The position numbers were made by a program, and so were the translations under genes. Of a stretch of 45,871 nt of DNA, positions 1 through 45,871 are shown piece by piece. The stretch covers positions 1-45,871 of the IMG/VR virus record IMGVR_UViG_3300031277_000005; one strand, 5' to 3'. Positions within the stretch are counted from its first letter, which is position 1; each line of letters begins with the position of its first letter. The DNA comes from a virus. Below the pieces are notes generated by a model. It had not been told where the DNA came from, did not search any database, and saw nothing but the letters and a program-made list of their open reading frames with translations.

Positions 1-127
1 AATCATGATGAATCCAGAGACAAACCGGTTTGAACCCGTTGAAGAAGTGAAGGTAGAAAATCATCCTGTACAAACACAACACTTCATTCGGCAGGACGGA
101 ACACCGGTCCCACTGCAAAACCCTGTA
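1..127. repeat. Terminal direct repeat, left copy (contig circularity)
   Basis: Bases 1-127 are identical to 45745-45871. Exactly 127 bases is a usual maximum k-mer of short-read assemblers, so this is most simply the overlap of a circular assembly path rather than a physical terminal repeat. The unique genome is then 45,744 bp. The gene at 5-289 takes its ribosome-binding site from the right end of the window. Confidence 0.93.
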
Positions 128-289
128 TTTAAGATTGGCGAGACGTTCGATCTCAAGGGCTATCGTTTCAAGATTTCCGATATTAAGCCAGATAAAATCA
201 TTCTTGATCCAGTCGGCCCCGGGAATAGGATCGTGAAGCGTAAAGGCATAGTTCCCAAACGGCCCAGGAAGAAGCGCAGGAGCAGATAA
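5..289 (+). CDS. Small basic-tailed hypothetical phage protein (94 aa)
   Basis: I do not recognise this family. The protein has an acidic, polar N-terminal part, then a short beta-rich segment (FKIGETFDLKGYRFKISDI) that could be a small barrel, and a very basic C-terminus rich in K and R (KRPRKKRRSR), which would suit nucleic-acid binding. The start is ATG 5 (or ATG 8); the SD GAAAGGAG lies at 45731-45738, across the circular junction. It follows the winged-helix gene at 45193 and precedes the 375-896 gene, in the rightward early operon. The gene is bracketed by two identical 28-bp repeats (45678-45705 and 335-362), suggesting it was inserted or duplicated as a unit. Confidence 0.75.
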   Translation: MMNPETNRFEPVEEVKVENHPVQTQHFIRQDGTPVPLQNPVFKIGETFDLKGYRFKISDIKPDKIILDPVGPGNRIVKRKGIVPKRPRKKRRSR

Positions 290-334
290 TGTACACTCAT
301 AGAAAATGAATCGGTGTCACTAGGAACCATCTTG

Positions 335-362
335 ACAAGCTCAGATCCGAGGAGGCTTGGGC
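335..362 (+). repeat. 28-bp direct repeat, copy A (gene-tail remnant)
   Basis: Identical to 45678-45705. In the frame ending with TGA 376-378 it reads DKLRSEEAWAEDFE, resembling the C-terminus of the protein at 45193-45672 (DYLDKLRSQEEW). No start codon opens this frame, so it looks like the leftover 3' end of a lost gene. Its stop overlaps the ATG of the next gene (ATGA at 375-378). Confidence 0.8.
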
Positions 363-374
363 GGAGGATTTCGA

Positions 375-896
375 ATGAGAAGAAGAAATAGCAAGAAACA
401 GAACGTTGAACTTGATTCCATAGCAATGGAGCATGGTGGAATCTTGAGGGCCAGCGACGTTGTTGAGTTCGCGAGAAATCCAGATACAGCTCTTCATAAG
501 AAGTTCGAGTGGGATGATACGAAGGCGGCGGAACGGTATCGTATCAACCAGGCGTCGCACATTATAAAATGTCACGTCACCTATATCCCTGCTGAGCAAT
601 CGGAGCCGGTGAAAGTGAGGGGGTATATATCGCTCCCGAGCATGCGAGGAAACCAGGAGTATCGCAATACAGAGGACATACTAGATAACGACGATTGGAG
701 ATGTGAGATGCTGGACATGGCGCTCAAGGAGCTGAAGTCGTTCAGGCAGAAATACGAGGTGCTCTCTGAGCTGGCGTCGACATGGGAAAAGGTGGATCAA
801 ATCAAGGATGACATCACGAAGAAAAAACACGAGTTGAGGATACGGATGGACGAGAGGGCTGCGGCGAGAACCGTATCTACTCCGGCGAGCCCATGA
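375..896 (+). CDS. Conserved phage hypothetical protein (early operon)
   Basis: This 173-aa protein has the segment HGGILRASDVVEFARNP followed by a KFEWDD-KAAERYR block, a pattern I associate with a conserved phage family of unknown function often near recombination genes. The C-terminal third (about residues 105-160) is charged and probably coiled-coil. ATG 375 is chosen over an upstream TTG in the same frame because it overlaps the preceding remnant stop (ATGA). The TGA stop at 894-896 in turn overlaps an ATG at 893, the start of the low-complexity frame over the pentamer array. A role in DNA metabolism is inference from position only. Confidence 0.8.
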   Translation: MRRRNSKKQNVELDSIAMEHGGILRASDVVEFARNPDTALHKKFEWDDTKAAERYRINQASHIIKCHVTYIPAEQSEPVKVRGYISLPSMRGNQEYRNTEDILDNDDWRCEMLDMALKELKSFRQKYEVLSELASTWEKVDQIKDDITKKKHELRIRMDERAAARTVSTPASP

Positions 897-1201
897 TCTT
901 CTGCCCCTTGGCTGTGCGCGGCAGGCTAGTCACGGCGTGTCCGGGCACGGTCCGGCAAGGCGGGGCTTGGCAGGCAAGGCTTGGCAGGCTTGGCGGGGCT
1001 CGGCGCGGCACGGCCGGGCTAGGAACGGCAGGCGTGGCAAGGAGAGGCGTGGCACTGAATGGTAAGGCGAGGTTCGGCTTGGCAGGTTTGGCTCGGCTCG
1101 GCTTGGCCGGGCTAGGAACGGCAAGGCACGGCAGGCAAGGCACGGATAAAAACTTAATACTTTTACGCTTAGAAACACGCACACAGAAAGGCAGACAATG
1201 A
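893..1201 (+). CDS. Possible low-complexity protein translated from the pentamer array
   Basis: An open frame of 102 codons runs exactly between two genes: its ATG overlaps the upstream stop (ATGA at 893-896) and its TGA (1199-1201) overlaps the next ATG (1198). The product would be almost only G, A, R and L with period-five character (for example GLAGLARLGLAGLG). The array lacks stops in several frames, so openness alone proves nothing, but the coupling at both ends is what a translated operon member shows. It may equally be an untranslated spacer whose repeats tolerate ribosomes. No family is recognised. Confidence 0.35.
   Translation: MIFCPLAVRGRLVTACPGTVRQGGAWQARLGRLGGARRGTAGLGTAGVARRGVALNGKARFGLAGLARLGLAGLGTARHGRQGTDKNLILLRLETRTQKGRQ
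940..1145 (+). repeat. Five-base-period GGCNN array, copy 1
   Basis: About 200 bases made of degenerate 5-mers of type GGCNN (ggcaa, ggctt, ggcag, ggcgg, ggctc). A longer unit, ggccgggctaggaacggca, occurs twice (around 1011 and 1105). G-rich on this strand. It sits immediately before the RAMP-like pair. Similar, weaker arrays lie at 2584-2754 and, in the opposite orientation, 28140-28310. Confidence 0.85.
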
Positions 1202-1851
1202 AGAAAGAAGCAGAAAAAAAACAGAATGAGTCCAAGAAAAAAGCAAAAGACGGAGAGATACTGATCAAGGAACTGAAGCTCGATGTGGCGCAGTTCACCA
1301 TTGAGGGGACGGCGCCCTATGTCCAGCTTCAGTTCAGCGAGAAGGCTCGAAACGAGATGGCCAAGAACATGACCACAAAGAAAGGAGACAAGGAGAAGAG
1401 ATCTCCGAGGGATTTCGACGAAGACTACAAAAACGCTTTTCACGTATCCAGTGAAGGGTGGCATGGAATCCCTGCCACCGCATTCAAGAACGCGATGGTC
1501 GACGCATGCAGAAACACAGGTCAGGCGATGACCCAAATAAAGATGGTCATGTTCATACACGCCGATGGCGTAGACAGGATAGATGGAACGCCTTTGATAA
1601 AGATCAATGGTAAGCCACACAAGGTTGTTCATCCTGTGTCAAACTCAGGAAAGGTCGCGGATCTCAGAGTCAGGGCAATGTGGGATACCTGGTCGGCTGT
1701 CGTGAAGATAGAATTCGATTCGAGCGCTATATCACTGACGAGTGTCGGCAATCTCCTGTCCAGGGCCGGAATGCTGATCGGCATCGGTGAGGGTCGCCCA
1801 TTCAGTAAGAAAAGCTGCGGAATGGGATGGGGAACATTCAGGATACTGTAA
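1198..1851 (+). CDS. RAMP-like (Cas7-like?) phage protein A
   Basis: A 217-aa protein with a Lys/Glu-rich N-terminus (1-20), then a beta-strand/helix core including GWHGIPATAFKNAMVDACR (about 87-105), and a C-terminal glycine-rich loop GIGEGRP...GMGWGTF (195-214). This order, an 'IP-x-x-x-h-K-x-A-h' helix followed by a late GxG...GxGxF loop, resembles RAMP/Cas7-type folds. I know the family only as conserved phage hypotheticals, so the fold is inference. SD GAAAGG lies 8 bases before ATG 1198. It is followed after 12 bases by a second protein with the same ending, and preceded by a pentamer array. A nucleic-acid-binding role in the recombination/early operon is plausible. Confidence 0.7.
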   Translation: MKKEAEKKQNESKKKAKDGEILIKELKLDVAQFTIEGTAPYVQLQFSEKARNEMAKNMTTKKGDKEKRSPRDFDEDYKNAFHVSSEGWHGIPATAFKNAMVDACRNTGQAMTQIKMVMFIHADGVDRIDGTPLIKINGKPHKVVHPVSNSGKVADLRVRAMWDTWSAVVKIEFDSSAISLTSVGNLLSRAGMLIGIGEGRPFSKKSCGMGWGTFRIL

Positions 1852-1863
1852 AAGGAGAAAGCG

Positions 1864-2583
1864 ATGACTGAACCAAAGAAGAAACAAGCAAAACCAGAGA
1901 AGCCCAGCGGAGAGCTGACATCGAATATCATGCACGTCGAGGCAACGTTCATTCACCCGGTGCTCGGCACGGCGCCAGGAAACCCGGATCTCTACGCGGA
2001 GTTCATCGGCCAGAAGAGCGATGTCGACGCGAAGCGCATCAAGGACGAGCTTGCATCCCTGCCGGCCGAGGAGCTGGAGGCAAAAGGCAAGACCGTGTTC
2101 CATCGGGACGATGACGGAAACCCCTGCCTCCTGGACTATCAGATCAAGGGGATGATCAAGCAGGCCGTCGTGGCCTTCTGCGAGTTCGGAGATGTCAAAC
2201 TCGGTACCGGGAAGAACAAGATCTCGAAGTGGACCGCGAAGCGAATCGTCGACCTGTTCGTATTTGTCTATCCACGGGAGATCCCCTTGATCATGCCCGA
2301 CGAAGCCGAGCTCGACGAATGCGTTCGCCCGCTCAGGGGCGTCACCCAAAAGGGAGAACGGGTCAGCCTGGCGTGCTCTGAGAGGGCACCGAAGGGAACC
2401 AAGATCAGATTTTCCGTCGAGTGGCTCCGACCCGAGCTCGGAACCGTCGTGAGAGATGCTCTCAACTATGGTGAAAAAATCGGTATCGGTCAATGGCGTG
2501 GCAGTGGGATGGGTCGATTTACATGGGCTGACATCAGCGACGGCGAGGTGCGGCCGCGAGACGAGCCGACTGGTGACGCGTAG
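1864..2583 (+). CDS. RAMP-like (Cas7-like?) phage protein B
   Basis: A 239-aa partner of the preceding gene. After a Lys-rich leader it has an early strand (MHVEATFIHPVLG, 23-35), the segment CLLDYQIKGMIKQAV (88-102), a conserved-looking block CVRPLRGVTQKGERVSLACS (153-172), and the C-terminal loop GIGQWRGSGMGRF (207-219), close to the glycine-rich loop of RAMP proteins. I associate the 'RPLRxxTxxGERV' block with a widespread phage family of unknown function. SD AAGGAG lies at 1853-1858. The frame ends at TAG 2581-2583; the same frame then stays open to TAA 2752-2754, and its tail (SDGEVRPR) is echoed there (SDGEAWPR). Confidence 0.75.
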   Translation: MTEPKKKQAKPEKPSGELTSNIMHVEATFIHPVLGTAPGNPDLYAEFIGQKSDVDAKRIKDELASLPAEELEAKGKTVFHRDDDGNPCLLDYQIKGMIKQAVVAFCEFGDVKLGTGKNKISKWTAKRIVDLFVFVYPREIPLIMPDEAELDECVRPLRGVTQKGERVSLACSERAPKGTKIRFSVEWLRPELGTVVRDALNYGEKIGIGQWRGSGMGRFTWADISDGEVRPRDEPTGDA

Positions 2584-2754
2584 GCTATGCGCTGTAACGC
2601 AGATCACTGCGGCGGCAAAGTCAAGCCGAGCGTCGCGATGGCTAAGCCCGGCTTAGCTGGGTATCGCGTTGCGCCGGCAAGGCGAGCCGTTGATTTGCTT
2701 AGCGACGGCGAGGCGTGGCCGCGCGCCGCCGGGCACAGTCCGGAGACGGAGTAA
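2584..2754 (+). repeat. Degenerate pentamer array, copy 2, with duplicated gene tail
   Basis: GC-rich spacer with weaker five-base periodicity (taagc, ccggc, ttagc, gttgc, caagg). Bases 2701-2723 repeat 2536-2558 with two mismatches (agcgacggcgagg...ggccgcg), i.e. the 3' tail of the preceding gene appears twice, once on each side of the array. It ends 22 bases before the convergent late operon. No clear hairpin-plus-T terminator is visible at the convergence. Confidence 0.6.
2587..2754 (+). CDS. Possible 55-aa protein over array 2
   Basis: ATG 2587 follows the TAG of the RAMP-like gene after three bases, in the same frame, and reads to TAA 2752-2754. The start MRCNADHCGG contains two cysteines and a histidine; the end SDGEAWPRAAGHSPETE echoes the tail of the upstream protein. 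It could be a reinitiated small protein, an amber-readthrough extension, or untranslated scar sequence. No family is recognised. Confidence 0.3.
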   Translation: MRCNADHCGGKVKPSVAMAKPGLAGYRVAPARRAVDLLSDGEAWPRAAGHSPETE

Positions 2755-2775
2755 AACATCTTTTAACCCACCCTC

Positions 2776-3117
2776 CTACCGGAACCATCCAAAATAATCA
2801 GCGGCACCAAAACTACCGGCCGCGGTGAGGATTGCCGGGATCAGTATTTTGGCCCACCTGAGAGCGACGCTGTCGCCCGTCCTGTGTGACCTTGGTCTAC
2901 CCATTGCCTCAACCTTGCCAGCCGTCTCAGCTGCCTGCTGGGCCACCTCGTGGAAGTGCGCGCGCGGAACGCAGGAGTCCCTGTGCTCAGCCATCGCCTG
3001 GCGCACCTCGTCGCTGACAATTATCCTCACCTGTGATTCCGTTGGCCGGCGCTCGATAAGGCGGTGCGTGTCGCGGCAAACCTCGAGGACATCCCCTAGT
3101 GTGGGCTCACTGCGCAT
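2776..3117 (-). CDS. Small C-terminally anchored membrane protein (lysis candidate)
   Basis: 113 aa from ATG 3115-3117, overlapping the stop of the upstream tail gene by 11 bases. The N-terminal 75 residues are soluble and helical, possibly coiled-coil (LGDVLEVCRDTHRLIERR), then one hydrophobic segment near the C-terminus (AKILIPAILTAAGSFGAADY). This soluble-helix plus C-terminal membrane anchor is the layout of XhlA-like lysis accessory proteins and some holins. It is the last gene of the late operon, after the tail adhesins, where lysis genes often lie. No enzyme domain is present. An open frame extends upstream of the chosen start but lies inside the neighbouring gene. Confidence 0.7.
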   Translation of the reverse strand: MRSEPTLGDVLEVCRDTHRLIERRPTESQVRIIVSDEVRQAMAEHRDSCVPRAHFHEVAQQAAETAGKVEAMGRPRSHRTGDSVALRWAKILIPAILTAAGSFGAADYFGWFR

Positions 3118-4699
3118 AGGTGTCCTCCCAAAGCGAATATGCGCCGATCTTGATCCACCCATCCTCCGGAGCCTGGAATTCAATTTTGACCTTGTCCCCA
3201 GTCGATGCAACCTCAAGACGTGCCGTGTCGTACCAAAGCGCAGGGGTATCAGAGGTTACGAAGAGCTCCCAACTGTCCACGCTGGACGTGTATTTGACCT
3301 TTGCCGGGGTTCCCACAGACGCGCCGTGACACTCCCCGTATAGACAAGGTATCGTTGAGATCGTGCCGCTCGTCTCGCCCTTTAGATTGCGTGGCGTGAT
3401 TTTGAAATAGGAGTCATTTCCGCCGCGAATGTTGTAGTAGCTGCCAGTCAGATACGTCGAAATACCTGTTGGATGCCCCGATTGTAACAGGCACCTCCGG
3501 GTGTTCCGCTCGACGTCGTCGACGTCGTAGGTCGCCACTCCGCTGCCGAGGCCATACTCGAGATCGCCGAGGCTTGTCTGGCCTGTGCCGGTATATCCAC
3601 GGATCGCGCGTCCGGATACAAGATCAACCTCCTTGGCAAGCACCTGATCGTCGGTCAGGGATAAATCAGGCGCGTGCCAAATCGAAAGCGCCGCCACCCG
3701 AATCCTGTCGGTCCTAACGAATCCAACGGTGAAAAGCCCGTCAACGTCGGGAGTATACTGAAACCTGCCCTTCTCCCGGAGCGTCAACCCGTCGAACCAA
3801 ACAGCTTTATCCGTCGTTGATGTTGAGCCCATCAGCTGTATTGACGTACCGGCGGCAGTGAAATCATTTTCGACCAGTTGCCATTGGGCAGTCGCTGCAC
3901 CAGAGGCAATCGTCGCTCCACCGCATACGATTATCGGAGTTGCCGAACCATCGCCGCGCACATATGCCTTGATTGTGTAGTCTCGGCCGATGACCATATC
4001 GAGCTCACCGTTTAGATATGGACCCTCTGCATACGGATTTGTGGTCCCGGTGCAAACCACTTTGAGTGATTGATCTCCGGTGACTTTTAGCGTCGTGTCT
4101 TTGGATATAGTCGCATCATTACCAGATACCCAAAACCTGTCAGTGATAGCGTATCGCATGTCACCGTCAACCAATAAATTATTGGACAACCTGTCCTGCA
4201 AGTGTATCGGCTCATTGTGGTTCGGTGTGTGCCACTGGTCAACCTCGTCCCATCTGTCAGGCAGCATGGCAGTTCCACGATATAACCCCCTGTAGCAGGA
4301 CACATCCTCGTCCAGGTGATTCCACTCGATTACCGCCGGCCTATTGCAATGGTCCTGGTAATAACCTGGCACAACCCTCCACGGAAACAAAACCCCGCAA
4401 AGCCGCCTCGATGGATTGCTACTGTCTCGCTTTGGCGGAGCTGCCAAAATCACAGGGAACGTCTGATACAGGCCGTATTTATCGCGCCAATCATAATCAG
4501 GATAAGTCGATCCGAAATTTATATCTGCACCAGGGCCTGGACCGCTGAAAGTATAGATCTGCCCAGCGCCCATGAAATCCATGAGATAGTTTGAGTTGCG
4601 ACGAATATCTTGCGCATCCATCCATGATGCCTGAGCTCCAATCCTGGATGCATTCCGGTTTATCGCCCATGGCCTATCTGTTCTATTCTGTACCATCAT
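3107..4699 (-). CDS. Tail tip / receptor-binding protein with jelly-roll (CBM-like) domain
   Basis: A 530-aa virion protein, probably at the tail tip. The central part (about 185-315) has the signature of a carbohydrate-binding jelly roll: NLLVDGDMR..., then KVTGDQSLKVVC, IKAYVRGDGSATP and a closing VWFDGLTLRE, as in CBM4/9-type modules of phage fibres. The N-terminal 170 residues are aromatic-rich and unrecognised; the C-terminus is another beta-rich region ending WIKIGAYSLWEDTYAQ. It starts at ATG 4699 (a second ATG follows at once), overlapping the stop of the beta-helix gene (ATGA). Binding to a surface glycan is inference from the domain type. Confidence 0.8.
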   Translation of the reverse strand: MMVQNRTDRPWAINRNASRIGAQASWMDAQDIRRNSNYLMDFMGAGQIYTFSGPGPGADINFGSTYPDYDWRDKYGLYQTFPVILAAPPKRDSSNPSRRLCGVLFPWRVVPGYYQDHCNRPAVIEWNHLDEDVSCYRGLYRGTAMLPDRWDEVDQWHTPNHNEPIHLQDRLSNNLLVDGDMRYAITDRFWVSGNDATISKDTTLKVTGDQSLKVVCTGTTNPYAEGPYLNGELDMVIGRDYTIKAYVRGDGSATPIIVCGGATIASGAATAQWQLVENDFTAAGTSIQLMGSTSTTDKAVWFDGLTLREKGRFQYTPDVDGLFTVGFVRTDRIRVAALSIWHAPDLSLTDDQVLAKEVDLVSGRAIRGYTGTGQTSLGDLEYGLGSGVATYDVDDVERNTRRCLLQSGHPTGISTYLTGSYYNIRGGNDSYFKITPRNLKGETSGTISTIPCLYGECHGASVGTPAKVKYTSSVDSWELFVTSDTPALWYDTARLEVASTGDKVKIEFQAPEDGWIKIGAYSLWEDTYAQ

Positions 4700-6192
4700 A
4701 CAACCGGTGTGCCAGATTTTCCAAAAACTGGAATTGACTGGGCGAATACGGCCTCGTAGATGATCCTTAAAAGACTATCCTGTAGAGACCTGATATGCCA
4801 CGCAGACGCGGGGACATCCGGTGCAAACAGCGTCGCTCCCGGGTGCATTCCGATTGATAAATATCTCCACGTGTGATCGCTGCCTATTCCTTCGTCATAT
4901 GGCAAATCGTGAATTTGATTTATGTCAACGTTGTATACACTGCAAACATCGAATGTCGCATTCAAATCATTCTCCCAAACAACTTGGACAATCGCGTAGT
5001 AAACACCGTCGACGTTGCTCAAATCAGAAAGATAATGCTTGTCCTCAGCCACATATTCTGAGTCATCGCTTTGATGTATTTCGTAGTACGGCACGTCTCT
5101 CGTTGGCGTGCTGTACTCCTCACCATCCGTCAGTCTGTAAGCGCTAAACGTTCTTCCAAAATACACCCACTCTTTTAGGGTCGTTGTGGTGTCGTCGACC
5201 TCAATCTCGGACTGTATTTGGTGCCTCACAAACCGTAGACTGGAGAATGTCGGAAATCCGCCCCATAACAACGGCATCTCGGGAATCATTAAGCAAATAA
5301 ATTGATACAGATCCTGCCCTCCCATGTCGACATTTAAATCCAAATAGTAATAGCTATTGTCAAAATTAAGCGTAGGAATACCAACAAACTCATACGCGCC
5401 CATATCAGCGTAAGCAGGAGAACCGGTGCCGCTATTGGTTGCATCCGGATGATCGAACTCGGACTGACCAAACGGGTCAACGCCAAAATAATTTGTTGCA
5501 CCGCTGTTTGCAGAATCAATAGCGTCGCAAATACCGGCAAGCGCGTAAAGATGCTTTCCCTCGCCGACGAAAACGGGCTCTCCGGAAACATTGCCAGTTC
5601 CAGAATACCCATCCTCAACACAACTATATGTCGCCGTGATCGTTCCGGCATCAATATCCATCTGGACATCATTGCCCCATACGATGCAGTTCGTGACGTA
5701 TGTTGTTCCACCAGCGCCCAGAACTCCCTCCTCGTCATTATACGCGACCGTACAATTTACGATATATAGCACTCCGCTTTCAGTAGAAACCCCACCACAG
5801 GATGAGTCGGCGGCATTTCCATGTATAATACAGCGCTGCAATCGAACCTCGCAACTGGCATGATCCTTGACGTTGACTCCGCCGCCAGATCCGAGGGCTA
5901 TATTGTCGTGTATCAGTGAGCGTCTGAACTGATAATCATTCCCAGCATTGTTACCGTTTAAGCACACGCCTGCACCGTCAGAGCTTGAATTGCAGTCATG
6001 TATATCAATATAGTCTACCTCTAGCGTCACGTCGTTTTGCGTATAGATTCCCCCTCCATCAATTCCAGCAGAGCAATCGTCAATCTCCACATTTGTAATT
6101 GTAACTTCCTGGACTCCGTCTATATTTACTCCTCCACCGTTTGTAGTTGCTGAGCACCCCCTGATTATGCAATTGTTTATTAGGGAAGCCAT
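4696..6192 (-). CDS. Beta-helix tail adhesin, main part (downstream of in-frame UGA)
   Basis: 498 aa. Residues 1-180 are repeated right-handed beta-helix rungs (NCIIRGCSATTNGGGV, DIHDCNSSSDGAGVCL, IIHGNAADSSCGGVS, IVWGNDV), ending in the typical 'GSPAYADMGAYEF' closing motif near residue 270, then about 230 residues of a different beta-rich C-terminal domain. The ATG at 6192 follows directly after TGA 6193-6195 and in the same frame as the upstream gene, whose product is the missing N-terminal cap. The two are therefore halves of one beta-helix protein of about 623 aa, joined by UGA readthrough, made separately by reinitiation, or broken by a nonsense mutation. Confidence 0.82.
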   Translation of the reverse strand: MASLINNCIIRGCSATTNGGGVNIDGVQEVTITNVEIDDCSAGIDGGGIYTQNDVTLEVDYIDIHDCNSSSDGAGVCLNGNNAGNDYQFRRSLIHDNIALGSGGGVNVKDHASCEVRLQRCIIHGNAADSSCGGVSTESGVLYIVNCTVAYNDEEGVLGAGGTTYVTNCIVWGNDVQMDIDAGTITATYSCVEDGYSGTGNVSGEPVFVGEGKHLYALAGICDAIDSANSGATNYFGVDPFGQSEFDHPDATNSGTGSPAYADMGAYEFVGIPTLNFDNSYYYLDLNVDMGGQDLYQFICLMIPEMPLLWGGFPTFSSLRFVRHQIQSEIEVDDTTTTLKEWVYFGRTFSAYRLTDGEEYSTPTRDVPYYEIHQSDDSEYVAEDKHYLSDLSNVDGVYYAIVQVVWENDLNATFDVCSVYNVDINQIHDLPYDEGIGSDHTWRYLSIGMHPGATLFAPDVPASAWHIRSLQDSLLRIIYEAVFAQSIPVFGKSGTPVV

Positions 6193-6567
6193 TCAGACAC
6201 CTGGTGCATACACAAGGATTCCTGCGCCTTCAGATGCAAATCCGCGGCGCAAATCAAAGCCATCGATTATCGTATTGTCTCTAATGAGAATGCATCGATA
6301 CGTTCCCTGTCCATCTATCGTCGTGTGATACGGTCGAAAATCCTTGTCTCCGTCTGTTCCCTTCAGGTAGTTATGAAACCCACCATAGAGAGATACTCCG
6401 TCCAGTAGCGTTGGAGTGCTGGTCAAGTAAAAGATGCACCACTTACACCAAATCTCGTCACCATCAGTTGTGGCAGCACAAGCCGTTGCAAGGTCTGTGA
6501 ACGCATCCTCCCACGATGAGCCATCATTAGCGCCCGTTGCTCTGCTGTCTGCATAATAAACAGTCAT
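6193..6567 (-). CDS. Beta-helix tail adhesin, N-terminal part (ends at in-frame UGA)
   Basis: 124 aa from ATG 6567 (SD GGTGG upstream; the ATG overlaps the stop of the long tail gene as TGATG). The start YYADSRATGANDGSSWEDAF is the usual opening of secreted/virion beta-helix proteins of the polymorphic-membrane-protein type, followed by first rungs (GVSLYGGFHN, TTIDGQGTYRCILIRDNTIIDGFDLRRG). It stops at TGA 6193-6195 in mid-fold; the frame continues without a gap in the next gene. The product alone would be an incomplete helix. Confidence 0.8.
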   Translation of the reverse strand: MTVYYADSRATGANDGSSWEDAFTDLATACAATTDGDEIWCKWCIFYLTSTPTLLDGVSLYGGFHNYLKGTDGDKDFRPYHTTIDGQGTYRCILIRDNTIIDGFDLRRGFASEGAGILVYAPGV

Positions 6568-9500
6568 CACACCCACCTATTCGCGACGATGGAATCTGTT
6601 CCGATTGTGTTGTTGTCGTCGGCGTGTACGACCCAGTATTTTTGACAGGTTTCCAGGTCGTCAAATCCCCTATATATAATCACGTAATCCTTTGTTGTAT
6701 CGATTTCAGTAGTATCACCCGTTAGAGTCAGCAATCCGGATGGTCCATCGACCGAACAAGTAAACGGTAGCGGTGTCCAATTCCAAGTGTCTATCTCAAT
6801 TGCCCAAACTTTATAATCATCACACCCGCACTCTGTATCTTCCGCCGGGTTGTCAGGTATAGACAGATTGAAGCAGTCAAAAAAGTACACGTCCCTGGCA
6901 TCGCTTGGTGCCGTGAACTCGTGGTCATTTGGATAACCACTCCATGATCCTACAGACTTTGTGAAATTACCAGCTTCCAAAAAAGCGGCCGGAGCGTACC
7001 CGTAACCCAATGAGCTTATTCCATTTCCAATCCTGTATCGAATCGTACCTGTATTCTTTCGGTGATTATATGAGCAACCAGTAATTAAAACTGGCTGCAT
7101 CGACAAACCCAGTTCGTGTGTAAACGGTAACCTGGCTGTCGAATCAATAACAAAAACCTCGCGTCCAACGGGAAAAAGGTTCTGCATTATTGTGATGTCT
7201 TTAGATTGCTCAACCGTTGGGGTGCTTATAATCCTAAGCATCCGTCCAAAAAATTGACCAAGATCATTGAGCCACCTCTTTGTAGTCCTGTCAGCACGAC
7301 CAACATTGAGTACACTGACCGACGGATCTATTTTCAATATCCTTCTATATGTATCTCCAACGGCGTGAGAACCAGTAGTTATTATTGTCGTATCAAGCGG
7401 CTTTATCTCTATTCCGTTATAAATCTCACCGATGCCGTTGCTCTCCTCTGGGGCACCGGCAACCATCTTTGTGCCACGCAGTACAAGACCACTCTTCTTT
7501 GCCTCGCTTACATTTATGGCGTCAATCTGCTTAAATCGAAACTTCCAAATCAAATCACTGTGACTGAATTCTCTGGTCATTGTCGCCCCGTGAAACAACA
7601 ACTCGTCTTTCAGGAGATCAAAAATATTGTCTGTAATCTTGTCCTTTGGAATAGAAAAATTGCCAACGGGGTGAGGCAAGGCATCAAGCGAATCCCAGTC
7701 AATGCAAGACAAAAAGTTTTCGTCGTCGGTGAAGAATGGACACGCTGAATGCTGTATCTCCTTTGCCATGAAAATGCCAGACATCGACTCGCCAAGTAGG
7801 GCTCTGAAAACATGTGATAATGTTGTGCTGTCAGATTGTAACGCCTTGCTCACAGCGTGAAAATCACCGCCATCAATTAACGGCAAATGAAACAGAGAAA
7901 ATCCAACATTCAAAACACTATCACTCGGATTAAATCCCAATGACGTTTCAGAAACCAACTCCTTCAGGTTAAACTGATTTGAATTTACAAGAGAATCAAT
8001 TGCGCCAGTCAACAATGGAAGTCTCCTGACATCCTGATCTTTTCCGAGCGTGAATGGCTCACCATAATTCCAGGCGTCCAGATCGGTACTATTCGACAGA
8101 TAAAACTTAGATGTACCGTCGTACTCTGACTTCGGAGGAGAATAATTCCCGCTGTGAACTGGCAAATCAATTGACCAAAGATACGAGTCCGCCCTATCTG
8201 GAATCAAGACAGCATTATCAACCCATGGATAAGTGTAATAATATCTAGGTACAGTTTGACCTTGGTCCTCCTTCAAATCTAAGACCTTGGTGGTTTTCAT
8301 CCACCATCGGCCCTGCCCGTCAAGCGCTATGTTATTGAGCGGCAAAACCATGTCATGTTCGCAGGTTTCCATCAAAGCAAAACCACTTCTGTACCTGCAA
8401 GTCTTTTCACCCGAATCACCTTTGTTTTGCACAGACAGAAGTGTATATATGTTTTCAGTCTCAGCTATTGGAACACCAAGATTGAAAACCCAAGCAAGCG
8501 GACCGGTTATCATGGGCCTCAGGTTGACCGTGTCATGAGTCTTGCCGTCCTTGCCAACGTAGGTCATATGCTCGTCAACGGCAAAAACAAAACCGCGATC
8601 GCCAAATCTGTTTACTTTGTATTTGTGAAATAGACGAGTCTCCTTTGAGTGTCTACTGCTCCCGTCATAACACGCTGCAAGCTCTGCATTAAGCGCGTCG
8701 ATGACATCTCCTGCTGTCTCAAAAGTAACAGTCTCGTTCTCACCGCATATCCATATATAACTCTCACGCCATGGTGCAAATGTCGTCTCAGCATCGATCC
8801 AATCACCATCCGAATAGTATTTAAACTGTACGTGCTTATCTCCCTCCCACCAGCCTAACTGGTTACATCTACGCGCTAAATCCCCCCAGACACTGTGAGT
8901 ATCCCCATATTGAAATTCATTTTGTGATGGCGTGAATGGATAGACATATTCTACTATGGAAAGATGTGGTTGCTGCCACCGTTTTCTAATCAAATCAAGA
9001 TCGTAACTCTCAACATTGCCTCTACAAAAAACAAACCCTGCAAGCTGTGTCTCTGCAGCCTCGCTATTTTCTATCTCCACACGCCTCTCTGCCGCCGCGT
9101 GAACGCTCCTAATCGGAACAGTGGTCACACTATCAACAGTGGATATATTAGGGGAGATTACCCCCCTGAGCTCATCCACAATCATAGGTTCTCCGTTTGG
9201 CGAAACCATGATCTGCCCGTCGGCATCCAACGGTATACTATACAACCAGCAATATTTCCCTACAATTGATCCAGGGACGTCAGCCATTATCGGGTTTACG
9301 CCAGCCAAGGAACCCATGAAGTGATCTTGCGGCCTACTGTGGTACAAGCCCCTTGCAGCCACACCAAAGTCACAAAGGTCTATGTTGTAATTCGGATAAC
9401 TCCCATCAACAGTATTCACCGCAACACACTCATGATTTATCCAAAGAAGTACAAACTCATCTCCGCTAGTCGCATCTATCCTACTGTAGAGCTTGTTTGC

Positions 9501-11378
9501 GGATTGCTCATTTACGTATATTTCGGTTGTAGTGGCTCCACCTATATTCCGCAAAAAAGCCTCTCCAATAAACGCCCAGCCGTGAACAGTAGAATCATAA
9601 ACGTTGACTACCCTAGTCAATCCCTCCAATCCCCACGATATATCCCCTGACGGCGTATGTGGCCAATCATAACCATGAACCCGATCCTCGATACGGACAC
9701 TCCAGTTCCCACCCTCGATGATTCCTCCGACCTCGCTGAGGTCCCACTTGACGTCTCCGAACCAGCGAATCAGGCCTGGAAAAATAGGCACCGTGTAGGC
9801 AGGTACTATGGTTCCGGTTTGCGTCCATGAGTTGTTCCCAAACAGCCTTTTCCTGGCCTTCTGGATTATCACCTGCCCAGTATCAGACAACGCATCTATC
9901 AACTCGGGAGTATCCGTAACGGCCCACGGATACCCGCCAACGTGCCACAGATGGGCAATTTTTCCGCCACCGTTTTCCACGATGTTTTTATAGGACAGCA
10001 CCGATAAATAAATCAGCACTATCGAGTATAGGTTTGAGCATGAGGCAACCAGATCGCCGCTCGATGAATTGTTTCTGACTACGCCCAAATACCTCGTGCC
10101 ATTTGACAAATCACCAACATCAATCAGTAGCGTTATCTCTGTATCAGACCACGAAGTTATAAACTGCTCAACCCCATTGCTGAAGCTTCGCAGTGGATAC
10201 AGATTGAGTTTGCTTGAACTTTGCGTAGCTCCAAAACCGGAACCGGTTACGGTTATATTCTGACCGTTATAAACAGTTGAGTCTGATACACCAGTAATGA
10301 CTGGATCCGCTTGATGTATATTGATGCCATAGCCATCAGATGTCACCCCATCAACCGTAATATATAGCCAATTTGACCCGTAATCCAACAGGCCAAGTAC
10401 CACATCGAAGTCAATCTGTGTGCCACTGTTTGAGTTTATTGTCTGCTCTACAAGAGTAACACACGTACCGTATGTTGCAGCATCCCCAATCTCAAGCACA
10501 ACAACGGATCCAGACAAATTAAATCCATCGAGTAAAACACCCGTCTCTGTTTCGGATAGATCCTCGTCATCGCAATTTGTTATCAGCGGTATTAGTTCAG
10601 CTATTAAATTTATTGATGCCCCTGAATAGCTAAATGACCCAGTTGAGCACGAAAGGATTGATGCCTTGTACAGATCTATAGATGCACCTGAATACGAAAA
10701 ACTACCCTGTCCGGTGGTAAGATGGTAATCAGTATATCCAGTATTTAGTGCAACAGCGATCGCATGTTTTGTTGATAAAGAGCCACCCGTAAACGACCCA
10801 TCAAGATTACCAGTGGCGCCAGTGGACGAAGATACATCATGCGAGACAGACCCGTACAATTTTGAATTACCTGGATATGTTAAATCATAATCAAGTCCGA
10901 ATCCACTTGGTGGCGTTAAAGAATAGGATCCTCCTCCGCTGTCATATAGACATCCAAGGAAAATTAATCCGCCACCATCGACAGCATCAACGGAACCAGC
11001 CCTTATGGTTCCGTTGAACGTAGTATAAACGTCAGAACTCGTATCGGCTATTGGATTTGAAGTATCGAAACCATCCCTGAAAACATACATGAATCCAGAG
11101 GTGTCTCTCGATAGTGCCCACCCCCATGATGGATTACTTTCCCCGGTGGTCTTAACCCTGTACCAAACCTCAACTAAATATGGTACGGTTACGCCTCTAT
11201 ATAGGGACGCTGCGAGTGTCCAACCGCTAGGGGTTGAGTTCGGAACTGTGGCGTCATTGCTGCGAACCAATAGAGCAATGCACAGATCGTCCGTGGTTGC
11301 TCCGACGGGATACGTCAGATCTATATAGGTTCTGTTGCTATCTCCGTCTGTATTGTTGGAAATATAAGAGAATGACAT
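6567..11378 (-). CDS. Large tail tip / central tail protein (1603 aa)
   Basis: The longest gene of the genome and a virion tail-tip component. Residues 1-220 look like a beta-sandwich, lectin-like domain (GWTLAASLYRG, VEVWYRVKTTGE, IAVALN). The motif GSFSYSGASI occurs twice (225-234 and 247-256), a short repeat common in phage tail proteins. An IPT/TIG immunoglobulin-like domain follows (about 356-445: DPVITGVSDSTVYNGQNITV, GSGFG). The last 1100 residues are unrecognised but end in a region (NGIEIKPLD..., LPFTHELGLSMQPVLITGCS) resembling hub/attachment proteins downstream of tape-measure genes. Host contact is inferred from position and the Ig-like and lectin-like modules. Confidence 0.85.
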   Translation of the reverse strand: MSFSYISNNTDGDSNRTYIDLTYPVGATTDDLCIALLVRSNDATVPNSTPSGWTLAASLYRGVTVPYLVEVWYRVKTTGESNPSWGWALSRDTSGFMYVFRDGFDTSNPIADTSSDVYTTFNGTIRAGSVDAVDGGGLIFLGCLYDSGGGSYSLTPPSGFGLDYDLTYPGNSKLYGSVSHDVSSSTGATGNLDGSFTGGSLSTKHAIAVALNTGYTDYHLTTGQGSFSYSGASIDLYKASILSCSTGSFSYSGASINLIAELIPLITNCDDEDLSETETGVLLDGFNLSGSVVVLEIGDAATYGTCVTLVEQTINSNSGTQIDFDVVLGLLDYGSNWLYITVDGVTSDGYGINIHQADPVITGVSDSTVYNGQNITVTGSGFGATQSSSKLNLYPLRSFSNGVEQFITSWSDTEITLLIDVGDLSNGTRYLGVVRNNSSSGDLVASCSNLYSIVLIYLSVLSYKNIVENGGGKIAHLWHVGGYPWAVTDTPELIDALSDTGQVIIQKARKRLFGNNSWTQTGTIVPAYTVPIFPGLIRWFGDVKWDLSEVGGIIEGGNWSVRIEDRVHGYDWPHTPSGDISWGLEGLTRVVNVYDSTVHGWAFIGEAFLRNIGGATTTEIYVNEQSANKLYSRIDATSGDEFVLLWINHECVAVNTVDGSYPNYNIDLCDFGVAARGLYHSRPQDHFMGSLAGVNPIMADVPGSIVGKYCWLYSIPLDADGQIMVSPNGEPMIVDELRGVISPNISTVDSVTTVPIRSVHAAAERRVEIENSEAAETQLAGFVFCRGNVESYDLDLIRKRWQQPHLSIVEYVYPFTPSQNEFQYGDTHSVWGDLARRCNQLGWWEGDKHVQFKYYSDGDWIDAETTFAPWRESYIWICGENETVTFETAGDVIDALNAELAACYDGSSRHSKETRLFHKYKVNRFGDRGFVFAVDEHMTYVGKDGKTHDTVNLRPMITGPLAWVFNLGVPIAETENIYTLLSVQNKGDSGEKTCRYRSGFALMETCEHDMVLPLNNIALDGQGRWWMKTTKVLDLKEDQGQTVPRYYYTYPWVDNAVLIPDRADSYLWSIDLPVHSGNYSPPKSEYDGTSKFYLSNSTDLDAWNYGEPFTLGKDQDVRRLPLLTGAIDSLVNSNQFNLKELVSETSLGFNPSDSVLNVGFSLFHLPLIDGGDFHAVSKALQSDSTTLSHVFRALLGESMSGIFMAKEIQHSACPFFTDDENFLSCIDWDSLDALPHPVGNFSIPKDKITDNIFDLLKDELLFHGATMTREFSHSDLIWKFRFKQIDAINVSEAKKSGLVLRGTKMVAGAPEESNGIGEIYNGIEIKPLDTTIITTGSHAVGDTYRRILKIDPSVSVLNVGRADRTTKRWLNDLGQFFGRMLRIISTPTVEQSKDITIMQNLFPVGREVFVIDSTARLPFTHELGLSMQPVLITGCSYNHRKNTGTIRYRIGNGISSLGYGYAPAAFLEAGNFTKSVGSWSGYPNDHEFTAPSDARDVYFFDCFNLSIPDNPAEDTECGCDDYKVWAIEIDTWNWTPLPFTCSVDGPSGLLTLTGDTTEIDTTKDYVIIYRGFDDLETCQKYWVVHADDNNTIGTDSIVANRWV

Positions 11379-11380
11379 CT

Positions 11381-11794
11381 TTAGATCGCGGATATAATAG
11401 TTACTCCACCAATATCAGCAATAAACCTATCTCCAACTACGCTCAACGTTATGGAAGATCCATAGTCCCACCATCCAGCGAGCAAGTAATTTGTTGCATT
11501 GTACAATGGTGCATATCGGAACGGACCAATTGTACCGCCGTTAGTCCATATTACATCACTCGTAATTACCAAACTGTATGTTCCAGAAGTCTGCGAGCTT
11601 GAAGTAACCGTCAATGACTCGCCTCCGGCGGTATACCCAGAGCCTGCTGAAATTTCGGTCAAATCGCTCTTCTGCGTATTAGTAGCAACAGGAGCAACAT
11701 TCGTTAGCATCAGCTTAAACGTATCACCAGAAAAGTCATGTTTCTTCTCGAAAACGGCTTCTATGAACGAATTGAATTTATTGAAATCTGCCAT
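11381..11794 (-). CDS. Small beta-rich virion protein (tail/decoration family)
   Basis: 137 aa. The pattern FNKFNSFIEAVFEKKHDF..DTFKLMLTNVAPVA, then LTEISAGSGYTAGG and GPFRYAPLYN...LAGWWDYGSS is a well-known small phage structural family of about 130-150 aa, found next to tail genes. Its exact place in the virion is not known to me. It lies two bases before the long tail-tip gene and follows another structural gene by 14 bases. Confidence 0.8.
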   Translation of the reverse strand: MADFNKFNSFIEAVFEKKHDFSGDTFKLMLTNVAPVATNTQKSDLTEISAGSGYTAGGESLTVTSSSQTSGTYSLVITSDVIWTNGGTIGPFRYAPLYNATNYLLAGWWDYGSSITLSVVGDRFIADIGGVTIISAI

Positions 11795-11808
11795 ATTGTC
11801 TCCACGTG

Positions 11809-12702
11809 TTACGCACTCAAGTCAACGTATTGCCAACCATTGGAAGGAACAGGGCAAGTATGAAATCCGAATACGGTACTAAACCTTAATCTTCCGACCG
11901 GAAAGCTTGGTCCGTTTTTTATTCCCCTGATCTCGTCAGGGGTTACAGCGCAAAACACCCTTGTGTTTGTAGTGTCCGTGTAGCCGAAATGCACACCGTT
12001 GTCCGTCACCTCGTTCCACGGCTCATTGGTACTCAGCACACACTGATCGATCGCGTCGTTGACATCCGGATAATACCAAAATCCTTTCGGGTTAACGGAT
12101 AGATAATAGGCAGGCATGGCTGTCAACGCACCATCGAGGAATACCTCTAGGCATCTTGCGCGCTTACTAGAATCGCTTCCGACTGCATCAGAGACCAGGT
12201 TGTATTCCCATTCATTGACCAATTGTATTTCTGTCCGGTATACCCTCGTACCACTTATTTCGGTTCCGCTCCACGTTCCGTCGGCGCTCTCAACTCCGCT
12301 GGCAATCGATTGCATGTCCAGATCGAAACCACCCTGATCTGCCCTCTGGAATTCAGCCACCCATGTATACAGCGGTGTGTAATCAGCAACAGTGGAAACC
12401 CCGTTGTACATGGCGACCGTTGTGCTCTCAAACCCAAACGCCTCGGCGAGGTTTGCATGGAGAGTCACGGTGATATCCCCGGTGGGTGTCCAGCTGAATT
12501 TCAAATCGTCGGTAAGCGCCAGGGCAATATCGACCCCATCATTTGCGAGGTGCGCCAGGACGCTGTGACAAAGCGACATCACGTTCGCCCATGTCCCCTG
12601 TGGAAAATCTGAATATGAAGATCCGCCTGAAACCGAAAAGGCATTACCGGTGTACGAAAACTCGACCGGTCTGAAAAAAGCTGGTCTCTGCCTGGTGCTC
12701 AT
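11809..12702 (-). CDS. Minor tail protein downstream of tape measure
   Basis: 297 aa, beta-rich, without a family I recognise. It begins RPAFFRPVEFSYTGNAFSVSGG and ends with PVGRLRFSTVFGFHTCPVPSNGWQYVDLSA. Its ATG (12702) overlaps the stop of the tape-measure gene (ATGA). Position directly after the tape measure suits a distal tail protein. Three conserved-looking aromatic clusters (WANVMSLCHSVL; YYLSVNPKGFWYYPD; VHFGYTD) suggest a compact fold. Confidence 0.7.
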   Translation of the reverse strand: MSTRQRPAFFRPVEFSYTGNAFSVSGGSSYSDFPQGTWANVMSLCHSVLAHLANDGVDIALALTDDLKFSWTPTGDITVTLHANLAEAFGFESTTVAMYNGVSTVADYTPLYTWVAEFQRADQGGFDLDMQSIASGVESADGTWSGTEISGTRVYRTEIQLVNEWEYNLVSDAVGSDSSKRARCLEVFLDGALTAMPAYYLSVNPKGFWYYPDVNDAIDQCVLSTNEPWNEVTDNGVHFGYTDTTNTRVFCAVTPDEIRGIKNGPSFPVGRLRFSTVFGFHTCPVPSNGWQYVDLSA

Positions 12703-14678
12703 CTGGAGCCAATCTCCTGGAAGCTTGCCTCTCCGGACCTGGACGCCATCCTGTTGCCCTCTTTTACTATCTGGAACATCTGAGTGCCCGCGTCGTCAGA
12801 CAGGCGTATGACCACCTCTACCTTGTCCTGTGAGGCGATGCCGTATCCGGCACCAGAGTATCCGCCACCATAGGACGATCCCGACCCACTAACACTGGTT
12901 GGTATTGAAGTCTTTTTGACGCTGCTTGCGGATTTTCCGAAAGCGCTGGCGCTCGCAGCAGCAACACCAGCAACAACGGCTGTCGCAGCAAACAACCCGG
13001 CAGCCGTGCCGGCCTTCGCAGCAGCCGTGTAGTCTTTCTTCATCGCGTAATAGACAGCGTAACCTGCGCTGATGAGAGCATTCAATCCGGCCTCAATTGC
13101 GATTTGAATACCGATAGCCTTTATCGTATTTGCGATCGCCTCGCCTATGGAGTTATGTCCCTCGATTGCGGCGGTAACAATCGCAGACCATGTCCCCTTC
13201 ATTATCCCGAGGACACCATTTGCTGCGAGGGCTCCGGCCGATATGTTTTCAAATGCGATGTTCCATGTATCGGCGAAATTCATCGCGAAGTCCAGCGCCT
13301 GCTCTCTCTCGAATTGCAGTTGAATCTGTCTTTCGATTCGCGAGATATTGTCCTCCTCACGCATCTCGCGCAGTCTCTCCTCTTGGTATCTTTCAGTCGA
13401 AACAAGCTCAAGACGCGCGCGGCGCAACACGGAAACCTCCTGCATCTGTATTAGCTCCTCATCGTTGATCTCTTTAACCTGGCGCATGATCTCAAACTCG
13501 TCAGTAACGAGCTCCAGTCGGCGCTCCTTTGCCTCTACGATCTTGAGCTCTGCATCTGCCTCGGCGAGCCTCTTGTCAACAGAGGCAGCGGCGCCGGCAA
13601 AGTCTCTTCCGCCCAGAACTGGCGGACCACCATATCTTCCTTTGCCAAATTGTCGCCCCTGAATAGCGGCCATCTGCTCAGGAGTACGAGCATACTCACC
13701 GGGAAGCATACTGTAGAAGTCCGCAGGCGACAGTCCTATGTCGTAGAAGCTCAGTCCAGTTGTCTCGCTTCCAGATTCACCACCGCCAGCACCTGCGCGC
13801 ATTGGTTCAACTGGAACACCGTATTTCTTTTCCTCTCTCGCTTTCAGCTCTGCCTCTACAGCCTTCTTCAGGTCTGGATCGCTGAGGCCCTTGTTGAGCA
13901 ATCCGAGCATGGTCTTTGCGTAGAACGTTGAGTCACCTGTTATCGTGCTCAGGGTTGCAGCAACTATCGACGAGAAGTTAGTCCACTCGAACGCCCATGC
14001 CCTTGTGGCATTGGTAGACTCAGTTAGCGCCTTTACCGTCTCTCCCAGTGAGCTGTTTATCGCATCGATAGCCGTGCCAACACCTGGCAGCTCACCCGTA
14101 GCATTGTATAGTGCCTGGACGAAGGTACCCCAGTTGTTGCTGAGCTGATTCATCCTCTGGCCATTGCTCTTTATTGCGTATTCAAAATCTTCGTGGCCTT
14201 TTGTCAGGGCATCGACAGCCTGGGTCTGCGTCTTGACCATATCGATGTTTTCTTTGAGCTTGATCCCAAATGGCTTCAGCGCCTCGCTCTCAGCCCTCGC
14301 TATTCCATTCGTCATGCGCTCAAAAACTGCTGTAGCTCCCCCTTCTGCCCCTGTTGCTTCGGCGAACTCAGCAGCGCGTGCAGCCATGATCCCAAATTGC
14401 TCTTGCGTGATCTTCAGCTTGGGGGCAGCCTGATTCAGCATGTTCAGCTGTCTAACGAGGGACTCCGTTGAAACCTGTCCTTTCGCAGCATCGTCGGCAT
14501 AGTTGACCATGCTCATGTCGACGCGCTCCATTGCCACGCGCATCTTGTCAAACTTTTCGGTGAGATCGGAAGCTGTCCTGATCATTCCGGACAGCATGTC
14601 CCATCCAGCCTTGAGTGATGACAGGCCGCCAGGTCCTAGCGCACTACCGATGCGAAGGATTACGTTTGCATCAGCCAA
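12699..14678 (-). CDS. Tape measure protein
   Basis: 659 aa. It sets tail length and leaves the tail during DNA injection. The N-terminal half is helical and Ala-rich (EQFGIMAARAAEFAEATGAEGGATAV), typical of tape-measure N-termini; about 370-475 is a strongly charged coiled coil (LAEADAELKIVEAKERRLEL); then comes hydrophobic, Ala/Gly-rich helical sequence (about 485-600), a putative membrane-active segment, and a Ser/Gly-rich linker before a short C-terminal domain. At roughly 1.5 angstrom per residue it would suit a tail near 100 nm. It lies just after the chaperone genes, as expected. Confidence 0.88.
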   Translation of the reverse strand: MADANVILRIGSALGPGGLSSLKAGWDMLSGMIRTASDLTEKFDKMRVAMERVDMSMVNYADDAAKGQVSTESLVRQLNMLNQAAPKLKITQEQFGIMAARAAEFAEATGAEGGATAVFERMTNGIARAESEALKPFGIKLKENIDMVKTQTQAVDALTKGHEDFEYAIKSNGQRMNQLSNNWGTFVQALYNATGELPGVGTAIDAINSSLGETVKALTESTNATRAWAFEWTNFSSIVAATLSTITGDSTFYAKTMLGLLNKGLSDPDLKKAVEAELKAREEKKYGVPVEPMRAGAGGGESGSETTGLSFYDIGLSPADFYSMLPGEYARTPEQMAAIQGRQFGKGRYGGPPVLGGRDFAGAAASVDKRLAEADAELKIVEAKERRLELVTDEFEIMRQVKEINDEELIQMQEVSVLRRARLELVSTERYQEERLREMREEDNISRIERQIQLQFEREQALDFAMNFADTWNIAFENISAGALAANGVLGIMKGTWSAIVTAAIEGHNSIGEAIANTIKAIGIQIAIEAGLNALISAGYAVYYAMKKDYTAAAKAGTAAGLFAATAVVAGVAAASASAFGKSASSVKKTSIPTSVSGSGSSYGGGYSGAGYGIASQDKVEVVIRLSDDAGTQMFQIVKEGNRMASRSGEASFQEIGSR

Positions 14679-14994
14679 TTTTTATATCCTCCGGTGGGAT
14701 CAAGGACAGGCACGGCGAGATTCGAATCTTTGTCTTTGGGTACTTGTGCGCGTGCTGCAATGCAGCTGAGTACAAAAGTTCCATAGCTTCCTCGACCTCT
14801 TTCGATTCGCGTATTGACTGGCAAACCTTCTCAAGGAGAGTTGGATCCCCAGAGAGCTTCTCTATCGTGGTTGACTTTTCCTCATCGCATGGACCACGAG
14901 TAGGAACCTCAATTATGAGCGAAACCTCGGCGAACACATTCGGGATGTCATCGTCGTTTGTTTTCGGATTCTTTTCGTTTGATTTCTCGCTCAT
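14671..14994 (-). CDS. Small acidic protein between tail chaperones and tape measure
   Basis: 107 aa from ATG 14992-14994, with the weak SD GAGCGAGAAG upstream. The frame overlaps the end of the frameshifted chaperone frame by 47 bases, and its stop overlaps the tape-measure start by 8. It begins MSEKSNEKNPKTNDDD and has a strand-rich first half (VFAEVSLIIEVPTRGP) and a helical middle (LLEKVCQSIRESKEVEEAMELLYSAAL). Position suggests a tail-assembly factor; no family is recognised. An open frame of 13 residues extends upstream of the chosen start. Confidence 0.65.
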   Translation of the reverse strand: MSEKSNEKNPKTNDDDIPNVFAEVSLIIEVPTRGPCDEEKSTTIEKLSGDPTLLEKVCQSIRESKEVEEAMELLYSAALQHAHKYPKTKIRISPCLSLIPPEDIKIG

Positions 14995-15786
14995 GATCTT
15001 CTCGCTCGTCGGCAAGCGCCGACTGTATCCCATTGTGAAACGACAGGAGGCCAGTGATCACGGTCCTTGGTATTCCATTTGGAAACAGATCCTTGATGTC
15101 CTGTCCGAGATCATTTGTCCATGTATAGGCGCTCTGGATCTCGATCATCGCCGGCCATCTGTGGACCGTATAAACGGCGCACGTCTCGAGGAACTGTGAT
15201 CCCGGATATGCTATTTGCCTCGGCAGGCTTACACCGAGAGGTCCGGGGTTGTCGCCTATTCGGAACGGCTGGTGTTCTGGGTATTGATCGCATTCACGAG
15301 TTTGGCAGTTCTCGCACGCAAGGCTACTGATCCCGCTCTTCGAAGCGAGGATGTAGCCTCCGAAAAAAAAGCGCGCTCTACGCCGTCAGCCCCCCTTCCC
15401 TTGTCCACTATCACAGAAGCAATCTCGTTCATCGTCTCCGCGTCAAACGCGTCCAGGATGGATTCAGGAAGCTCGCCGTCTTTTGATGTGACAACATCGT
15501 GACCGGCAATGTTGATCGCCTTGATCACGTGCGTTTTCACGATTTGTCGAAACCCATCGGTTCCGAAATCGAGTAGGTTGAATGCGCTTGATCGAAGCGG
15601 GTACGCCGTGATCACGCTGACCTTTTCGCCGGTCTTTTTGTGCACCCCGCGCTCAAAGTCGACGCTAAAGTGCGACAGGTCCCTGTCCTGTGCATACTGT
15701 CGAATCGCCCCCTGTCCGTCCTCGTCAAGGGCAGGATCGAACGTCAGAACCATTTTGAAAGCGTCTGATGGCTTTGCTTTTATCAT
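14948..15786 (-). CDS. Tail assembly chaperone, -1 frameshift product (gpGT-like)
   Basis: A second open frame, -1 relative to the 15256-15786 gene, runs from the T8 run at 15363-15370 to TGA 14948-14950. Slipping on (gc)T TTT TTT would join residues 1-141 of the chaperone to 138 more, giving about 279 aa. The added part has real-protein character: CENCQTRECDQYPEHQPF (three cysteines in a zinc-ribbon-like start), RIAYPGSQFLETC-type text, then YTWTNDLGQDIKDLFPNGIP and a charged C-terminus. It has no good start of its own upstream. Position between tail tube and tape measure is where such -1 frameshifts occur in long-tailed phages. Confidence 0.8.
15256..15786 (-). CDS. Tail assembly chaperone, unshifted product (gpG-like)
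   Basis: 176 aa, overlapping the tail-tube stop by 4 bases. Begins MIKAKPSDAFKMVLTFDPAL; contains DRDLSHFSVDFERG and VKTHVIKAINIAGHDVVTSK. The family is not recognised by sequence, but length, order and the slippery run inside its 3' part fit the G protein of the G/GT pair, which binds the tape measure and tube during tail assembly. After the slip site the unshifted frame adds about 35 residues and stops at 15256. Confidence 0.8.
   Translation of the reverse strand: MIKAKPSDAFKMVLTFDPALDEDGQGAIRQYAQDRDLSHFSVDFERGVHKKTGEKVSVITAYPLRSSAFNLLDFGTDGFRQIVKTHVIKAINIAGHDVVTSKDGELPESILDAFDAETMNEIASVIVDKGRGADGVERAFFSEATSSLRRAGSVALRARTAKLVNAINTQNTSRSE
15363..15370 (-). promoter_or_regulatory. Slippery T8 run for -1 frameshift
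   Basis: Eight consecutive T on the minus strand, in zero frame GCT TTT TTT TCG (codons 139-142). P- and A-site Phe tRNAs can re-pair perfectly after a -1 slip. The -1 frame has a stop (TGA) shortly upstream and is open for 138 codons downstream. No strong stimulatory stem was worked out. Confidence 0.75.
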
Positions 15787-17084
15787 GCCGAATGCTCCCC
15801 GCTGATGCCGATGTATATCGGGCTCGCCGCCAGCTCGTCGAATGCCGTCTCTCCGCCAAGCTCTGCATTAGTAGCCTGGAACGTCACCTCGGTCTGGATG
15901 ATGTCACCGCCAAGATTAGTCACCATTGGCTCGCCCTCGTCCATGATGTGGCAGTTCGGCATCCACGTGGCGAATGCTGGGTGATCGAGATTTCTGGAGG
16001 GCTGAATGAAATGAATATATTTCCGCGTGTTGTCATCCTCGAGTTCTGTGCGCCAGGCCTTCTCAAACGCTGAATCTCCTCTGTACTTCGCAACGACTTT
16101 TATTGTCGGTGCCTCCTGCTGGAGCATGTATCCCTGGATACCGTTTATGACTCCGCTTCCACCGACACCTATGATCGGAATCACCTTCAGGCCCGTTGTG
16201 ATCGTGATGCTGTCGATCATCTTCGTGACCAGTGTTCCAATTGCAGAGCCAGCATTTGTGCTTGAGAATGCAAACTCAGCGTCGCCGTTGACTACGAGGA
16301 ATGGAGCCGAATCCGTGAACGAGTCAGCGGCAATGTCGTTTGTGATGCACGCTATGTCGCCGACATGTATCCCCCAATCAAGTGTAGGAACCGTACCGTT
16401 TCCGCCGATTTCGATGGCAGCCAGCTCTCCGGCAGCGCACGCGCTCAGAATGAATGACAGATCCCCGATCGCGTCATTGTCATATCCAAGGCAGTTTGCG
16501 CGAAACTGAATCGTCTGGTCTGTCGGAACCTGATACCCGGTGAGCGTCGTCGGAGTCCAGACGTACATTGGCTCAACGACTGCCCCATCGCTTGGTGCAG
16601 CTGACAGGGGTATCGTCGGGCTAACGTCGAGCGTGGCTATTGAGTTGATCAGCGCCGGCCGGTAAGTGGCGCCAACAGCAACAAGAAACGCCCTTCCAAC
16701 AGCCATCGATCCAACCGCAGTCATGCCCACGACGCTCGCTGTCGCAGTGGTGACCGTCGTGTTGTTCCCCACGTCCTGCTGCCAACCAGCAGACTGGAAA
16801 AGCTTCGAGGCGAGCGATGGGGCACCGTCAGCGCTCGCCCTTCTGATGTGCTGTTTCAGGGTGAAGGCGTTCTCAATGTAGGTCTCGTACGCAACTGGCT
16901 TCTCGCGTGTCAAAGGGTTCCGGTGACCGAGGACGTGGTTTGGAATGAGTTTTCGCGTCGCCGTCGGTATGTTCGGTGCGTCGACCAGTCGCAGATCTTC
17001 CCAACTTCCTGTGCCGGTACCGAGGGCGGACTCCCCCCTGACCGCCAACTTCAATGCCTTGGCGGATACAATTTCATTTGCCAT
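15783..17084 (-). CDS. Major tail protein (tail tube)
   Basis: 433 aa. Position between the tail-completion genes and the chaperone frameshift, together with the domain style (SAKALKLAVRGESALGTGTG at the N-terminus, Ala/Gly/Thr-rich beta domains, an Ig-like middle, EVTFQATNAELGG near the end), indicates the tube subunit. The length is that of larger tube proteins with an added domain. Its ATG is at 17082-17084, nine bases past the upstream stop, and its stop overlaps the chaperone start (ATGA). Confidence 0.78.
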   Translation of the reverse strand: MANEIVSAKALKLAVRGESALGTGTGSWEDLRLVDAPNIPTATRKLIPNHVLGHRNPLTREKPVAYETYIENAFTLKQHIRRASADGAPSLASKLFQSAGWQQDVGNNTTVTTATASVVGMTAVGSMAVGRAFLVAVGATYRPALINSIATLDVSPTIPLSAAPSDGAVVEPMYVWTPTTLTGYQVPTDQTIQFRANCLGYDNDAIGDLSFILSACAAGELAAIEIGGNGTVPTLDWGIHVGDIACITNDIAADSFTDSAPFLVVNGDAEFAFSSTNAGSAIGTLVTKMIDSITITTGLKVIPIIGVGGSGVINGIQGYMLQQEAPTIKVVAKYRGDSAFEKAWRTELEDDNTRKYIHFIQPSRNLDHPAFATWMPNCHIMDEGEPMVTNLGGDIIQTEVTFQATNAELGGETAFDELAASPIYIGISGEHSA

Positions 17085-17092
17085 TTTCTACC

Positions 17093-17548
17093 TCACGTAG
17101 CCGTGACGCTCAGATACACGTTGAGCGTCACAGAATAGTAGTCCCAATCCTCTGTTGGGTGATTTGTGATCTGTGCCGGATCCCTTGACAGAAATCGGTT
17201 CGAAACCCCCAGGATTGACGGTGCATTCCTCAGCAAATCATCATCTATCTGGTGAATGTCATCCAGCGCCGCGGCTTTCCAGATTGTTCTCCTCGGATAC
17301 AGAATCACGATCTGGAATGAGCACATCACCGGTCGCTCAGTGTAGGCGAATCCATAGTCGTCTCCCTGTTCGAGTCCGACGACGTCGAAAAGCCTGGCTC
17401 TCCCGGTGACATCGGTTATCGGCGTTGATTCGTTTTTATGGTGTGCGAAGCTTGCCGCAGAGGTGACCATGCGATTTGGAGTAAGCGCAAGAATGCGCGC
17501 AATGACATCATCACGAACGGATAGGATGGCCTCGGCTGTTGTGGCCAT
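17093..17548 (-). CDS. Tail terminator / completion protein candidate
   Basis: 151 aa from ATG 17546-17548, which overlaps the stop of the previous gene by one base (TGATG). It has an alpha/beta layout: a helix VRDDVIARILALTP, then RARLFDVVGLEQGDDYGFAYTERPVMCSFQIVILYP, and ends in strands YYSVTLNVYLSVTAT. The 'x-V-F-D-V' strand followed by late 'xYxxxLxVxLxVT' is usual for terminators that cap the tube. Placement just before the tail tube gene supports this. A frame extension of nine residues upstream is ignored. Confidence 0.62.
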   Translation of the reverse strand: MATTAEAILSVRDDVIARILALTPNRMVTSAASFAHHKNESTPITDVTGRARLFDVVGLEQGDDYGFAYTERPVMCSFQIVILYPRRTIWKAAALDDIHQIDDDLLRNAPSILGVSNRFLSRDPAQITNHPTEDWDYYSVTLNVYLSVTAT

Positions 17549-18414
17549 CAGATGGACCTCATGATTGGATCCCAATCATGTATCTGTGACTCGCCTTCGT
17601 CCTTGACCCCATTCTCGTCGGTGTCCTCCCATATCGGATCTGAGCAGAGCGTTTTGAACCAATCAGCCCAGGCGTTCCTGTGCTTGTCCTCGTCGGTGAT
17701 AATGTACCTGGCGAATAACAGCATGCCGTCGGTAAGGCGCTCGCTGTCCTGGATGCGCTCAACATCGATTCGAAGGGCGGTGAACTGGTGCCGAAACATT
17801 GACCGAAGGCGCTCCTCGAGCTCCGGAAGATCTCGATCGGTTGCCATCTCGTACTCGGTCGGATACAGAACCTGAAATGCGGACCAGAACCCAGGTGGCG
17901 CCGAGGACGCACCAGTTACCCGGTATAGCTCCGGCCACGCCTCGTCGTCGGTGCTGGGGTCCCACAGGACTCGAATCTCGCGGCCCTTGGTGTAGACGTC
18001 GGTATCGCTCGCGTCGAGGTCGTAGGTGGCCCACAGGCCAACGACAGCAGCTCCTGATGTATGAGAGTATTGGAGCTCTCGCTCAAGGTACAGATACCGA
18101 TTGTCGCTATCGTAGTGGTCGCAGATGATCTGCTCTGCCGGCCCGTCCGCGCTGACACCGACGAGGAACCTGTCACCCTCTGACGGCTCGTCTGACTCGG
18201 CGGCGAGGACGATGCGCATAGCCCCATGAAGCGCATCTGCAGAGATAGTCGTCGACGTGTAGAGAGTTGCCGCGGTCTCGGCAACGAGCTCCGTACCGCC
18301 CGCGCTCGATATCGTCACGTTCACTCCGGTGATTGATTCGGCATGGCGCGCAACACGATCTGGATATTCACCGCGAATCGCGAACGAGTCGTCGCTGTAT
18401 TTGATCGGTTTCAT
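17548..18414 (-). CDS. Head-tail connector region protein (virion)
   Basis: 288 aa, not recognised as a family. Two beta-rich regions (IRGEYPDRVARHAESITGV; ESDEPSEGDRFLVGVSADGP) precede a helical C-terminal part (LPELEERLRSMFRHQFTALR; MLLFARYIITDEDKHRNAWADW). Position between head proteins and tail completion gene suggests a neck or tail-completion role. A UUCG-type hairpin lies in the 91-base gap upstream. Confidence 0.6.
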   Translation of the reverse strand: MKPIKYSDDSFAIRGEYPDRVARHAESITGVNVTISSAGGTELVAETAATLYTSTTISADALHGAMRIVLAAESDEPSEGDRFLVGVSADGPAEQIICDHYDSDNRYLYLERELQYSHTSGAAVVGLWATYDLDASDTDVYTKGREIRVLWDPSTDDEAWPELYRVTGASSAPPGFWSAFQVLYPTEYEMATDRDLPELEERLRSMFRHQFTALRIDVERIQDSERLTDGMLLFARYIITDEDKHRNAWADWFKTLCSDPIWEDTDENGVKDEGESQIHDWDPIMRSI

Positions 18415-18467
18415 TTATTTAATTCCATCTTCAATCCGGTTCCATGTCCTCACATTCGAAGGCACAG

Positions 18468-18488
18468 AACCGGGCCGAAGCCCGAGTT
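18468..18488. other. UUCG/CGAA hairpin in intergenic gap
   Basis: CGGGC-CGAA-GCCCG with AAC/GTT extension around one bulge; on the minus strand the loop is TTCG. A T6 run (18491-18496) follows on the plus strand, so it could end antisense (rightward) transcription, or act as a stabilising or processing hairpin in the leftward late mRNA. Confidence 0.45.
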
Positions 18489-18505
18489 GATTTTTTGATA
18501 TTGAA

Positions 18506-18976
18506 CTAGGCCGGAGCGGTGAACGTTTGATACCATACGGTGATCAACACCTTCATAGCTGTCCCTGTGACGTCAGCATCTGCGGTGAGTGTCAGCTTTG
18601 CAGCTGATGTATTCTGACTCGGATAGGTATCATTTCCATCCCCGTCATGTCCAATCTGAGCAACGGTTCCAAGCGTTACTGCCATGCCGTCGATCATGCC
18701 ATCCAGATTCCCACCACCGGAAATTCCGACATCCAGAGCGGCCGCTCCTCCGCCTGGCGCTTGTGTGATTTTTACGGTACCGCCGAGAATTATTGAGTCT
18801 GCCGGAGCGAGATTTGCAGTTGTTTCAACAACTGGATCAGCTCCAGAACCAACGGCGACAGTCACCTCTTCGGATACCGACAGTATATCCGTCTGTCCAC
18901 CAGTGAGGGAACCGAGATTCACAGCCCTGGCCTGCAACGTGACGTATCGCCTCTGTCCATCTACGTACAAATTCAT
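18506..18976 (-). CDS. Beta-rich head/neck virion protein
   Basis: 156 aa, starting MNLYVDGQRRYVTLQARAVNLG, rich in T, V, G and A with strand-like alternation (VSEEVTVAVGSGADPVVET; AKLTLTADADVTGTAMKVL). Such composition is typical of decoration or neck proteins; no specific family is recognised. The ATG overlaps the preceding stop by 4 bases, indicating coupled translation with the 18973-19317 gene. Confidence 0.68.
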   Translation of the reverse strand: MNLYVDGQRRYVTLQARAVNLGSLTGGQTDILSVSEEVTVAVGSGADPVVETTANLAPADSIILGGTVKITQAPGGGAAALDVGISGGGNLDGMIDGMAVTLGTVAQIGHDGDGNDTYPSQNTSAAKLTLTADADVTGTAMKVLITVWYQTFTAPA

Positions 18977-19317
18977 GGCGCCACCTCATAGTAAACGCTT
19001 ACCGAAATATCGGCGACGTCGGTGTTGGTGTAGGCAATATCGATTCCGTCGTTGTAGATGAAATCCATTTCGCCATCATCGAAGGTCATGATCATTGACT
19101 CAGTAACTCCCTCGGCCGATGGATCGATCGTGATGATGTTTGTATCATAGTCGGATCCACCTGCTGAATCGAGATCAACTGTGAGATCTTCACTTGTCGT
19201 CGGAGTCGCACTGAACCCTATGACGATTTTCTTCAGCGTGCTCTTGTCCGGAAAGGTCATCGAGAATGCGACGGCCTCTGCCTCGTAGAGCTCCTGTTTG
19301 CATTTCAGCCTGCTCAT
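18973..19317 (-). CDS. Small virion protein, head-tail region
   Basis: 114 aa. The N-terminus MSRLKCKQELYEAEAVAFSM leads into a beta-rich, acidic protein (KIVIGFSATPTTSEDLTVDL; IAYTNTDVADISVSVYYEV). ATGA overlap with the gene before it and with the gene after it. No family recognised; by context a neck, decoration or minor head protein. Confidence 0.65.
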   Translation of the reverse strand: MSRLKCKQELYEAEAVAFSMTFPDKSTLKKIVIGFSATPTTSEDLTVDLDSAGGSDYDTNIITIDPSAEGVTESMIMTFDDGEMDFIYNDGIDIAYTNTDVADISVSVYYEVAP

Positions 19318-20027
19318 TTCTTTCCTTTCGAAGATGGCTCAATGATTGATTCGTCCGTAGACACTGTCTTGTATGACTTCGGAACCTCTCTGAACCACCA
19401 GTTTGTAACTTTTCTTGGCCTGTACTGGACGCTGAACTCTGGGAAAATCATCCTCTCGCCGTGTCTCCTGAGTGCCATCATTGCGTACGGATTCGGAAGC
19501 GTTATACACAGATCGCTATCCACTACCAATTTTCTCCTATCGTAGATATCCTGGCCATCCTCTGCCATCGACATGAGTTCGACATCCTTCATTTCGAGTC
19601 CGTCAGAATTCCTTGTCTTGAATCCAATTTTGAATGTAATAACGTCTCCAGGCCTTGGTTTATCACCTGGATTCGCTACGATATCAGAACTCTGTCCACT
19701 CCTATTCTTGGCCTCTTTTGACTTAAATATCCTGTTTCCGTCCCTGTCCATTTCGCACGCAAATCTGCTTATAACCAACAGCTTGAATGTGATCGGGTTT
19801 CCATCTGGACCGACTATCTTGTCCGCCTCTGATACCTCTCCATTTGTGTGTCTGGAATCGAGGATCATCAGGCAATAAGATTTCCTTGGATCTTCTGTTT
19901 TTATGATCCCGCTGAGATTCCAATTTCCGTCATCGAATCCGTAATTATCGTATCTCATCAACCCATGAATAGCAGCGTGACATCCTCGGCTATTCCTTGC
20001 ATCCGGTACATTTGCCCATGAAAACAT
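19314..20027 (-). CDS. Virion-operon protein of unknown role
   Basis: 237 aa from ATG 20025-20027, chosen because GAGGAGG lies six bases upstream; the open frame reaches further but the extra codons look untranslated. The protein (MFSWANVPDARNSRGCHAAI... IIKTEDPRKSYCLMILDSRH) is mixed alpha/beta and contains GDVITFKIGFKTRNSDGLEM; a helical, basic segment follows (YAMMALRRHGERMIFPEF). It lies in the head-to-tail gene block. No family is recognised. Confidence 0.65.
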   Translation of the reverse strand: MFSWANVPDARNSRGCHAAIHGLMRYDNYGFDDGNWNLSGIIKTEDPRKSYCLMILDSRHTNGEVSEADKIVGPDGNPITFKLLVISRFACEMDRDGNRIFKSKEAKNRSGQSSDIVANPGDKPRPGDVITFKIGFKTRNSDGLEMKDVELMSMAEDGQDIYDRRKLVVDSDLCITLPNPYAMMALRRHGERMIFPEFSVQYRPRKVTNWWFREVPKSYKTVSTDESIIEPSSKGKK

Positions 20028-20131
20028 GTTTTGCCTCCTCAAAGGCGACATTGCCCGGCCAGATGGATGAGGAGACCACCTGGATACAGAGGCAGACAAC
20101 ATCGTCATGCGCCCTCTCGCGCTGTTGTTAA

Positions 20132-20515
20132 CTACGCCGAGTTTTTGGGAATGCCCTCGAATGTGACCCACCATTTGAGCGTGCTCAAATTGTCACCAGC
20201 ATCGCATTGGTCTAGAGAAGCCGATGCGGTACCTGCCTCGAAATAATTGATGATGGCAGCGCTGGCATCCCCGTCTGTGGTAATCAGCCTTGGAATAACT
20301 CCGGCTGATGCGGCAGAGATAGCTCCACCGACGAACATTCCGGTGAGCGTATCGAAATAATATTCGATGTTCTCTGCCTCTGTAGAGCTGCCATTGAGAT
20401 CATCATCTGCATTACCAGCAGATGGACCAGTTATCAGGCAGCTGAGTCTTCCGATACCGGCACCCCTGGAGATCCACCTGGCCTCTCCTGTTCCAGTTGT
20501 GAGTATTGTTGCCAA
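20132..20515 (-). CDS. Small beta-rich capsid-associated protein (decoration candidate)
   Basis: 127 aa directly downstream of the capsid gene (10-base gap). MATILTTGTGEARWISRGAG, then FVGGAISAASAGVIPRLITT and a Trp-rich end (LKWWVTFEGIPKN). Size, composition and position suit a head decoration protein, but no family signature is visible. About 100 bases without a clear gene (20028-20131) follow. Confidence 0.62.
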   Translation of the reverse strand: MATILTTGTGEARWISRGAGIGRLSCLITGPSAGNADDDLNGSSTEAENIEYYFDTLTGMFVGGAISAASAGVIPRLITTDGDASAAIINYFEAGTASASLDQCDAGDNLSTLKWWVTFEGIPKNSA

Positions 20516-20525
20516 TTTATCCTCC

Positions 20526-21449
20526 TTACAGAACGATGTTTTCGATTTTCGCTGCTCGATACGGATCCCGATACAACATTCCGATGTGGATCGTCATCCA
20601 CCAATCGGTGTCGTCTGATGTCTTTCCGAGGGGTTCGATCGTGATATTCCGGATGTATCTGAGCTTGATATCGGAACGGCGTACGAGTAGCCAGTACGTG
20701 CTGGCCATCGAGTTTACCTCGTACCAGTTAACGCCGGCATATCTCGCGGTCTGCTGAAGGGTCGATGCATCAAGTACCGGGTCGCTTGCGTTCCTGACAA
20801 TAGGCCTCGACGCGTCGAATCCTGCTACAAGGCTGTCCTTGTATTCGTCCGCCAGATCCGGAGCAGAGAGAATCATGTGATCAGACGGGTTCATCATGAC
20901 GCTCCTCGGTCGAGCTCTCAGCTGAGACGCCGCGCTCTTCATCTGGGCAATGGACAGGGTTCCGCTATCGGCATCGACAACCACGGAGTCGAGGTGAACG
21001 GTTGATCTGATCTGGCCAGCGTACGTGGCGTCATCGTCTACAGCGGCGAGGAGCCACGTCAAAACCTTAGCCTCGGAAAGCAGTGCGAGCTGCTTTACTC
21101 CGTCGTCCATCTCCTCTCGAATAGGATCGAAATATCCATTTCGAGCGTAGTCCCTCGCGTGTCCGGTAACGGTAACCGGAACGCCGATGAGCTGAAACGT
21201 ACGAGTGAGTTTGGCGTAAGACGCCTTTCCAGCCGCTGGAATTGAGTCACCCTCGTCGTGATCACCGCCAGCTGTGTTCGCTGCGTATTTAACCTTCTGC
21301 TCTATCGTGCTTCCGGATGGCTGCTCCTGCATATTGAGCAGGTTGAGCAATGGCACGGACTGATCAAACGTCGTCAGCAGACCGGGTTCCAGTGCGGCTT
21401 TTATTGCCTCGTTTACAGAGGTGCTCGTAGCACCTGCCAAGATTGTCAT
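20526..21449 (-). CDS. Major capsid protein, HK97-like
   Basis: 307 aa. Late-operon position directly after the scaffold gene, together with FDQSVPLLNLLNMQEQPSG, IRSTVHLDSVVVDADSG, the P-domain-like helix SIAQMKSAASQLRARPRSVM followed by MNPSDHMILSAPD, and the final strand MTIHIGMLYRDPYRAAKIENI, marks a HK97-fold capsid protein. The short N-terminal arm without a large delta domain is consistent with the separate scaffold gene. SD AGGAGG precedes ATG 21447-21449. Confidence 0.85.
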   Translation of the reverse strand: MTILAGATSTSVNEAIKAALEPGLLTTFDQSVPLLNLLNMQEQPSGSTIEQKVKYAANTAGGDHDEGDSIPAAGKASYAKLTRTFQLIGVPVTVTGHARDYARNGYFDPIREEMDDGVKQLALLSEAKVLTWLLAAVDDDATYAGQIRSTVHLDSVVVDADSGTLSIAQMKSAASQLRARPRSVMMNPSDHMILSAPDLADEYKDSLVAGFDASRPIVRNASDPVLDASTLQQTARYAGVNWYEVNSMASTYWLLVRRSDIKLRYIRNITIEPLGKTSDDTDWWMTIHIGMLYRDPYRAAKIENIVL

Positions 21450-21458
21450 TTAGACCTC

Positions 21459-22076
21459 CTAATAATCCTTCCCTTCGAGCACTCGATTGAATATCTCCCT
21501 CTGTGCCTCCGGATCGTTTCTTTTTGCACGCTCGCGAAGGGAACCATTTCCACCTGCAACACTACCTCTGCCACCCTGCGCGATTGTCCTCTGTGGCTCA
21601 CCTGTGCCGACGAGAAGCGCCTTGTTGTCCTCGAGGACCTTGGCAGTGTACTCATCAATGTTGGCATCAGGTGGGCACTCAGCGATTGCCCCTGAGATTG
21701 CCAATTTCGGAAGACCGACAAGCCTCTTCTCGAGCTCCCATCGGCGCGCTTGTTCAGCGTGGGATTTCTCGAGCTGTTCACGCTTTGCCTTCTCCTGATC
21801 GGCGATCTCCTGCCACTTCCCCTGCTCCTCTAGGCGCTTGCGCTCTGCATCTTCGGCCGCGGCTTTTTGCTTGGCAACAATCTCGTCGCGCTCCCTTCTG
21901 AGGCGAACGATTTCATCGGCCATGTGCTTTTTTCCTGGGAAGTCACCCGGATCTTGAGTCGGCGCAGGATCTGTCGCTGGACTATCGGTCGCGCCTGGTG
22001 CCGTTGGTTGTGGTTGTGGTGTTGTTGCTGTTGGCTCCTCGCCCTCCGGGGCGAGGAGTCGCCTGTGAATAAACAT
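21459..22076 (-). CDS. Capsid scaffold protein
   Basis: 205 aa from ATG 22074-22076 with SD GGAGGAAGG. It has a Pro/Thr/Gln-rich disordered N-terminus (about 15-45), a long charged coiled coil (about 50-120: VRLRRERDEIVAKQKAAAED, KAKREQLEKSHAEQARRWEL), and a short C-terminal capsid-binding part (LRERAKRNDPEAQREIFNRV). This is the standard layout of phage scaffolds encoded just before the capsid gene, which guide procapsid assembly and are then removed. Confidence 0.85.
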   Translation of the reverse strand: MFIHRRLLAPEGEEPTATTPQPQPTAPGATDSPATDPAPTQDPGDFPGKKHMADEIVRLRRERDEIVAKQKAAAEDAERKRLEEQGKWQEIADQEKAKREQLEKSHAEQARRWELEKRLVGLPKLAISGAIAECPPDANIDEYTAKVLEDNKALLVGTGEPQRTIAQGGRGSVAGGNGSLRERAKRNDPEAQREIFNRVLEGKDY

Positions 22077-22175
22077 GCCTTCCTCCGGCTGTAAGGGTGC
22101 CACCCTGCGCGATGCGCGCGTCGTCAGGGCTATGGCCCGGCGGCAGATACGGTGCCAGCGATTACCGGGCGATGG

Positions 22176-22808
22176 TTACGATTTCTTGAGCCTGATATTT
22201 CTAGACCCGAGCCCATCCGGGTTCAGGTTGTCGATGAGTTGTCCTGTCGCTTTCCCAATTGGATAAGCAAATCCATACACATTTTTTTTCCATTTTTCAT
22301 ATTGCTCACTGAGGCGTCTATCAAATGGAGGGTTGTTTGTTCGTCCGTAATCAATGCGATCCGTAACCTGCTCCATGTATTTCAGCATGGCTTTTTTAAG
22401 CGCAGCTCCTGCCATCTGAGAAGCAAAAGATGATAGCTTTTTACCAAATCCAGATTTGAACCATTCGTTCAAGAGGATCATCCTGTCCTTTACGCCATAC
22501 CCGACATCCTCTGAAAACTCATTTGAAACCCTGCGTTCGATTTCATTTGCAAATGCTTCTGATATATCTTCCAGATCCTCTTCAGACGGAGTAATGAAAT
22601 CGCGCTTCTGTGCTCCGTCTCTTATTTTTCCATCTCTATCCAAACCGGCAAGGAACCTAAGAAGCTCGGCATTAGTTGGACCTATACCCTCTCGTTCTAT
22701 AGAGTTTAACTCCACAGCACCTATTTTGCTTCCAAGCGATGCCAGGGCATCTAGTACCCTAGCCACGACCTCAAGCCCTTCGGTCTCCAGTGTTGGAAAG
22801 AACGACAT
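22176..22808 (-). CDS. Head-region protein of unknown function
   Basis: 210 aa, mostly helical. Contains FLAGLDRDGKIRDGAQKRDF, EEDLEDISEAFANEIERRV and a basic C-terminus (NIRLKKS). Its ATG (22806-22808) overlaps the stop of the MuF-type gene. Position between MuF and scaffold suggests a minor head or injection protein. The 99 bases that follow (22077-22175) are GC-rich with only short hairpins and no clear terminator. Confidence 0.62.
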   Translation of the reverse strand: MSFFPTLETEGLEVVARVLDALASLGSKIGAVELNSIEREGIGPTNAELLRFLAGLDRDGKIRDGAQKRDFITPSEEDLEDISEAFANEIERRVSNEFSEDVGYGVKDRMILLNEWFKSGFGKKLSSFASQMAGAALKKAMLKYMEQVTDRIDYGRTNNPPFDRRLSEQYEKWKKNVYGFAYPIGKATGQLIDNLNPDGLGSRNIRLKKS

Positions 22809-23374
22809 CAGTCAACCGGAATTAACTCGCATCTGCAGTAGTCACCGCCCTCGCATACCCCTGGGCCAGGTAGACCCTTTTTCGCGTGACCTACCAGTGT
22901 GTCTATGTCTCCTCCGCGTGACCCACATCTGGCGCATGTAGATTCGTCTCCGTCAGAGATCCAGATGTACTCACGAGCACCACCACTCACAGCATCTACC
23001 AGCGACAGCTCTCTGTAGGCTCTCCTCGTCATGGACAGCGCACCGCGGGGATTGTCTAGCCCTACAATGCGAGATACCTCGTCCTTGAAAGCTTCGCTCC
23101 CAGGTGGGATGCTTGTCATTCTCTGGACGTATCCAGCGGCAGCAACTTTTGCCTGCTGCCACGGTTCGAGAATCCCGAACCGCTCGAGGTAGGCGTTGAG
23201 CTGGGAAACTGACATACCCTTGAGATCTCTGGACTGCGGGAACCGAAACTGCTCAGGAACACCAGATGACCAGTCTATCGTCGGGGCCTCGAGGCGATTG
23301 TCGGCGAACCTCCTGGACCGCTCCGCAGGTGTCCTGCGCGCCCTCTGTGGCGCTCCTCTCGTGGCCCGGGCCAT
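22808..23374 (-). CDS. MuF-type minor head protein (phage Mu F-like C-terminal domain)
   Basis: 188 aa. The C-terminal block WISDGDESTCARCGSRGG with a following Asp/Thr, then LPGPGVC-GG--CRCELIPVD, is the typical end of SPP1 gp7 / Mu gpF minor head proteins, which bind near the portal and may travel with DNA. The usual longer N-terminal domain is short here. The gene before it (23375-23806) ends with TAG immediately before this ATG and in the same frame, so the two could be a split MuF protein. Confidence 0.8.
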   Translation of the reverse strand: MARATRGAPQRARRTPAERSRRFADNRLEAPTIDWSSGVPEQFRFPQSRDLKGMSVSQLNAYLERFGILEPWQQAKVAAAGYVQRMTSIPPGSEAFKDEVSRIVGLDNPRGALSMTRRAYRELSLVDAVSGGAREYIWISDGDESTCARCGSRGGDIDTLVGHAKKGLPGPGVCEGGDYCRCELIPVD

Positions 23375-23806
23375 CTACACCCTTGTGGATTTCCTTCGCT
23401 CAGCGGCAGATCTGAAAGCCGCGTCAGGAACCTTTGCCGCTGATTTCAATTCAGACCTCGACATCTTTTTCGCCGCAGCAATGGTCGGCTCGATATTTTT
23501 GTCACGAACTGAAAGCAGCGTACCGATCATCGTCTCGATGAACGCCTGACGCCTCGAGGCAGCAATGATGGCGGTCATTGACGCTGTCCATTCGTCCGAC
23601 GCCATTCTCTTCTGAATGGGAACCAGCTCGAGCATTCCAATCGTCAACTCAATCGGCGCCCCGAGGTTTGCCCACATCTTATCGTCTCTGTTTTTCGTGC
23701 TGGCTATCAGGTCAGCATATCGCGACGTGAACTGCTTATACAGATCCTCGGCGACTCCATCAGCATCCGCGAATCCTTCCGCGATGCGGTCATGCAGATC
23801 AGCCAT
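23375..23806 (-). CDS. Minor head protein, probable N-terminal partner of MuF
   Basis: 143 aa, helical (EGFADADGVAEDLYKQFTSR; IIAASRRQAFIETMIGTLLS), Lys/Arg-rich at the end. Its stop TAG 23375-23377 touches the ATG of the MuF-like gene, in frame. Known MuF proteins carry a helical N-terminal region of about this size, so this may be that region as a separate chain. ATG 23804-23806 is preceded by GAGGAC, just downstream of an intrinsic terminator. Confidence 0.7.
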   Translation of the reverse strand: MADLHDRIAEGFADADGVAEDLYKQFTSRYADLIASTKNRDDKMWANLGAPIELTIGMLELVPIQKRMASDEWTASMTAIIAASRRQAFIETMIGTLLSVRDKNIEPTIAAAKKMSRSELKSAAKVPDAAFRSAAERRKSTRV

Positions 23807-24195
23807 TTTGTCCTCGATAAAAAAGGGCCGGCCGCCTGACTGGGGGAGGAGTACCAGGCGGCCGGTTGGATTGATCCCTTGTATCCAGAATTAATGCATC
23901 TGTCAAGAGCGGTGCAGGCGTCAGCAGTTTTCAGGCAATCGAAATCTATCTCCAATCCGAATTGAGATTTCGCCTGACATCTGTCGTAACAGTTCACAAT
24001 CTCGACCGCTGGACCGAGGAGCTGCTCTACTCCTCGCGAATCCCAGCAATTTGCAGACGCGATCGCGGTACATACTGTCGCACATTGTCCGTCGATATCG
24101 GGCAGGATTTCCTGATCTTGTATTGATGCACATGCTTGTGCGATTACGAGTCCGAGTATGGCGCCGACTACGACGCCGAGAATTTGTGTCCTCAC
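23707..24195 (-). CDS. Exported Cys-rich protein inside the head operon
   Basis: 162 aa, ATG overlapping the portal stop (ATGA). Residues 1-24 are an export signal (TQILGVVVGAILGLVIAQAC), either cleaved after AQA or ACA, or a non-standard lipobox. The mature part has regularly spaced cysteines (CATVCTA, NCWDSRG, NCYDRCQ, DACTALDRC), suggesting disulphides in the periplasm. From about residue 110 the frame runs through a strong terminator hairpin and 100 bases into the next gene, where the sequence loses protein character; the C-terminus may be accidental. A superinfection or envelope role is inference. Confidence 0.6.
   Translation of the reverse strand: MRTQILGVVVGAILGLVIAQACASIQDQEILPDIDGQCATVCTAIASANCWDSRGVEQLLGPAVEIVNCYDRCQAKSQFGLEIDFDCLKTADACTALDRCINSGYKGSIQPAAWYSSPSQAAGPFLSRTKWLICMTASRKDSRMLMESPRICISSSRRDMLT
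23819..23865 (-). terminator. Intrinsic terminator between portal and head genes
   Basis: Minus strand: CCGGCCGCCTG, 16-base loop, CAGGCGGCCGG, then CCC and T6 (23819-23824). The 11-bp stem is perfect (23828-23838 with 23855-23865). It lies inside the 3' part of the exported Cys-rich frame, so it probably attenuates transcription from the terminase/portal genes into the head and tail genes, or separates two late units. Confidence 0.85.
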
Positions 24196-26012
24196 TGGTT
24201 TTCCTCCTGTTGTTCCGGTTGTTTACTTACTGTTGGTTTGTTCTCGTCGCCCTGTTCAGGTGATATCGAAACAGGATTGAATCCTCCGAATGAAGTCGTG
24301 CTTTTCGCATTATCCGGATACCCCGGATCGCGCTCTCTCATCTTCTCGATGAGTTCCTCGGCCTCCGAGTCAGTCTTCAGCCTGTGCCGACACTTGACGG
24401 CCATCACCTGGTCGTCGAGGCCCTGATCCAGCGCTTCCTTCTGCGCCTGCAGGTCCTCGAGCTCACTGCCAGGCATGCGCCATTTGCCGGGATCCCACCG
24501 CTGCTCAATATCTCCTGTCAGAAGCCCGCGGGCTTCCTTGCGCCCCTGGATCAGCAGTGCGCGCTCAATCTCCCATGCGCGTGTCATTGCATCATCATTG
24601 AGTGCGTATCGCTTTGATCGGAACGATGTCAGCGGCGCCGTCTGGATTGCAAGGGCAATCCCAGACCATTCTTTGTTACCCGCCAGGTGTCCTACAATCT
24701 GGTAACCGGGGCAATTGAAGCCGAGTCCGGCTTGCTCAGTGATTACGGCCATCACATCAGACGCGTCCTTAGAGTTTGACGCGGGCCACCCAGTTTTCTC
24801 GTATGAATCCCGTTCGCCAATTAGAATATTTTCCAGAGACTTCGGTACTCGAATATTACCATCGGCGAGTTTCAGCAGGTTTACGCCTTGCGCGCCGGCG
24901 AGAGCGTATCGAAGCACTCGCGACCACCCCATTTCGAGCTCGAGGCATTCCTCGTAAAGGCTCGTGGTGATCGGCGGAAAGTCACTGGTGAAAACGCGGT
25001 GACCGCCTCTCCAGAGTACCAGCGGATACTCAGTCGTAACCAACTCGCGCTCTCTGTCTGTACCGTGATGTCTGAGCCACGTCAGCGGGTTGCACCGATC
25101 GCTCCCCTCCATGTGCTCATACTCGATGTCGTCACGTTCCTCTCGTGTGTCCCCGTCCGGGATAGGCCAAGGCTCACGAGCTCTGTAGATGACGTATCGC
25201 CCCTCTGGTAGATCATCGCAGCAACCAACATAGGCAAGATACTGCTGCTTGTCCGGTGAGCTGTCGTAGTCACCCTTGCTAGACGCCAGCTGGATGATGA
25301 TTGCGCTCGCGTCGTCTAGATCGCCACTGCGGTAATCGACCCACGATTTCGTCTCATTCCCATCTGCATCCACATAGACGATCTTGCTTCCGTACTTGAT
25401 CCAGACAGCGCTCGGCGGGAGCGCGTCATATCTGAGCTCATTTCCCTTGTAGTAGATGTGCAGCCAGGCGCTCTCCACCATGCAGCTGATCAAATCCATC
25501 TCGGTTGCGTAGCGTTGAAACGAGCCAGCCTGGCGAACCTCGGACATCAGATCTTCGACGTCGTCGACCGTGTCATCAGTCCCCTTGGCTACGAACTGAA
25601 ATACCGCGTCAGGCTCGGTATGCAGCGTTCCAAGAGTTTGAATGATCCTGATACCGATGCCTGTGTTTATTGCCTCGACGTGGCCGGCATCGATGGCCAT
25701 CGCCGCGTCATCTCTCAGCCGTAGCTGGCGCCCAATGGCATTTGCATTGAGCGGATTTCCAGATCTGATAGTCCACGCCCACTGGGTCGAACTGTCAGGG
25801 TAATTCGCGTCAGGGTTCAACGGCTCCTTTTCGATATAGGTCGCGAATCTCTGCACCATCGCATCGCGCAGCATCTGTACGTCACCGTCGCGATTGAACC
25901 ACCGTACAGCATCATTGACCGTCGCCCTCCACGCGTCATTCTCTGATTTTTTGAGCGTGCGCAGGGAGTCGCGGACAACATCGCTGTAGCGATTTCGGTA
26001 CCAGTCTATCAT
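24192..26012 (-). CDS. Portal protein
   Basis: 606 aa, directly after the large terminase (one small gene between), before MuF and scaffold, as is standard. It forms the ring at the packaging vertex. The sequence shows an N-terminal helical domain, YIEKEPLNPDANYPDSSTQW, conserved-looking middle strands (WLHIYYKGNELRYDALPPSA; WIKYGSKIVYVDADG), the long helix region SLYEECLELEMGWSRVLRYA and an acidic, disordered C-terminus (ENKPTVSKQPEQQEENQ). No motif is diagnostic by eye, so the call rests on size, order and style. Confidence 0.8.
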   Translation of the reverse strand: MIDWYRNRYSDVVRDSLRTLKKSENDAWRATVNDAVRWFNRDGDVQMLRDAMVQRFATYIEKEPLNPDANYPDSSTQWAWTIRSGNPLNANAIGRQLRLRDDAAMAIDAGHVEAINTGIGIRIIQTLGTLHTEPDAVFQFVAKGTDDTVDDVEDLMSEVRQAGSFQRYATEMDLISCMVESAWLHIYYKGNELRYDALPPSAVWIKYGSKIVYVDADGNETKSWVDYRSGDLDDASAIIIQLASSKGDYDSSPDKQQYLAYVGCCDDLPEGRYVIYRAREPWPIPDGDTREERDDIEYEHMEGSDRCNPLTWLRHHGTDRERELVTTEYPLVLWRGGHRVFTSDFPPITTSLYEECLELEMGWSRVLRYALAGAQGVNLLKLADGNIRVPKSLENILIGERDSYEKTGWPASNSKDASDVMAVITEQAGLGFNCPGYQIVGHLAGNKEWSGIALAIQTAPLTSFRSKRYALNDDAMTRAWEIERALLIQGRKEARGLLTGDIEQRWDPGKWRMPGSELEDLQAQKEALDQGLDDQVMAVKCRHRLKTDSEAEELIEKMRERDPGYPDNAKSTTSFGGFNPVSISPEQGDENKPTVSKQPEQQEENQ

Positions 26013-26221
26013 TTATTCTCTACGAAAGCGTCAAATCCGCCTGTGTCATTCAGTCGCAGAATCACAGTATTTGATTCGTCTCCAGTTTTGTATTTTGTAA
26101 TTCGTGTACAATCCAAAAACCTATCAAATGCATCGACTATTCTGGTTTGCTCAAGAGCAATATTTATAATTCCGATAGATGCATACGTGAAAGCAAGAAT
26201 TGTATTCTTTATTTTAGTCAA
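26009..26221 (-). CDS. Small protein between terminase and portal
   Basis: 70 aa, overlapping both neighbours by 4 bases (ATGA at each end), so it is translated with them. It has a hydrophobic N-terminal stretch (ILAFTYASIGIINIALEQ) and a polar C-terminus. AT-richer than its neighbours. No family is recognised; a packaging accessory or small membrane-associated role are both possible. Confidence 0.6.
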   Translation of the reverse strand: MTKIKNTILAFTYASIGIINIALEQTRIVDAFDRFLDCTRITKYKTGDESNTVILRLNDTGGFDAFVENK

Positions 26222-27654
26222 GCCACTTTCCTCTCGAGCTCACCACCAAAACCGCGTATCGGGTGAACGCCGATCATGAGATACATCCACGCATCGCGCA
26301 TGTGCTCGAGACCAATGGGGTCATCCCCTCCCTTTGGGAGAAACCCTCCGGTATGGGTAGTCTTGTCAAGCCACATGTCCTGCAACAGGACCTCTTTGAT
26401 TCCTCGAAATCCGTGTGTCTCATCAGCCATGTGTGTGTGCTTGTCTATGCTATAGGACACGCAAAAAATACGATTCATCTTCGCGGAGCACAGCGCCACC
26501 TTGGCCGATCTCATCTGCACGTCTTTGTATCGCTGTTGCCCTCTGATGGGCGTGATTGGGCACATCCATCCAAGACTTCGCATCTCCTGAATCGCCGTGC
26601 TGCCGTCCGTCTGGTACGCACCGGTGTTTGCGTCCGCACCGAGGTAGATGTGAGCAGGCGGTCCATACATTGCATGTATCTCTCTGACGACTTTCTCCGT
26701 GTCGCCGTGGTTGGGTATATACTGGGCGACGGCTACGTCCACATCGGTACCGCCGAAGGACAGAGGATTACCGGGCACCGTCTGTACGAGCAACCATGCA
26801 CTTCTCGCCCCGAGGTCGCACCCGAGCATGTACGGCAGGGCAGGCGTGTAGGCATGTGGATGCAGATTGCCTTCCGGCCAGCGCTTGACGAGATCTGCAT
26901 GATCCCAAATCTTGTTTCCCATCGCGACCCATCGCGCGTATACCTCCCGGTCCGCGTACGATGGGTCTACGTTGTCGAGGAAGTCCTCAACCATACTCGC
27001 CGGTATATGGCAGTTGTCATACGATGTCGCATGCACAACCGTCGCCCTACCGCGCTCTACGCCTCGCTGTACCACACGCTGATACCATCCGAGCCTCGGT
27101 GTTGTCGATACGCCGATCATGAGTCTGTTGGCTCTCGGCTCGCGCACAGAGGCAAACATGGCCTTCCAGCTCTTGTCTGTAGGGTCTACCGCGAGCTCGT
27201 CAAAGAATCCGGCCGCGTATGTCTGGCCACGTCCGGCGCCGTCCTTCTTGCTGTTGTAGGCGTCTCGGCCAAGGAGGTCTATCTGAGTCTCGACCTCTCC
27301 GTTGTTGTAGAAGATGATGTGGTCGCTCTTGTTTAGCTTCCAGAGCGTGCCCTCCCCCGGCACTGCCTTACGCCATGCAGGGATAAAGCTCTTCTTCAAT
27401 TCCTTGAGTGTCGGCGCAGACCAAAAGTGCTGAAGCCCTGGGTTGATATTGTGAACGGATTCCCATAGCGCCAGCACTGAGGTCGCAGTCTTGGCAGAGT
27501 GTCGACCACCAACGAAATGAGCAACAGCTCGGCGACGGTCCGGTAGCGGCTTTTTCAGCAGATTCAGCAGGTACTGACGCTGTTTCTCGGTCTTGCTATA
27601 AACACTCGGGTCCCATGGACTCACCAGACCAGATACGAGCTCGTTGCCGTCCAT
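26218..27654 (-). CDS. Terminase large subunit
   Basis: 478 aa packaging ATPase/nuclease. Walker A GGRHSAKT (49-56); Walker B with catalytic Glu AAGFFDELA (D152, E153); motif III STTP (183-186). The nuclease domain shows LGCDLGARSAW (D280), YLGADANTG (D341) and GGDDPIGLEHMRDAW (D444/D445), as in RNase-H-fold terminases. Full-length. It cuts and translocates concatemer DNA into the head through the portal. Start ATG 27652-27654, with the small gene immediately upstream. Confidence 0.93.
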   Translation of the reverse strand: MDGNELVSGLVSPWDPSVYSKTEKQRQYLLNLLKKPLPDRRRAVAHFVGGRHSAKTATSVLALWESVHNINPGLQHFWSAPTLKELKKSFIPAWRKAVPGEGTLWKLNKSDHIIFYNNGEVETQIDLLGRDAYNSKKDGAGRGQTYAAGFFDELAVDPTDKSWKAMFASVREPRANRLMIGVSTTPRLGWYQRVVQRGVERGRATVVHATSYDNCHIPASMVEDFLDNVDPSYADREVYARWVAMGNKIWDHADLVKRWPEGNLHPHAYTPALPYMLGCDLGARSAWLLVQTVPGNPLSFGGTDVDVAVAQYIPNHGDTEKVVREIHAMYGPPAHIYLGADANTGAYQTDGSTAIQEMRSLGWMCPITPIRGQQRYKDVQMRSAKVALCSAKMNRIFCVSYSIDKHTHMADETHGFRGIKEVLLQDMWLDKTTHTGGFLPKGGDDPIGLEHMRDAWMYLMIGVHPIRGFGGELERKVA

Positions 27655-27664
27655 TCATTGCCGT

Positions 27665-28024
27665 CTATGCCTGGATGTCATCGTCCAAATCTTGGTTGGT
27701 ATCAACGTCGGACTCATCGGGGATGATGCCAAAGACAATCTTCGTACCCTTGCTCTTCTGGCCAGACGTGCCTTCCAGATGATCGATCATCTCCTGTGCG
27801 GTGTCGATCTGGTGCCGATACGCTCCAGTGTTCTCCGTAGCCCCCATGAGAGCGTCAATGCCAAGCCTGATCGAGTACTCGTCCCTGATCAGGTATTGTA
27901 TCTCAAGTAGCTCGTCGGAGCTCAGGTGTGCATCTATGCCGCGAAGGAAGAACCGCTGCATCTTGACGATTCGCTCCTGGCGGAGGCCGTCTATCTGTGC
28001 GAGAAACGCTCTATTTGTCTTCAT
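27665..28024 (-). CDS. Terminase small subunit candidate
   Basis: 119 aa from ATG 28022-28024 immediately before the large subunit. Mostly helical (RAFLAQIDGLRQERIVKMQR; LSSDELLEIQYLIRDEYSIR), with a short strand (KIVFGIIPDES) and an acidic tail. Size and position fit a small terminase that recognises DNA, but I do not see a clear HTH. SD is weak. A longer frame upstream is ignored. Confidence 0.6.
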   Translation of the reverse strand: MKTNRAFLAQIDGLRQERIVKMQRFFLRGIDAHLSSDELLEIQYLIRDEYSIRLGIDALMGATENTGAYRHQIDTAQEMIDHLEGTSGQKSKGTKIVFGIIPDESDVDTNQDLDDDIQA

Positions 28025-28139
28025 ATTGGTACGTCGATCGTGTAAAGGCAAGACGAGGATCATCCCGAGCCCCGCCCACAACACCCTAAGATTTTAGGTT
28101 AGTGTCCGGAAAATTTCAATCCAAAAAGGTGCGTGTTTT

Positions 28140-28310
28140 ACTTCCCGCCGGAACTGTGCCGCGCTTTGCCTCGCGATGCCACGCCATTGCTATGCAGTAA
28201 CCTGCGCTACCTCGCCGTTGCGATGCGGTGCTTCACTGCTCATTGCCTTGCCGTTGCTTCTCAGCTCCGTGCTCAGCGCCGCCGTGCTCAGCACAGCCGC
28301 CGCCGTGATC
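28140..28310 (-). repeat. Five-base-period array, copy 3 (minus orientation)
   Basis: On the plus strand 5-mers of TGCNN/CGCNN type (tgccg, cgctt, tgcct, cgcga, tgcca, cgcca); on the minus strand these read as GGCA/GCAA units (acggc, aaggc, aatgg, cgtgg, catcg). Same style as 940-1145 but more degenerate. It overlaps the end of a 66-aa frame at 28233 and lies between the lysis candidate and the terminase genes; 28025-28140 holds no visible gene. Confidence 0.7.
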
Positions 28311-28433
28311 CACCAGGCATCGCCGCCGCAGGCTCTCCATCGCAACCTCCTCGAGCAGGAGACAAAGCCGCTCAAGCTTCAAATTTACAATGTAACTTTC
28401 AAGCTTGGCGCAGTGATCAAGCAATTCATCCAC
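28233..28433 (-). CDS. Small protein next to holin candidate
   Basis: 66 aa from GTG 28431-28433, overlapping the stop of the 53-aa membrane gene. The first half is a leucine-rich amphipathic helix (DHCAKLESYIVNLKLERLCL), while the last 30 residues (HGGGCAEHGGAEHGAEKQRQ) come from the pentamer array. The coupling to the holin candidate and the helical heptads resemble a small coiled-coil lysis partner, but no enzyme or spanin signature is visible. The C-terminal part may be array-derived extension. Confidence 0.5.
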   Translation of the reverse strand: MDELLDHCAKLESYIVNLKLERLCLLLEEVAMESLRRRCLVDHGGGCAEHGGAEHGAEKQRQGNEQ

Positions 28434-28587
28434 GCCGATCCCTGGCTACGACACCAAACGCTGACAGCACGCCAGCTGCCACGCCGACCCATTCGGGCCT
28501 ACAGTAGGCGAGGATGGTTATCGCGGCGGATCCAAAGGCCATCCAGGTGGTTCTTTGTGTGAGCCAGTCTTCAATCTTTGATCTCAT
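28426..28587 (-). CDS. Two-helix membrane protein, holin candidate (53 aa)
   Basis: ATG 28585-28587, SD GAGGA eight bases upstream; reads MRSKIEDWLTQRTTW then two hydrophobic helices (about 15-29 and 33-48) separated by CRPEW, ending ARDRRG. Short N-terminus, two membrane segments and basic tail are the layout of a class II holin. It is the first gene after the candidate late promoter at 28632-28660. I see no muramidase, amidase or transglycosylase anywhere in the genome, so the endolysin is unidentified. Confidence 0.65.
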   Translation of the reverse strand: MRSKIEDWLTQRTTWMAFGSAAITILAYCRPEWVGVAAGVLSAFGVVARDRRG

Positions 28588-28631
28588 GGTCCGAATCCTC
28601 AGTGTTGTCCAGGGCGCACTCCTCTAAGCAC

Positions 28632-28660
28632 AAGGTAGCAATTCCAGAATTCAGTGTCAA
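28632..28660 (-). promoter_or_regulatory. Candidate sigma70 promoter of the late operon
   Basis: Minus strand TTGACA (28655-28660), 17-base spacer, TACCTT (28632-28637). The -35 is perfect, the -10 is 3 of 6. It points into the holin-terminase-head-tail genes and follows the stop of the upstream gene (28681). Confidence 0.5.
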
Positions 28661-28680
28661 GGGTTTTTTATAATGGTCAC

Positions 28681-28938
28681 TCATGCGGACCACCTGATCT
28701 CGTGTAGGGTTTCGCGCCAGTCGCCAAATAGATTCGATTCAAGTATTATCCCTGAGTACTCTATTCTACCCTTACCCTTCGCGATCCACATCGTATCGTC
28801 TTCGTCTTCGTCGACCTCAGGCTTCTCTTCATATAAATAAACAGATCCATCCTCATCGATTGCGTAATATGTCGCCCACTCAGGCATAGGAACCGTAATT
28901 AAAAATTCTCTTATGTAGTATTTACTTATAGAAATCAT
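28681..28938 (-). CDS. Hypothetical acidic protein
   Basis: 85 aa. Starts ISISKYYIREFLITVPMPEW, then WATYYAIDEDGSVYLYEEKP and a highly acidic stretch (VDEDEDDT) before WIAKGKGRIEYSGI. Beta-rich, single compact domain. Last gene of the leftward regulatory/replication block, ahead of the late promoter. Not recognised. Confidence 0.65.
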   Translation of the reverse strand: MISISKYYIREFLITVPMPEWATYYAIDEDGSVYLYEEKPEVDEDEDDTMWIAKGKGRIEYSGIILESNLFGDWRETLHEIRWSA

Positions 28939-28948
28939 GTTTCACCCC

Positions 28949-29803
28949 CTATATCTCCCAGGGGTCCCACGGGGTTTTGATTCCACCGTGTTTCCGGGGC
29001 CGTCCGAGTTTCTTGCCTGGTGTCGATACGTTCGGAGCTGGCTCGATCTGGGTCCATGAATCATCTGGACCGTCCCAATCCCCCCAAGAAGTTGATGCAC
29101 ACTCTTTTTTCTTCCACATGCTTTTTGGACCGTTGTCATGGACCCATCGGGCATGGACTATTGTCCCGTATTGCGTCTTCCAAATCCCCTCCCACTCGGG
29201 GTGGGGACACGGGGTTTGGTCCTGTTTTACTGTATCAGAATATATCGAATCAACCCCAGATGGTTGGCATCGTTCATCGTTTAGCACGTACGGTATTGGC
29301 TGGTCGTCTCTATTTCGCCTGACCTCCTCTCGTTCCTTCTTCTCAAGCGTGGCACATGATTCGCAAATTGGAACACTAATCATATTACACACACAATTAG
29401 GATGAATAGGTCTATCTGCCCGATGTGTTTCTTTTTCGTCTGACGTTTCGCACCGTTCATCCTGGGCGCAGTCCGGCAGGCGGGCGAGTTGTGGATAGTG
29501 CATGAGTGTGCCATCTACAGTAAAATCAATCACAACCAAGTCCAAGTTGCCATATCTTGTAACCAGGACACTGTGAATCTCCCCAAGTTGGGGGTCCCCT
29601 ATTTCCCGACCAATCACCGCCACCCTGTCGCCTACCTCCAGTTTGTCGCCGGGTTTCAGCGGTTCGAGCAAGTGACAGCATTGCCTGAACCACCAATCAT
29701 CTCCTCCGGTTATATATTCAGCCCCCGTTCCGGAACACAGAAAGATATGTTCACCATCCTCTTCCTCAGTGTACACCCAGTCACCTTTTTTGATTTCACT
29801 CAT
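28949..29803 (-). CDS. Hypothetical protein with AT-hook-like motif
   Basis: 284 aa from ATG 29801-29803 (SD AAGGAG). It opens MSEIKKGDWVYTEEEDGEHI and has a beta-barrel-like region (PGDKLEVGDRVAVIGREIG), a central Cys-containing stretch (NCVCNMISVPICESCATLEK: CxC and CxxC spacing), and the C-terminal GRPRKHGG, an AT-hook-like minor-groove motif. Domain order suggests a nucleic-acid-binding regulatory protein; no family recognised. The same first eight residues, except one, open the next upstream gene. Confidence 0.6.
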   Translation of the reverse strand: MSEIKKGDWVYTEEEDGEHIFLCSGTGAEYITGGDDWWFRQCCHLLEPLKPGDKLEVGDRVAVIGREIGDPQLGEIHSVLVTRYGNLDLVVIDFTVDGTLMHYPQLARLPDCAQDERCETSDEKETHRADRPIHPNCVCNMISVPICESCATLEKKEREEVRRNRDDQPIPYVLNDERCQPSGVDSIYSDTVKQDQTPCPHPEWEGIWKTQYGTIVHARWVHDNGPKSMWKKKECASTSWGDWDGPDDSWTQIEPAPNVSTPGKKLGRPRKHGGIKTPWDPWEI

Positions 29804-29805
29804 GA

Positions 29806-30063
29806 TCACTCCTTACTTTGTTTCGTTCCCCGTAGCACACCGCCTCTTCTGGTAAGCTCTCCTGCGTGTGCATATAATATTTTAAAATCCGGTTCGTCAG
29901 CATCATTTAAACTTCCCCCTAAGGCTTTAAAAAGTTCGTACGATTCCGTTGATATAACTCCTTGCATGCGTATTAATTGAGCTACGGCGCATAGGTATCC
30001 TCTCGAGAAATCAGAATCGCCTCTTCTTTTATTCAAGTCGTCACCTTTTTTTATCTCATTCAT
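29806..30063 (-). CDS. Small hypothetical protein sharing the MxEIKKGD start
   Basis: 85 aa from ATG 30061-30063 (SD AAAGGTGG, 6-base spacing), reading MNEIKKGDDLNKRRGDSDFS. The middle is helical (GYLCAVAQLIRMQGVISTES), the end basic (RRGGVLRGTKQSKE). The start duplicates the start of the next gene (MSEIKKGD; shared DNA aaaaaaggtgac), implying copying of a 5' gene end. No family recognised. Confidence 0.6.
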   Translation of the reverse strand: MNEIKKGDDLNKRRGDSDFSRGYLCAVAQLIRMQGVISTESYELFKALGGSLNDADEPDFKILYAHAGELTRRGGVLRGTKQSKE

Positions 30064-30065
30064 CG

Positions 30066-30371
30066 TCATCCACCTTTCTGAAGTAGTTTCCTCCACACCA
30101 GTCCCCTTCCCTCGCAACACGGGCATTGGACGAGATCCTTCCGCTTCGCGATCATGTTTGCAAACTTCTTTCCAGTCGTCTCGTAATTGCATTTGCAGCA
30201 CCTGAGAACATCTTCATCATGCAGAAGAAGGCAATCATTGTCCGCACCGGTATCATCCGAGAATGTGTCTATGAAGAAATCGCCGTCTTTTTCTCCACAT
30301 CCCGGACACACAAACTCGGACTCGCTCGGCTGATATTTTGTGTGTGACGCGCCGCATTGTTTTTTTACCAT
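30066..30371 (-). CDS. Zinc-ribbon protein
   Basis: 101 aa from ATG 30369-30371. Three Cys pairs: CPGCGEKDGD (early), CCKCNYETTG (middle), CPCCEGRGL (end). This is a typical multi-zinc-ribbon layout, suggesting binding to nucleic acid or protein. The stop is followed by the ATG of the next gene within three bases. Exact family unknown. Confidence 0.68.
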   Translation of the reverse strand: MVKKQCGASHTKYQPSESEFVCPGCGEKDGDFFIDTFSDDTGADNDCLLLHDEDVLRCCKCNYETTGKKFANMIAKRKDLVQCPCCEGRGLVWRKLLQKGG

Positions 30372-30640
30372 TGCTTTAACTCCTCTATGACTACACAATG
30401 CTTGCAATCATGTGGATAAAAATACCTGTCTCCTTCTCTATAAACCAACAATCCATTTCCAAACTTTATCTCATCAGGAAGATCAGTATCTTCAAAAATC
30501 GTGTACTCTCCACCTCCAGACCATAATAGGCAAGAGATACGACTATCACCACTGAAAAGATGCAACTCTGGCTTAGATAACAATGCTAACCCTTCAACAT
30601 AAGGAGTTCTGTCAGGTGCCACAAACCTTACCACTTTCAC
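30365..30640 (-). CDS. Hypothetical protein
   Basis: 91 aa from GTG 30638-30640 (SD GAGGAAG). Beta-rich (KVVRFVAPDRTPYVEGLALL; YTIFEDTDLPDEIKFGNGLL) with a C-terminal Cys/His stretch YFYPHDCKHCVVIEE. It overlaps the zinc-ribbon gene by 7 bases. Not recognised. Confidence 0.6.
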   Translation of the reverse strand: MKVVRFVAPDRTPYVEGLALLSKPELHLFSGDSRISCLLWSGGGEYTIFEDTDLPDEIKFGNGLLVYREGDRYFYPHDCKHCVVIEELKQW

Positions 30641-30644
30641 GTTT

Positions 30645-31298
30645 TCACTTCCTCTCCCACTCAGGTTTGTAATGATTGAAATTTTTCAACATATCGCGGA
30701 TTTCCTCCGGGGATGCTGGCCTAGTCTCTATGTCGTCGTCGGCGGCGACCTCTTCTGGTTTTCTCTCCGGGAGTCTCGGGGCGTGGTCGTCGACAACCGC
30801 CCTAACCTCGGGGATGGCGCCGATCGTTTTCCGGCGCTCACGCATGATGGTCTCGTACGCCTCACAAAACTGCCTCCGGTCGTACGATGGGGTTAGCGAG
30901 CTTTTGACACCAAACAATCCACCAACCATTTTTAGGGCGCGAGACTCTTCGGCGGTCAAATCATGGATGTCGAGGAGACCATCACCACAGGCACTCAGAA
31001 CGCGCTCCCAGGCCATCCAAGGCGAAGGTGGTGCCAGGGCACCGTCCTGGATGTCCAAAGCCGCCTGGCGTACCTCTCCAGGGCTTGGTGGGTGTCTGAG
31101 CTCAGAGAGGAGCTGATAGCCACCGGCGAGCACGCATCGAGCAGGAAGGTCTCTTAGCAGCTGGTACCAGACCTGAACCGTGCCCATTGAGTCGTTGGTC
31201 CTGGGACGGACTTCGAATCGCCCCTGAAAGCATTGCTCGATCGCGTCCAGGAGTACGCGCACCGTCCCGTGGTCAGTATTATTGCATGTCTCACTCAT
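30645..31298 (-). CDS. Helicase-loader-like (G39P type) replication protein
   Basis: 217 aa from ATG 31296-31298. The region TVQVWYQLLRDLPARCVLAG followed by ELRHPPSPGEVRQAALDIQ resembles phage replisome loaders (SPP1 G39P / replicative helicase loader-inhibitors), with a W-h-x-x-L..hP..h helix and Pro-rich turn leading into a recruiting helix. The C-terminus is acidic and disordered. Position three genes downstream of the replication initiator and methyltransferase supports a replication role: handing the host or phage helicase to the origin. This is homology by eye. Confidence 0.6.
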   Translation of the reverse strand: MSETCNNTDHGTVRVLLDAIEQCFQGRFEVRPRTNDSMGTVQVWYQLLRDLPARCVLAGGYQLLSELRHPPSPGEVRQAALDIQDGALAPPSPWMAWERVLSACGDGLLDIHDLTAEESRALKMVGGLFGVKSSLTPSYDRRQFCEAYETIMRERRKTIGAIPEVRAVVDDHAPRLPERKPEEVAADDDIETRPASPEEIRDMLKNFNHYKPEWERK

Positions 31299-31473
31299 TG
31301 CCCTGCGACTCCTGTGTACTGCCTTTTCTCTGCTCCGAATCAACCTTCCAGGCACCGTTTACGCGACCATATGTAGATCCGCATCGTGTGCACGTTATCA
31401 GTGTAGCTGATATTTCGTACTCTACGTTCCCGCAAAACTCGCACGCCTCATTGTCAATTTTCGCTTTCTTCAT
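31291..31473 (-). CDS. Small zinc-ribbon protein
   Basis: 60 aa. CEFCGNVEYEISATLITCTRCGS is a CxxC...CxxC zinc ribbon, followed by a charged tail. SD GGAAGG. Overlaps both neighbours by a few bases (TGA/ATG), i.e. coupled. One of several such ribbons in this block. Confidence 0.68.
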   Translation of the reverse strand: MKKAKIDNEACEFCGNVEYEISATLITCTRCGSTYGRVNGAWKVDSEQRKGSTQESQGNE

Positions 31474-31658
31474 TTTTGCCTTCCAAAATCAAGCTGCTGC
31501 GGAAAAGAACCGATCGTAAACGGCCCTGGTTCCTTGTCTTCCGTCGGCGGGCACTGTGCCCACAGTGCGTTGCAGCACACGACCTGTCTGCACCCGTCGA
31601 GCCAGGCCCAGGTTAGACGGGAACCGCAGATCGGACATCTCGCATTTTCATCGCTCAT
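31470..31658 (-). CDS. Small zinc-ribbon protein
   Basis: 62 aa. MSDENARCPICGSRLTWAW, with a second Cys cluster (GCRQVVCCNALWAQC). SD GGAGGA lies 6 bases before ATG 31656-31658. The ATG touches the stop (TGA 31659-31661) of the second frame overlapping the methyltransferase, which helps to mark that frame as a real gene end. Confidence 0.66.
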   Translation of the reverse strand: MSDENARCPICGSRLTWAWLDGCRQVVCCNALWAQCPPTEDKEPGPFTIGSFPQQLDFGRQK

Positions 31659-32673
31659 TCAAAATCCTCCATGCTGCCGACGCCACTCTTGGAACTTGGC
31701 CGTTTCCAAGTGCTCTAATGCGGTCCACTCTGTTGGCCACCCCATGAGCCACTCGACCCACATCGGGTTCAGTTGGCCACCAGGGGATGCTTCTCTTGCC
31801 AAATTTGTTTTCGGATTCCCATCGCCTCTTTTGGCCCCAAGGCTTCCTTTCGCGTCGCTCGCGATCGGCGTCGGCCAGTGATTTCGTGCTGCCATCTCCT
31901 GCAAAGATGGACGATACGGTCCGGCTCTCCCGGACCCTCCACCTTTGTTCCCTCTCCTGCAAACCGTCGGTGTCGGAAACATCTTCGCATATCCGTCCAG
32001 CGACATGTGCTTCTTGTCCTTGCTTGGTCCTGTGTTGTTTCGTGGAGTCGGGAACCACGCCTTGCAACACGGCCATTTCGACATTGATGGGAAAAGCTGA
32101 TTCCCCGTACTCGTCGGTGTAGCCAAGTATCCATATCCTATCACGGATATGGGGCGCTCCGACGTCTGCCGCCGATACACAACACCACCTCGCATCATAC
32201 CCCATCTCGGCAATGCCACTGAGGACTCCGGTAAGACCTCGCCGAATAAGCATCGGTGAGTTTTCCACGAAGACAAATTTGGGTCGTACTTCACCGACGA
32301 TTCTTGCCATTTCCCGCCAAAGCCCTGATTCCGGTCCGTCGATACCTTCTCCCTTTCCTGCGCACGATATGTTGGTGCACGGAAACCCTCCCGATACCAC
32401 ATCAACAAGGCCTCGCCATGGGCGTCCGTCAAATGTCTCCACGTCCGACCAAATAGGGAATGGGGCCAGGATACCATCATCTTGTCTCTGCGCCAGAACG
32501 GCCGCGCAGTAGACGTCTCGCTCGACGGCGCATACAGTGCGCCAGCCGAGGAGGTGTCCGCCGAGTATTCCACCGCCGGCGCCGGCGAACAATGCGAGCT
32601 CTCGTAGGCCCTCTCTAGTGCGTTGCTGATTAGCCAGGTCATTGCTGTCCTCAGAAGAGTCCACGGTCCTCAT
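31648..32673 (-). CDS. DNA (cytosine-5) methyltransferase
   Basis: 341 aa. It transfers a methyl group from S-adenosylmethionine to cytosine C5. Motif I LFAGAGGG (about 28-35), motif IV GGFPCTNIS (catalytic C99; PCT in place of the usual PCQ), motif VI ENS (137-139), motif VIII RDRIWIL (177-183), motif X ALGNGQVP (321-328). The region between VIII and X (about 190-310) would be the target-recognition part. Start ATG 32671-32673 overlaps the end of the replication gene. It probably protects phage DNA from host restriction. Most of its length is covered by another plausible frame. Confidence 0.9.
   Translation of the reverse strand: MRTVDSSEDSNDLANQQRTREGLRELALFAGAGGGILGGHLLGWRTVCAVERDVYCAAVLAQRQDDGILAPFPIWSDVETFDGRPWRGLVDVVSGGFPCTNISCAGKGEGIDGPESGLWREMARIVGEVRPKFVFVENSPMLIRRGLTGVLSGIAEMGYDARWCCVSAADVGAPHIRDRIWILGYTDEYGESAFPINVEMAVLQGVVPDSTKQHRTKQGQEAHVAGRICEDVSDTDGLQEREQRWRVRESRTVSSIFAGDGSTKSLADADRERRERKPWGQKRRWESENKFGKRSIPWWPTEPDVGRVAHGVANRVDRIRALGNGQVPRVASAAWRILNER
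31659..32480 (-). CDS. Overprinted second protein in the methyltransferase gene
   Basis: Frame shifted relative to the methyltransferase, open from 32642 to TGA 31659. It is given here from ATG 32480 (273 aa); the true start is uncertain. Contains SSWKTHRCLFGE, LPRWGMMRGGVVY, repeated 'LATPTSTGN/MFPTPTV/HWPTPIAS' strings and LNPMWVEWLMGWPTEW near the C-terminus. I recognise these strings (SWKT, WPTPT-x-x-D, LNP-x-WVEWLMG-x-P) as an established phage protein family of unknown function. Its stop is next to the ATG of the zinc-ribbon gene (TGAATG). The same DNA encodes methyltransferase motif X in the other frame, so the locus appears dual-coding. Confidence 0.68.
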   Translation of the reverse strand: MMVSWPHSLFGRTWRHLTDAHGEALLMWYREGFRAPTYRAQEREKVSTDRNQGFGGKWQESSVKYDPNLSSWKTHRCLFGEVLPESSVALPRWGMMRGGVVYRRQTSERPISVIGYGYLATPTSTGNQLFPSMSKWPCCKAWFPTPRNNTGPSKDKKHMSLDGYAKMFPTPTVCRRGNKGGGSGRAGPYRPSLQEMAARNHWPTPIASDAKGSLGAKRGDGNPKTNLAREASPGGQLNPMWVEWLMGWPTEWTALEHLETAKFQEWRRQHGGF

Positions 32674-33619
32674 CCTTCTGGTCCTGCTTGAGAGCCTCTA
32701 TAGTCCGCCTTCGCATTGCCTCGGCCCTGGTCTCAGGCCTGGGCTCGAAATCGGCTGGAATTGTCTCCCAGTAGCCCTCACGCAGCCATCGGGACAGCGC
32801 CACGATGTACGAGCCGTTGTCCCTCTGCCATTTTGGTGATTTTTTCCAGTAGCCGAGGTACTCCTCAGCCTTTACGACCGTCATGCCGGCCGCCTTAGCC
32901 GTCTGCCAGCTCTTCCAGTCCTGGGCCTTCCCCCCGAGGCGGTGACTGGGATACTTGGATCTAAACGTCTCAAATTCAACAGAGTAAGACAATCGCGCGC
33001 GAGCGCGTTGTTTCTTCTTTGGGGCTACATGAGTATTACTGTATCTACTTTCTTCTGAAAACGTAAGAGTGGGAGCGGGAGCGGGAGTGGGAGCGGGAGT
33101 GGGAGTGGGAGTGGGAGCGGGAGTGCGAACTTTTGCATGACGCTTGCATCCGCTTGCATCCGTTTGCATTGCAAAAGATTCCGTTTGCATGCAAGTGTCT
33201 GCCGTTTGCATTTCATATGCACTATCTTTTCCCCACCGTTTTTCGGCTGCTTCCCTGCGTAAGTCGCTAATAGTCTTTCCCTTTTTTCTTCTGTCGGCTT
33301 CTCGCTTGGCTCTCTTCTGGACATACTCGGGGGCATGGTCAAACAAATCGTGCACCGAATAGATCCCGTCGTCGTCGATATCGATAAACCCGGAACGCGC
33401 CAGGCCGCCGCATTTCTCGAGGGCTGCGGTGAGCTCTCCGGCGGCGCCATCCCACTCGCACGCGAGCTCGACATCAGTGGCATCGCCGATACAGGGATCT
33501 CCGGACTCATAAGCCGAACACCATAGGAGTTCCAAATATCCAATTACTGCTGGCTTAGGTGCTCCAAGAATAAGGCATAGGCGACGGAACTTGTGGTGGT
33601 TTAGCAGGGTGGGTCGCAA
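32651..33619 (-). CDS. Replication initiator (phage O / replisome-organiser like)
   Basis: 322 aa from TTG 33617-33619 (SD GAGAGG six bases upstream; a TTG eight codons earlier lacks an SD). The N-terminus is a winged-helix-type domain (NHHKFRRLCLILGAPKPAVI; GFIDIDDDGIYSVHDLFDHA), then a basic linker, a Pro-Thr-Ala repeat (about 168-185), and a C-terminal domain WKSWQTAKAAG...YIVALSRWLREGYWE resembling the helicase-loading ends of phage replisome organisers. Like lambda O, the region between the domains contains phased repeats that could be its own binding sites (origin). Its ribosome-binding site is complementary to an upstream sequence. Confidence 0.8.
   Translation of the reverse strand: MRPTLLNHHKFRRLCLILGAPKPAVIGYLELLWCSAYESGDPCIGDATDVELACEWDGAAGELTAALEKCGGLARSGFIDIDDDGIYSVHDLFDHAPEYVQKRAKREADRRKKGKTISDLRREAAEKRWGKDSAYEMQTADTCMQTESFAMQTDASGCKRHAKVRTPAPTPTPTPAPTPAPAPTLTFSEESRYSNTHVAPKKKQRARARLSYSVEFETFRSKYPSHRLGGKAQDWKSWQTAKAAGMTVVKAEEYLGYWKKSPKWQRDNGSYIVALSRWLREGYWETIPADFEPRPETRAEAMRRRTIEALKQDQKDEDRGLF
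33068..33124 (-). repeat. Hexanucleotide repeat (GGGAGY) coding a Pro-Thr/Ala linker
   Basis: About nine copies of GGGAG(C/T) on the plus strand, giving TPAPTPTP-type linker on the minus strand, between the DNA-binding and C-terminal domains of the initiator. Such tracts vary in copy number by slippage. It lies between the iterons and an AT-richer stretch (33008-33066). Confidence 0.85.
33133..33211. repeat. Phased TTGCAT iterons; candidate replication origin
   Basis: TTGCAT (fuller unit CG(C/T)TTGCAT) begins at 33133, 33144, 33154, 33164, 33185 and 33206: spacings of 11, 10, 10, 21 and 21 bases, i.e. all on one face of the helix. They lie inside the initiator gene, between its DNA-binding and C-terminal parts. 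An AT-rich stretch follows at 33008-33066 after the hexamer repeat. This is the arrangement of the lambda origin within gene O. Two of the units are extended palindromes (TTTGCATTGCAAA; TTTGCATGCAA). Confidence 0.68.
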
Positions 33620-33735
33620 AGCAGACCTCTCGAAAAACCACAACCCAACAAACCAGACGAATGATTGTGATGAGAACTCCGCGAGGTCTGCTCACTCGTC
33701 TGGCTTATTGGACTGTGGTTGAAAATTCTCATCAC
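33620..33735 (-). promoter_or_regulatory. Leader of the initiator gene with SD-sequestering inverted repeats
   Basis: Three inverted repeats occur in interleaved order: agcagacctc (33620-33629) with gaggtctgct (33683-33692); ccagacga (33653-33660) with tcgtctgg (33696-33703); gtgatgagaa (33667-33676) with ttctcatcac (33726-33735). On the minus-strand mRNA the first pair places the SD (GAGAGG, 33626-33631) of the initiator in a 10-bp stem. The order A-B-C-A'-B'-C' prevents all pairs from forming as simple nested hairpins, so alternative folds are possible. No gene is present in 33620-33766. Confidence 0.6.
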
Positions 33736-33766
33736 ACCACAACTATCTCACGTTTCGCTTGGCGTG

Positions 33767-34147
33767 TCAACCCATCAAGTACCGCGAGATGACATCGATA
33801 CCCCTTTGCGTTGTGTAGACGACTTTGCATCTGTATCCGTTTTGGCTTGCTATCACTCCAAATCGCCATTGCTCCACGGTCAGCCCGCCTAGTTTATGGT
33901 TGCGCCTTTCTGGACTTTTCACCTCGATCCACAGCCCATGTGATACCGGACGGCCAGGTAGGCCTGGCTTGGCCAATAACAAATCCCACACGCCTGCACG
34001 GACCCCCTCTCGCTTCAGCATGGCGCCGGTTCGCGCGTCCCTCACGCCTCCGTTCGGAATTGCCAGTAACATCCTGTCCCCATACCGGAGATCATACCAA
34101 TCGATGATTCCGCACTGTATTAGATGCTCTTCGTTATTTCGCTTCAT
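33767..34147 (-). CDS. VRR-NUC family nuclease
   Basis: 126 aa. The catalytic layout E6/E7 - GVWDLLL (D55) - LWIEVKS (E75, K77) - LTVEQW (Q93) is that of VRR-NUC (PD-(D/E)XK type) nucleases, common in phage replication modules, where they act on branched or damaged DNA. PNGGVRDARTGAMLKREGVR before the catalytic Asp is also typical. It overlaps the small gene upstream by 14 bases. Confidence 0.87.
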   Translation of the reverse strand: MKRNNEEHLIQCGIIDWYDLRYGDRMLLAIPNGGVRDARTGAMLKREGVRAGVWDLLLAKPGLPGRPVSHGLWIEVKSPERRNHKLGGLTVEQWRFGVIASQNGYRCKVVYTTQRGIDVISRYLMG

Positions 34148-34376
34148 TCAATACCTCAACGGATTCAAGAACAAACTCATCTTTTACGCCATCTCTTTTC
34201 TCATAAATGTCAAACGGATTATCCAGTAGGTTTTCGCCCGACTGGACCATCAGTGTTGCTTTGCAACGTCGACACCGGTAACGGTATCCGACCAAGCGTC
34301 CGCTGGCGTCAAAAACCCTCTCCTGATACACGTCAGCCTCCCTGTGGCCATCACCGCATTTCTGTATTTTGCTCAT
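34134..34376 (-). CDS. Small Cys-containing protein
   Basis: 80 aa. MSKIQKCGDGHREADVYQER, then GYRYRCRRCKATLMVQSGEN (CxxC) suggests a zinc-ribbon with C7/H11 as the other ligands. The C-terminus is acidic and helical. SD AAGGA. Its start lies inside the end of a 28-aa remnant frame. Regulatory or accessory role is only contextual. Confidence 0.62.
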   Translation of the reverse strand: MSKIQKCGDGHREADVYQERVFDASGRLVGYRYRCRRCKATLMVQSGENLLDNPFDIYEKRDGVKDEFVLESVEVLNEAK

Positions 34377-34437
34377 TCCTTAACTCCTCTCCAATGTCGT
34401 ACGGATCAATCCCGTGGTCCGCGAGCAGCCTGCACAT
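34351..34437 (-). pseudogene. Remnant of a duplicated HTH gene tail (28 codons)
   Basis: MCRLLADHGIDPYDIGEELR... on the minus strand starts at ATG 34435-34437, overlapping the TAA of the HTH gene (TAATG). It closely repeats that gene's last residues (MYRLLSDVGIDPYYW). Its own frame runs on to TGA 34351-34353, inside the next gene's 5' region. It is either a tiny coupled peptide or the leftover 3' end of a paralogous gene. Confidence 0.6.
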
Positions 34438-34673
34438 TAGTGCCAATAGTATGGATCGATACCGACATCACTAAGCAATCTGTACATCCTCTGTACGCTG
34501 ATCCCGATATTTTTTGAGATGTGCGCGACGAGTCCATGACTGGCGATTACCTCCTGCGGAGTGTCTCGTATTTGACTGATTAGATACCCGCGAACTAAAT
34601 TCATCACTGCACGATCGAGCGCAGTAACCCCTGGCCCACTTGTGAAGATCTGGAAAGATTTACGAGTTGCCAT
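34437..34673 (-). CDS. HTH DNA-binding protein
   Basis: 78 aa from ATG 34671-34673. MATRKSFQIFTSGPGVTALD, a first helix AVMNLVRGYLISQIRDTPQE, and a C-terminal Fis/Xis-like helix-turn-helix (VAHISKNIGISVQRMYRLLS, VGIDP). A small transcription or recombination regulator is likely. It overlaps the upstream gene by 14 bases. The tail is duplicated downstream. Confidence 0.65.
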   Translation of the reverse strand: MATRKSFQIFTSGPGVTALDRAVMNLVRGYLISQIRDTPQEVIASHGLVAHISKNIGISVQRMYRLLSDVGIDPYYWH

Positions 34674-34941
34674 TCTTCTCCTCCTCCTGCATGACGAGCC
34701 ATGCAAGCTTGTTGAGCGCATCCAGGACAGAATCATGCTCATCTCTGCATCTGTCCAGAGACGCTTTTGCGGCGGTGCGCGCCGCCTCTATTTTAGCCTC
34801 ACGACAGGTGCAAACAAAATTCAAAACATGTTTGCAGTTGACCACTGCTCCACTGTCCGAAAAGTGGCTACAGTCTACCATTTTTCTCGAAGTGCACAAA
34901 AACACTCCAAGTGGGTTAATGACACATTTGTTTTCTGACAT
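34660..34941 (-). CDS. Cys-rich small protein
   Basis: 93 aa with SD AAGGAGG. CVINPLGVFLCTSRKMVDCS, then NCKHVLNFVCTCREAK and a long C-terminal helix (AARTAAKASLDRCRDEHDSV). The spacing of Cys suggests metal binding in the first half and a helical interaction region in the second. Family not recognised. Confidence 0.6.
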   Translation of the reverse strand: MSENKCVINPLGVFLCTSRKMVDCSHFSDSGAVVNCKHVLNFVCTCREAKIEAARTAAKASLDRCRDEHDSVLDALNKLAWLVMQEEEKNGNS

Positions 34942-34951
34942 TTACTCCTCC

Positions 34952-35506
34952 TTATTGTTCTCGAACACATCTAGTAAAATACTCGTGATAGCCAGTGGGA
35001 ACCGTTACCGGTCCGCAAACGATCTGCTCGTACAGGCAGTCGATTACTCTCGTACAGTCCACCAGGTCGTCGAACTCGGCGAACGGTTCGCACCCCACAG
35101 GGTGTGAGCACTCGTCGCTCAACGGGTCCTCTGAGCACCCCTGGGTCTGCACAGCCGAGTATGCTCCGAAAGTGCAATCTGTCGCAGCCCTGTAGTACTC
35201 ATCCTCGGTCGGTATCCTCCATTCATCGCCGAAGTAGTCCGGGCACTTGAGCTCCTCAAAATCCGGTATGTCGGGCTGATCGATGATCAATTCCCACCTG
35301 TATGGCCAGTACTGGGCGACGAATGGCTTTGACCAGCACAGTCCGGAGTCGTCGCACACCTCCTCGTAGCTGTCAGGCGTCGCGACATCGAACGTAACGG
35401 CCTCCGTCTCTGAACCGATGTAGATCTCACTGTCCGTGTCGTACTCGTCGTATTGAGAGCCAGTTTCACACCCGATCACAAAAACCAAAATTGCAAAAAA
35501 CCTCAT
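34952..35506 (-). CDS. Phage-encoded lipoprotein (Lcl/DUF1566-like)
   Basis: 184 aa from ATG 35504-35506. Signal MRFFAILVFVIGC with lipobox VIGC (C13), Glu at +2, then an acidic linker. The mature domain contains CDDSGLCWSKPFVA, EELKCPDYFGDEWRIPTEDE and many paired cysteines, resembling the Lcl/DUF1566 'W-R-x-P-T-x-x-E' domain of bacterial surface lipoproteins. Placement in an early/accessory region, not in the late block, suggests an envelope change after infection, for example superinfection exclusion; this is inference. Coupled to the 59-aa gene (ATGA). Confidence 0.75.
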   Translation of the reverse strand: MRFFAILVFVIGCETGSQYDEYDTDSEIYIGSETEAVTFDVATPDSYEEVCDDSGLCWSKPFVAQYWPYRWELIIDQPDIPDFEELKCPDYFGDEWRIPTEDEYYRAATDCTFGAYSAVQTQGCSEDPLSDECSHPVGCEPFAEFDDLVDCTRVIDCLYEQIVCGPVTVPTGYHEYFTRCVREQ

Positions 35507-35682
35507 TTCACACCTTCCCTTTCTTTTCTTGACACAATTTCGAACGCGATATATCGCGCCCATATGTCGTAGTCCTCTGCCGTGACGATCAATCCAGTGG
35601 ACGTCAGTCCATCCAGTGCCTCTACCTCGCCGACATCTCCGTCTACGGCTGCCCTTATCAGGGCCTTTTGATATTCGGTCAT
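35503..35682 (-). CDS. Small helical protein (59 aa)
   Basis: ATG 35680-35682, SD AAGGGGG. Reads MTEYQKALIRAAVDGDVGEV, then ALDGLTSTGLIVTAEDYDIW and a basic helix ending REGVK; the stop overlaps the lipoprotein start (ATGA at 35503-35506). Soluble, no signal. Coupling suggests work with the lipoprotein or simple operon order. Not recognised. Confidence 0.66.
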   Translation of the reverse strand: MTEYQKALIRAAVDGDVGEVEALDGLTSTGLIVTAEDYDIWARYIAFEIVSRKEREGVK

Positions 35683-35712
35683 CCTGTCCCCCTTGGCTTT
35701 ACGCCTTGTTAT

Positions 35713-35781
35713 TGTTGTCCTTCGGCGTCCATCGCCGCCCGTCTCCCTCGAGGCGAACGGGGTGGGGGTCGAAGGTCAGTC
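35713..35781 (-). repeat. Intergenic cassette repeat, copy 1 (partial)
   Basis: Shares with the full copies the core cttcggcg-ccatcgccgcccg, the hairpin ccgcccg/cggg-type arms around ccctcga and the end gtgggggtcgaaggtca. The stem here is damaged (gaacgg). It carries the TGA of the 35776-36204 gene. Confidence 0.8.
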
Positions 35782-36204
35782 AAAAAATCCCGCGAATCTA
35801 TTGGATCCAGCTGCTTCTTTTGCGTCGTAGTGGTCTTTCAACGCGCGCCCGTAAAGATTCCAATAGTGGTCGAATTTTTGTTTCAACCATTCCGGACATC
35901 CGGAATAGTCAAAATGCGCAACCCCGAGTTTTGGTCGACGACACCAGCCAAAATTTTGATTACAGAGGTCATCAGGAATTCGAGTCAAAATAAAAACCAC
36001 AAGCGTACCCGCATTGTCAACGCCAAGGTGGCAAGGTCCATCGACGAAATCACCCTCAGTGATATTTAGGTCTGCTAAATCATCCCATTTTTTCGCAGGC
36101 CCACACTTCTCGAGGTGGGCAAAATACTCGCGCAAACGCGGAGTATCTGAATCAGGGTCTATCTCTGCCATGATACCGTCATCGTATATTTTCTCAATTG
36201 TCAT
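35776..36204 (-). CDS. Accessory cassette protein
   Basis: 142 aa from ATG 36202-36204 (SD AAGGAGAAGG supplied by the cassette repeat). MTIEKIYDDGIMAEIDPDSD, CHLGVDNAGTLVVFILTRIP, then FGWCRRPKLGVAHFDYSGCP and a long C-terminal helix (LKQKFDHYWNLYGRALKDHY). No family is recognised. Both ends lie in copies of the intergenic repeat, so the gene is a self-contained cassette. Confidence 0.65.
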   Translation of the reverse strand: MTIEKIYDDGIMAEIDPDSDTPRLREYFAHLEKCGPAKKWDDLADLNITEGDFVDGPCHLGVDNAGTLVVFILTRIPDDLCNQNFGWCRRPKLGVAHFDYSGCPEWLKQKFDHYWNLYGRALKDHYDAKEAAGSNRFAGFFD

Positions 36205-36208
36205 CTTC

Positions 36209-36317
36209 CTTCTCCTTGCGCCTGTCGCGCATTGTCGGGCCCCTGATGGCCATTGGTTGCCTTTCGCCCATCGCCGCCCGTCTCCCTCGAGGCGGGCGGA
36301 GTGGGGGTCGAAGGTCA
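36209..36317 (-). repeat. Intergenic cassette repeat, copy 2 (full)
   Basis: About 109 bases: SD region, ttgcgcctgtcgcgc, ggcccctgatggccat, ggttgcctttcgcccatc, hairpin ccgcccgtct-ccctcg-aggcgggcgg, and gtgggggtcgaaggtca containing the previous gene's stop. Closely repeated at 38018-38127 and 38350-38467. Confidence 0.85.
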
Positions 36318-36635
36318 ACTGATCGCGGTAACCTTGATGGGTCTGCGACGCTCTTCTCTTTCCCGAAGTTTTGCGTACCAATCTTCGAAGCCGACCGTAT
36401 CGAGCCACCATACGTATTCCAAGATCGGTCCGTTTGTATTTCGCCATAGATCACCGTTTGGTTCTATCTCGCAATGTTTCTTGTTAACACCGAAATCCAT
36501 CTCTACAGCGCGGCAACGCTCAACTCCCTTAAGAGTCAAAAGGATAATCTTCTGATCCCCTTTGCTTTCGTTTTTCCACTCCACCAAGATGAGAGAGGAA
36601 TCGCTGTTTTCATCCACGATTCTCGCAAAATCCAC
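36315..36635 (-). CDS. Accessory cassette protein with unclear 5' end
   Basis: 106 aa from GTG 36633-36635 to TGA 36315-36317. Beta-rich: SLILVEWKNESKGDQKIILL, VEMDFGVNKKHCEIEPNG, ILEYVWWLDTVGFEDWYAKL. The frame continues sensibly upstream (EYSFSARYQDVDFA) to a TAA next to an A8 run with a good SD (AAAGGAGG at 36688-36695) but without a start codon, so the original gene probably began near 36680 and was damaged by a point change and/or a one-base slip in A8. GTG 36635 has no SD. Confidence 0.55.
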   Translation of the reverse strand: MDFARIVDENSDSSLILVEWKNESKGDQKIILLTLKGVERCRAVEMDFGVNKKHCEIEPNGDLWRNTNGPILEYVWWLDTVGFEDWYAKLREREERRRPIKVTAIS

Positions 36636-36674
36636 ATCCTGGTACCGCGCTGAAAAACTGTATTCTTCTTTTTT

Positions 36675-37220
36675 TTATTGCCTGCCTCCTTTAATAACTC
36701 GTTGCGGACACGACGGCCCACAAGGTTTTCCGTCTAGATGTACCCCTCCCCCTCGAGCATAGTATCTTCCACGTGGAAAAGACTCTAGCGCGTCATGATC
36801 TGACTCGTTCACCCTTTCAGTGTCAGTCATTCTTAGATGAATGATCGCATTATTGACGACTTCTATTGGTACATTCATAGAGGATGCAATATTTCGAATT
36901 TCTATTGCATTCGAAGCTGAAATATTCCAATTTCCATCACTTAATATATAATGGGATCCAGAGCTAGAGCGTGCTTGTGGCCCCACAAATTCTTTTACAA
37001 GATCGCATGCTATATAAAAAATACGATCGTCATCTGTACTCAAATGTACAAACCATCCCCCTGATTCTCGAGTTACAAGATGACCAAATTGGTCATACCA
37101 TTTTTCGTCAATTTTTTCAGGGAGAATATCTCCCCACGTTTCCCCTATTACGCAATCTTCGATGAAAACTGGCAATGGACCAATTTTAATTTCACGGGCG
37201 CCGCTAACTTCTTTACACAT
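36675..37220 (-). CDS. Accessory protein, hypothetical
   Basis: 181 aa; SD AAAGGAGGAG precedes ATG 37218-37220. Starts MCKEVSGAREIKIGPLPVFI; contains GGWFVHLSTDDDRIFYIACD and a helical part AIEIRNIASSMNVPIEVVNN, resembling an HTH-like arrangement followed by a basic, Gly/Cys end (CGPSCPQRVIKGGRQ). Not recognised. Overlaps the coiled-coil gene upstream by 73 bases. Confidence 0.62.
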   Translation of the reverse strand: MCKEVSGAREIKIGPLPVFIEDCVIGETWGDILPEKIDEKWYDQFGHLVTRESGGWFVHLSTDDDRIFYIACDLVKEFVGPQARSSSGSHYILSDGNWNISASNAIEIRNIASSMNVPIEVVNNAIIHLRMTDTERVNESDHDALESFPRGRYYARGGGVHLDGKPCGPSCPQRVIKGGRQ

Positions 37221-37663
37221 GACATCTCCTCCTTTAACTGTTTATTCTCGTACGCTATCTCTGATAGTAAACACTCCCTTTCGTAGGAAAGGCGCACCGA
37301 GTTACGAGCATTTTGCTCTGATTTATACCCTGCATGCCAATACAAACGAGCTTGGGACAATTCCTTTTCCGCATGATCTTTAAAGACCATGTACTCGCGC
37401 CTTACGCGAGAATTTTCTTTTTTAAGTAATCTGATTTCATTTTCATTTTGTTGCTTGTCGTAGAATAATCGCGACAACGTCTCAGACAGTTTTTCTACAT
37501 TCTCCTGAGAGGTAAGGAGCTTGTCGTTAATGTTTTTAATCTCAATCACAAGATCATCTACAATTGACATTGCATCTTCTAAATATTTTGAGACGCTATT
37601 TATAACACCTATTTCAAGAAATTCTCTCGCTAAGGCAAGAGAATTATGAAGTTTGTTAATCAT
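37148..37663 (-). CDS. Coiled-coil protein
   Basis: 171 aa with SD AAGGAG. Almost entirely helical with heptad repeats (EIKNINDKLLTSQENVEKLS; NEIRLLKKENSRVRREYMVF; LSEIAYENKQLKEEMSCVKK). No catalytic motif. AT-richer than surrounding genes. Its 3' end overlaps the next gene by 73 bases in another frame, an unusually long overlap for this genome, so its real stop or the next start could be elsewhere. Confidence 0.62.
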   Translation of the reverse strand: MINKLHNSLALAREFLEIGVINSVSKYLEDAMSIVDDLVIEIKNINDKLLTSQENVEKLSETLSRLFYDKQQNENEIRLLKKENSRVRREYMVFKDHAEKELSQARLYWHAGYKSEQNARNSVRLSYERECLLSEIAYENKQLKEEMSCVKKLAAPVKLKLVHCQFSSKIA

Positions 37664-37678
37664 TACACTTCTCCTTCT

Positions 37679-37700
37679 TTCGGCGCCAATCGCCGCCCGT
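37679..37700 (-). repeat. Intergenic cassette repeat, copy 3 (short remnant)
   Basis: tttcggcgccaatcgccgcccg, matching the core of the full copies up to one arm of the hairpin, without the rest. It lies between the stop at 37706 and the next SD. Confidence 0.7.
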
Positions 37701-37705
37701 CATTG

Positions 37706-38011
37706 TTAGTCCTCGAGGGTTCCGAGTTTGAGTACCTCGTCCAATGACAACAATGTGGTTGACATGTCCTCCCCTATCCGGGCACACGCAAGAGGCATAC
37801 TACAGGAGTTATTATAGCTCCCGCCCCATTGACCTTTGTTGGCGTAGTCCTCCAGAATCTGGGGTACGTTGATCCTACAGGGATTGTCCGGATAAATTTT
37901 TTGGGACCGATAGTATTCGTCTCCATTTGCAGCACTGAAAAGCCAACGTCTGTATACCTCCCCAGGTTTCGCTGCCTGATAGTCATAGTCATCTATTCTA
38001 TATGTTGCCAT
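37706..38011 (-). CDS. Accessory cassette protein
   Basis: 101 aa from ATG 38009-38011 (SD AAAGGAGAGG; the ATG two codons earlier is too close to it). MATYRIDDYDYQAAKPGEVY, WLFSAANGDEYYRSQKIYPD, then CSMPLACARIGEDMSTTLLS. Not recognised. Preceded by a full cassette repeat and followed by a remnant one. Confidence 0.66.
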   Translation of the reverse strand: MATYRIDDYDYQAAKPGEVYRRWLFSAANGDEYYRSQKIYPDNPCRINVPQILEDYANKGQWGGSYNNSCSMPLACARIGEDMSTTLLSLDEVLKLGTLED

Positions 38012-38017
38012 CTTCAT

Positions 38018-38127
38018 CCTCTCCTTTGCGCCTATCGCGCGTTTGTCCGGCCCCTGTTGGCCCGCGGTTGCCTTTCGCCCATCGCCGCCCGCCTATAGAG
38101 GCGGGCGGAGTGGAGGTCGAAAAACTA
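38018..38127 (-). repeat. Intergenic cassette repeat, copy 4 (full)
   Basis: Same order as copy 2: ttgcgcctatcgcgc, ggcccctgttggccc, ggttgcctttcgcccatc, then a perfect stem ccgcccgcct/aggcgggcgg with loop atag instead of ccctcg, then gtggaggtcga. Loop change with kept stem suggests selection for the hairpin. Confidence 0.85.
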
Positions 38128-38349
38128 TTCGTATCGGATCTCACCCGCGTGCAAAAACACCCCCTGGGGCGGCTCCAGCCAAGCATCCAGGACCCGGGCA
38201 GCTTTGGCGATACCGGTGCATTTGACGCGCCACCGGCTAACAGTCCATTTATTCGCGCCGCGTTTTTCCACGGGGATGCCGTTGATTACGACGGAACCCA
38301 TCGCCATTTCCCTGAGGGCCGCTTTGATGTCTTTTGTTTCAATGTTCAT
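38125..38349 (-). CDS. Accessory cassette protein
   Basis: 74 aa from ATG 38347-38349 (SD AAGGAG from the cassette repeat). MNIETKDIKAALREMAMGSV, VINGIPVEKRGANKWTVSRW, RVLDAWLEPPQGVFLHAGEI. Alpha/beta, small. Not recognised. Bounded by two full copies of the cassette repeat. Confidence 0.66.
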   Translation of the reverse strand: MNIETKDIKAALREMAMGSVVINGIPVEKRGANKWTVSRWRVKCTGIAKAARVLDAWLEPPQGVFLHAGEIRYE

Positions 38350-38467
38350 CTTCAACTCCTTGCGCCTGTCGCGCAGTGCCGGCCCCCTGTTGGCCATCGG
38401 TTGCCTTTCGGCGCCCATCGCCGCCCGCCTCCCTCGAGGCGGGCGGAGTGGGGGTCGAAGGTCAGTC
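38350..38467 (-). repeat. Intergenic cassette repeat, copy 5 (full)
   Basis: About 118 bases: ccttgcgcctgtcgcgcag, ggccccctgttggccatc, ggttgcctttcgg, hairpin ccgcccgcct-ccctcg-aggcgggcgg (perfect 10-bp stem), gtgggggtcgaaggtca with the stop of the 38462 gene. Confidence 0.87.
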
Positions 38468-38695
38468 GAGGTCATCGGACGGTATACGCACCGCCCATGG
38501 TCCGTTATGGTCCCGAATCACAATGAGGTCATCACCATCGCTGCATAGTACCTGTCCGGTGCAGTCGACCTCGAGATGCGTGTACCCCTCGGCCTCGGCG
38601 GCCTCCTCGCACGTCATTCCGTCGTTTCCGACGGCAAACCCATCACCCGCGTCGTTGCCGATTCCCCATGCTCTGATGTATTCGTTGCTGATCAT
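38462..38695 (-). CDS. First accessory cassette protein of the leftward operon
   Basis: 77 aa from ATG 38693-38695 (SD AAAGGAGAA). ISNEYIRAWGIGNDAGDGFA, CEEAAEAEGYTHLEVDCTGQ, VLCSDGDDLIVIRDHNGPWA. Acidic, compact alpha/beta. Not recognised. First gene after the leftward promoter near 38.87 kb; it precedes cassette-repeat copy 5. Confidence 0.66.
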   Translation of the reverse strand: MISNEYIRAWGIGNDAGDGFAVGNDGMTCEEAAEAEGYTHLEVDCTGQVLCSDGDDLIVIRDHNGPWAVRIPSDDLD

Positions 38696-38760
38696 CTCAT
38701 TCTCCTTTGCTTTGCCTCGCGGCTTCATACCCCTAAGCAGTGCAATTGCCATGCCTGATA

Positions 38761-38772
38761 ATCACGCGTGAT
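38761..38772. promoter_or_regulatory. 12-bp palindrome, operator candidate
   Basis: atcacgcgtgat is a perfect palindrome between the leftward promoter and its first gene. It could be a binding site of a small HTH/winged-helix phage regulator (such as those at 34437 or 45193); no direct evidence for the partner. Confidence 0.45.
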
Positions 38773-38825
38773 AAAATAAAATAAAGTGTAATGATTTCAT
38801 TAACTTATGGTTGCGACAGGATTTC

Positions 38826-38856
38826 GATTTCATAATAATACAGTAAAGATGAAATC
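38826..38856. promoter_or_regulatory. Inverted repeat in the divergent control region
   Basis: gatttcat (38826-38833) and atgaaatc (38849-38856) are 8-bp inverted repeats around an AT-rich centre; a third gatttcat lies at 38793-38800. Clustered near the leftward promoter start, they may be operators. Confidence 0.45.
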
Positions 38857-38867
38857 AGTATTTCACA

Positions 38868-38896
38868 ATTGAATACGGTTGCTTGCTTATTGTCAA
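38868..38896 (-). promoter_or_regulatory. Leftward promoter candidate
   Basis: Minus strand TTGACA (38891-38896), 17-base spacer, TTCAAT (38868-38873; 4 of 6). It drives the accessory/replication block leftward. Its -35 overlaps that of the rightward candidate. Confidence 0.5.
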
Positions 38897-38917
38897 TCTA
38901 AACATGTGAAATATATA
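38890..38917 (+). promoter_or_regulatory. Rightward promoter candidate
   Basis: TTGTCA (38890-38895), 16-base spacer, TATATA (38912-38917). It points to the structured leader and the rightward early operon. Shares its -35 with the leftward promoter, so use of one could block the other. The 38920-39190 stretch is AT-rich and shows no convincing gene. Confidence 0.48.
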
Positions 38918-39243
38918 TGCTTTTACATTGTTTCAAAATTACAATTAGATTTTTCAATGATGAAAACTAAATTGTAGTTATTCTGAATTTCTAAACCATT
39001 AAAACACTGAACAAAATTCAACCAATATTGTTTGTGTAATAAAATCAGCAAGTTGAAAAAACGCTTTGAGTCTGGCACGGGCATTGCAAATTGGCAATAC
39101 CGAACGGTTGAAGCGGAATGGCAGAAACAAAAAATGTTTGGGATGCAACGAATTTGGTCAGCTTTTTTCTCATCGGTACTCAACAATCCTGTCGAGGCCG
39201 AAACACCAGCCATCTCCATTTCAGCCACCCGAGCAATCGGGGG

Positions 39244-39338
39244 AGAGCTGCGGCGGCGCCACGCATGGGTGGAGCTCACCGGGAGGCGCGCGTATAACCG
39301 ACACGTCTGCGTCATGGGTTCGAATCCCCACGGCTCTT
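39244..39338 (+). other. tRNA-like element 1 (T-loop, acceptor-like stem)
   Basis: agagctg (39244-39250) can pair over 7 bp with cggctct (39331-39337). Inside lies tggGTTCGAATccc, a typical T-loop. The T-stem is only 3 good pairs, and I cannot build a proper anticodon arm; total length is about 94. So it is tRNA-like or a degenerate tRNA, not a confident tRNA gene. Confidence 0.4.
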
Positions 39339-39446
39339 CTGGCAAGCGGAGCCACAATCCGCCGAATGGGTGAGTGTTAAATTGTGCGCGCGAGGCCCTG
39401 CGGGAGCTGTGGACAGGGTGAGAAACTGCGAAACAGCCCGCCTCAA

Positions 39447-39499
39447 GCCTGCCAACCACGATGTGGGGATTCACCGGGTTCGAGCCCCGGGGGCAGGCC
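39447..39499 (+). other. tRNA-like element 2 (perfect T-arm)
   Basis: ccgggTTCGAGCcccgg is a perfect 5-bp T-stem with canonical loop, enclosed by gcctgcc and ggcaggc (7 bp) with one extra G. Between acceptor and T-arm there is only one short stem (ccac-gat-gtgg), so the domain resembles a minimal tRNA mimic of about 53 nt. Confidence 0.45.
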
Positions 39500-39810
39500 A
39501 ACCGTTGGTCTGGCCGGAGAGATCGCGTCAACCCGGCTGGTCCTGATCAGCCCTCGGGTGGGGTATCACCCGGCGCGGCACCCCGCACGAGATCGCGAGA
39601 TACTCCCAGGGTGCCTGTTTCGGCCGAGGAGATCGCGTCAAATCGGTCGATCTGCCACCAGTCCTTACTGGCGAGCGGGTGGAAAGCCCGTGGAATACCG
39701 CAGCTTCGGGCGGTGGGGCTCTTAATGGTTGTGTCCTCCGGAGTAAGGAACCATCAAGCGGGTGAGAAGCCCGCGTATTGAGATGGTGGTGTACGAGGAA
39801 GGAGAATCCG

Positions 39811-39975
39811 ATGGAAAAGATGACGAGAATCAAGGCAATCAAGACCTTTTTTGAGGCCAGTGGCGGACGGAAGGTGAGCATGCAGGAGATGAAGAAGCTC
39901 ACAGATGAAGACAAGGACGAACTCGGTAAGCTCGCCTGCAACGAGCTTGGAGCGGAACTGGTATCCTCAAAGTAG
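39811..39975 (+). CDS. Small conserved phage protein (54 aa)
   Basis: ATG 39811 with SD AAGGAG. MEKMTRIKAIKTFFEASGGR, then VSMQEMKKLTDEDKDELGKL and LGAELVSSK. The pattern I-x-x-hF...G-R-K-V-S-x-x-Eh-x-x-L, helical and soluble, is one I associate with small phage proteins near the start of early operons; function unknown. It is embedded in structured, hairpin-rich sequence on both sides. Confidence 0.72.
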   Translation: MEKMTRIKAIKTFFEASGGRKVSMQEMKKLTDEDKDELGKLACNELGAELVSSK

Positions 39976-40140
39976 ACAGAGCCTCCGGGTTGATCACCTC
40001 AACCCGGTCGATCCGCGCCAGCGGTGTGATCAGCTGGACCGCCGGCAGGTAAGAGCCGGTGACCCGTGGAAATGGGGTTTTGAGGTTCCCGAGCCGAAGC
40101 CGTGGAAGAAGCAGAATCGTTAATTTAATACAACTCGTCC
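39976..40140 (+). other. Hairpin-rich spacer after the 54-aa gene
   Basis: ggttga-tcacc-tcaacc (around 39991) and gtgatcagctggaccgccgg, with gagccggtgacccgtggaaatgg echoing 39673 (gcgggtggaaagcccgtggaa). Probably a continuation of the structured leader. No gene seen up to 40209. Confidence 0.4.
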
Positions 40141-40209
40141 TTCGCCTCGGTGGTCTGTCCTCCGTCCAGTGGATTGGCCATCGAGATGGCGGATGATATT
40201 GGAGAAGAG

Positions 40210-40479
40210 ATGGATTTAAAGCCTGTATACTGCTGGTTCAAGGAGTATCGAAAATCGAAATGGACAATTGCAAAAGTGCATGATGGGTGGATTCACAATT
40301 GCTATTCAACTTTTGGAGATTCATCACTTAAACCACTGCGATGTACCGAAGACTGGCAGTGGGGAGATCGCATAGGTACACCAGATGACCAGTCATCTAA
40401 CAAGATCAAGAGCGAACGTGAAGATGTTGAGCGAGAGCTTCTGTCATTATCGGATATTGACGATGGGTATTGTCTATGA
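40210..40479 (+). CDS. Hypothetical protein, first of the rightward operon
   Basis: 89 aa from ATG 40210 (SD GGAG with 5-base spacing), chosen over earlier ATG codons that lack an SD. DLKPVYCWFKEYRKSKWTIA, KVHDGWIHNCYSTFGD, WGDRIGTPDDQ then an acidic helix. Beta-rich, aromatic. Not recognised. Stop overlaps the next start (ATGA). Confidence 0.66.
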   Translation: MDLKPVYCWFKEYRKSKWTIAKVHDGWIHNCYSTFGDSSLKPLRCTEDWQWGDRIGTPDDQSSNKIKSEREDVERELLSLSDIDDGYCL

Positions 40480-41138
40480 ATCAAATGATGAAAATTGACA
40501 AACCGATGTACGACTGGCTTTGCTTGGCCATGAATTCAGAACATCTACATTTAAACGTAATCCATGTGTGCGATGGTGCCGTGTGGTCAACTGATGGAAT
40601 TAGGCTGCATTGCATTGGTGACACAAAAAAAATATGGCCAATATCGGTTTCATATATCCCAACTGGATATAAGAAGTTCACCAATAAAATAAAAGATGAA
40701 ATTGAATGTGAGCTTTCCCCCACTGATTTATATGTATCTCCAGATCCATCTTCGCTTTTCGGCTTTGATGTTCACGCAGAATTTGAGCTCGGTGGAGAGC
40801 TGCTTAAGAATATCCACAGCATATCAAATTTCGCCCGTGAAATTGATTTTGTAATTTCCTCAGGGAGCGTCAGGGCAATGTGCGACCTGCCTATATATGG
40901 TATGGTATCCGCGGTAATAGGCTACGGGACTGGCGATAGTAGGGCACTTGTAAATACTAGATACCTATTGGACGCTGTATCGCTTTCGGACGCCTCCTAT
41001 ATCGGAGGCGGAGTCGTATCACTCGGGGAATTCACGACAAATATTCAGGACTATAAGCCGGTGAAGGTATCGTCAGAATACAAGGGCGTTCAAACCACTG
41101 CGCTTGTTGCGCAGATTCTTATACGGGAGGATCAGTAA
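40476..41138 (+). CDS. Beta-clamp-like protein (divergent DNA polymerase III beta domain)
   Basis: 220 aa. The early VIHVCDGAVWSTDGIRLHCI (about 28-47) corresponds to the 'G-h-x-h-x-ATDG-x-RL' strand of bacterial sliding clamps. Near the end, ALVNTRYLLDAVSLSDASYI and TTALVAQILIRED recall the closing clamp domain (residues 'NxxYLLDAL...' and the final strand). At 220 aa it is much shorter than DnaN (about 366), so probably two domains only. It could tether recombination or replication proteins or disturb the host clamp. Coupled to the neighbours on both sides (ATGA, TAATG). Confidence 0.62.
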   Translation: MNQMMKIDKPMYDWLCLAMNSEHLHLNVIHVCDGAVWSTDGIRLHCIGDTKKIWPISVSYIPTGYKKFTNKIKDEIECELSPTDLYVSPDPSSLFGFDVHAEFELGGELLKNIHSISNFAREIDFVISSGSVRAMCDLPIYGMVSAVIGYGTGDSRALVNTRYLLDAVSLSDASYIGGGVVSLGEFTTNIQDYKPVKVSSEYKGVQTTALVAQILIREDQ

Positions 41139-41932
41139 TGGGTACAATACCGAATACGACGAGAACAAATATACATGGGTTTTATCCAGATGATCCAAGA
41201 CTCATCGTGGTAACGGATCCAAACGATCCTGATTACGATCCGAGGGTTGAGATACCCGTGACCCGTGAATTGATAAATTCCATTATCGATTCTGGGATAC
41301 ACCATCCTCCTGTCGCAAAGAAACGCGGTGAAAATTACGTCGTTGTTATGGGCAAGCACCGGGTTATGGCTGCGCGTATAGCAGCCGAAGAACACCCGGA
41401 ACTGAACCTGAAAATACTTGTCCGCGTAATGACGCTGAAGCCGTGGGAGTCAATCAGAAACAGGGTGATAGAAAACGAAATCAGAACCGACAGTACTCCG
41501 TTGATGAGGGCATATGAGGCTAAGCGTATGTTGGAGATGGGCGCAGACGAAGAGATGGTATCTCGAGCGTTTGGCGCTTCGTTCTCAACGATCAAAAACT
41601 GGATATCGGCGTACGAAAAAGCGCACGAAACGGTGATCAAGGCCGAGAACGAATGCAAGATCTCATTCGGTCAGGCACAGAAAATATCTCGCCACAAATC
41701 GGAGTACCAGGAAGCCCAACTCAAAAAAGCCCTCGAGAAAGGCGGTCGTCAGAAGCCGGGTCCAAAGCCTGGACCGCGGAAGCGGAGAATCAGCATCGTT
41801 GCCACGCGAGATCCCGAATCGGACGTTGACGACATCCAGGTGACAATATCGAAGTGCACCACAGATGAGTTACGCGCTATCGTCACGCGCATCGAAAGAC
41901 AGATCCAATCACTGGAGGCTCCGGTACAATGA
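41138..41932 (+). CDS. ParB-like protein with HTH
   Basis: 264 aa, TAATG start overlap. The N-terminal ParB/sulfiredoxin-type domain contains VTRELINSIIDSGIHHPPVA and the ParB box VVMGKHRVMAARIAAEEHP (about 69-87). A central HTH follows (about 124-160: MRAYEAKRMLEMGADEEMVS, FSTIKNWI). KPGPKPGPRKRR near 206-217 is an AT-hook-like basic stretch; the C-terminus is a helical dimer-like region. Phage ParB-like proteins can be nucleases or regulators; without a ParA here partition is unlikely. Confidence 0.78.
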   Translation: MGTIPNTTRTNIHGFYPDDPRLIVVTDPNDPDYDPRVEIPVTRELINSIIDSGIHHPPVAKKRGENYVVVMGKHRVMAARIAAEEHPELNLKILVRVMTLKPWESIRNRVIENEIRTDSTPLMRAYEAKRMLEMGADEEMVSRAFGASFSTIKNWISAYEKAHETVIKAENECKISFGQAQKISRHKSEYQEAQLKKALEKGGRQKPGPKPGPRKRRISIVATRDPESDVDDIQVTISKCTTDELRAIVTRIERQIQSLEAPVQ

Positions 41933-42144
41933 CAAAAAAGATAGAAAAGTGCAGAGAGTGTAGATTTTGGCGTGATGCAAATTCCGATTTGACCTGTGGT
42001 GCGCCCCAGTGTTTTGTTGATCCAGAACCACACTATAGATCAGGAGACTGGCCAATATGTCTGTACATTGAAGATGAACAGAGCGACGATGGTATTGAGG
42101 TCACGTTACCGGATGGAACTTGGTGTCGGGGTCCACAGGTATGA
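41929..42144 (+). CDS. Small Cys-rich protein
   Basis: 71 aa. CRECRFWRDANSDLTCGAPQ then CFVDPEPHYRSGDWPICLYI: CxxC...C...C spacing typical of small phage zinc-binding proteins. Overlaps the ParB-like gene and the exonuclease start (ATGA at both ends). Confidence 0.66.
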   Translation: MTKKIEKCRECRFWRDANSDLTCGAPQCFVDPEPHYRSGDWPICLYIEDEQSDDGIEVTLPDGTWCRGPQV

Positions 42145-42941
42145 CTAAAGCATACGATCAAATAGACGCCCTGAACTGGTCAACACTGAAGCTCATGGAG
42201 AACACTCCAGCCAGGGCGAGGCACCTGTTTGATCATCCAAAGGAGATCAGGGACAAAGCCGCGTACGTCTCCGGACGGGCTGTCCACTGCAAGATCCTTG
42301 AGCCTGCTCGATTTGACGCCGAGTATATTTTCCAACCCAACTTTGGAGACGGCCGCACCAAGGATGCGAAGAAAGATAAGGCAGCGTGGCTTCTGTCGAT
42401 ACCGGACGGAGCTCAGGTAATATCCGAGGCAGATTTCCGGATGGCCGAAAGGTGCGCCGACTATGCCAGCAACGACGACGAGTTGCGGTCCATTTTCACC
42501 GGCGGCGAATATGAGAAAATCGTCACATGGGAAACCGCTGGACTGAAATGTAAGGGTCGAGTTGACTTTTTAAAGGACCGCATCGTCGATCTGAAGATGA
42601 CGCGACACGACTCAGTCGATGCGATCCTGCGAGACGCTGAGAAATACAACTACCATGGCCAGGTCGCGTGGTACCATGATGGCTGCGTGAGGGCCGGGCT
42701 GATAAGCGGCGAAGTGCTGCCGCTGCTCGTGTTTATCCACGCGTCTCATGGTAGTAGCTTCGTCGACAAGCTAGTCCTCGACATGGTCAACGGGACCTAC
42801 GAAGATGGCCAGAGAAAATACAAAAAATACCTGAGTCGGTACATGGACTGCACTGAGGCCGGATGGTGGCCCGGTATGTGCTCGACTCGGATGTTTTGGG
42901 TTTTGTCCGAGTGGAAGATAAATAAGGATCTGGATGAATGA
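42141..42941 (+). CDS. PD-(D/E)XK exonuclease (DUF3799/RecE-like)
   Basis: 266 aa from ATG 42141. LNWSTLKLMENTPARARHLF (11-30), GRAVHCKILEP (45-55), ISEADF (94-99), KCKGRVDFL (137-145; D142), IVDLKMT (148-154; D150, K152), YNYHGQVAWY (169-178; Q174). This is the full motif order of phage RecE/DUF3799 exonucleases, which resect double-strand ends for single-strand annealing. It works with the Erf protein two genes downstream. Confidence 0.88.
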   Translation: MTKAYDQIDALNWSTLKLMENTPARARHLFDHPKEIRDKAAYVSGRAVHCKILEPARFDAEYIFQPNFGDGRTKDAKKDKAAWLLSIPDGAQVISEADFRMAERCADYASNDDELRSIFTGGEYEKIVTWETAGLKCKGRVDFLKDRIVDLKMTRHDSVDAILRDAEKYNYHGQVAWYHDGCVRAGLISGEVLPLLVFIHASHGSSFVDKLVLDMVNGTYEDGQRKYKKYLSRYMDCTEAGWWPGMCSTRMFWVLSEWKINKDLDE

Positions 42942-43192
42942 TACACGATCACGAATATAACATAGGTGATGAGCTTTACTTTTTCGACGGACGCGCTTGT
43001 ACATTCAAGCGCGTCAAAATAATGAATAAACATAAAGATCTAGATAACTACCTTTTTATAGGCGCCAATGGTGATGAACACTGGACCCATAGATATTACC
43101 TATATGATACGAAAGATTTTGTGAAAGAAGAAATTGAGAGACACATAGAATTATTGAGAGATCTCATGTTGAAACTTGAGTCAAGGGAATAA
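42938..43192 (+). CDS. Small hypothetical protein
   Basis: 84 aa, ATGA overlap with the exonuclease. IGDELYFFDGRACTFKRVKI, then DEHWTHRYYLYDTKDFVKEE and a C-terminal helix EIERHIELLRDLMLKLESRE. Between exonuclease and annealing protein; may assist them. Not recognised. Confidence 0.64.
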   Translation: MIHDHEYNIGDELYFFDGRACTFKRVKIMNKHKDLDNYLFIGANGDEHWTHRYYLYDTKDFVKEEIERHIELLRDLMLKLESRE

Positions 43193-43197
43193 GTGAT

Positions 43198-44145
43198 ATG
43201 ACTGACACACACATCGTCAAAGCGCCAGAGGTGGCAATAGAAGCCGACAAGATGCATCCGATGGTCGTTGCAGCCATGCGCGGTGGCGGGCTTGACACAC
43301 AGTCCCTGCGAGAGCTTATGGAGCTCCAAAGGGAGTGGCAGCGTGACAATGCTCGAGCAGCGTACACCCGGAGCATAGTGCAGTTGAAAAGCAAACTCCC
43401 ATCTGTTCTCGAAAAAGACAAGCCGGTGAGATATCCGAACAAGAACTCGCCGGGTATTACGAGTTACAGATTCACGACCTTGTCGTATGCCATGGAGGTC
43501 GTAACTCCGTATTTAAATGAGTATGGGTTTTCGCTCATCTGGATACCGACAACCAGCGACGGGATGGTCAGAGTGACATGTCGGCTCACCCATATAGACG
43601 GGCATTACGAGGAAACCACGATGTCGGCCCCGCCAGACAGCTCGGGCAGGAAGAATCCAATACAGGCCATAGGTAGCACACAGAGTTACCTCGAGCGGTA
43701 CACGGCACTTGCCCTGCTCGGAATCGCCACCAAGGACATGCCCGATGCGGACGATCCACCAATTCCACCAGAGGACACTGTAGACACGGAGCGAAACCTC
43801 AACGCGATAGCCCGACTCAGAAAAAAGGGCATATCGGTCAAAGAGGCGGAGGCGTACGTCAGAAAACCCGCCAAAGACTGGACAACCAAAGACCTCGAGA
43901 TGCTGTGGTCATGGCAGCAATCTTTGGATTCGCATCCAGTCGCGAATCCAGATCCAAAGGTGGAATCTGCCGAACTCCTGAAGCAGGTTTACGAGTTGGC
44001 GGAGAGCGCGTGGGGAGACGAATGGGGCGATCGTATAGCCGTCATCTGCGATGAATCGGGGTTCCGTTTGGACAAGGCTACGGACGAACAGAAACAATAC
44101 CTGATAGGCAAGCTTAGCGGTTTGCCTCTAAGGCAGATAAAATGA
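43198..44145 (+). CDS. erf: Erf-family single-strand annealing protein
   Basis: 315 aa. N-terminal helix ELMELQREWQRDNARAAYTR (40-59), SYRFTTLSYAMEVVTPYLNE, FSLIWIPT, VRVTCRLTHIDGHYEETTMS and GSTQSYLERYTALALLGIAT (159-178), the most typical Erf block. It anneals resected single strands for recombination and genome circularisation or repair. The C-terminal 130 residues are a helical, less conserved extension with KKGISVKEAEAYVRKPAKDW. Pairs with the exonuclease. Confidence 0.9.
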   Translation: MTDTHIVKAPEVAIEADKMHPMVVAAMRGGGLDTQSLRELMELQREWQRDNARAAYTRSIVQLKSKLPSVLEKDKPVRYPNKNSPGITSYRFTTLSYAMEVVTPYLNEYGFSLIWIPTTSDGMVRVTCRLTHIDGHYEETTMSAPPDSSGRKNPIQAIGSTQSYLERYTALALLGIATKDMPDADDPPIPPEDTVDTERNLNAIARLRKKGISVKEAEAYVRKPAKDWTTKDLEMLWSWQQSLDSHPVANPDPKVESAELLKQVYELAESAWGDEWGDRIAVICDESGFRLDKATDEQKQYLIGKLSGLPLRQIK

Positions 44146-44188
44146 CGTGGACTTCTCCACGCGGTCCTCGGAAGAGGCAGAGTGGCCC

Positions 44189-44383
44189 ATGGGTGAACGA
44201 AAAATAGAGAAAGAAGCGCGTTGTCCAAAGTGTGGTACCTGGTCACCAGTAACCGATACTATCCCAACATTTTGTTATGCGTTGTGGGAATGGACAGAAA
44301 ACAACGGCGCCGATTGCCCGCGATGCGGATACGTGACCATGTTCGAGAGCGAATGTGAATTCAGACAGATCATTAGGGCATGA
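44189..44383 (+). CDS. Small zinc-ribbon protein
   Basis: 64 aa from ATG 44189. ARCPKCGTWSPVTDTIP ... ADCPRCGYVTMFESECEF: CxxC...CxxC ribbon. A GTG at 44147 in the same frame would add 14 residues; no start has a strong SD. Coupled to the next gene (ATGA). Confidence 0.66.
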   Translation: MGERKIEKEARCPKCGTWSPVTDTIPTFCYALWEWTENNGADCPRCGYVTMFESECEFRQIIRA

Positions 44384-44547
44384 TGACACTTTCGGAATGG
44401 ATTGAATATCTTCTGCTCGTAAACTCAGACATGGAGTCCGAATCCAATCGGCGATTCGTGGACCAGTGGCTTGAATCGGAACTCATGGCGCGAGGATTCA
44501 AGCAGGATGACATTCGCGTTGAGTTCGAAAAGAGAGGATTGGAATGA
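44380..44547 (+). CDS. Small helical protein (55 aa)
   Basis: ATG 44380 overlaps the preceding stop, TGA 44545-44547 overlaps the next ATG (44544). MMTLSEWIEYLLLVNSD..., RRFVDQWLESELMARGFKQD and DIRVEFEKRGLE: a compact three-helix-like protein. Not recognised; coding is supported by coupling at both ends. Confidence 0.62.
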   Translation: MMTLSEWIEYLLLVNSDMESESNRRFVDQWLESELMARGFKQDDIRVEFEKRGLE

Positions 44548-44837
44548 CACCAAACGAACACAACATATTCGGACAGCTGTGCCTCGGTATCGTCGATCCA
44601 GATGTGCGTGCGAGAATACACAGGGTGATGGGTCACGGTGAGAAGAGGCACGGAAGCAAGCCACTCCAGAGCGCAGACAAGCAGCTTGCAAGCGCGCGTA
44701 AGCACCTTACGTTTCCGGATATGATTGATGTCGATAGCGGGCTTCCAAACCGCGATCACGCCCTGGCAAGGGCAATGCTTGCGATGGTCAAGATGATACA
44801 GGATATAAGCAATGAGTCATCAGAAAAGAATCGATGA
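44544..44837 (+). CDS. Small phage protein, DUF5664-like
   Basis: 97 aa. LASARKHLTFPDMIDVDSGL, then PNRDHALARAMLAMVKMIQD recalls the 'HL..hh..D.esGl.H..HAlar' layout of DUF5664-type phage proteins (possible nucleotide metabolism). Start ATG 44544 coupled to the gene before; the end overlaps the next gene by 26 bases. Confidence 0.55.
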   Translation: MTPNEHNIFGQLCLGIVDPDVRARIHRVMGHGEKRHGSKPLQSADKQLASARKHLTFPDMIDVDSGLPNRDHALARAMLAMVKMIQDISNESSEKNR

Positions 44838-44985
44838 GCTCAAGTATCGCATTGAAGTATGCGGAGCGCAGCTACTTGAGCTTGAGGACAATGTGATCCG
44901 GCTAAAGCGACTCATGGCCATTGCCATCGCTGAAAAAAATGAGCTTGAGCTCGCCGCGAAGGGCGATGCGTCAACGGTGAAATGA
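44812..44985 (+). CDS. Small coiled-coil protein (57 aa)
   Basis: ATG 44812 (internal to the end of the previous gene). Reads MSHQKRIDELKYRIEVCGAQ, LLELEDNVIRLKRLMAIAIA and ENELELAAKGD-like end: continuous heptads, a probable oligomerising helix. TGA 44983-44985; next gene begins at 44990. Confidence 0.6.
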   Translation: MSHQKRIDELKYRIEVCGAQLLELEDNVIRLKRLMAIAIAEKNELELAAKGDASTVK

Positions 44986-44989
44986 TAAT

Positions 44990-45202
44990 ATGATAACGCC
45001 AGAGCAGAGAAAAGAATTGGACGAGATCATCAAAGATGATCCGAGATACTGGGAGTTGAGTTTTGAGATACCGGATGGTGTTTCACACAAGGAGATCTTC
45101 TACGGCACAGAGGATGATGCCGTGGACAAACTCAACGATCTCCTCGAGGAGCACGGTATAAAGCTGAGAGTTTTCCCAGCAGAGGAGCCAGAGTGGGCAT
45201 AG
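44990..45202 (+). CDS. Small acidic protein
   Basis: 70 aa. ITPEQRKELDEIIKDDPRYW, FEIPDGVSHKEIFYGTEDDA, VDKLNDLLEEHGIKLRVFPA. Acidic alpha/beta fold of unknown family. Starts five bases after the previous stop; the next GTG overlaps its end by 10 bases. Confidence 0.62.
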   Translation: MITPEQRKELDEIIKDDPRYWELSFEIPDGVSHKEIFYGTEDDAVDKLNDLLEEHGIKLRVFPAEEPEWA

Positions 45203-45672
45203 AATCTACAGCGTTTCGAATTTTAATTGTGATGAAGCAATTCATTCGTCTCGATGGTGTTATCTGGACTCGCCACATGATCGCCGAGTCAATCCGCGAG
45301 GATGTCAAAGACGTTCGACTCGCCCTCGGATTTCTCGAGCGACGCGGCTTCGTATCGTCGGTAAAATCTGATTACAACGGAGAGATCTGTGTTGAGTACG
45401 ACATCACGTCTGAAGGAAAGCAGGCCGTCGACGACGCGAGAACCAATCCGAAAATATCGTCGAACGAGTCGGAATGGATTCGGCGCGCGAGAAGTGGATT
45501 CAACACTGCGAGAAACCAATCGTCTCTGTCTCGCGTTGCGATACCGACGTCAAATGGTGTTGAACGTGAGGACGAGATGTCCATTGAGGACTATCTTGAC
45601 AAGCTCAGATCTCAGGAAGAATGGCCCGGGTGGACTGGATGGAAGGGCAGTAGACCGAGGCCAATCAAATAA
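45193..45672 (+). CDS. Winged-helix DNA-binding protein
   Basis: 159 aa from GTG 45193. VMKQFIRLDGVIWTRHMIAE and SIREDVKDVRLALGFLERRG form helix-turn-helix-like elements, followed by the wing FVSSVKSDYNGEICVEYDIT and SEGKQAVDDAR, a common winged-helix pattern (as in MarR/PadR-like or phage regulators). The C-terminal 70 residues are basic and polar, ending in DYLDKLRSQEEW...PRPIK. Candidate early regulator. Its C-terminal motif is repeated twice downstream. Confidence 0.66.
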   Translation: MGIESTAFRILIVMKQFIRLDGVIWTRHMIAESIREDVKDVRLALGFLERRGFVSSVKSDYNGEICVEYDITSEGKQAVDDARTNPKISSNESEWIRRARSGFNTARNQSSLSRVAIPTSNGVEREDEMSIEDYLDKLRSQEEWPGWTGWKGSRPRPIK

Positions 45673-45677
45673 GCAAA

Positions 45678-45742
45678 ACAAGCTCAGATCCGAGGAGGCT
45701 TGGGCCAAGGATCTTGATAATAAAAAATTCGAAAGGAGATGA
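45678..45742 (+). pseudogene. Gene-tail remnant with 28-bp repeat, copy C
   Basis: In the +1 frame to the winged-helix gene the DNA reads NKLRSEEAWAKDLDNKKFER then TGA 45740-45742. The first 28 bases (45678-45705) are identical to 335-362. No start codon in the right place; it matches the tail of the gene just before it (DKLRSQEEW). It looks like the 3' end of a lost paralogue; its last bases provide the SD of the 94-aa gene. Confidence 0.62.
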
Positions 45743-45744
45743 AG

Positions 45745-45871
45745 AATCATGATGAATCCAGAGACAAACCGGTTTGAACCCGTTGAAGAAGTGAAGGTAG
45801 AAAATCATCCTGTACAAACACAACACTTCATTCGGCAGGACGGAACACCGGTCCCACTGCAAAACCCTGTA
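45745..45871. repeat. Terminal direct repeat, right copy
   Basis: Identical to 1-127; carries a partial second copy of the 94-aa gene's first codons. See left copy; an assembly overlap of a circular genome. Confidence 0.93.

What the first reader, a model, noticed from the sequence alone, without database searches (positions are those of the whole stretch)
893..2754. Two adjacent RAMP-like proteins bracketed by five-base-period arrays
Proteins A (1198-1851) and B (1864-2583) both end in a glycine-rich loop (GIGEGRP...GMGWGTF; GIGQWRGSGMGRF) after a core with an 'IP-x-x-x-hK-x-A' or 'hxhIKGhhKxA' helix, the order seen in RAMP/Cas7 folds. Pentamer arrays lie immediately before and after the pair. 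A phage RAMP pair without any CRISPR array or Cas nuclease, in a recombination operon next to repeat DNA that could be transcribed, may be an independent RNA/ssDNA-coating system. The fold and the link to the arrays are inference.
Basis: partly seen in the sequence, partly recalled or inferred. Interest (0 to 1): 0.78.

Follow-up and report, generated by a model that had tools for sequence, protein, structure and literature searches.

The report
Phage carrying two RNA-guided repeat systems
This phage carries a gene and repeat array of a recently described RNA-guided virus-against-virus system called VIPR and, directly beside it, a second and different member of the same protein superfamily with its own repeat arrays written in a different grammar, an arrangement that could show how such guide codes diverge.

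Summary
A (1198-1851) and B (1864-2583) both model as RAMP/Cas7 folds and pentamer arrays flank the pair. But A and B are not one conserved pair: they are two RAMP-plus-array units side by side. A is a Vipr (profile match to PDB 36pp 'SUSP1 Vipr', E 4e-37) and array 1 (910-1148, GGYNN) its guide-RNA array, as in the 2026 VIPR preprint (PMC13142463). C (357-896) is a frequent neighbour and candidate accessory gene. Scanning IMG/VR for the DNA repeat alone gave 120 loci; 86 hold an A homologue within 736 bp. B is a different RAMP family (at least 181 phage relatives) with its own arrays in 78 of 82 viral loci and another grammar: [N]G[C/A]NN units with +1 six-mer breaks, where C-bearing A loci have -1 four-mer breaks. 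In the window each array follows the grammar of its neighbour; the only other genome found with both (L197) repeats the split. A third, unreported array (28345-28151, minus strand) has B grammar and the same covarying hairpin tail as array 2. No target was found. VIPR itself is published; whether B is among its seven types could not be checked.

The parts
357..896 (+). C: phrog_15946 family, candidate Vipr accessory (vap-like) gene; no match to the SUSP1 gene next to vipr
   Evidence: C homologue near A in 9 of the first 10 A loci and in 38 loci overall; no match to the SUSP1 neighbour gene
910..1148 (+). Array 1: 49 GGYNN units with six 4-base breaks (GGCA); candidate guide-RNA (vrRNA) array of A
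   Evidence: hypervariable NN on a fixed frame in relatives
1198..1851 (+). A: Vipr protein (single-domain RAMP)
   Evidence: profile match to PDB 36pp_D E 4.4e-37; model pLDDT 89.8 with Csm3/Cas7 as top fold hits
1864..2583 (+). B: second RAMP of a separate family with its own pentamer arrays
2583..2746 (+). Array 2: [N]GYNN units with 6-base breaks (B grammar); array-like sequence reaches back to 2542 inside the end of B
2732..2758 (+). 3' tail of array 2: small hairpin followed by GUAAAACA
28151..28345 (-). Array 3, in trans: B grammar, intergenic, near the terminase gene
28134..28160 (-). 3' tail of array 3: same hairpin with a compensated stem, followed by GUAAAACA

Best explanation
Two RNA-guided RAMP systems lie side by side in one operon. 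Unit 1 (C, array 1, A) is a VIPR system: array 1 is transcribed, Vipr subunits bind one GGYNN pentamer each, and the variable NN pairs read double-stranded DNA of a competing phage or prophage with one skipped base per unit, repressing transcription. Unit 2 (B, arrays 2 and 3) works in the same way with its own guides: B coats [N]G[C/A]NN pentamers and uses the hairpin-GUAAAACA tail as its handle, and one of its arrays is encoded in trans on the other strand. Shown here: the folds, the families, the array-protein linkage, the two grammars and the shared tail. Shown by others for relatives of A: guide binding, the skip rule and repression. Inferred: transcription in this phage, guide use by B, and target identity.
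For: A profile to Vipr 36pp, E 4.4e-37. Protein-free scan: 86 of 120 array loci carry A within 736 bp, 84 of them in the same orientation. A proteins 94-98% identical have wholly different NN letters on one frame. Only skip length 1 gives an excess of matches for A-family guides, 17 against 9.4 +- 3.5. B: arrays beside B in 78 of 82 viral loci, always with more +1 than -1 breaks; C-bearing A loci 32 to 0 the other way. The window and L197 each show both grammars, each beside its own protein. Tails of array 2, array 3 and L135 share a hairpin with compensatory changes. The parser finds one array upstream and three downstream of vipr in SUSP1, as published.
Against: No natural target found for any window guide. 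The skip-1 excess is small and comes from the whole A set, not from the window. For B no reading rule emerged and B has no match to Vipr by profile. Array 2 is short and degenerate. No expression data.
Confidence: 0.82

Rival explanations
1. A and B form one mixed complex (as different RAMPs do in CRISPR effectors) on a single RNA; the two arrays are parts of one guide set.
For: A and B genes are 12 bp apart on one strand and have the same order of fold elements.
Against: A occurs without B and B without A in nearly all loci, each with its own arrays; the arrays keep different grammars even where both proteins are present (window, L197); in L197 the two genes are over 3 kb apart.
Confidence: 0.08
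2. Unit 2 is a decaying or vestigial system; only A and array 1 are functional.
For: Array 2 is short, degenerate and overlaps the end of B; B has a C-terminal extension that the other aligned relatives mostly lack.
Against: B keeps the family's G-loop and an intact frame; arrays 2 and 3 keep the same tail through compensatory changes; two arrays persist.
Confidence: 0.15
3. The arrays are not guides but DNA features: coding low-complexity ORFs (893-1201 is an open frame overlapping C and A), recombination hot spots, or binding sites that regulate the operon.
For: ORF 893-1201 is open with ATGA overlaps at both ends; the arrays lie in a recombination operon.
Against: Pentamers with -1 and +1 breaks do not keep a reading frame; the array lies before A, between A and C, or after C in different loci; NN letters turn over completely while A stays 94-98% identical; relatives' arrays are shown to be RNAs bound by Vipr.
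Confidence: 0.04

Closest known systems
VIPR (Viral Interference Programmable Repeat), SUSP1 type II, PMC13142463; PDB 36pp
   Same: Vipr-family RAMP, pentamer arrays with hypervariable NN beside the gene, phage-borne, small accessory gene.
   Different: SUSP1 has discrete 12-16-unit arrays with uniform 5-base steps and long invariant tails and a different accessory gene; unit 1 here has one long array with 4-base breaks and C. A second RAMP with its own arrays is not mentioned in the main text.
CRISPR type VII Cas7 and type III Csm3/Csm4
   Same: Fold and G-loop; B hits type VII Cas7 at 1.7e-8 by fold and 1.7e-4 by profile.
   Different: No repeat-spacer array or cas genes seen; guide RNA is a pentamer array.
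UniProt A0A8S5R426, 'Cas system-associated RAMP superfamily protein' of Siphoviridae sp. ctcMb1
   Same: 44% identical to B, TM 0.70 and 0.85: a member of the same family.
   Different: Known only as an annotation; no array or function is attached to it in the search output.

Membership tests
VIPR (for A + array 1) | Vipr-family RAMP protein | tested here: met
   Profile E 4.4e-37 to the SUSP1 Vipr chain; reciprocal match of the A HMM to SUSP1 Vipr 5e-41
VIPR (for A + array 1) | Tandem GGY/NN repeat array beside the gene with hypervariable NN | tested here: met
VIPR (for A + array 1) | Array transcribed and bound by the protein | not testable with these tools
   No expression data; shown for SUSP1 and P. 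fulva in PMC13142463
VIPR (for A + array 1) | One-base-skip recognition of DNA targets | tested here: inconclusive
   Skip-1 excess over the whole A set, but no target for the window guides
VIPR (for A + array 1) | vap accessory gene | tested here: inconclusive
   C is a recurrent neighbour but does not match the SUSP1 neighbour gene; the paper's vap list could not be read
VIPR (for B + arrays 2 and 3) | Vipr-family RAMP protein | tested here: inconclusive
   RAMP fold; no significant profile match to Vipr 36pp; profile-profile with A 79%, E 1.5e-5
VIPR (for B + arrays 2 and 3) | GGY/NN array or a related consensus | tested here: met
   Pentamer arrays with [N]G[C/A]NN and +1 breaks in 78 of 82 viral B loci; counts only as a 'related consensus'
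CRISPR-Cas class 1 | Repeat-spacer array and cas genes | tested here: not met
   No Rfam hit in the window; A, B and C match no Cas family significantly; no repeat-spacer array among the tandem repeats. Other window ORFs were only partly scanned.

The most novel reading that the evidence does not exclude
B founds a RAMP-guided lineage outside the published VIPR types. It is closer in its G-loop to CRISPR Cas7, with one invariant G per pentamer and +1-spaced cassettes of about 5-7 units. The freed first base may be read too, so that three bases per unit give near-contiguous target reading, a step between VIPR and CRISPR; and guides can be supplied in trans from a distant array.
Probability: 0.25. 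Interest if true: 0.88.

Novelty: new variant of a known kind. Interest (0 to 1): 0.62.

Why it matters
VIPR is proposed as the ancestor of CRISPR RAMP effectors, but how one guide code could change into another is unknown. A genome with two RAMP proteins and two array grammars side by side is a natural test of how protein and guide code co-evolve and stay separate, and B, whose profile matches CRISPR Cas7 rather than Vipr, is a candidate intermediate. The B family is common in phages (many hosts are gut Clostridia) and A homologues sit in culturable Mycobacterium and Gordonia phages, so this can be tested.

Tried and rejected
(1) A-B as a conserved operon pair: rejected, 2 genomes only. (2) Arrays as a coding low-complexity ORF: rejected. 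(3) Natural targets of array 1: exact patterns of three window guides and one guide of Mycobacterium phage Saal in IMG/VR, no hits; mismatch-tolerant scan of fetched loci, nothing convincing. The Saal scan was meant as a positive control and also failed, so these scans are not informative negatives. (4) Three-base contiguous reading for B: stop-codon depletion and neighbour correlations are present but confounded by ordinary TpA avoidance and physical adjacency; p1-p4, the informative non-adjacent pair, gives r = 0.32 with genome dinucleotides; no excess of contiguous matches. Left open. (5) A per-window majority consensus for B arrays failed because +1 breaks shift the phase; solved by the chain parser. 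(6) The single-sequence B search in IMG/VR found nothing; the alignment search found 181. (7) The single-sequence A search of the PDB found nothing; the profile found 36pp.

Full report
Observation. Array 1 (910-1148) parses as 49 units GGYNN with six 4-base breaks (GGCA|GG); array 2 (2583-2746, with array-like sequence reaching back to 2542 inside the end of B) parses as [N]GYNN with five 6-base breaks in the full chain and no 4-base break. Neither score is reached in 500 dinucleotide-preserving shuffles. The record has a 127-bp exact terminal repeat, which suggests a circular genome; the C-A-B genes then follow a recombination operon (RecE-like, Erf-like).

What A is. A matches only an unnamed PHROG (4652). 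Homologues were found in IMG/VR, in Mycobacterium and Gordonia phages and in a cyanophage. Each of the A loci first fetched had a pentamer array next to A. Array DNA is 106 bp per kb within 1.5 kb of A and 1.1 elsewhere in the same loci; for B 149 and 0.84. Because the A loci of the second set were chosen by their arrays, the density for A is partly built in; the B loci were chosen by protein alone. An alignment of 60 A proteins hits PDB 36pp_D, 'SUSP1 Vipr protein', at 4.4e-37. The AlphaFold model (pLDDT 89.8) has Csm3/Cas7 chains as top Foldseek hits, with modest TM-scores of about 0.35-0.5.

Prior art. PMC13142463 (bioRxiv 2026) describes VIPR: a phage RAMP, tandem YNNGG guide RNAs, gapped recognition of double-stranded DNA with one skipped base per unit, repression of competing phages, seven types, accessory vap genes, and 'staggered arrays with overlapping vrRNAs' in some systems. 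Unit 1 of the window is such a system. As a yardstick I parsed the SUSP1 locus: the parser finds one array upstream and three downstream of the genes, as the paper reports, all with uniform 5-base steps. C does not match the SUSP1 gene next to vipr, so unit 1 is not a close copy of the SUSP1 arrangement.

Guides. Three loci with A proteins 94-98% identical (L003, L126, L072) have entirely different NN letters on the same GGC frame, with the same GGCA breaks and nearly the same array end. Over all A-family arrays, only skip length 1 gives more 8-unit matches in the fetched phage DNA than unit-shuffled guides (17 against 9.4 +- 3.5; other skips 1-2 against about 4). The shuffled baseline is itself higher at skip 1, as expected if NN letters resemble codon positions 1 and 2. 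This agrees with the published rule but is weak on its own. No target of the window guides was found.

What B is. B has no family match by itself. Its alignment found at least 181 relatives in IMG/VR (80 kept) and 69 loci in GTDB genomes, mostly Clostridia MAGs, also Coriobacteria-related and Saccharibacteria bins and one Lokiarchaeota bin (binning of phage contigs into MAGs may be wrong). The strongest 5-base periodicity of the locus lies beside B in most cases. The B profile hits type VII Cas7 (1.7e-4) and Csm4 (0.003), not Vipr; profile-profile comparison with A gives 79%, E 1.5e-5. The model (pLDDT 82.7) has nearly the same order of elements as A and matches type VII Cas7 at 1.7e-8. One UniProt relative is already annotated as a RAMP protein.

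Two grammars. B arrays: position 2 is G in 94%, position 3 is mostly C or A, position 1 is free; each cassette of mostly 4-6 pentamers ends in a 6-mer NGC-RA-N and the next begins with GG. In 78 of 82 viral B loci +1 steps outnumber -1 steps and the reverse never occurs; with the GTDB loci 122 of 143 have such arrays. C-bearing A loci show the opposite: 32 with more -1, none with more +1; A loci without C are mixed. In the window, array 1 follows the A rule and array 2 the B rule. L197, the only other genome found with both proteins, shows the same split. This is the main argument that the pair is two systems and not one.

A third array. The window-wide scan found one more array on the minus strand at 28345-28151, between late genes near the terminase. 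It has B grammar, and its end GGCACAGUUCCGGCGGGAAGUAAAACA aligns with the end of array 2 (GGCACAGUCCGGAGACGGAGUAAAACA). Both, and the array end in L135, fold to a 4-bp hairpin followed by GUAAAACA, with different stem letters that keep pairing (UCCG/CGGA, UUCC/GGAA, ACCC/GGGU). Three sequences are few, but none of 2000 random 50-base pieces of the window aligns as well. It suggests a shared 3' handle and guides supplied in trans. Most other B loci do not show this tail.

Limits. There are no expression data; the preprint's type table could not be read, so B may be one of its seven types; B's reading rule is unknown; C's role is inferred from neighbourhood only; several counts use profiles iterated on the same loci.

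Noticed in passing
window 1-127 and 45745-45871: Exact 127-bp terminal direct repeat: the record is probably a complete, circularly closed genome.
   Followed up: partly
window 893-1201: A 102-aa ORF runs through array 1 and overlaps C and A by ATGA at both ends; it may couple translation rather than make a protein.
   Followed up: partly
L008, L009, L010, L007: A homologues with pentamer arrays in Mycobacterium phage Saal (gp51), Gordonia phages UmaThurman (gp39) and Ecliptus (gp19) and Cyanophage Cy-LDV1, all annotated as hypothetical: the actinophage ones are culturable models.
   Followed up: partly
A loci without C (25 of 60): Among A loci without C, 25 have more +1 than -1 breaks, 18 the reverse and 16 none, so the A family itself holds more than one array grammar.
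   Followed up: no
L113 4277-5008: A ParB-like gene lies directly beside the A homologue, possibly another accessory type; seen in about 5 loci.
   Followed up: no
window 33067-33169: Another tandem repeat: GAGTGG-type 6/18-base units (about 10 copies) followed by 10-base units.
   Followed up: no
window array 1, cassettes 4 and 6: The stretch GGCCGGGCTAGGAACGGCA (units CG, TA, AC) occurs in two cassettes: a duplication, or two guides for related sites.
   Followed up: no

Follow-up and report, generated by a model that had tools for sequence, protein, structure and literature searches.

Two nested reading frames in a phage genome that probably encode the parts of one C5-cytosine DNA methyltransferase

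When one long open reading frame lies entirely within another, does the second encode a protein, and if so, is that protein independent or a part of what the first frame encodes? The question is raised by a locus in a viral record of 45,871 bases, analyzed at full length and referred to here as the window, which also contains a terminase large subunit ORF (26218-27654). On the minus strand, an ORF in frame 0 (alpha) encloses the whole of an ORF in the +1 frame (beta), such that positions 1, 2, and 3 of beta codons are positions 2, 3, and 1 of alpha codons, respectively (Table 1). We consider it quite probable that the locus encodes one C5-cytosine DNA methyltransferase of two subunits, whose parts share a stretch of DNA but are read in different frames.

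Table 1. Features of the locus and its immediate surroundings (window coordinates)
Feature	Position	Strand	Length	Remark
Alpha ORF, C5-methyltransferase	31648-32673	minus	341 aa	Frame 0; motifs I-VIII and X
Beta ORF	31659-32642	minus	327 aa	Second frame (+1); putative recognition-domain region and motif IX
Region A	32119-32673	minus		Alpha residues 1-185
Motif I	32569-32598	minus		Alpha, region A
Motif IV	32365-32391	minus		Alpha, region A
Motif VI	32257-32268	minus		Alpha, region A
Motif VIII	32128-32166	minus		Alpha, region A
Region B	31782-32118	minus		PTP repeats in beta; alpha neutral and predicted disordered
FPTPRNN	32034-32054	minus		Beta repeat, region B
FPTPTVCRRG	31950-31979	minus		Beta repeat, region B
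WPTPIASDAKG	31845-31877	minus		Beta repeat, region B
Motif IX-like segment, GGQLNPMWVEWLMGWPTEW	31725-31781	minus		Beta
Motif X, GNGQVP	31690-31707	minus		Alpha
GAGGA, Shine-Dalgarno-like	32648-32652	minus		5 nt before beta ATG
AGGA, possible Shine-Dalgarno	32682-32685	minus		8 nt before alpha ATG (32673)
Downstream operon ORF	31470-31658	minus	62 aa	CxxC pairs; context, outside the enzyme
Upstream replication initiation-like ORF	32651-33643	minus		phrog_9474 (3.7e-23); context

The two frames and their starts

Alpha matches PF00145 (3.6e-30) and phrog_363 (2e-64), and its motifs I, IV (PC), VI (EN/ENS), VIII, and X occur in order with the PF00145 fold, which identifies it as a C5-cytosine DNA methyltransferase. 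A first-pass annotation, made from the letters of the DNA, had recognized this frame by the same motifs, all of which are present. All of the strings that it quoted from the second frame occur in beta, and it correctly placed motif X and the end of the second protein on the same bases, those that encode beta residues about 310-318. It also pointed to TGAATG (31661-31656), where the TGA of beta indeed adjoins the ATG of the downstream ORF. Both ORFs within its span of 31648-32642 are real, but the span joins the alpha stop to the beta start, and alpha begins 31 nt upstream. The DNA of the motif IX-like segment of beta reads EPDVGRVAHGVANRV in the alpha frame. Beta matches phrog_1008 (2.5e-19, residues 84-309); profile searches gave it no Pfam or NCBIfam match, and sequence searches of Pfam, PADLOC, and the PDB returned nothing significant. 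Profile searches of the downstream ORF (Pfam, PHROGs-type, NCBIfam) likewise gave no significant family match.

In related loci, the two starts are closely paired. In 202 of 245 distinct loci, an NTG lies 4 nt upstream of the beta ATG (NTGAATGAG), and the pair is preceded by a single purine-rich, Shine-Dalgarno-like stretch at -13 to -9. The beta start is ATG in 158 of 160 loci, with the choice of start slightly biased toward ATG. The window departs from its relatives in that the alpha start lies 31 nt, not 4, upstream of the beta start, and in that beta has a GAGGA of its own, unlike the common stretch of the relatives. The upstream replication gene ends in a TGA (32653-32651) that shares bases with this GAGGA.

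Purifying selection on both frames

The second frame could be an untranslated by-product of the codon usage of the methyltransferase, and gene callers do choose different frames in different phages, much as an annotation accident would have it. Against this stands a null in which the alpha protein was held constant and synonymous codons were swapped: only one of 20,000 shuffles within the gene left the +1 frame equally open, and none of 20,000 did when the codon usage of the window was applied. Across 117 scorable homologues, three beta-frame stops were observed versus about 506 expected under the synonymous-swap null. Among homologues retrieved by the alpha frame alone there were two versus about 188 expected, so the use of beta as a query does not account for its openness. 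Stops are depleted both in the first half of the catalytic region and in the remainder.

Beta is interrupted by one stop each in loci L074, L092, and L146 (near the end of region A in the first two); these breaks, like the broken alpha of L154, could reflect decay or sequencing error. In L154, a stop interrupts alpha at codon 79, and a later frameshift is suggested by the order of the motifs; this locus has probably decayed or contains a sequencing error. Four other alpha frames that look broken (L066, L083, L088, and L093) are artefacts of the position at which the match starts.

Because the collections offer no close relative of the window (alpha is at most about 65% identical), selection was measured in its relatives. 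The first-pass annotation had suggested a codon-position substitution analysis over homologues, and this analysis supports dual coding. Substitutions were classed by their effect in both frames (NN, SN, NS, and SS, an OLGenie-like scheme), in which the SS class has few sites and ratios based on it are rough; over 27 close pairs, omega was 0.26 for alpha (bootstrap 0.18-0.34), 0.33 for beta (0.23-0.44), and 2.5 for the remaining frame.

Region-wise values come from 66 independent pairs and two estimators (given here as first/second), with region A running from the start to motif VIII, region B from there to motif IX, and region C to the end. In region A, omega was 0.18/0.09 for alpha and 0.63/0.32 for beta. 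Region B gave 1.19 (1.07-1.31)/0.91 (0.69-1.22) for alpha and 0.38/0.29 for beta, and region C gave 0.36/0.25 and 0.35/0.25, respectively. As a control, the virtual +1 frame of 40 neighbouring single-frame genes had an omega of 0.84 (0.71-0.99)/0.86 (0.70-1.06). For beta in region A, the interval of the first estimator (0.55-0.73) touches that of the control, whereas that of the second (0.28-0.37) is clearly below it. Overall, with the other frame taken into account, dN/dS was below 1 and below the controls for beta in regions A, B, and C, and for alpha in regions A and C only. Thus, both frames are under purifying selection, which is split by region: mainly on alpha in A, on beta only in B, and on both in C.

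In region B, differences at alpha codon positions 1, 2, and 3 amount to 0.297, 0.132, and 0.127, the pattern of an ordinary gene in the beta frame. This codon pattern, the synonymous-swap null, and the omega tests with neighbouring-gene controls all contradict the by-product explanation, to which we give almost no credence; at the level of selection, a chance ORF or by-product is ruled out by the shuffles and the selection tests.

Probable division of the methyltransferase between the two products

What the beta frame encodes can be approached through related enzymes that are arranged differently. In mycobacteriophage Tweety, gp72 is one ORF of 370 aa with the catalytic motifs, LLPTPSA, EWMMGWPAGW, and GNGVVPQQA in a single frame. 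Two parts of Tweety gp72 align to the window alpha, residues 1-182 and motif X at 339-363; there is no credible alignment between motifs VIII and X. The beta profile matches the EWMMGWPAGW (motif IX) segment of an actinophage C-terminal profile (Prob 97, E 1.2e-10); this profile homology is significant over motif IX only, and the PTP region matches the actinophage C-termini by repeats, position, and weak alignment. phrog_1008 spans the C-terminal part of Polka14 gp75 (3.6e-65) as well as nested second-frame proteins. In Annyong (gp78 and gp77) and RemusLoopin (gp34 and gp35), the catalytic part and the PTP/IX/X part are two ORFs that overlap by 23-32 bp. Finally, alpha of loci L205, L217, and L242 stops after motif VIII, and PTP repeats, LMGWP (IX), and GNGQVP (X) all lie in the full-length beta frame. 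On the basis of these comparisons, we take the conserved strings of beta as candidates for motif IX and the recognition region. The assignment of LNPxWVEWLMGWPxGW to motif IX is statistically supported; for the PTP region, the putative target-recognition region, the grounds are its position, its repeats, and a weak alignment.

The first-pass annotation had assigned the second frame to a separate phage protein family. This part is not supported, as the conserved strings of beta match the recognition/IX region of single-ORF and split C5-methyltransferases. The family concerned, phrog_1008 (PHROGs v4, labelled “DNA methyltransferase”), mixes second-frame products of the beta type with C-terminal parts of ordinary, single-ORF methyltransferases. 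The methyltransferase of mycobacteriophage Polka14 (gp74/gp75, our locus L165) is itself interrupted between motifs IV and VI, with two genes annotated in different frames, possibly because of a frameshift; in its relative RitaG, a longer match lies within one ORF.

C5-methyltransferases have a large domain with motifs I-VIII and X and a small domain with the recognition region and motif IX. The AF2 model of alpha (73 sequences) fits this two-domain plan: it predicts with confidence a catalytic domain (about residues 21-190) and a motif X helix (326-340), with low confidence over the approximately 130 residues between them (about 191-322). In Foldseek, this model matched M.HhaI (9e-14) and M.HaeIII over about 170-180 columns. 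Alpha itself gave no sign of a recognition domain with motif IX, given that region B is neutral, residues 191-322 are of low confidence, and the Tweety alignment is lacking there. Beta modeled alone was poor (pLDDT 56).

One explanation for two selected frames is a complete methyltransferase with an unrelated, independent second protein that arose by overprinting. The first-pass annotation had likewise proposed two functional overprinted proteins, and selection on both frames bears out that much; a methyltransferase complete in its own frame, however, is not supported, with alpha neutral between motifs VIII and IX. Consistent with an independent protein, beta has its own conserved start, no Pfam match, and an N-terminal part that is moderately selected and has no known relatives. 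However, alpha is neutral and predicted to be disordered where its recognition domain would be expected, and, since the most conserved part of beta resembles a methyltransferase, we regard an independent overprinted protein as unlikely.

Programmed frameshifting could instead fuse the frame-0 catalytic domain to the +1 recognition domain in one chimeric enzyme. Such fusion would account for the switch of the selected frame at domain borders, and one +1 shift would suffice for a complete motif I-X enzyme in L205, L217, and L242. Loci of the window type would need two shifts, the second a return to frame 0 for motif X. Moreover, frameshifting leaves unexplained the conserved beta ATG, the openness of beta throughout region A, and that of alpha throughout region B. 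We consider it very unlikely.

Two products that are parts of one enzyme are the more likely reading because, between motifs VIII and IX, alpha is neutral while beta is constrained and methyltransferase-like. In the two-subunit model, alpha would contribute AdoMet binding, the catalytic PC, ENS, and motif VIII, followed by a neutral linker, probably disordered according to the structure prediction, and the motif X helix. Beta, translated from its own ATG, would contribute the target-recognition region and motif IX, with its N-terminal part overprinted on the catalytic domain. Like the polypeptides of M.EcoHK31I and M.AquI, the two would assemble in trans. We infer that both ORFs are translated and that their products form an active heterodimer with a target sequence of its own. 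Judging from what is known of phage methyltransferases, its role may be the protection of phage DNA from host restriction, and its history may have led from a single ORF through frame displacement to the nested form.

A more elaborate version of the two-subunit model is also worth stating, although we judge it less likely than not: a domain-divided enzyme, common to a large and widespread set of phages, whose two starts, 4 nt apart behind one Shine-Dalgarno sequence, lock the supply of the subunits to each other, with a de novo beta N-terminus of roughly 150 residues that has its own role. That domain may act in assembly, regulation, or anti-restriction.

Known systems and distribution

C5-methyltransferases of two polypeptides have precedents in M.AquI and M.EcoHK31I (PMC3404938). 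The latter, which recognizes YGGCCR, is a natural case whose large polypeptide has motifs I-VIII and X and whose small one has motif IX, and fragments of M.SssI complement each other in trans, best when the second begins between motif VIII and the recognition domain (PMC3404938). Against the two-subunit model, the predicted recognition domain of M.EcoHK31I was placed in the large subunit (PMC3404938), whereas selection places the recognition region of the window in beta.

Our comparison with M.EcoHK31I is by motif description. The window resembles it in carrying motifs I-VIII and X on one ORF and IX on the other. The small gene of EcoHK31I is reportedly nested inside the large one in another frame, and the second ORF of the window is likewise inside the first in another frame. 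The window differs in the length of beta, which almost equals that of alpha, in the adjacent starts of the two ORFs, and in being phage-borne. M.AquI alpha/beta and Annyong gp78/gp77 are similar in that the catalytic motifs are on one polypeptide and the distal variable region and motif IX on another. In these pairs, however, there is hardly any overlap between the genes and the second polypeptide carries motif X, whereas motif X of the window is in alpha. The L205, L217, and L242 loci divide the motifs as M.AquI does, but with full-length overlap.

A nested +1 pair is already present in RefSeq, namely Paenibacillus phage Jacopo gp56/gp57, both labelled merely “DNA methyltransferase,” and phrog_1008, which the window beta matches by profile, contains second-frame products. 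Our literature search found no published account of the motif division for either Jacopo or phrog_1008. Other phage genes contain a second protein in another frame, such as the Rz/Rz1 lysis genes (PMC3091744) and the methylase of ShiLan, whose insertion carries an out-of-frame HNH (PMC11855218). Rz1, however, is short and the HNH lies in a mobile insertion, and neither is the other part of the enzyme of its host gene.

Loci were collected from IMG/VR (at least 600 stretches in each of two scans) and GTDB genomes (145 stretches, mostly Proteobacteria, and also from MAGs of Verrucomicrobia, Spirochaetia, Nitrospirota, Chloroflexi, and others). Among the matches listed, 366 of 400 loci share the +1 relation of the two frames over 200 codons or more, and clustering reduced these 366 to 311 non-redundant loci. 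Annotated phages with the arrangement include Acinetobacter vB_AbaM_ABMM1, Salmonella S9-5, Pseudomonas PS-1 and phPA-G, Vibrio vB_VviC_ZQ26, Klebsiella vB_KpnP_BUCT711, Acidovorax Alfacinha1, Bacteroides BF1-TP2, and Jacopo; in Jacopo and in mycobacteriophage ShroomBoi, the open stretch of the beta frame begins only further inside. Plasmid searches turned up a single dual locus of full length, carried by a Leptospira plasmid, and a search of E. coli gave four chromosomal matches. Literature searches, which covered few subscription papers and are weak evidence of novelty, found no paper on the phage arrangement.

Hundreds of related phages have the arrangement, for which a few bacterial enzymes, M.EcoHK31I among them, offer the only rough precedent. 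In hundreds of phage and prophage loci, annotators record one frame, the other, or both as “DNA methyltransferase”; if the two-subunit model is true, such annotations describe part of an enzyme, and either ORF cloned alone, or the locus with one frame recoded, would give an inactive protein. The locus is also a clean natural case for studying how overlapping genes evolve: selection passes from one frame to the other where domains meet, and phages contain single-ORF, split, and fully nested versions of related enzymes side by side.

Two minor observations concern other genes of the window. A (P-T/A) linker in the replication initiation-like ORF is encoded by GGGAGY-type repeats (33070-33130, minus strand), and a 357-aa open frame (26263-27336, plus strand) runs antisense to the terminase large subunit ORF.

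Follow-up and report, generated by a model that had tools for sequence, protein, structure and literature searches.

The locus of interest within the window (the whole 45,871-nt stretch of viral DNA that was analyzed) comprises a minus-strand replication initiator gene, an array of short repeats, a short-period tract and an AT-rich stretch inside that gene, and a leader with a promoter-like site upstream of it (Table 1). The initiator product matched the PHROG profiles phrog_9474 (replication initiators; E = 3.7e-23) and phrog_270 (E = 2.8e-08). On reading the sequence, an alternative start at TTG 33619, preceded by GAGAGG, looked better and was possibly better placed than TTG 33643, and it agrees with the short N-terminus of a Microcystis phage homologue.

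Table 1. Features of the initiator locus (window coordinates)
Feature	Position	Strand	Details
Replication initiator gene (P0001)	32651-33643	-	330 aa counted from TTG 33643
AT-rich stretch, candidate unwinding element (putative role)	33030-33062		GC 0.30
Short-period tract, period 6	33064-33126		GGGAGY on +, CTCCCR on coding strand; GC 0.70
Iteron array, six TTGCAT	33133-33211	+	units at 33133, 33144, 33154, 33164, 33185, 33206
Palindrome TTGCATGCAA	33185-33194		yields a seventh, opposite TTGCAT on the - strand at 33189-33194
Leader, three mutually crossing helices	33619-33736	-	29, 15, and 11 bp
Leader helix, 29 bp	33720-33692 with 33664-33636	-	
Leader helix, 15 bp	33736-33722 with 33680-33666	-	
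Leader helix, 11 bp	33693-33683 with 33629-33619	-	
Promoter-like TTGACA-17-GATAGT	33742-33770	-	1 found vs 0.9 expected by chance

The initial annotation had described six TTGCAT units spaced by 11, 10, 10, 21, and 21 bp, and the positions read on the plus strand bore this out. On the coding strand, the units read ATGCAA and encode MQT three times, followed by DAS, GCK, and HAK, so that all three codon frames are used. Six ATGCAA units were never reached in 20,000 codon-order shuffles (mean 0.26, maximum 3), and synonymous shuffles, which kept the protein, gave six units in 6 of 20,000 cases. The claim that the array lies inside an initiator gene was thus upheld, the gene being supported by PHROG and the repeats exceeding what coding explains under both types of shuffling. 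The units also fall on one helix face as had been proposed: at 10.5 bp the phase resultant is 0.975, a value attained by 7 of 100,000 random placements. Across the whole window, no 6-mer clusters of at least five in 90 bp were found besides the array and the adjoining hexamer tract.

The hexamer tract and the AT-rich stretch said to follow the array were both present, with the refinement that the gene lies on the minus strand, so the order runs leftwards in the window, that is, downstream in the gene. The tract has a period-6 identity of 0.90 (over 30 nt) and, given its GC content, is not itself AT-rich; AT-richness is confined to the stretch beyond it. Of 31 linkers including that of the window, 19 had CCCC runs in the 100 nt that follow the tract, in many cases accompanied by a matching run of G (CCCCCTAAAGGGGG type); the count was made with no control set, and P22 gene 18 has this pattern too.

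A structure model of the initiator, built with 23 relatives as input, predicted a confident helical N-terminal part (residues ~17-110), a confident C-terminal part (~222-290), and a low-confidence linker (145-216; pLDDT <50 at 145-173, 175-179, and 195-216). According to this model, the iterons and the tract are both encoded in the disordered linker, between two folded helical domains. The array had been placed between the DNA-binding and helicase-loading parts of the protein; what stands of this in the model is its position in a low-confidence linker flanked by two confident helical domains. Predicted disorder of the linker would leave room in the gene for DNA signals that are independent of codon frame. 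The best structure matches of the N-terminal part were IclR/MarR-like winged helices, the replication initiator 4pta, and the DnaD N-domain, with Z scores of only 4-5, and a Foldseek search with this part gave zero matches at E 0.001.

Close relatives of the initiator were not found in the searched viral contigs, genomes, and plasmids, and the nearest relatives were ~20-30% identical and had other unit sequences; both results were weighed against reading the locus as an origin. A search for DNA relatives of 32960-33780 among phages found none. The initiator N-domain retrieved phage Harrison, its relatives, 10 genome loci, and 32 viral loci; dereplication by shared 10-mers left 31 of 47 genes, and 30 relatives besides the window were analyzed. 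Two loci were left out of the family set (L165, incomplete gene; L170, start not located), and L123, near identical to nd4 (L124), was left out of the counts.

Exact self-matches of at least 6 bases, pooled over the 30 linkers and compared with 111 ORFs taken from elsewhere in those loci, peaked at lags 5, 10, 11, 15, 20, 22, and 25. Matches per kb in the linkers and the other ORFs were 8.5 and 0.3 at lag 5, 14.9 and 0.3 at lag 10, 18.9 and 0.6 at lag 11, 9.4 and 0.5 at lag 22, and 8.0 and 0.3 at lag 25, respectively. Lags 11 and 22 mark the iterons, and a second element accounts for lags 5, 15, and 25; since lags 10 and 20 are common to a 5-nt tract, only lags 11 and 22 are clean evidence for iterons. 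By a helical-lag score in a fixed linker window, 23 of the 30 relatives exceeded the 99th percentile of 719 control segments. Seven fell below it (L142, L150, L155, L157, L159, L163, and L167), which was counted against an origin; in L142 and L157 the signal was simply weak. Most relatives keep phased linker repeats with differing unit sequences, and initiators of the same kind lacking such repeats, which the initial annotation would have taken as contrary evidence, are therefore not what was found for most of them. L150, L155, L159, and L163 carry a Cys-rich domain inserted in the initiator linker, which by eye we take to be HNH-like, with iterons and tract 3' of the insert.

The second element was scored by identity over 30 nt, a tract being called at ≥0.65. 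Period-5 tracts were found in 25 of 30 relatives against 0 of 469 control segments, and period-6 tracts in 2 of 30 against 6 of 469; at periods 4, 7, 13, and 14, none of the 30 relatives had a tract. In 27 of 30 relatives (L129-L170, L002, L124-L128), the iterons are followed by a tract of period 5 or, rarely, 6, its step being kept and its unit sequence differing. The iterons lie 5' of the tract in 23 of 23 genes where both could be scored, namely the window and 22 relatives. The iteron units vary widely, from an 11-mer around ACGACCGCC in Clostridia phages and AACCGTTCA in a Microcystis phage to TTGCAT in the window, as do the tract units (AGANN, ACCTN, ACAGT, CCAGAG, and CTCCCR).

Viral contigs were scanned, blind to protein, for TTGCAT in three copies spaced by 10-11 bp, and at least 120 loci were returned. 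Among the matches listed, 77 lay inside an ORF of at least 100 codons, forming 44 clusters, and 43 of the 120 listed loci were in no ORF of 100 codons. Thirty-two clusters had at least 200 residues, and 30 representatives were scanned individually against PHROG (L115 and L117 were left out). Replication PHROGs (initiation, replisome organizer, O-like, DnaD-like loader, and primosomal) were matched by 21 of these 30, again among the matches listed; in 20 of those 21 listed the coding strand reads ATGCAA, as in the window, with L084 as the exception. L007 and 21 further loci (22 of the 120 listed) belong to one family of short conserved genes, in which the three-unit pattern is chance use and is not part of a larger phased array. 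The reversed motif TACGTT, taken as a null, gave 65 loci against the at least 120, and was dropped as a chance estimate because many of its matches were themselves initiators; 26 of the 65 loci lay in ORFs of at least 100 codons, many of them initiators, and the PHROG scan of these ORFs provided family totals only. Phased arrays of TACGTT in ORFs with initiator-like linkers were seen by eye at L180, L184, L187, L199, L209, L212, L217, L221, L226, L233, and L238. Because TACGTT also fell into initiators, more than one 6-mer forms phased arrays in initiator genes.

Sequence records annotate origins within lambda O, P22 18, Tuc2009 orf16, and 80alpha gp20. According to the literature, the TP901-1 and Tuc2009 organizers bind repeats inside their own genes, the repeats acting as the origin (PMC8965321), gene 38 of SPP1 contains oriL (PMC5499656, PMC6316719), and lambdoid origins have a mid-O position with iterons and an AT-rich tract (PMC7466680). 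The lambda origin in O and that in P22 gene 18 resemble the window in having direct repeats mid-gene, followed in the direction of the gene by an opening region (PMC7466680). SPP1 oriL in gene 38 and 80alpha ORF20 are likewise initiator-gene origins with direct repeats and an AT-rich unwinding element (PMC6316719, PMC5499656); SPP1 has a second array copy elsewhere (oriR), whereas the window has no second array. The lambda units are 18-mers ~20-24 bp apart, in contrast to the 6-bp cores at 10-11 and 21 bp of the window. Lambda gene O is followed by the loader gene P, whereas the initiator gene of the window is followed by a C5 (cytosine) methyltransferase gene (31648-32673; Pfam, 3.6e-30) and no loader, a fact that was weighed against the origin reading. 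A module of the lambda O-P type was rejected on this ground; no helicase or helicase loader was recognized among the other ORFs scanned in the window.

The same tract measure was applied to five benchmark genes. Tuc2009 orf16 is like the window in having 11-period repeats (0.67) and a short-period tract in identical order, and it was the only one with a clear tract of period 5 (0.83); the unit sequences of Tuc2009 and TP901-1 differ from those of the window. Lambda O, at 0.57, had no period-5 or period-6 tract by the threshold used, unlike the window with its period of 6, and TP901-1 orf13 had no short tract either (0.50 at period 5 and 0.53 at period 6). P22 reached 0.67 at period 7 and 80alpha 0.63 at period 6, and lambda and TP901-1 stayed at ≤0.57 at periods 5-7. 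The tract is thus common in this initiator family and not universal among in-gene origins. In the DnaA-trio and single-stranded DNA motifs of bacterial origins, a short-period array likewise lies beside double-strand binding sites (PMC10797057), but the DnaA-trio step in oriC is a period of 3, in contrast to the 5 or 6 of the phage tracts.

Position, phasing, frame independence, recurrence in relatives, and order are the observed basis on which we consider that 33030-33211 is very probably a theta-type phage replication origin, set in the stretch of its own initiator gene that encodes the linker and working as follows. The N-terminal winged-helix-like domain of the initiator would bind the TTGCAT units on one helix face and wrap or bend the array. 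The strain would melt the DNA on the tract and AT-rich side (33030-33126), and the C-terminal domain would then recruit the host replicative helicase machinery. Protein binding and origin activity are here predicted from sequence. The proposal of an in-gene iteron origin of the lambda kind gained support from the initiator profile, the linker position, the phased repeats in relatives and their place 5' of the tract, the replication PHROGs matched in the protein-blind scan, the presence of both elements in Tuc2009, and the published in-gene origins, and the origin most likely belongs to the known in-gene iteron kind represented by lambda, Tuc2009, and SPP1 oriL. A GC-skew minimum near 33.1 kb, offered as a check of the origin, did not appear, as the cumulative minimum lies near 39 kb instead. 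Taken literally, this is the contrary outcome named in the initial annotation, and it was listed against an origin; because the skew flips where the gene strand flips, GC skew is uninformative as an origin test and was set aside.

The units could instead be operators at which the initiator or another regulator shuts off transcription within the gene, replication starting elsewhere. Phased own-sites of a DNA-binding protein can also serve autoregulation, and a promoter-like site and a structured leader do lie upstream of the initiator gene; however, the array is ~500 bp inside the gene, remote from the promoter-like site, and initiators including that of Tuc2009, where the array is the origin, repeat its position, its order, and the short-period tract next to it, which makes operators unlikely. 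Slightly less likely still is an array bound by a host factor, such as a DnaA-like or nucleoid protein, in place of the phage initiator: the recurrence of TTGCAT arrays in initiators of several PHROG families could reflect a common host protein, but relatives of the same family use many unit sequences, a pattern that would follow if every initiator recognized a site of its own. That the repeats are low complexity at the protein level (MQT/DAS/HAK, PTPTPT), expanded through slippage within a disordered linker and without function as DNA, is highly improbable, since, although linkers tolerate expansion and the period of 6 in the window keeps the frame and also occurs in the control segments, the units occupy all three frames on one helix face, relatives peak at lags that are not multiples of 3 (5, 10, 11, 20, 22, and 25), and synonymous shuffles so seldom give six units.

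Upstream of the gene carrying this probable origin, the promoter-like site would place the RNA start near the first arm of the leader. The leader stems form (Watson-Crick or G-U) on the transcript strand only, and each crosses the other two. In 500 shuffles, at most two stems of ≥11 bp were obtained and none exceeded 15 bp; the 29-bp stem contains five pairs that are not Watson-Crick, each of them G-U when read on the transcript strand. GAGAGG and TTG 33619, a plausible ribosome site and start, are covered by the last arm. Alternative pairings would expose or hide this start, and the leader thus looks like a multi-state switch controlling initiator supply. No match was found in Rfam. The leaders of 30 relatives shared no strong structure (best z -3.1), so the one described here is specific to the phage of the window.

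An in-gene iteron origin leaves two extras unexplained, the 5/6-nt tract and the leader with its crossing stems. The arrangement of iterons and a 5/6-nt tract across unrelated initiators is possibly new, as is an initiator leader RNA in which three helices, each crossing the other two, extend over the likely start; for the iteron-plus-pentamer arrangement, no description was found in the accessible part of the open-licence literature, which is weak evidence of novelty. As a tentative possibility, unrelated phage initiators may share one origin grammar written in the linker, in which one-turn double-stranded DNA iterons are followed by a strand-polar 5-/6-nt array whose sequence drifts and whose step is kept. 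Once the strands are open, the initiator or helicase would use the array as a register for stepping along single-stranded DNA, which would make it the phage equivalent of the DnaA-trio, and in this phage the three mutually exclusive helices of the leader RNA would in addition gate initiator synthesis. The comparison also shows that the linkers of many phage initiators are readable as DNA, with one-turn repeats and then a 5/6-nt tract, making origins predictable from sequence alone. If functional, the tract would be a second, unexplained origin element. A likely origin is now placed for a phage without detectable near relatives; the close-relative searches made with the terminase returned none. 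Erf-like, exonuclease VIII-like, and ParB-like genes were observed on the plus strand at 41-44 kb of the window.
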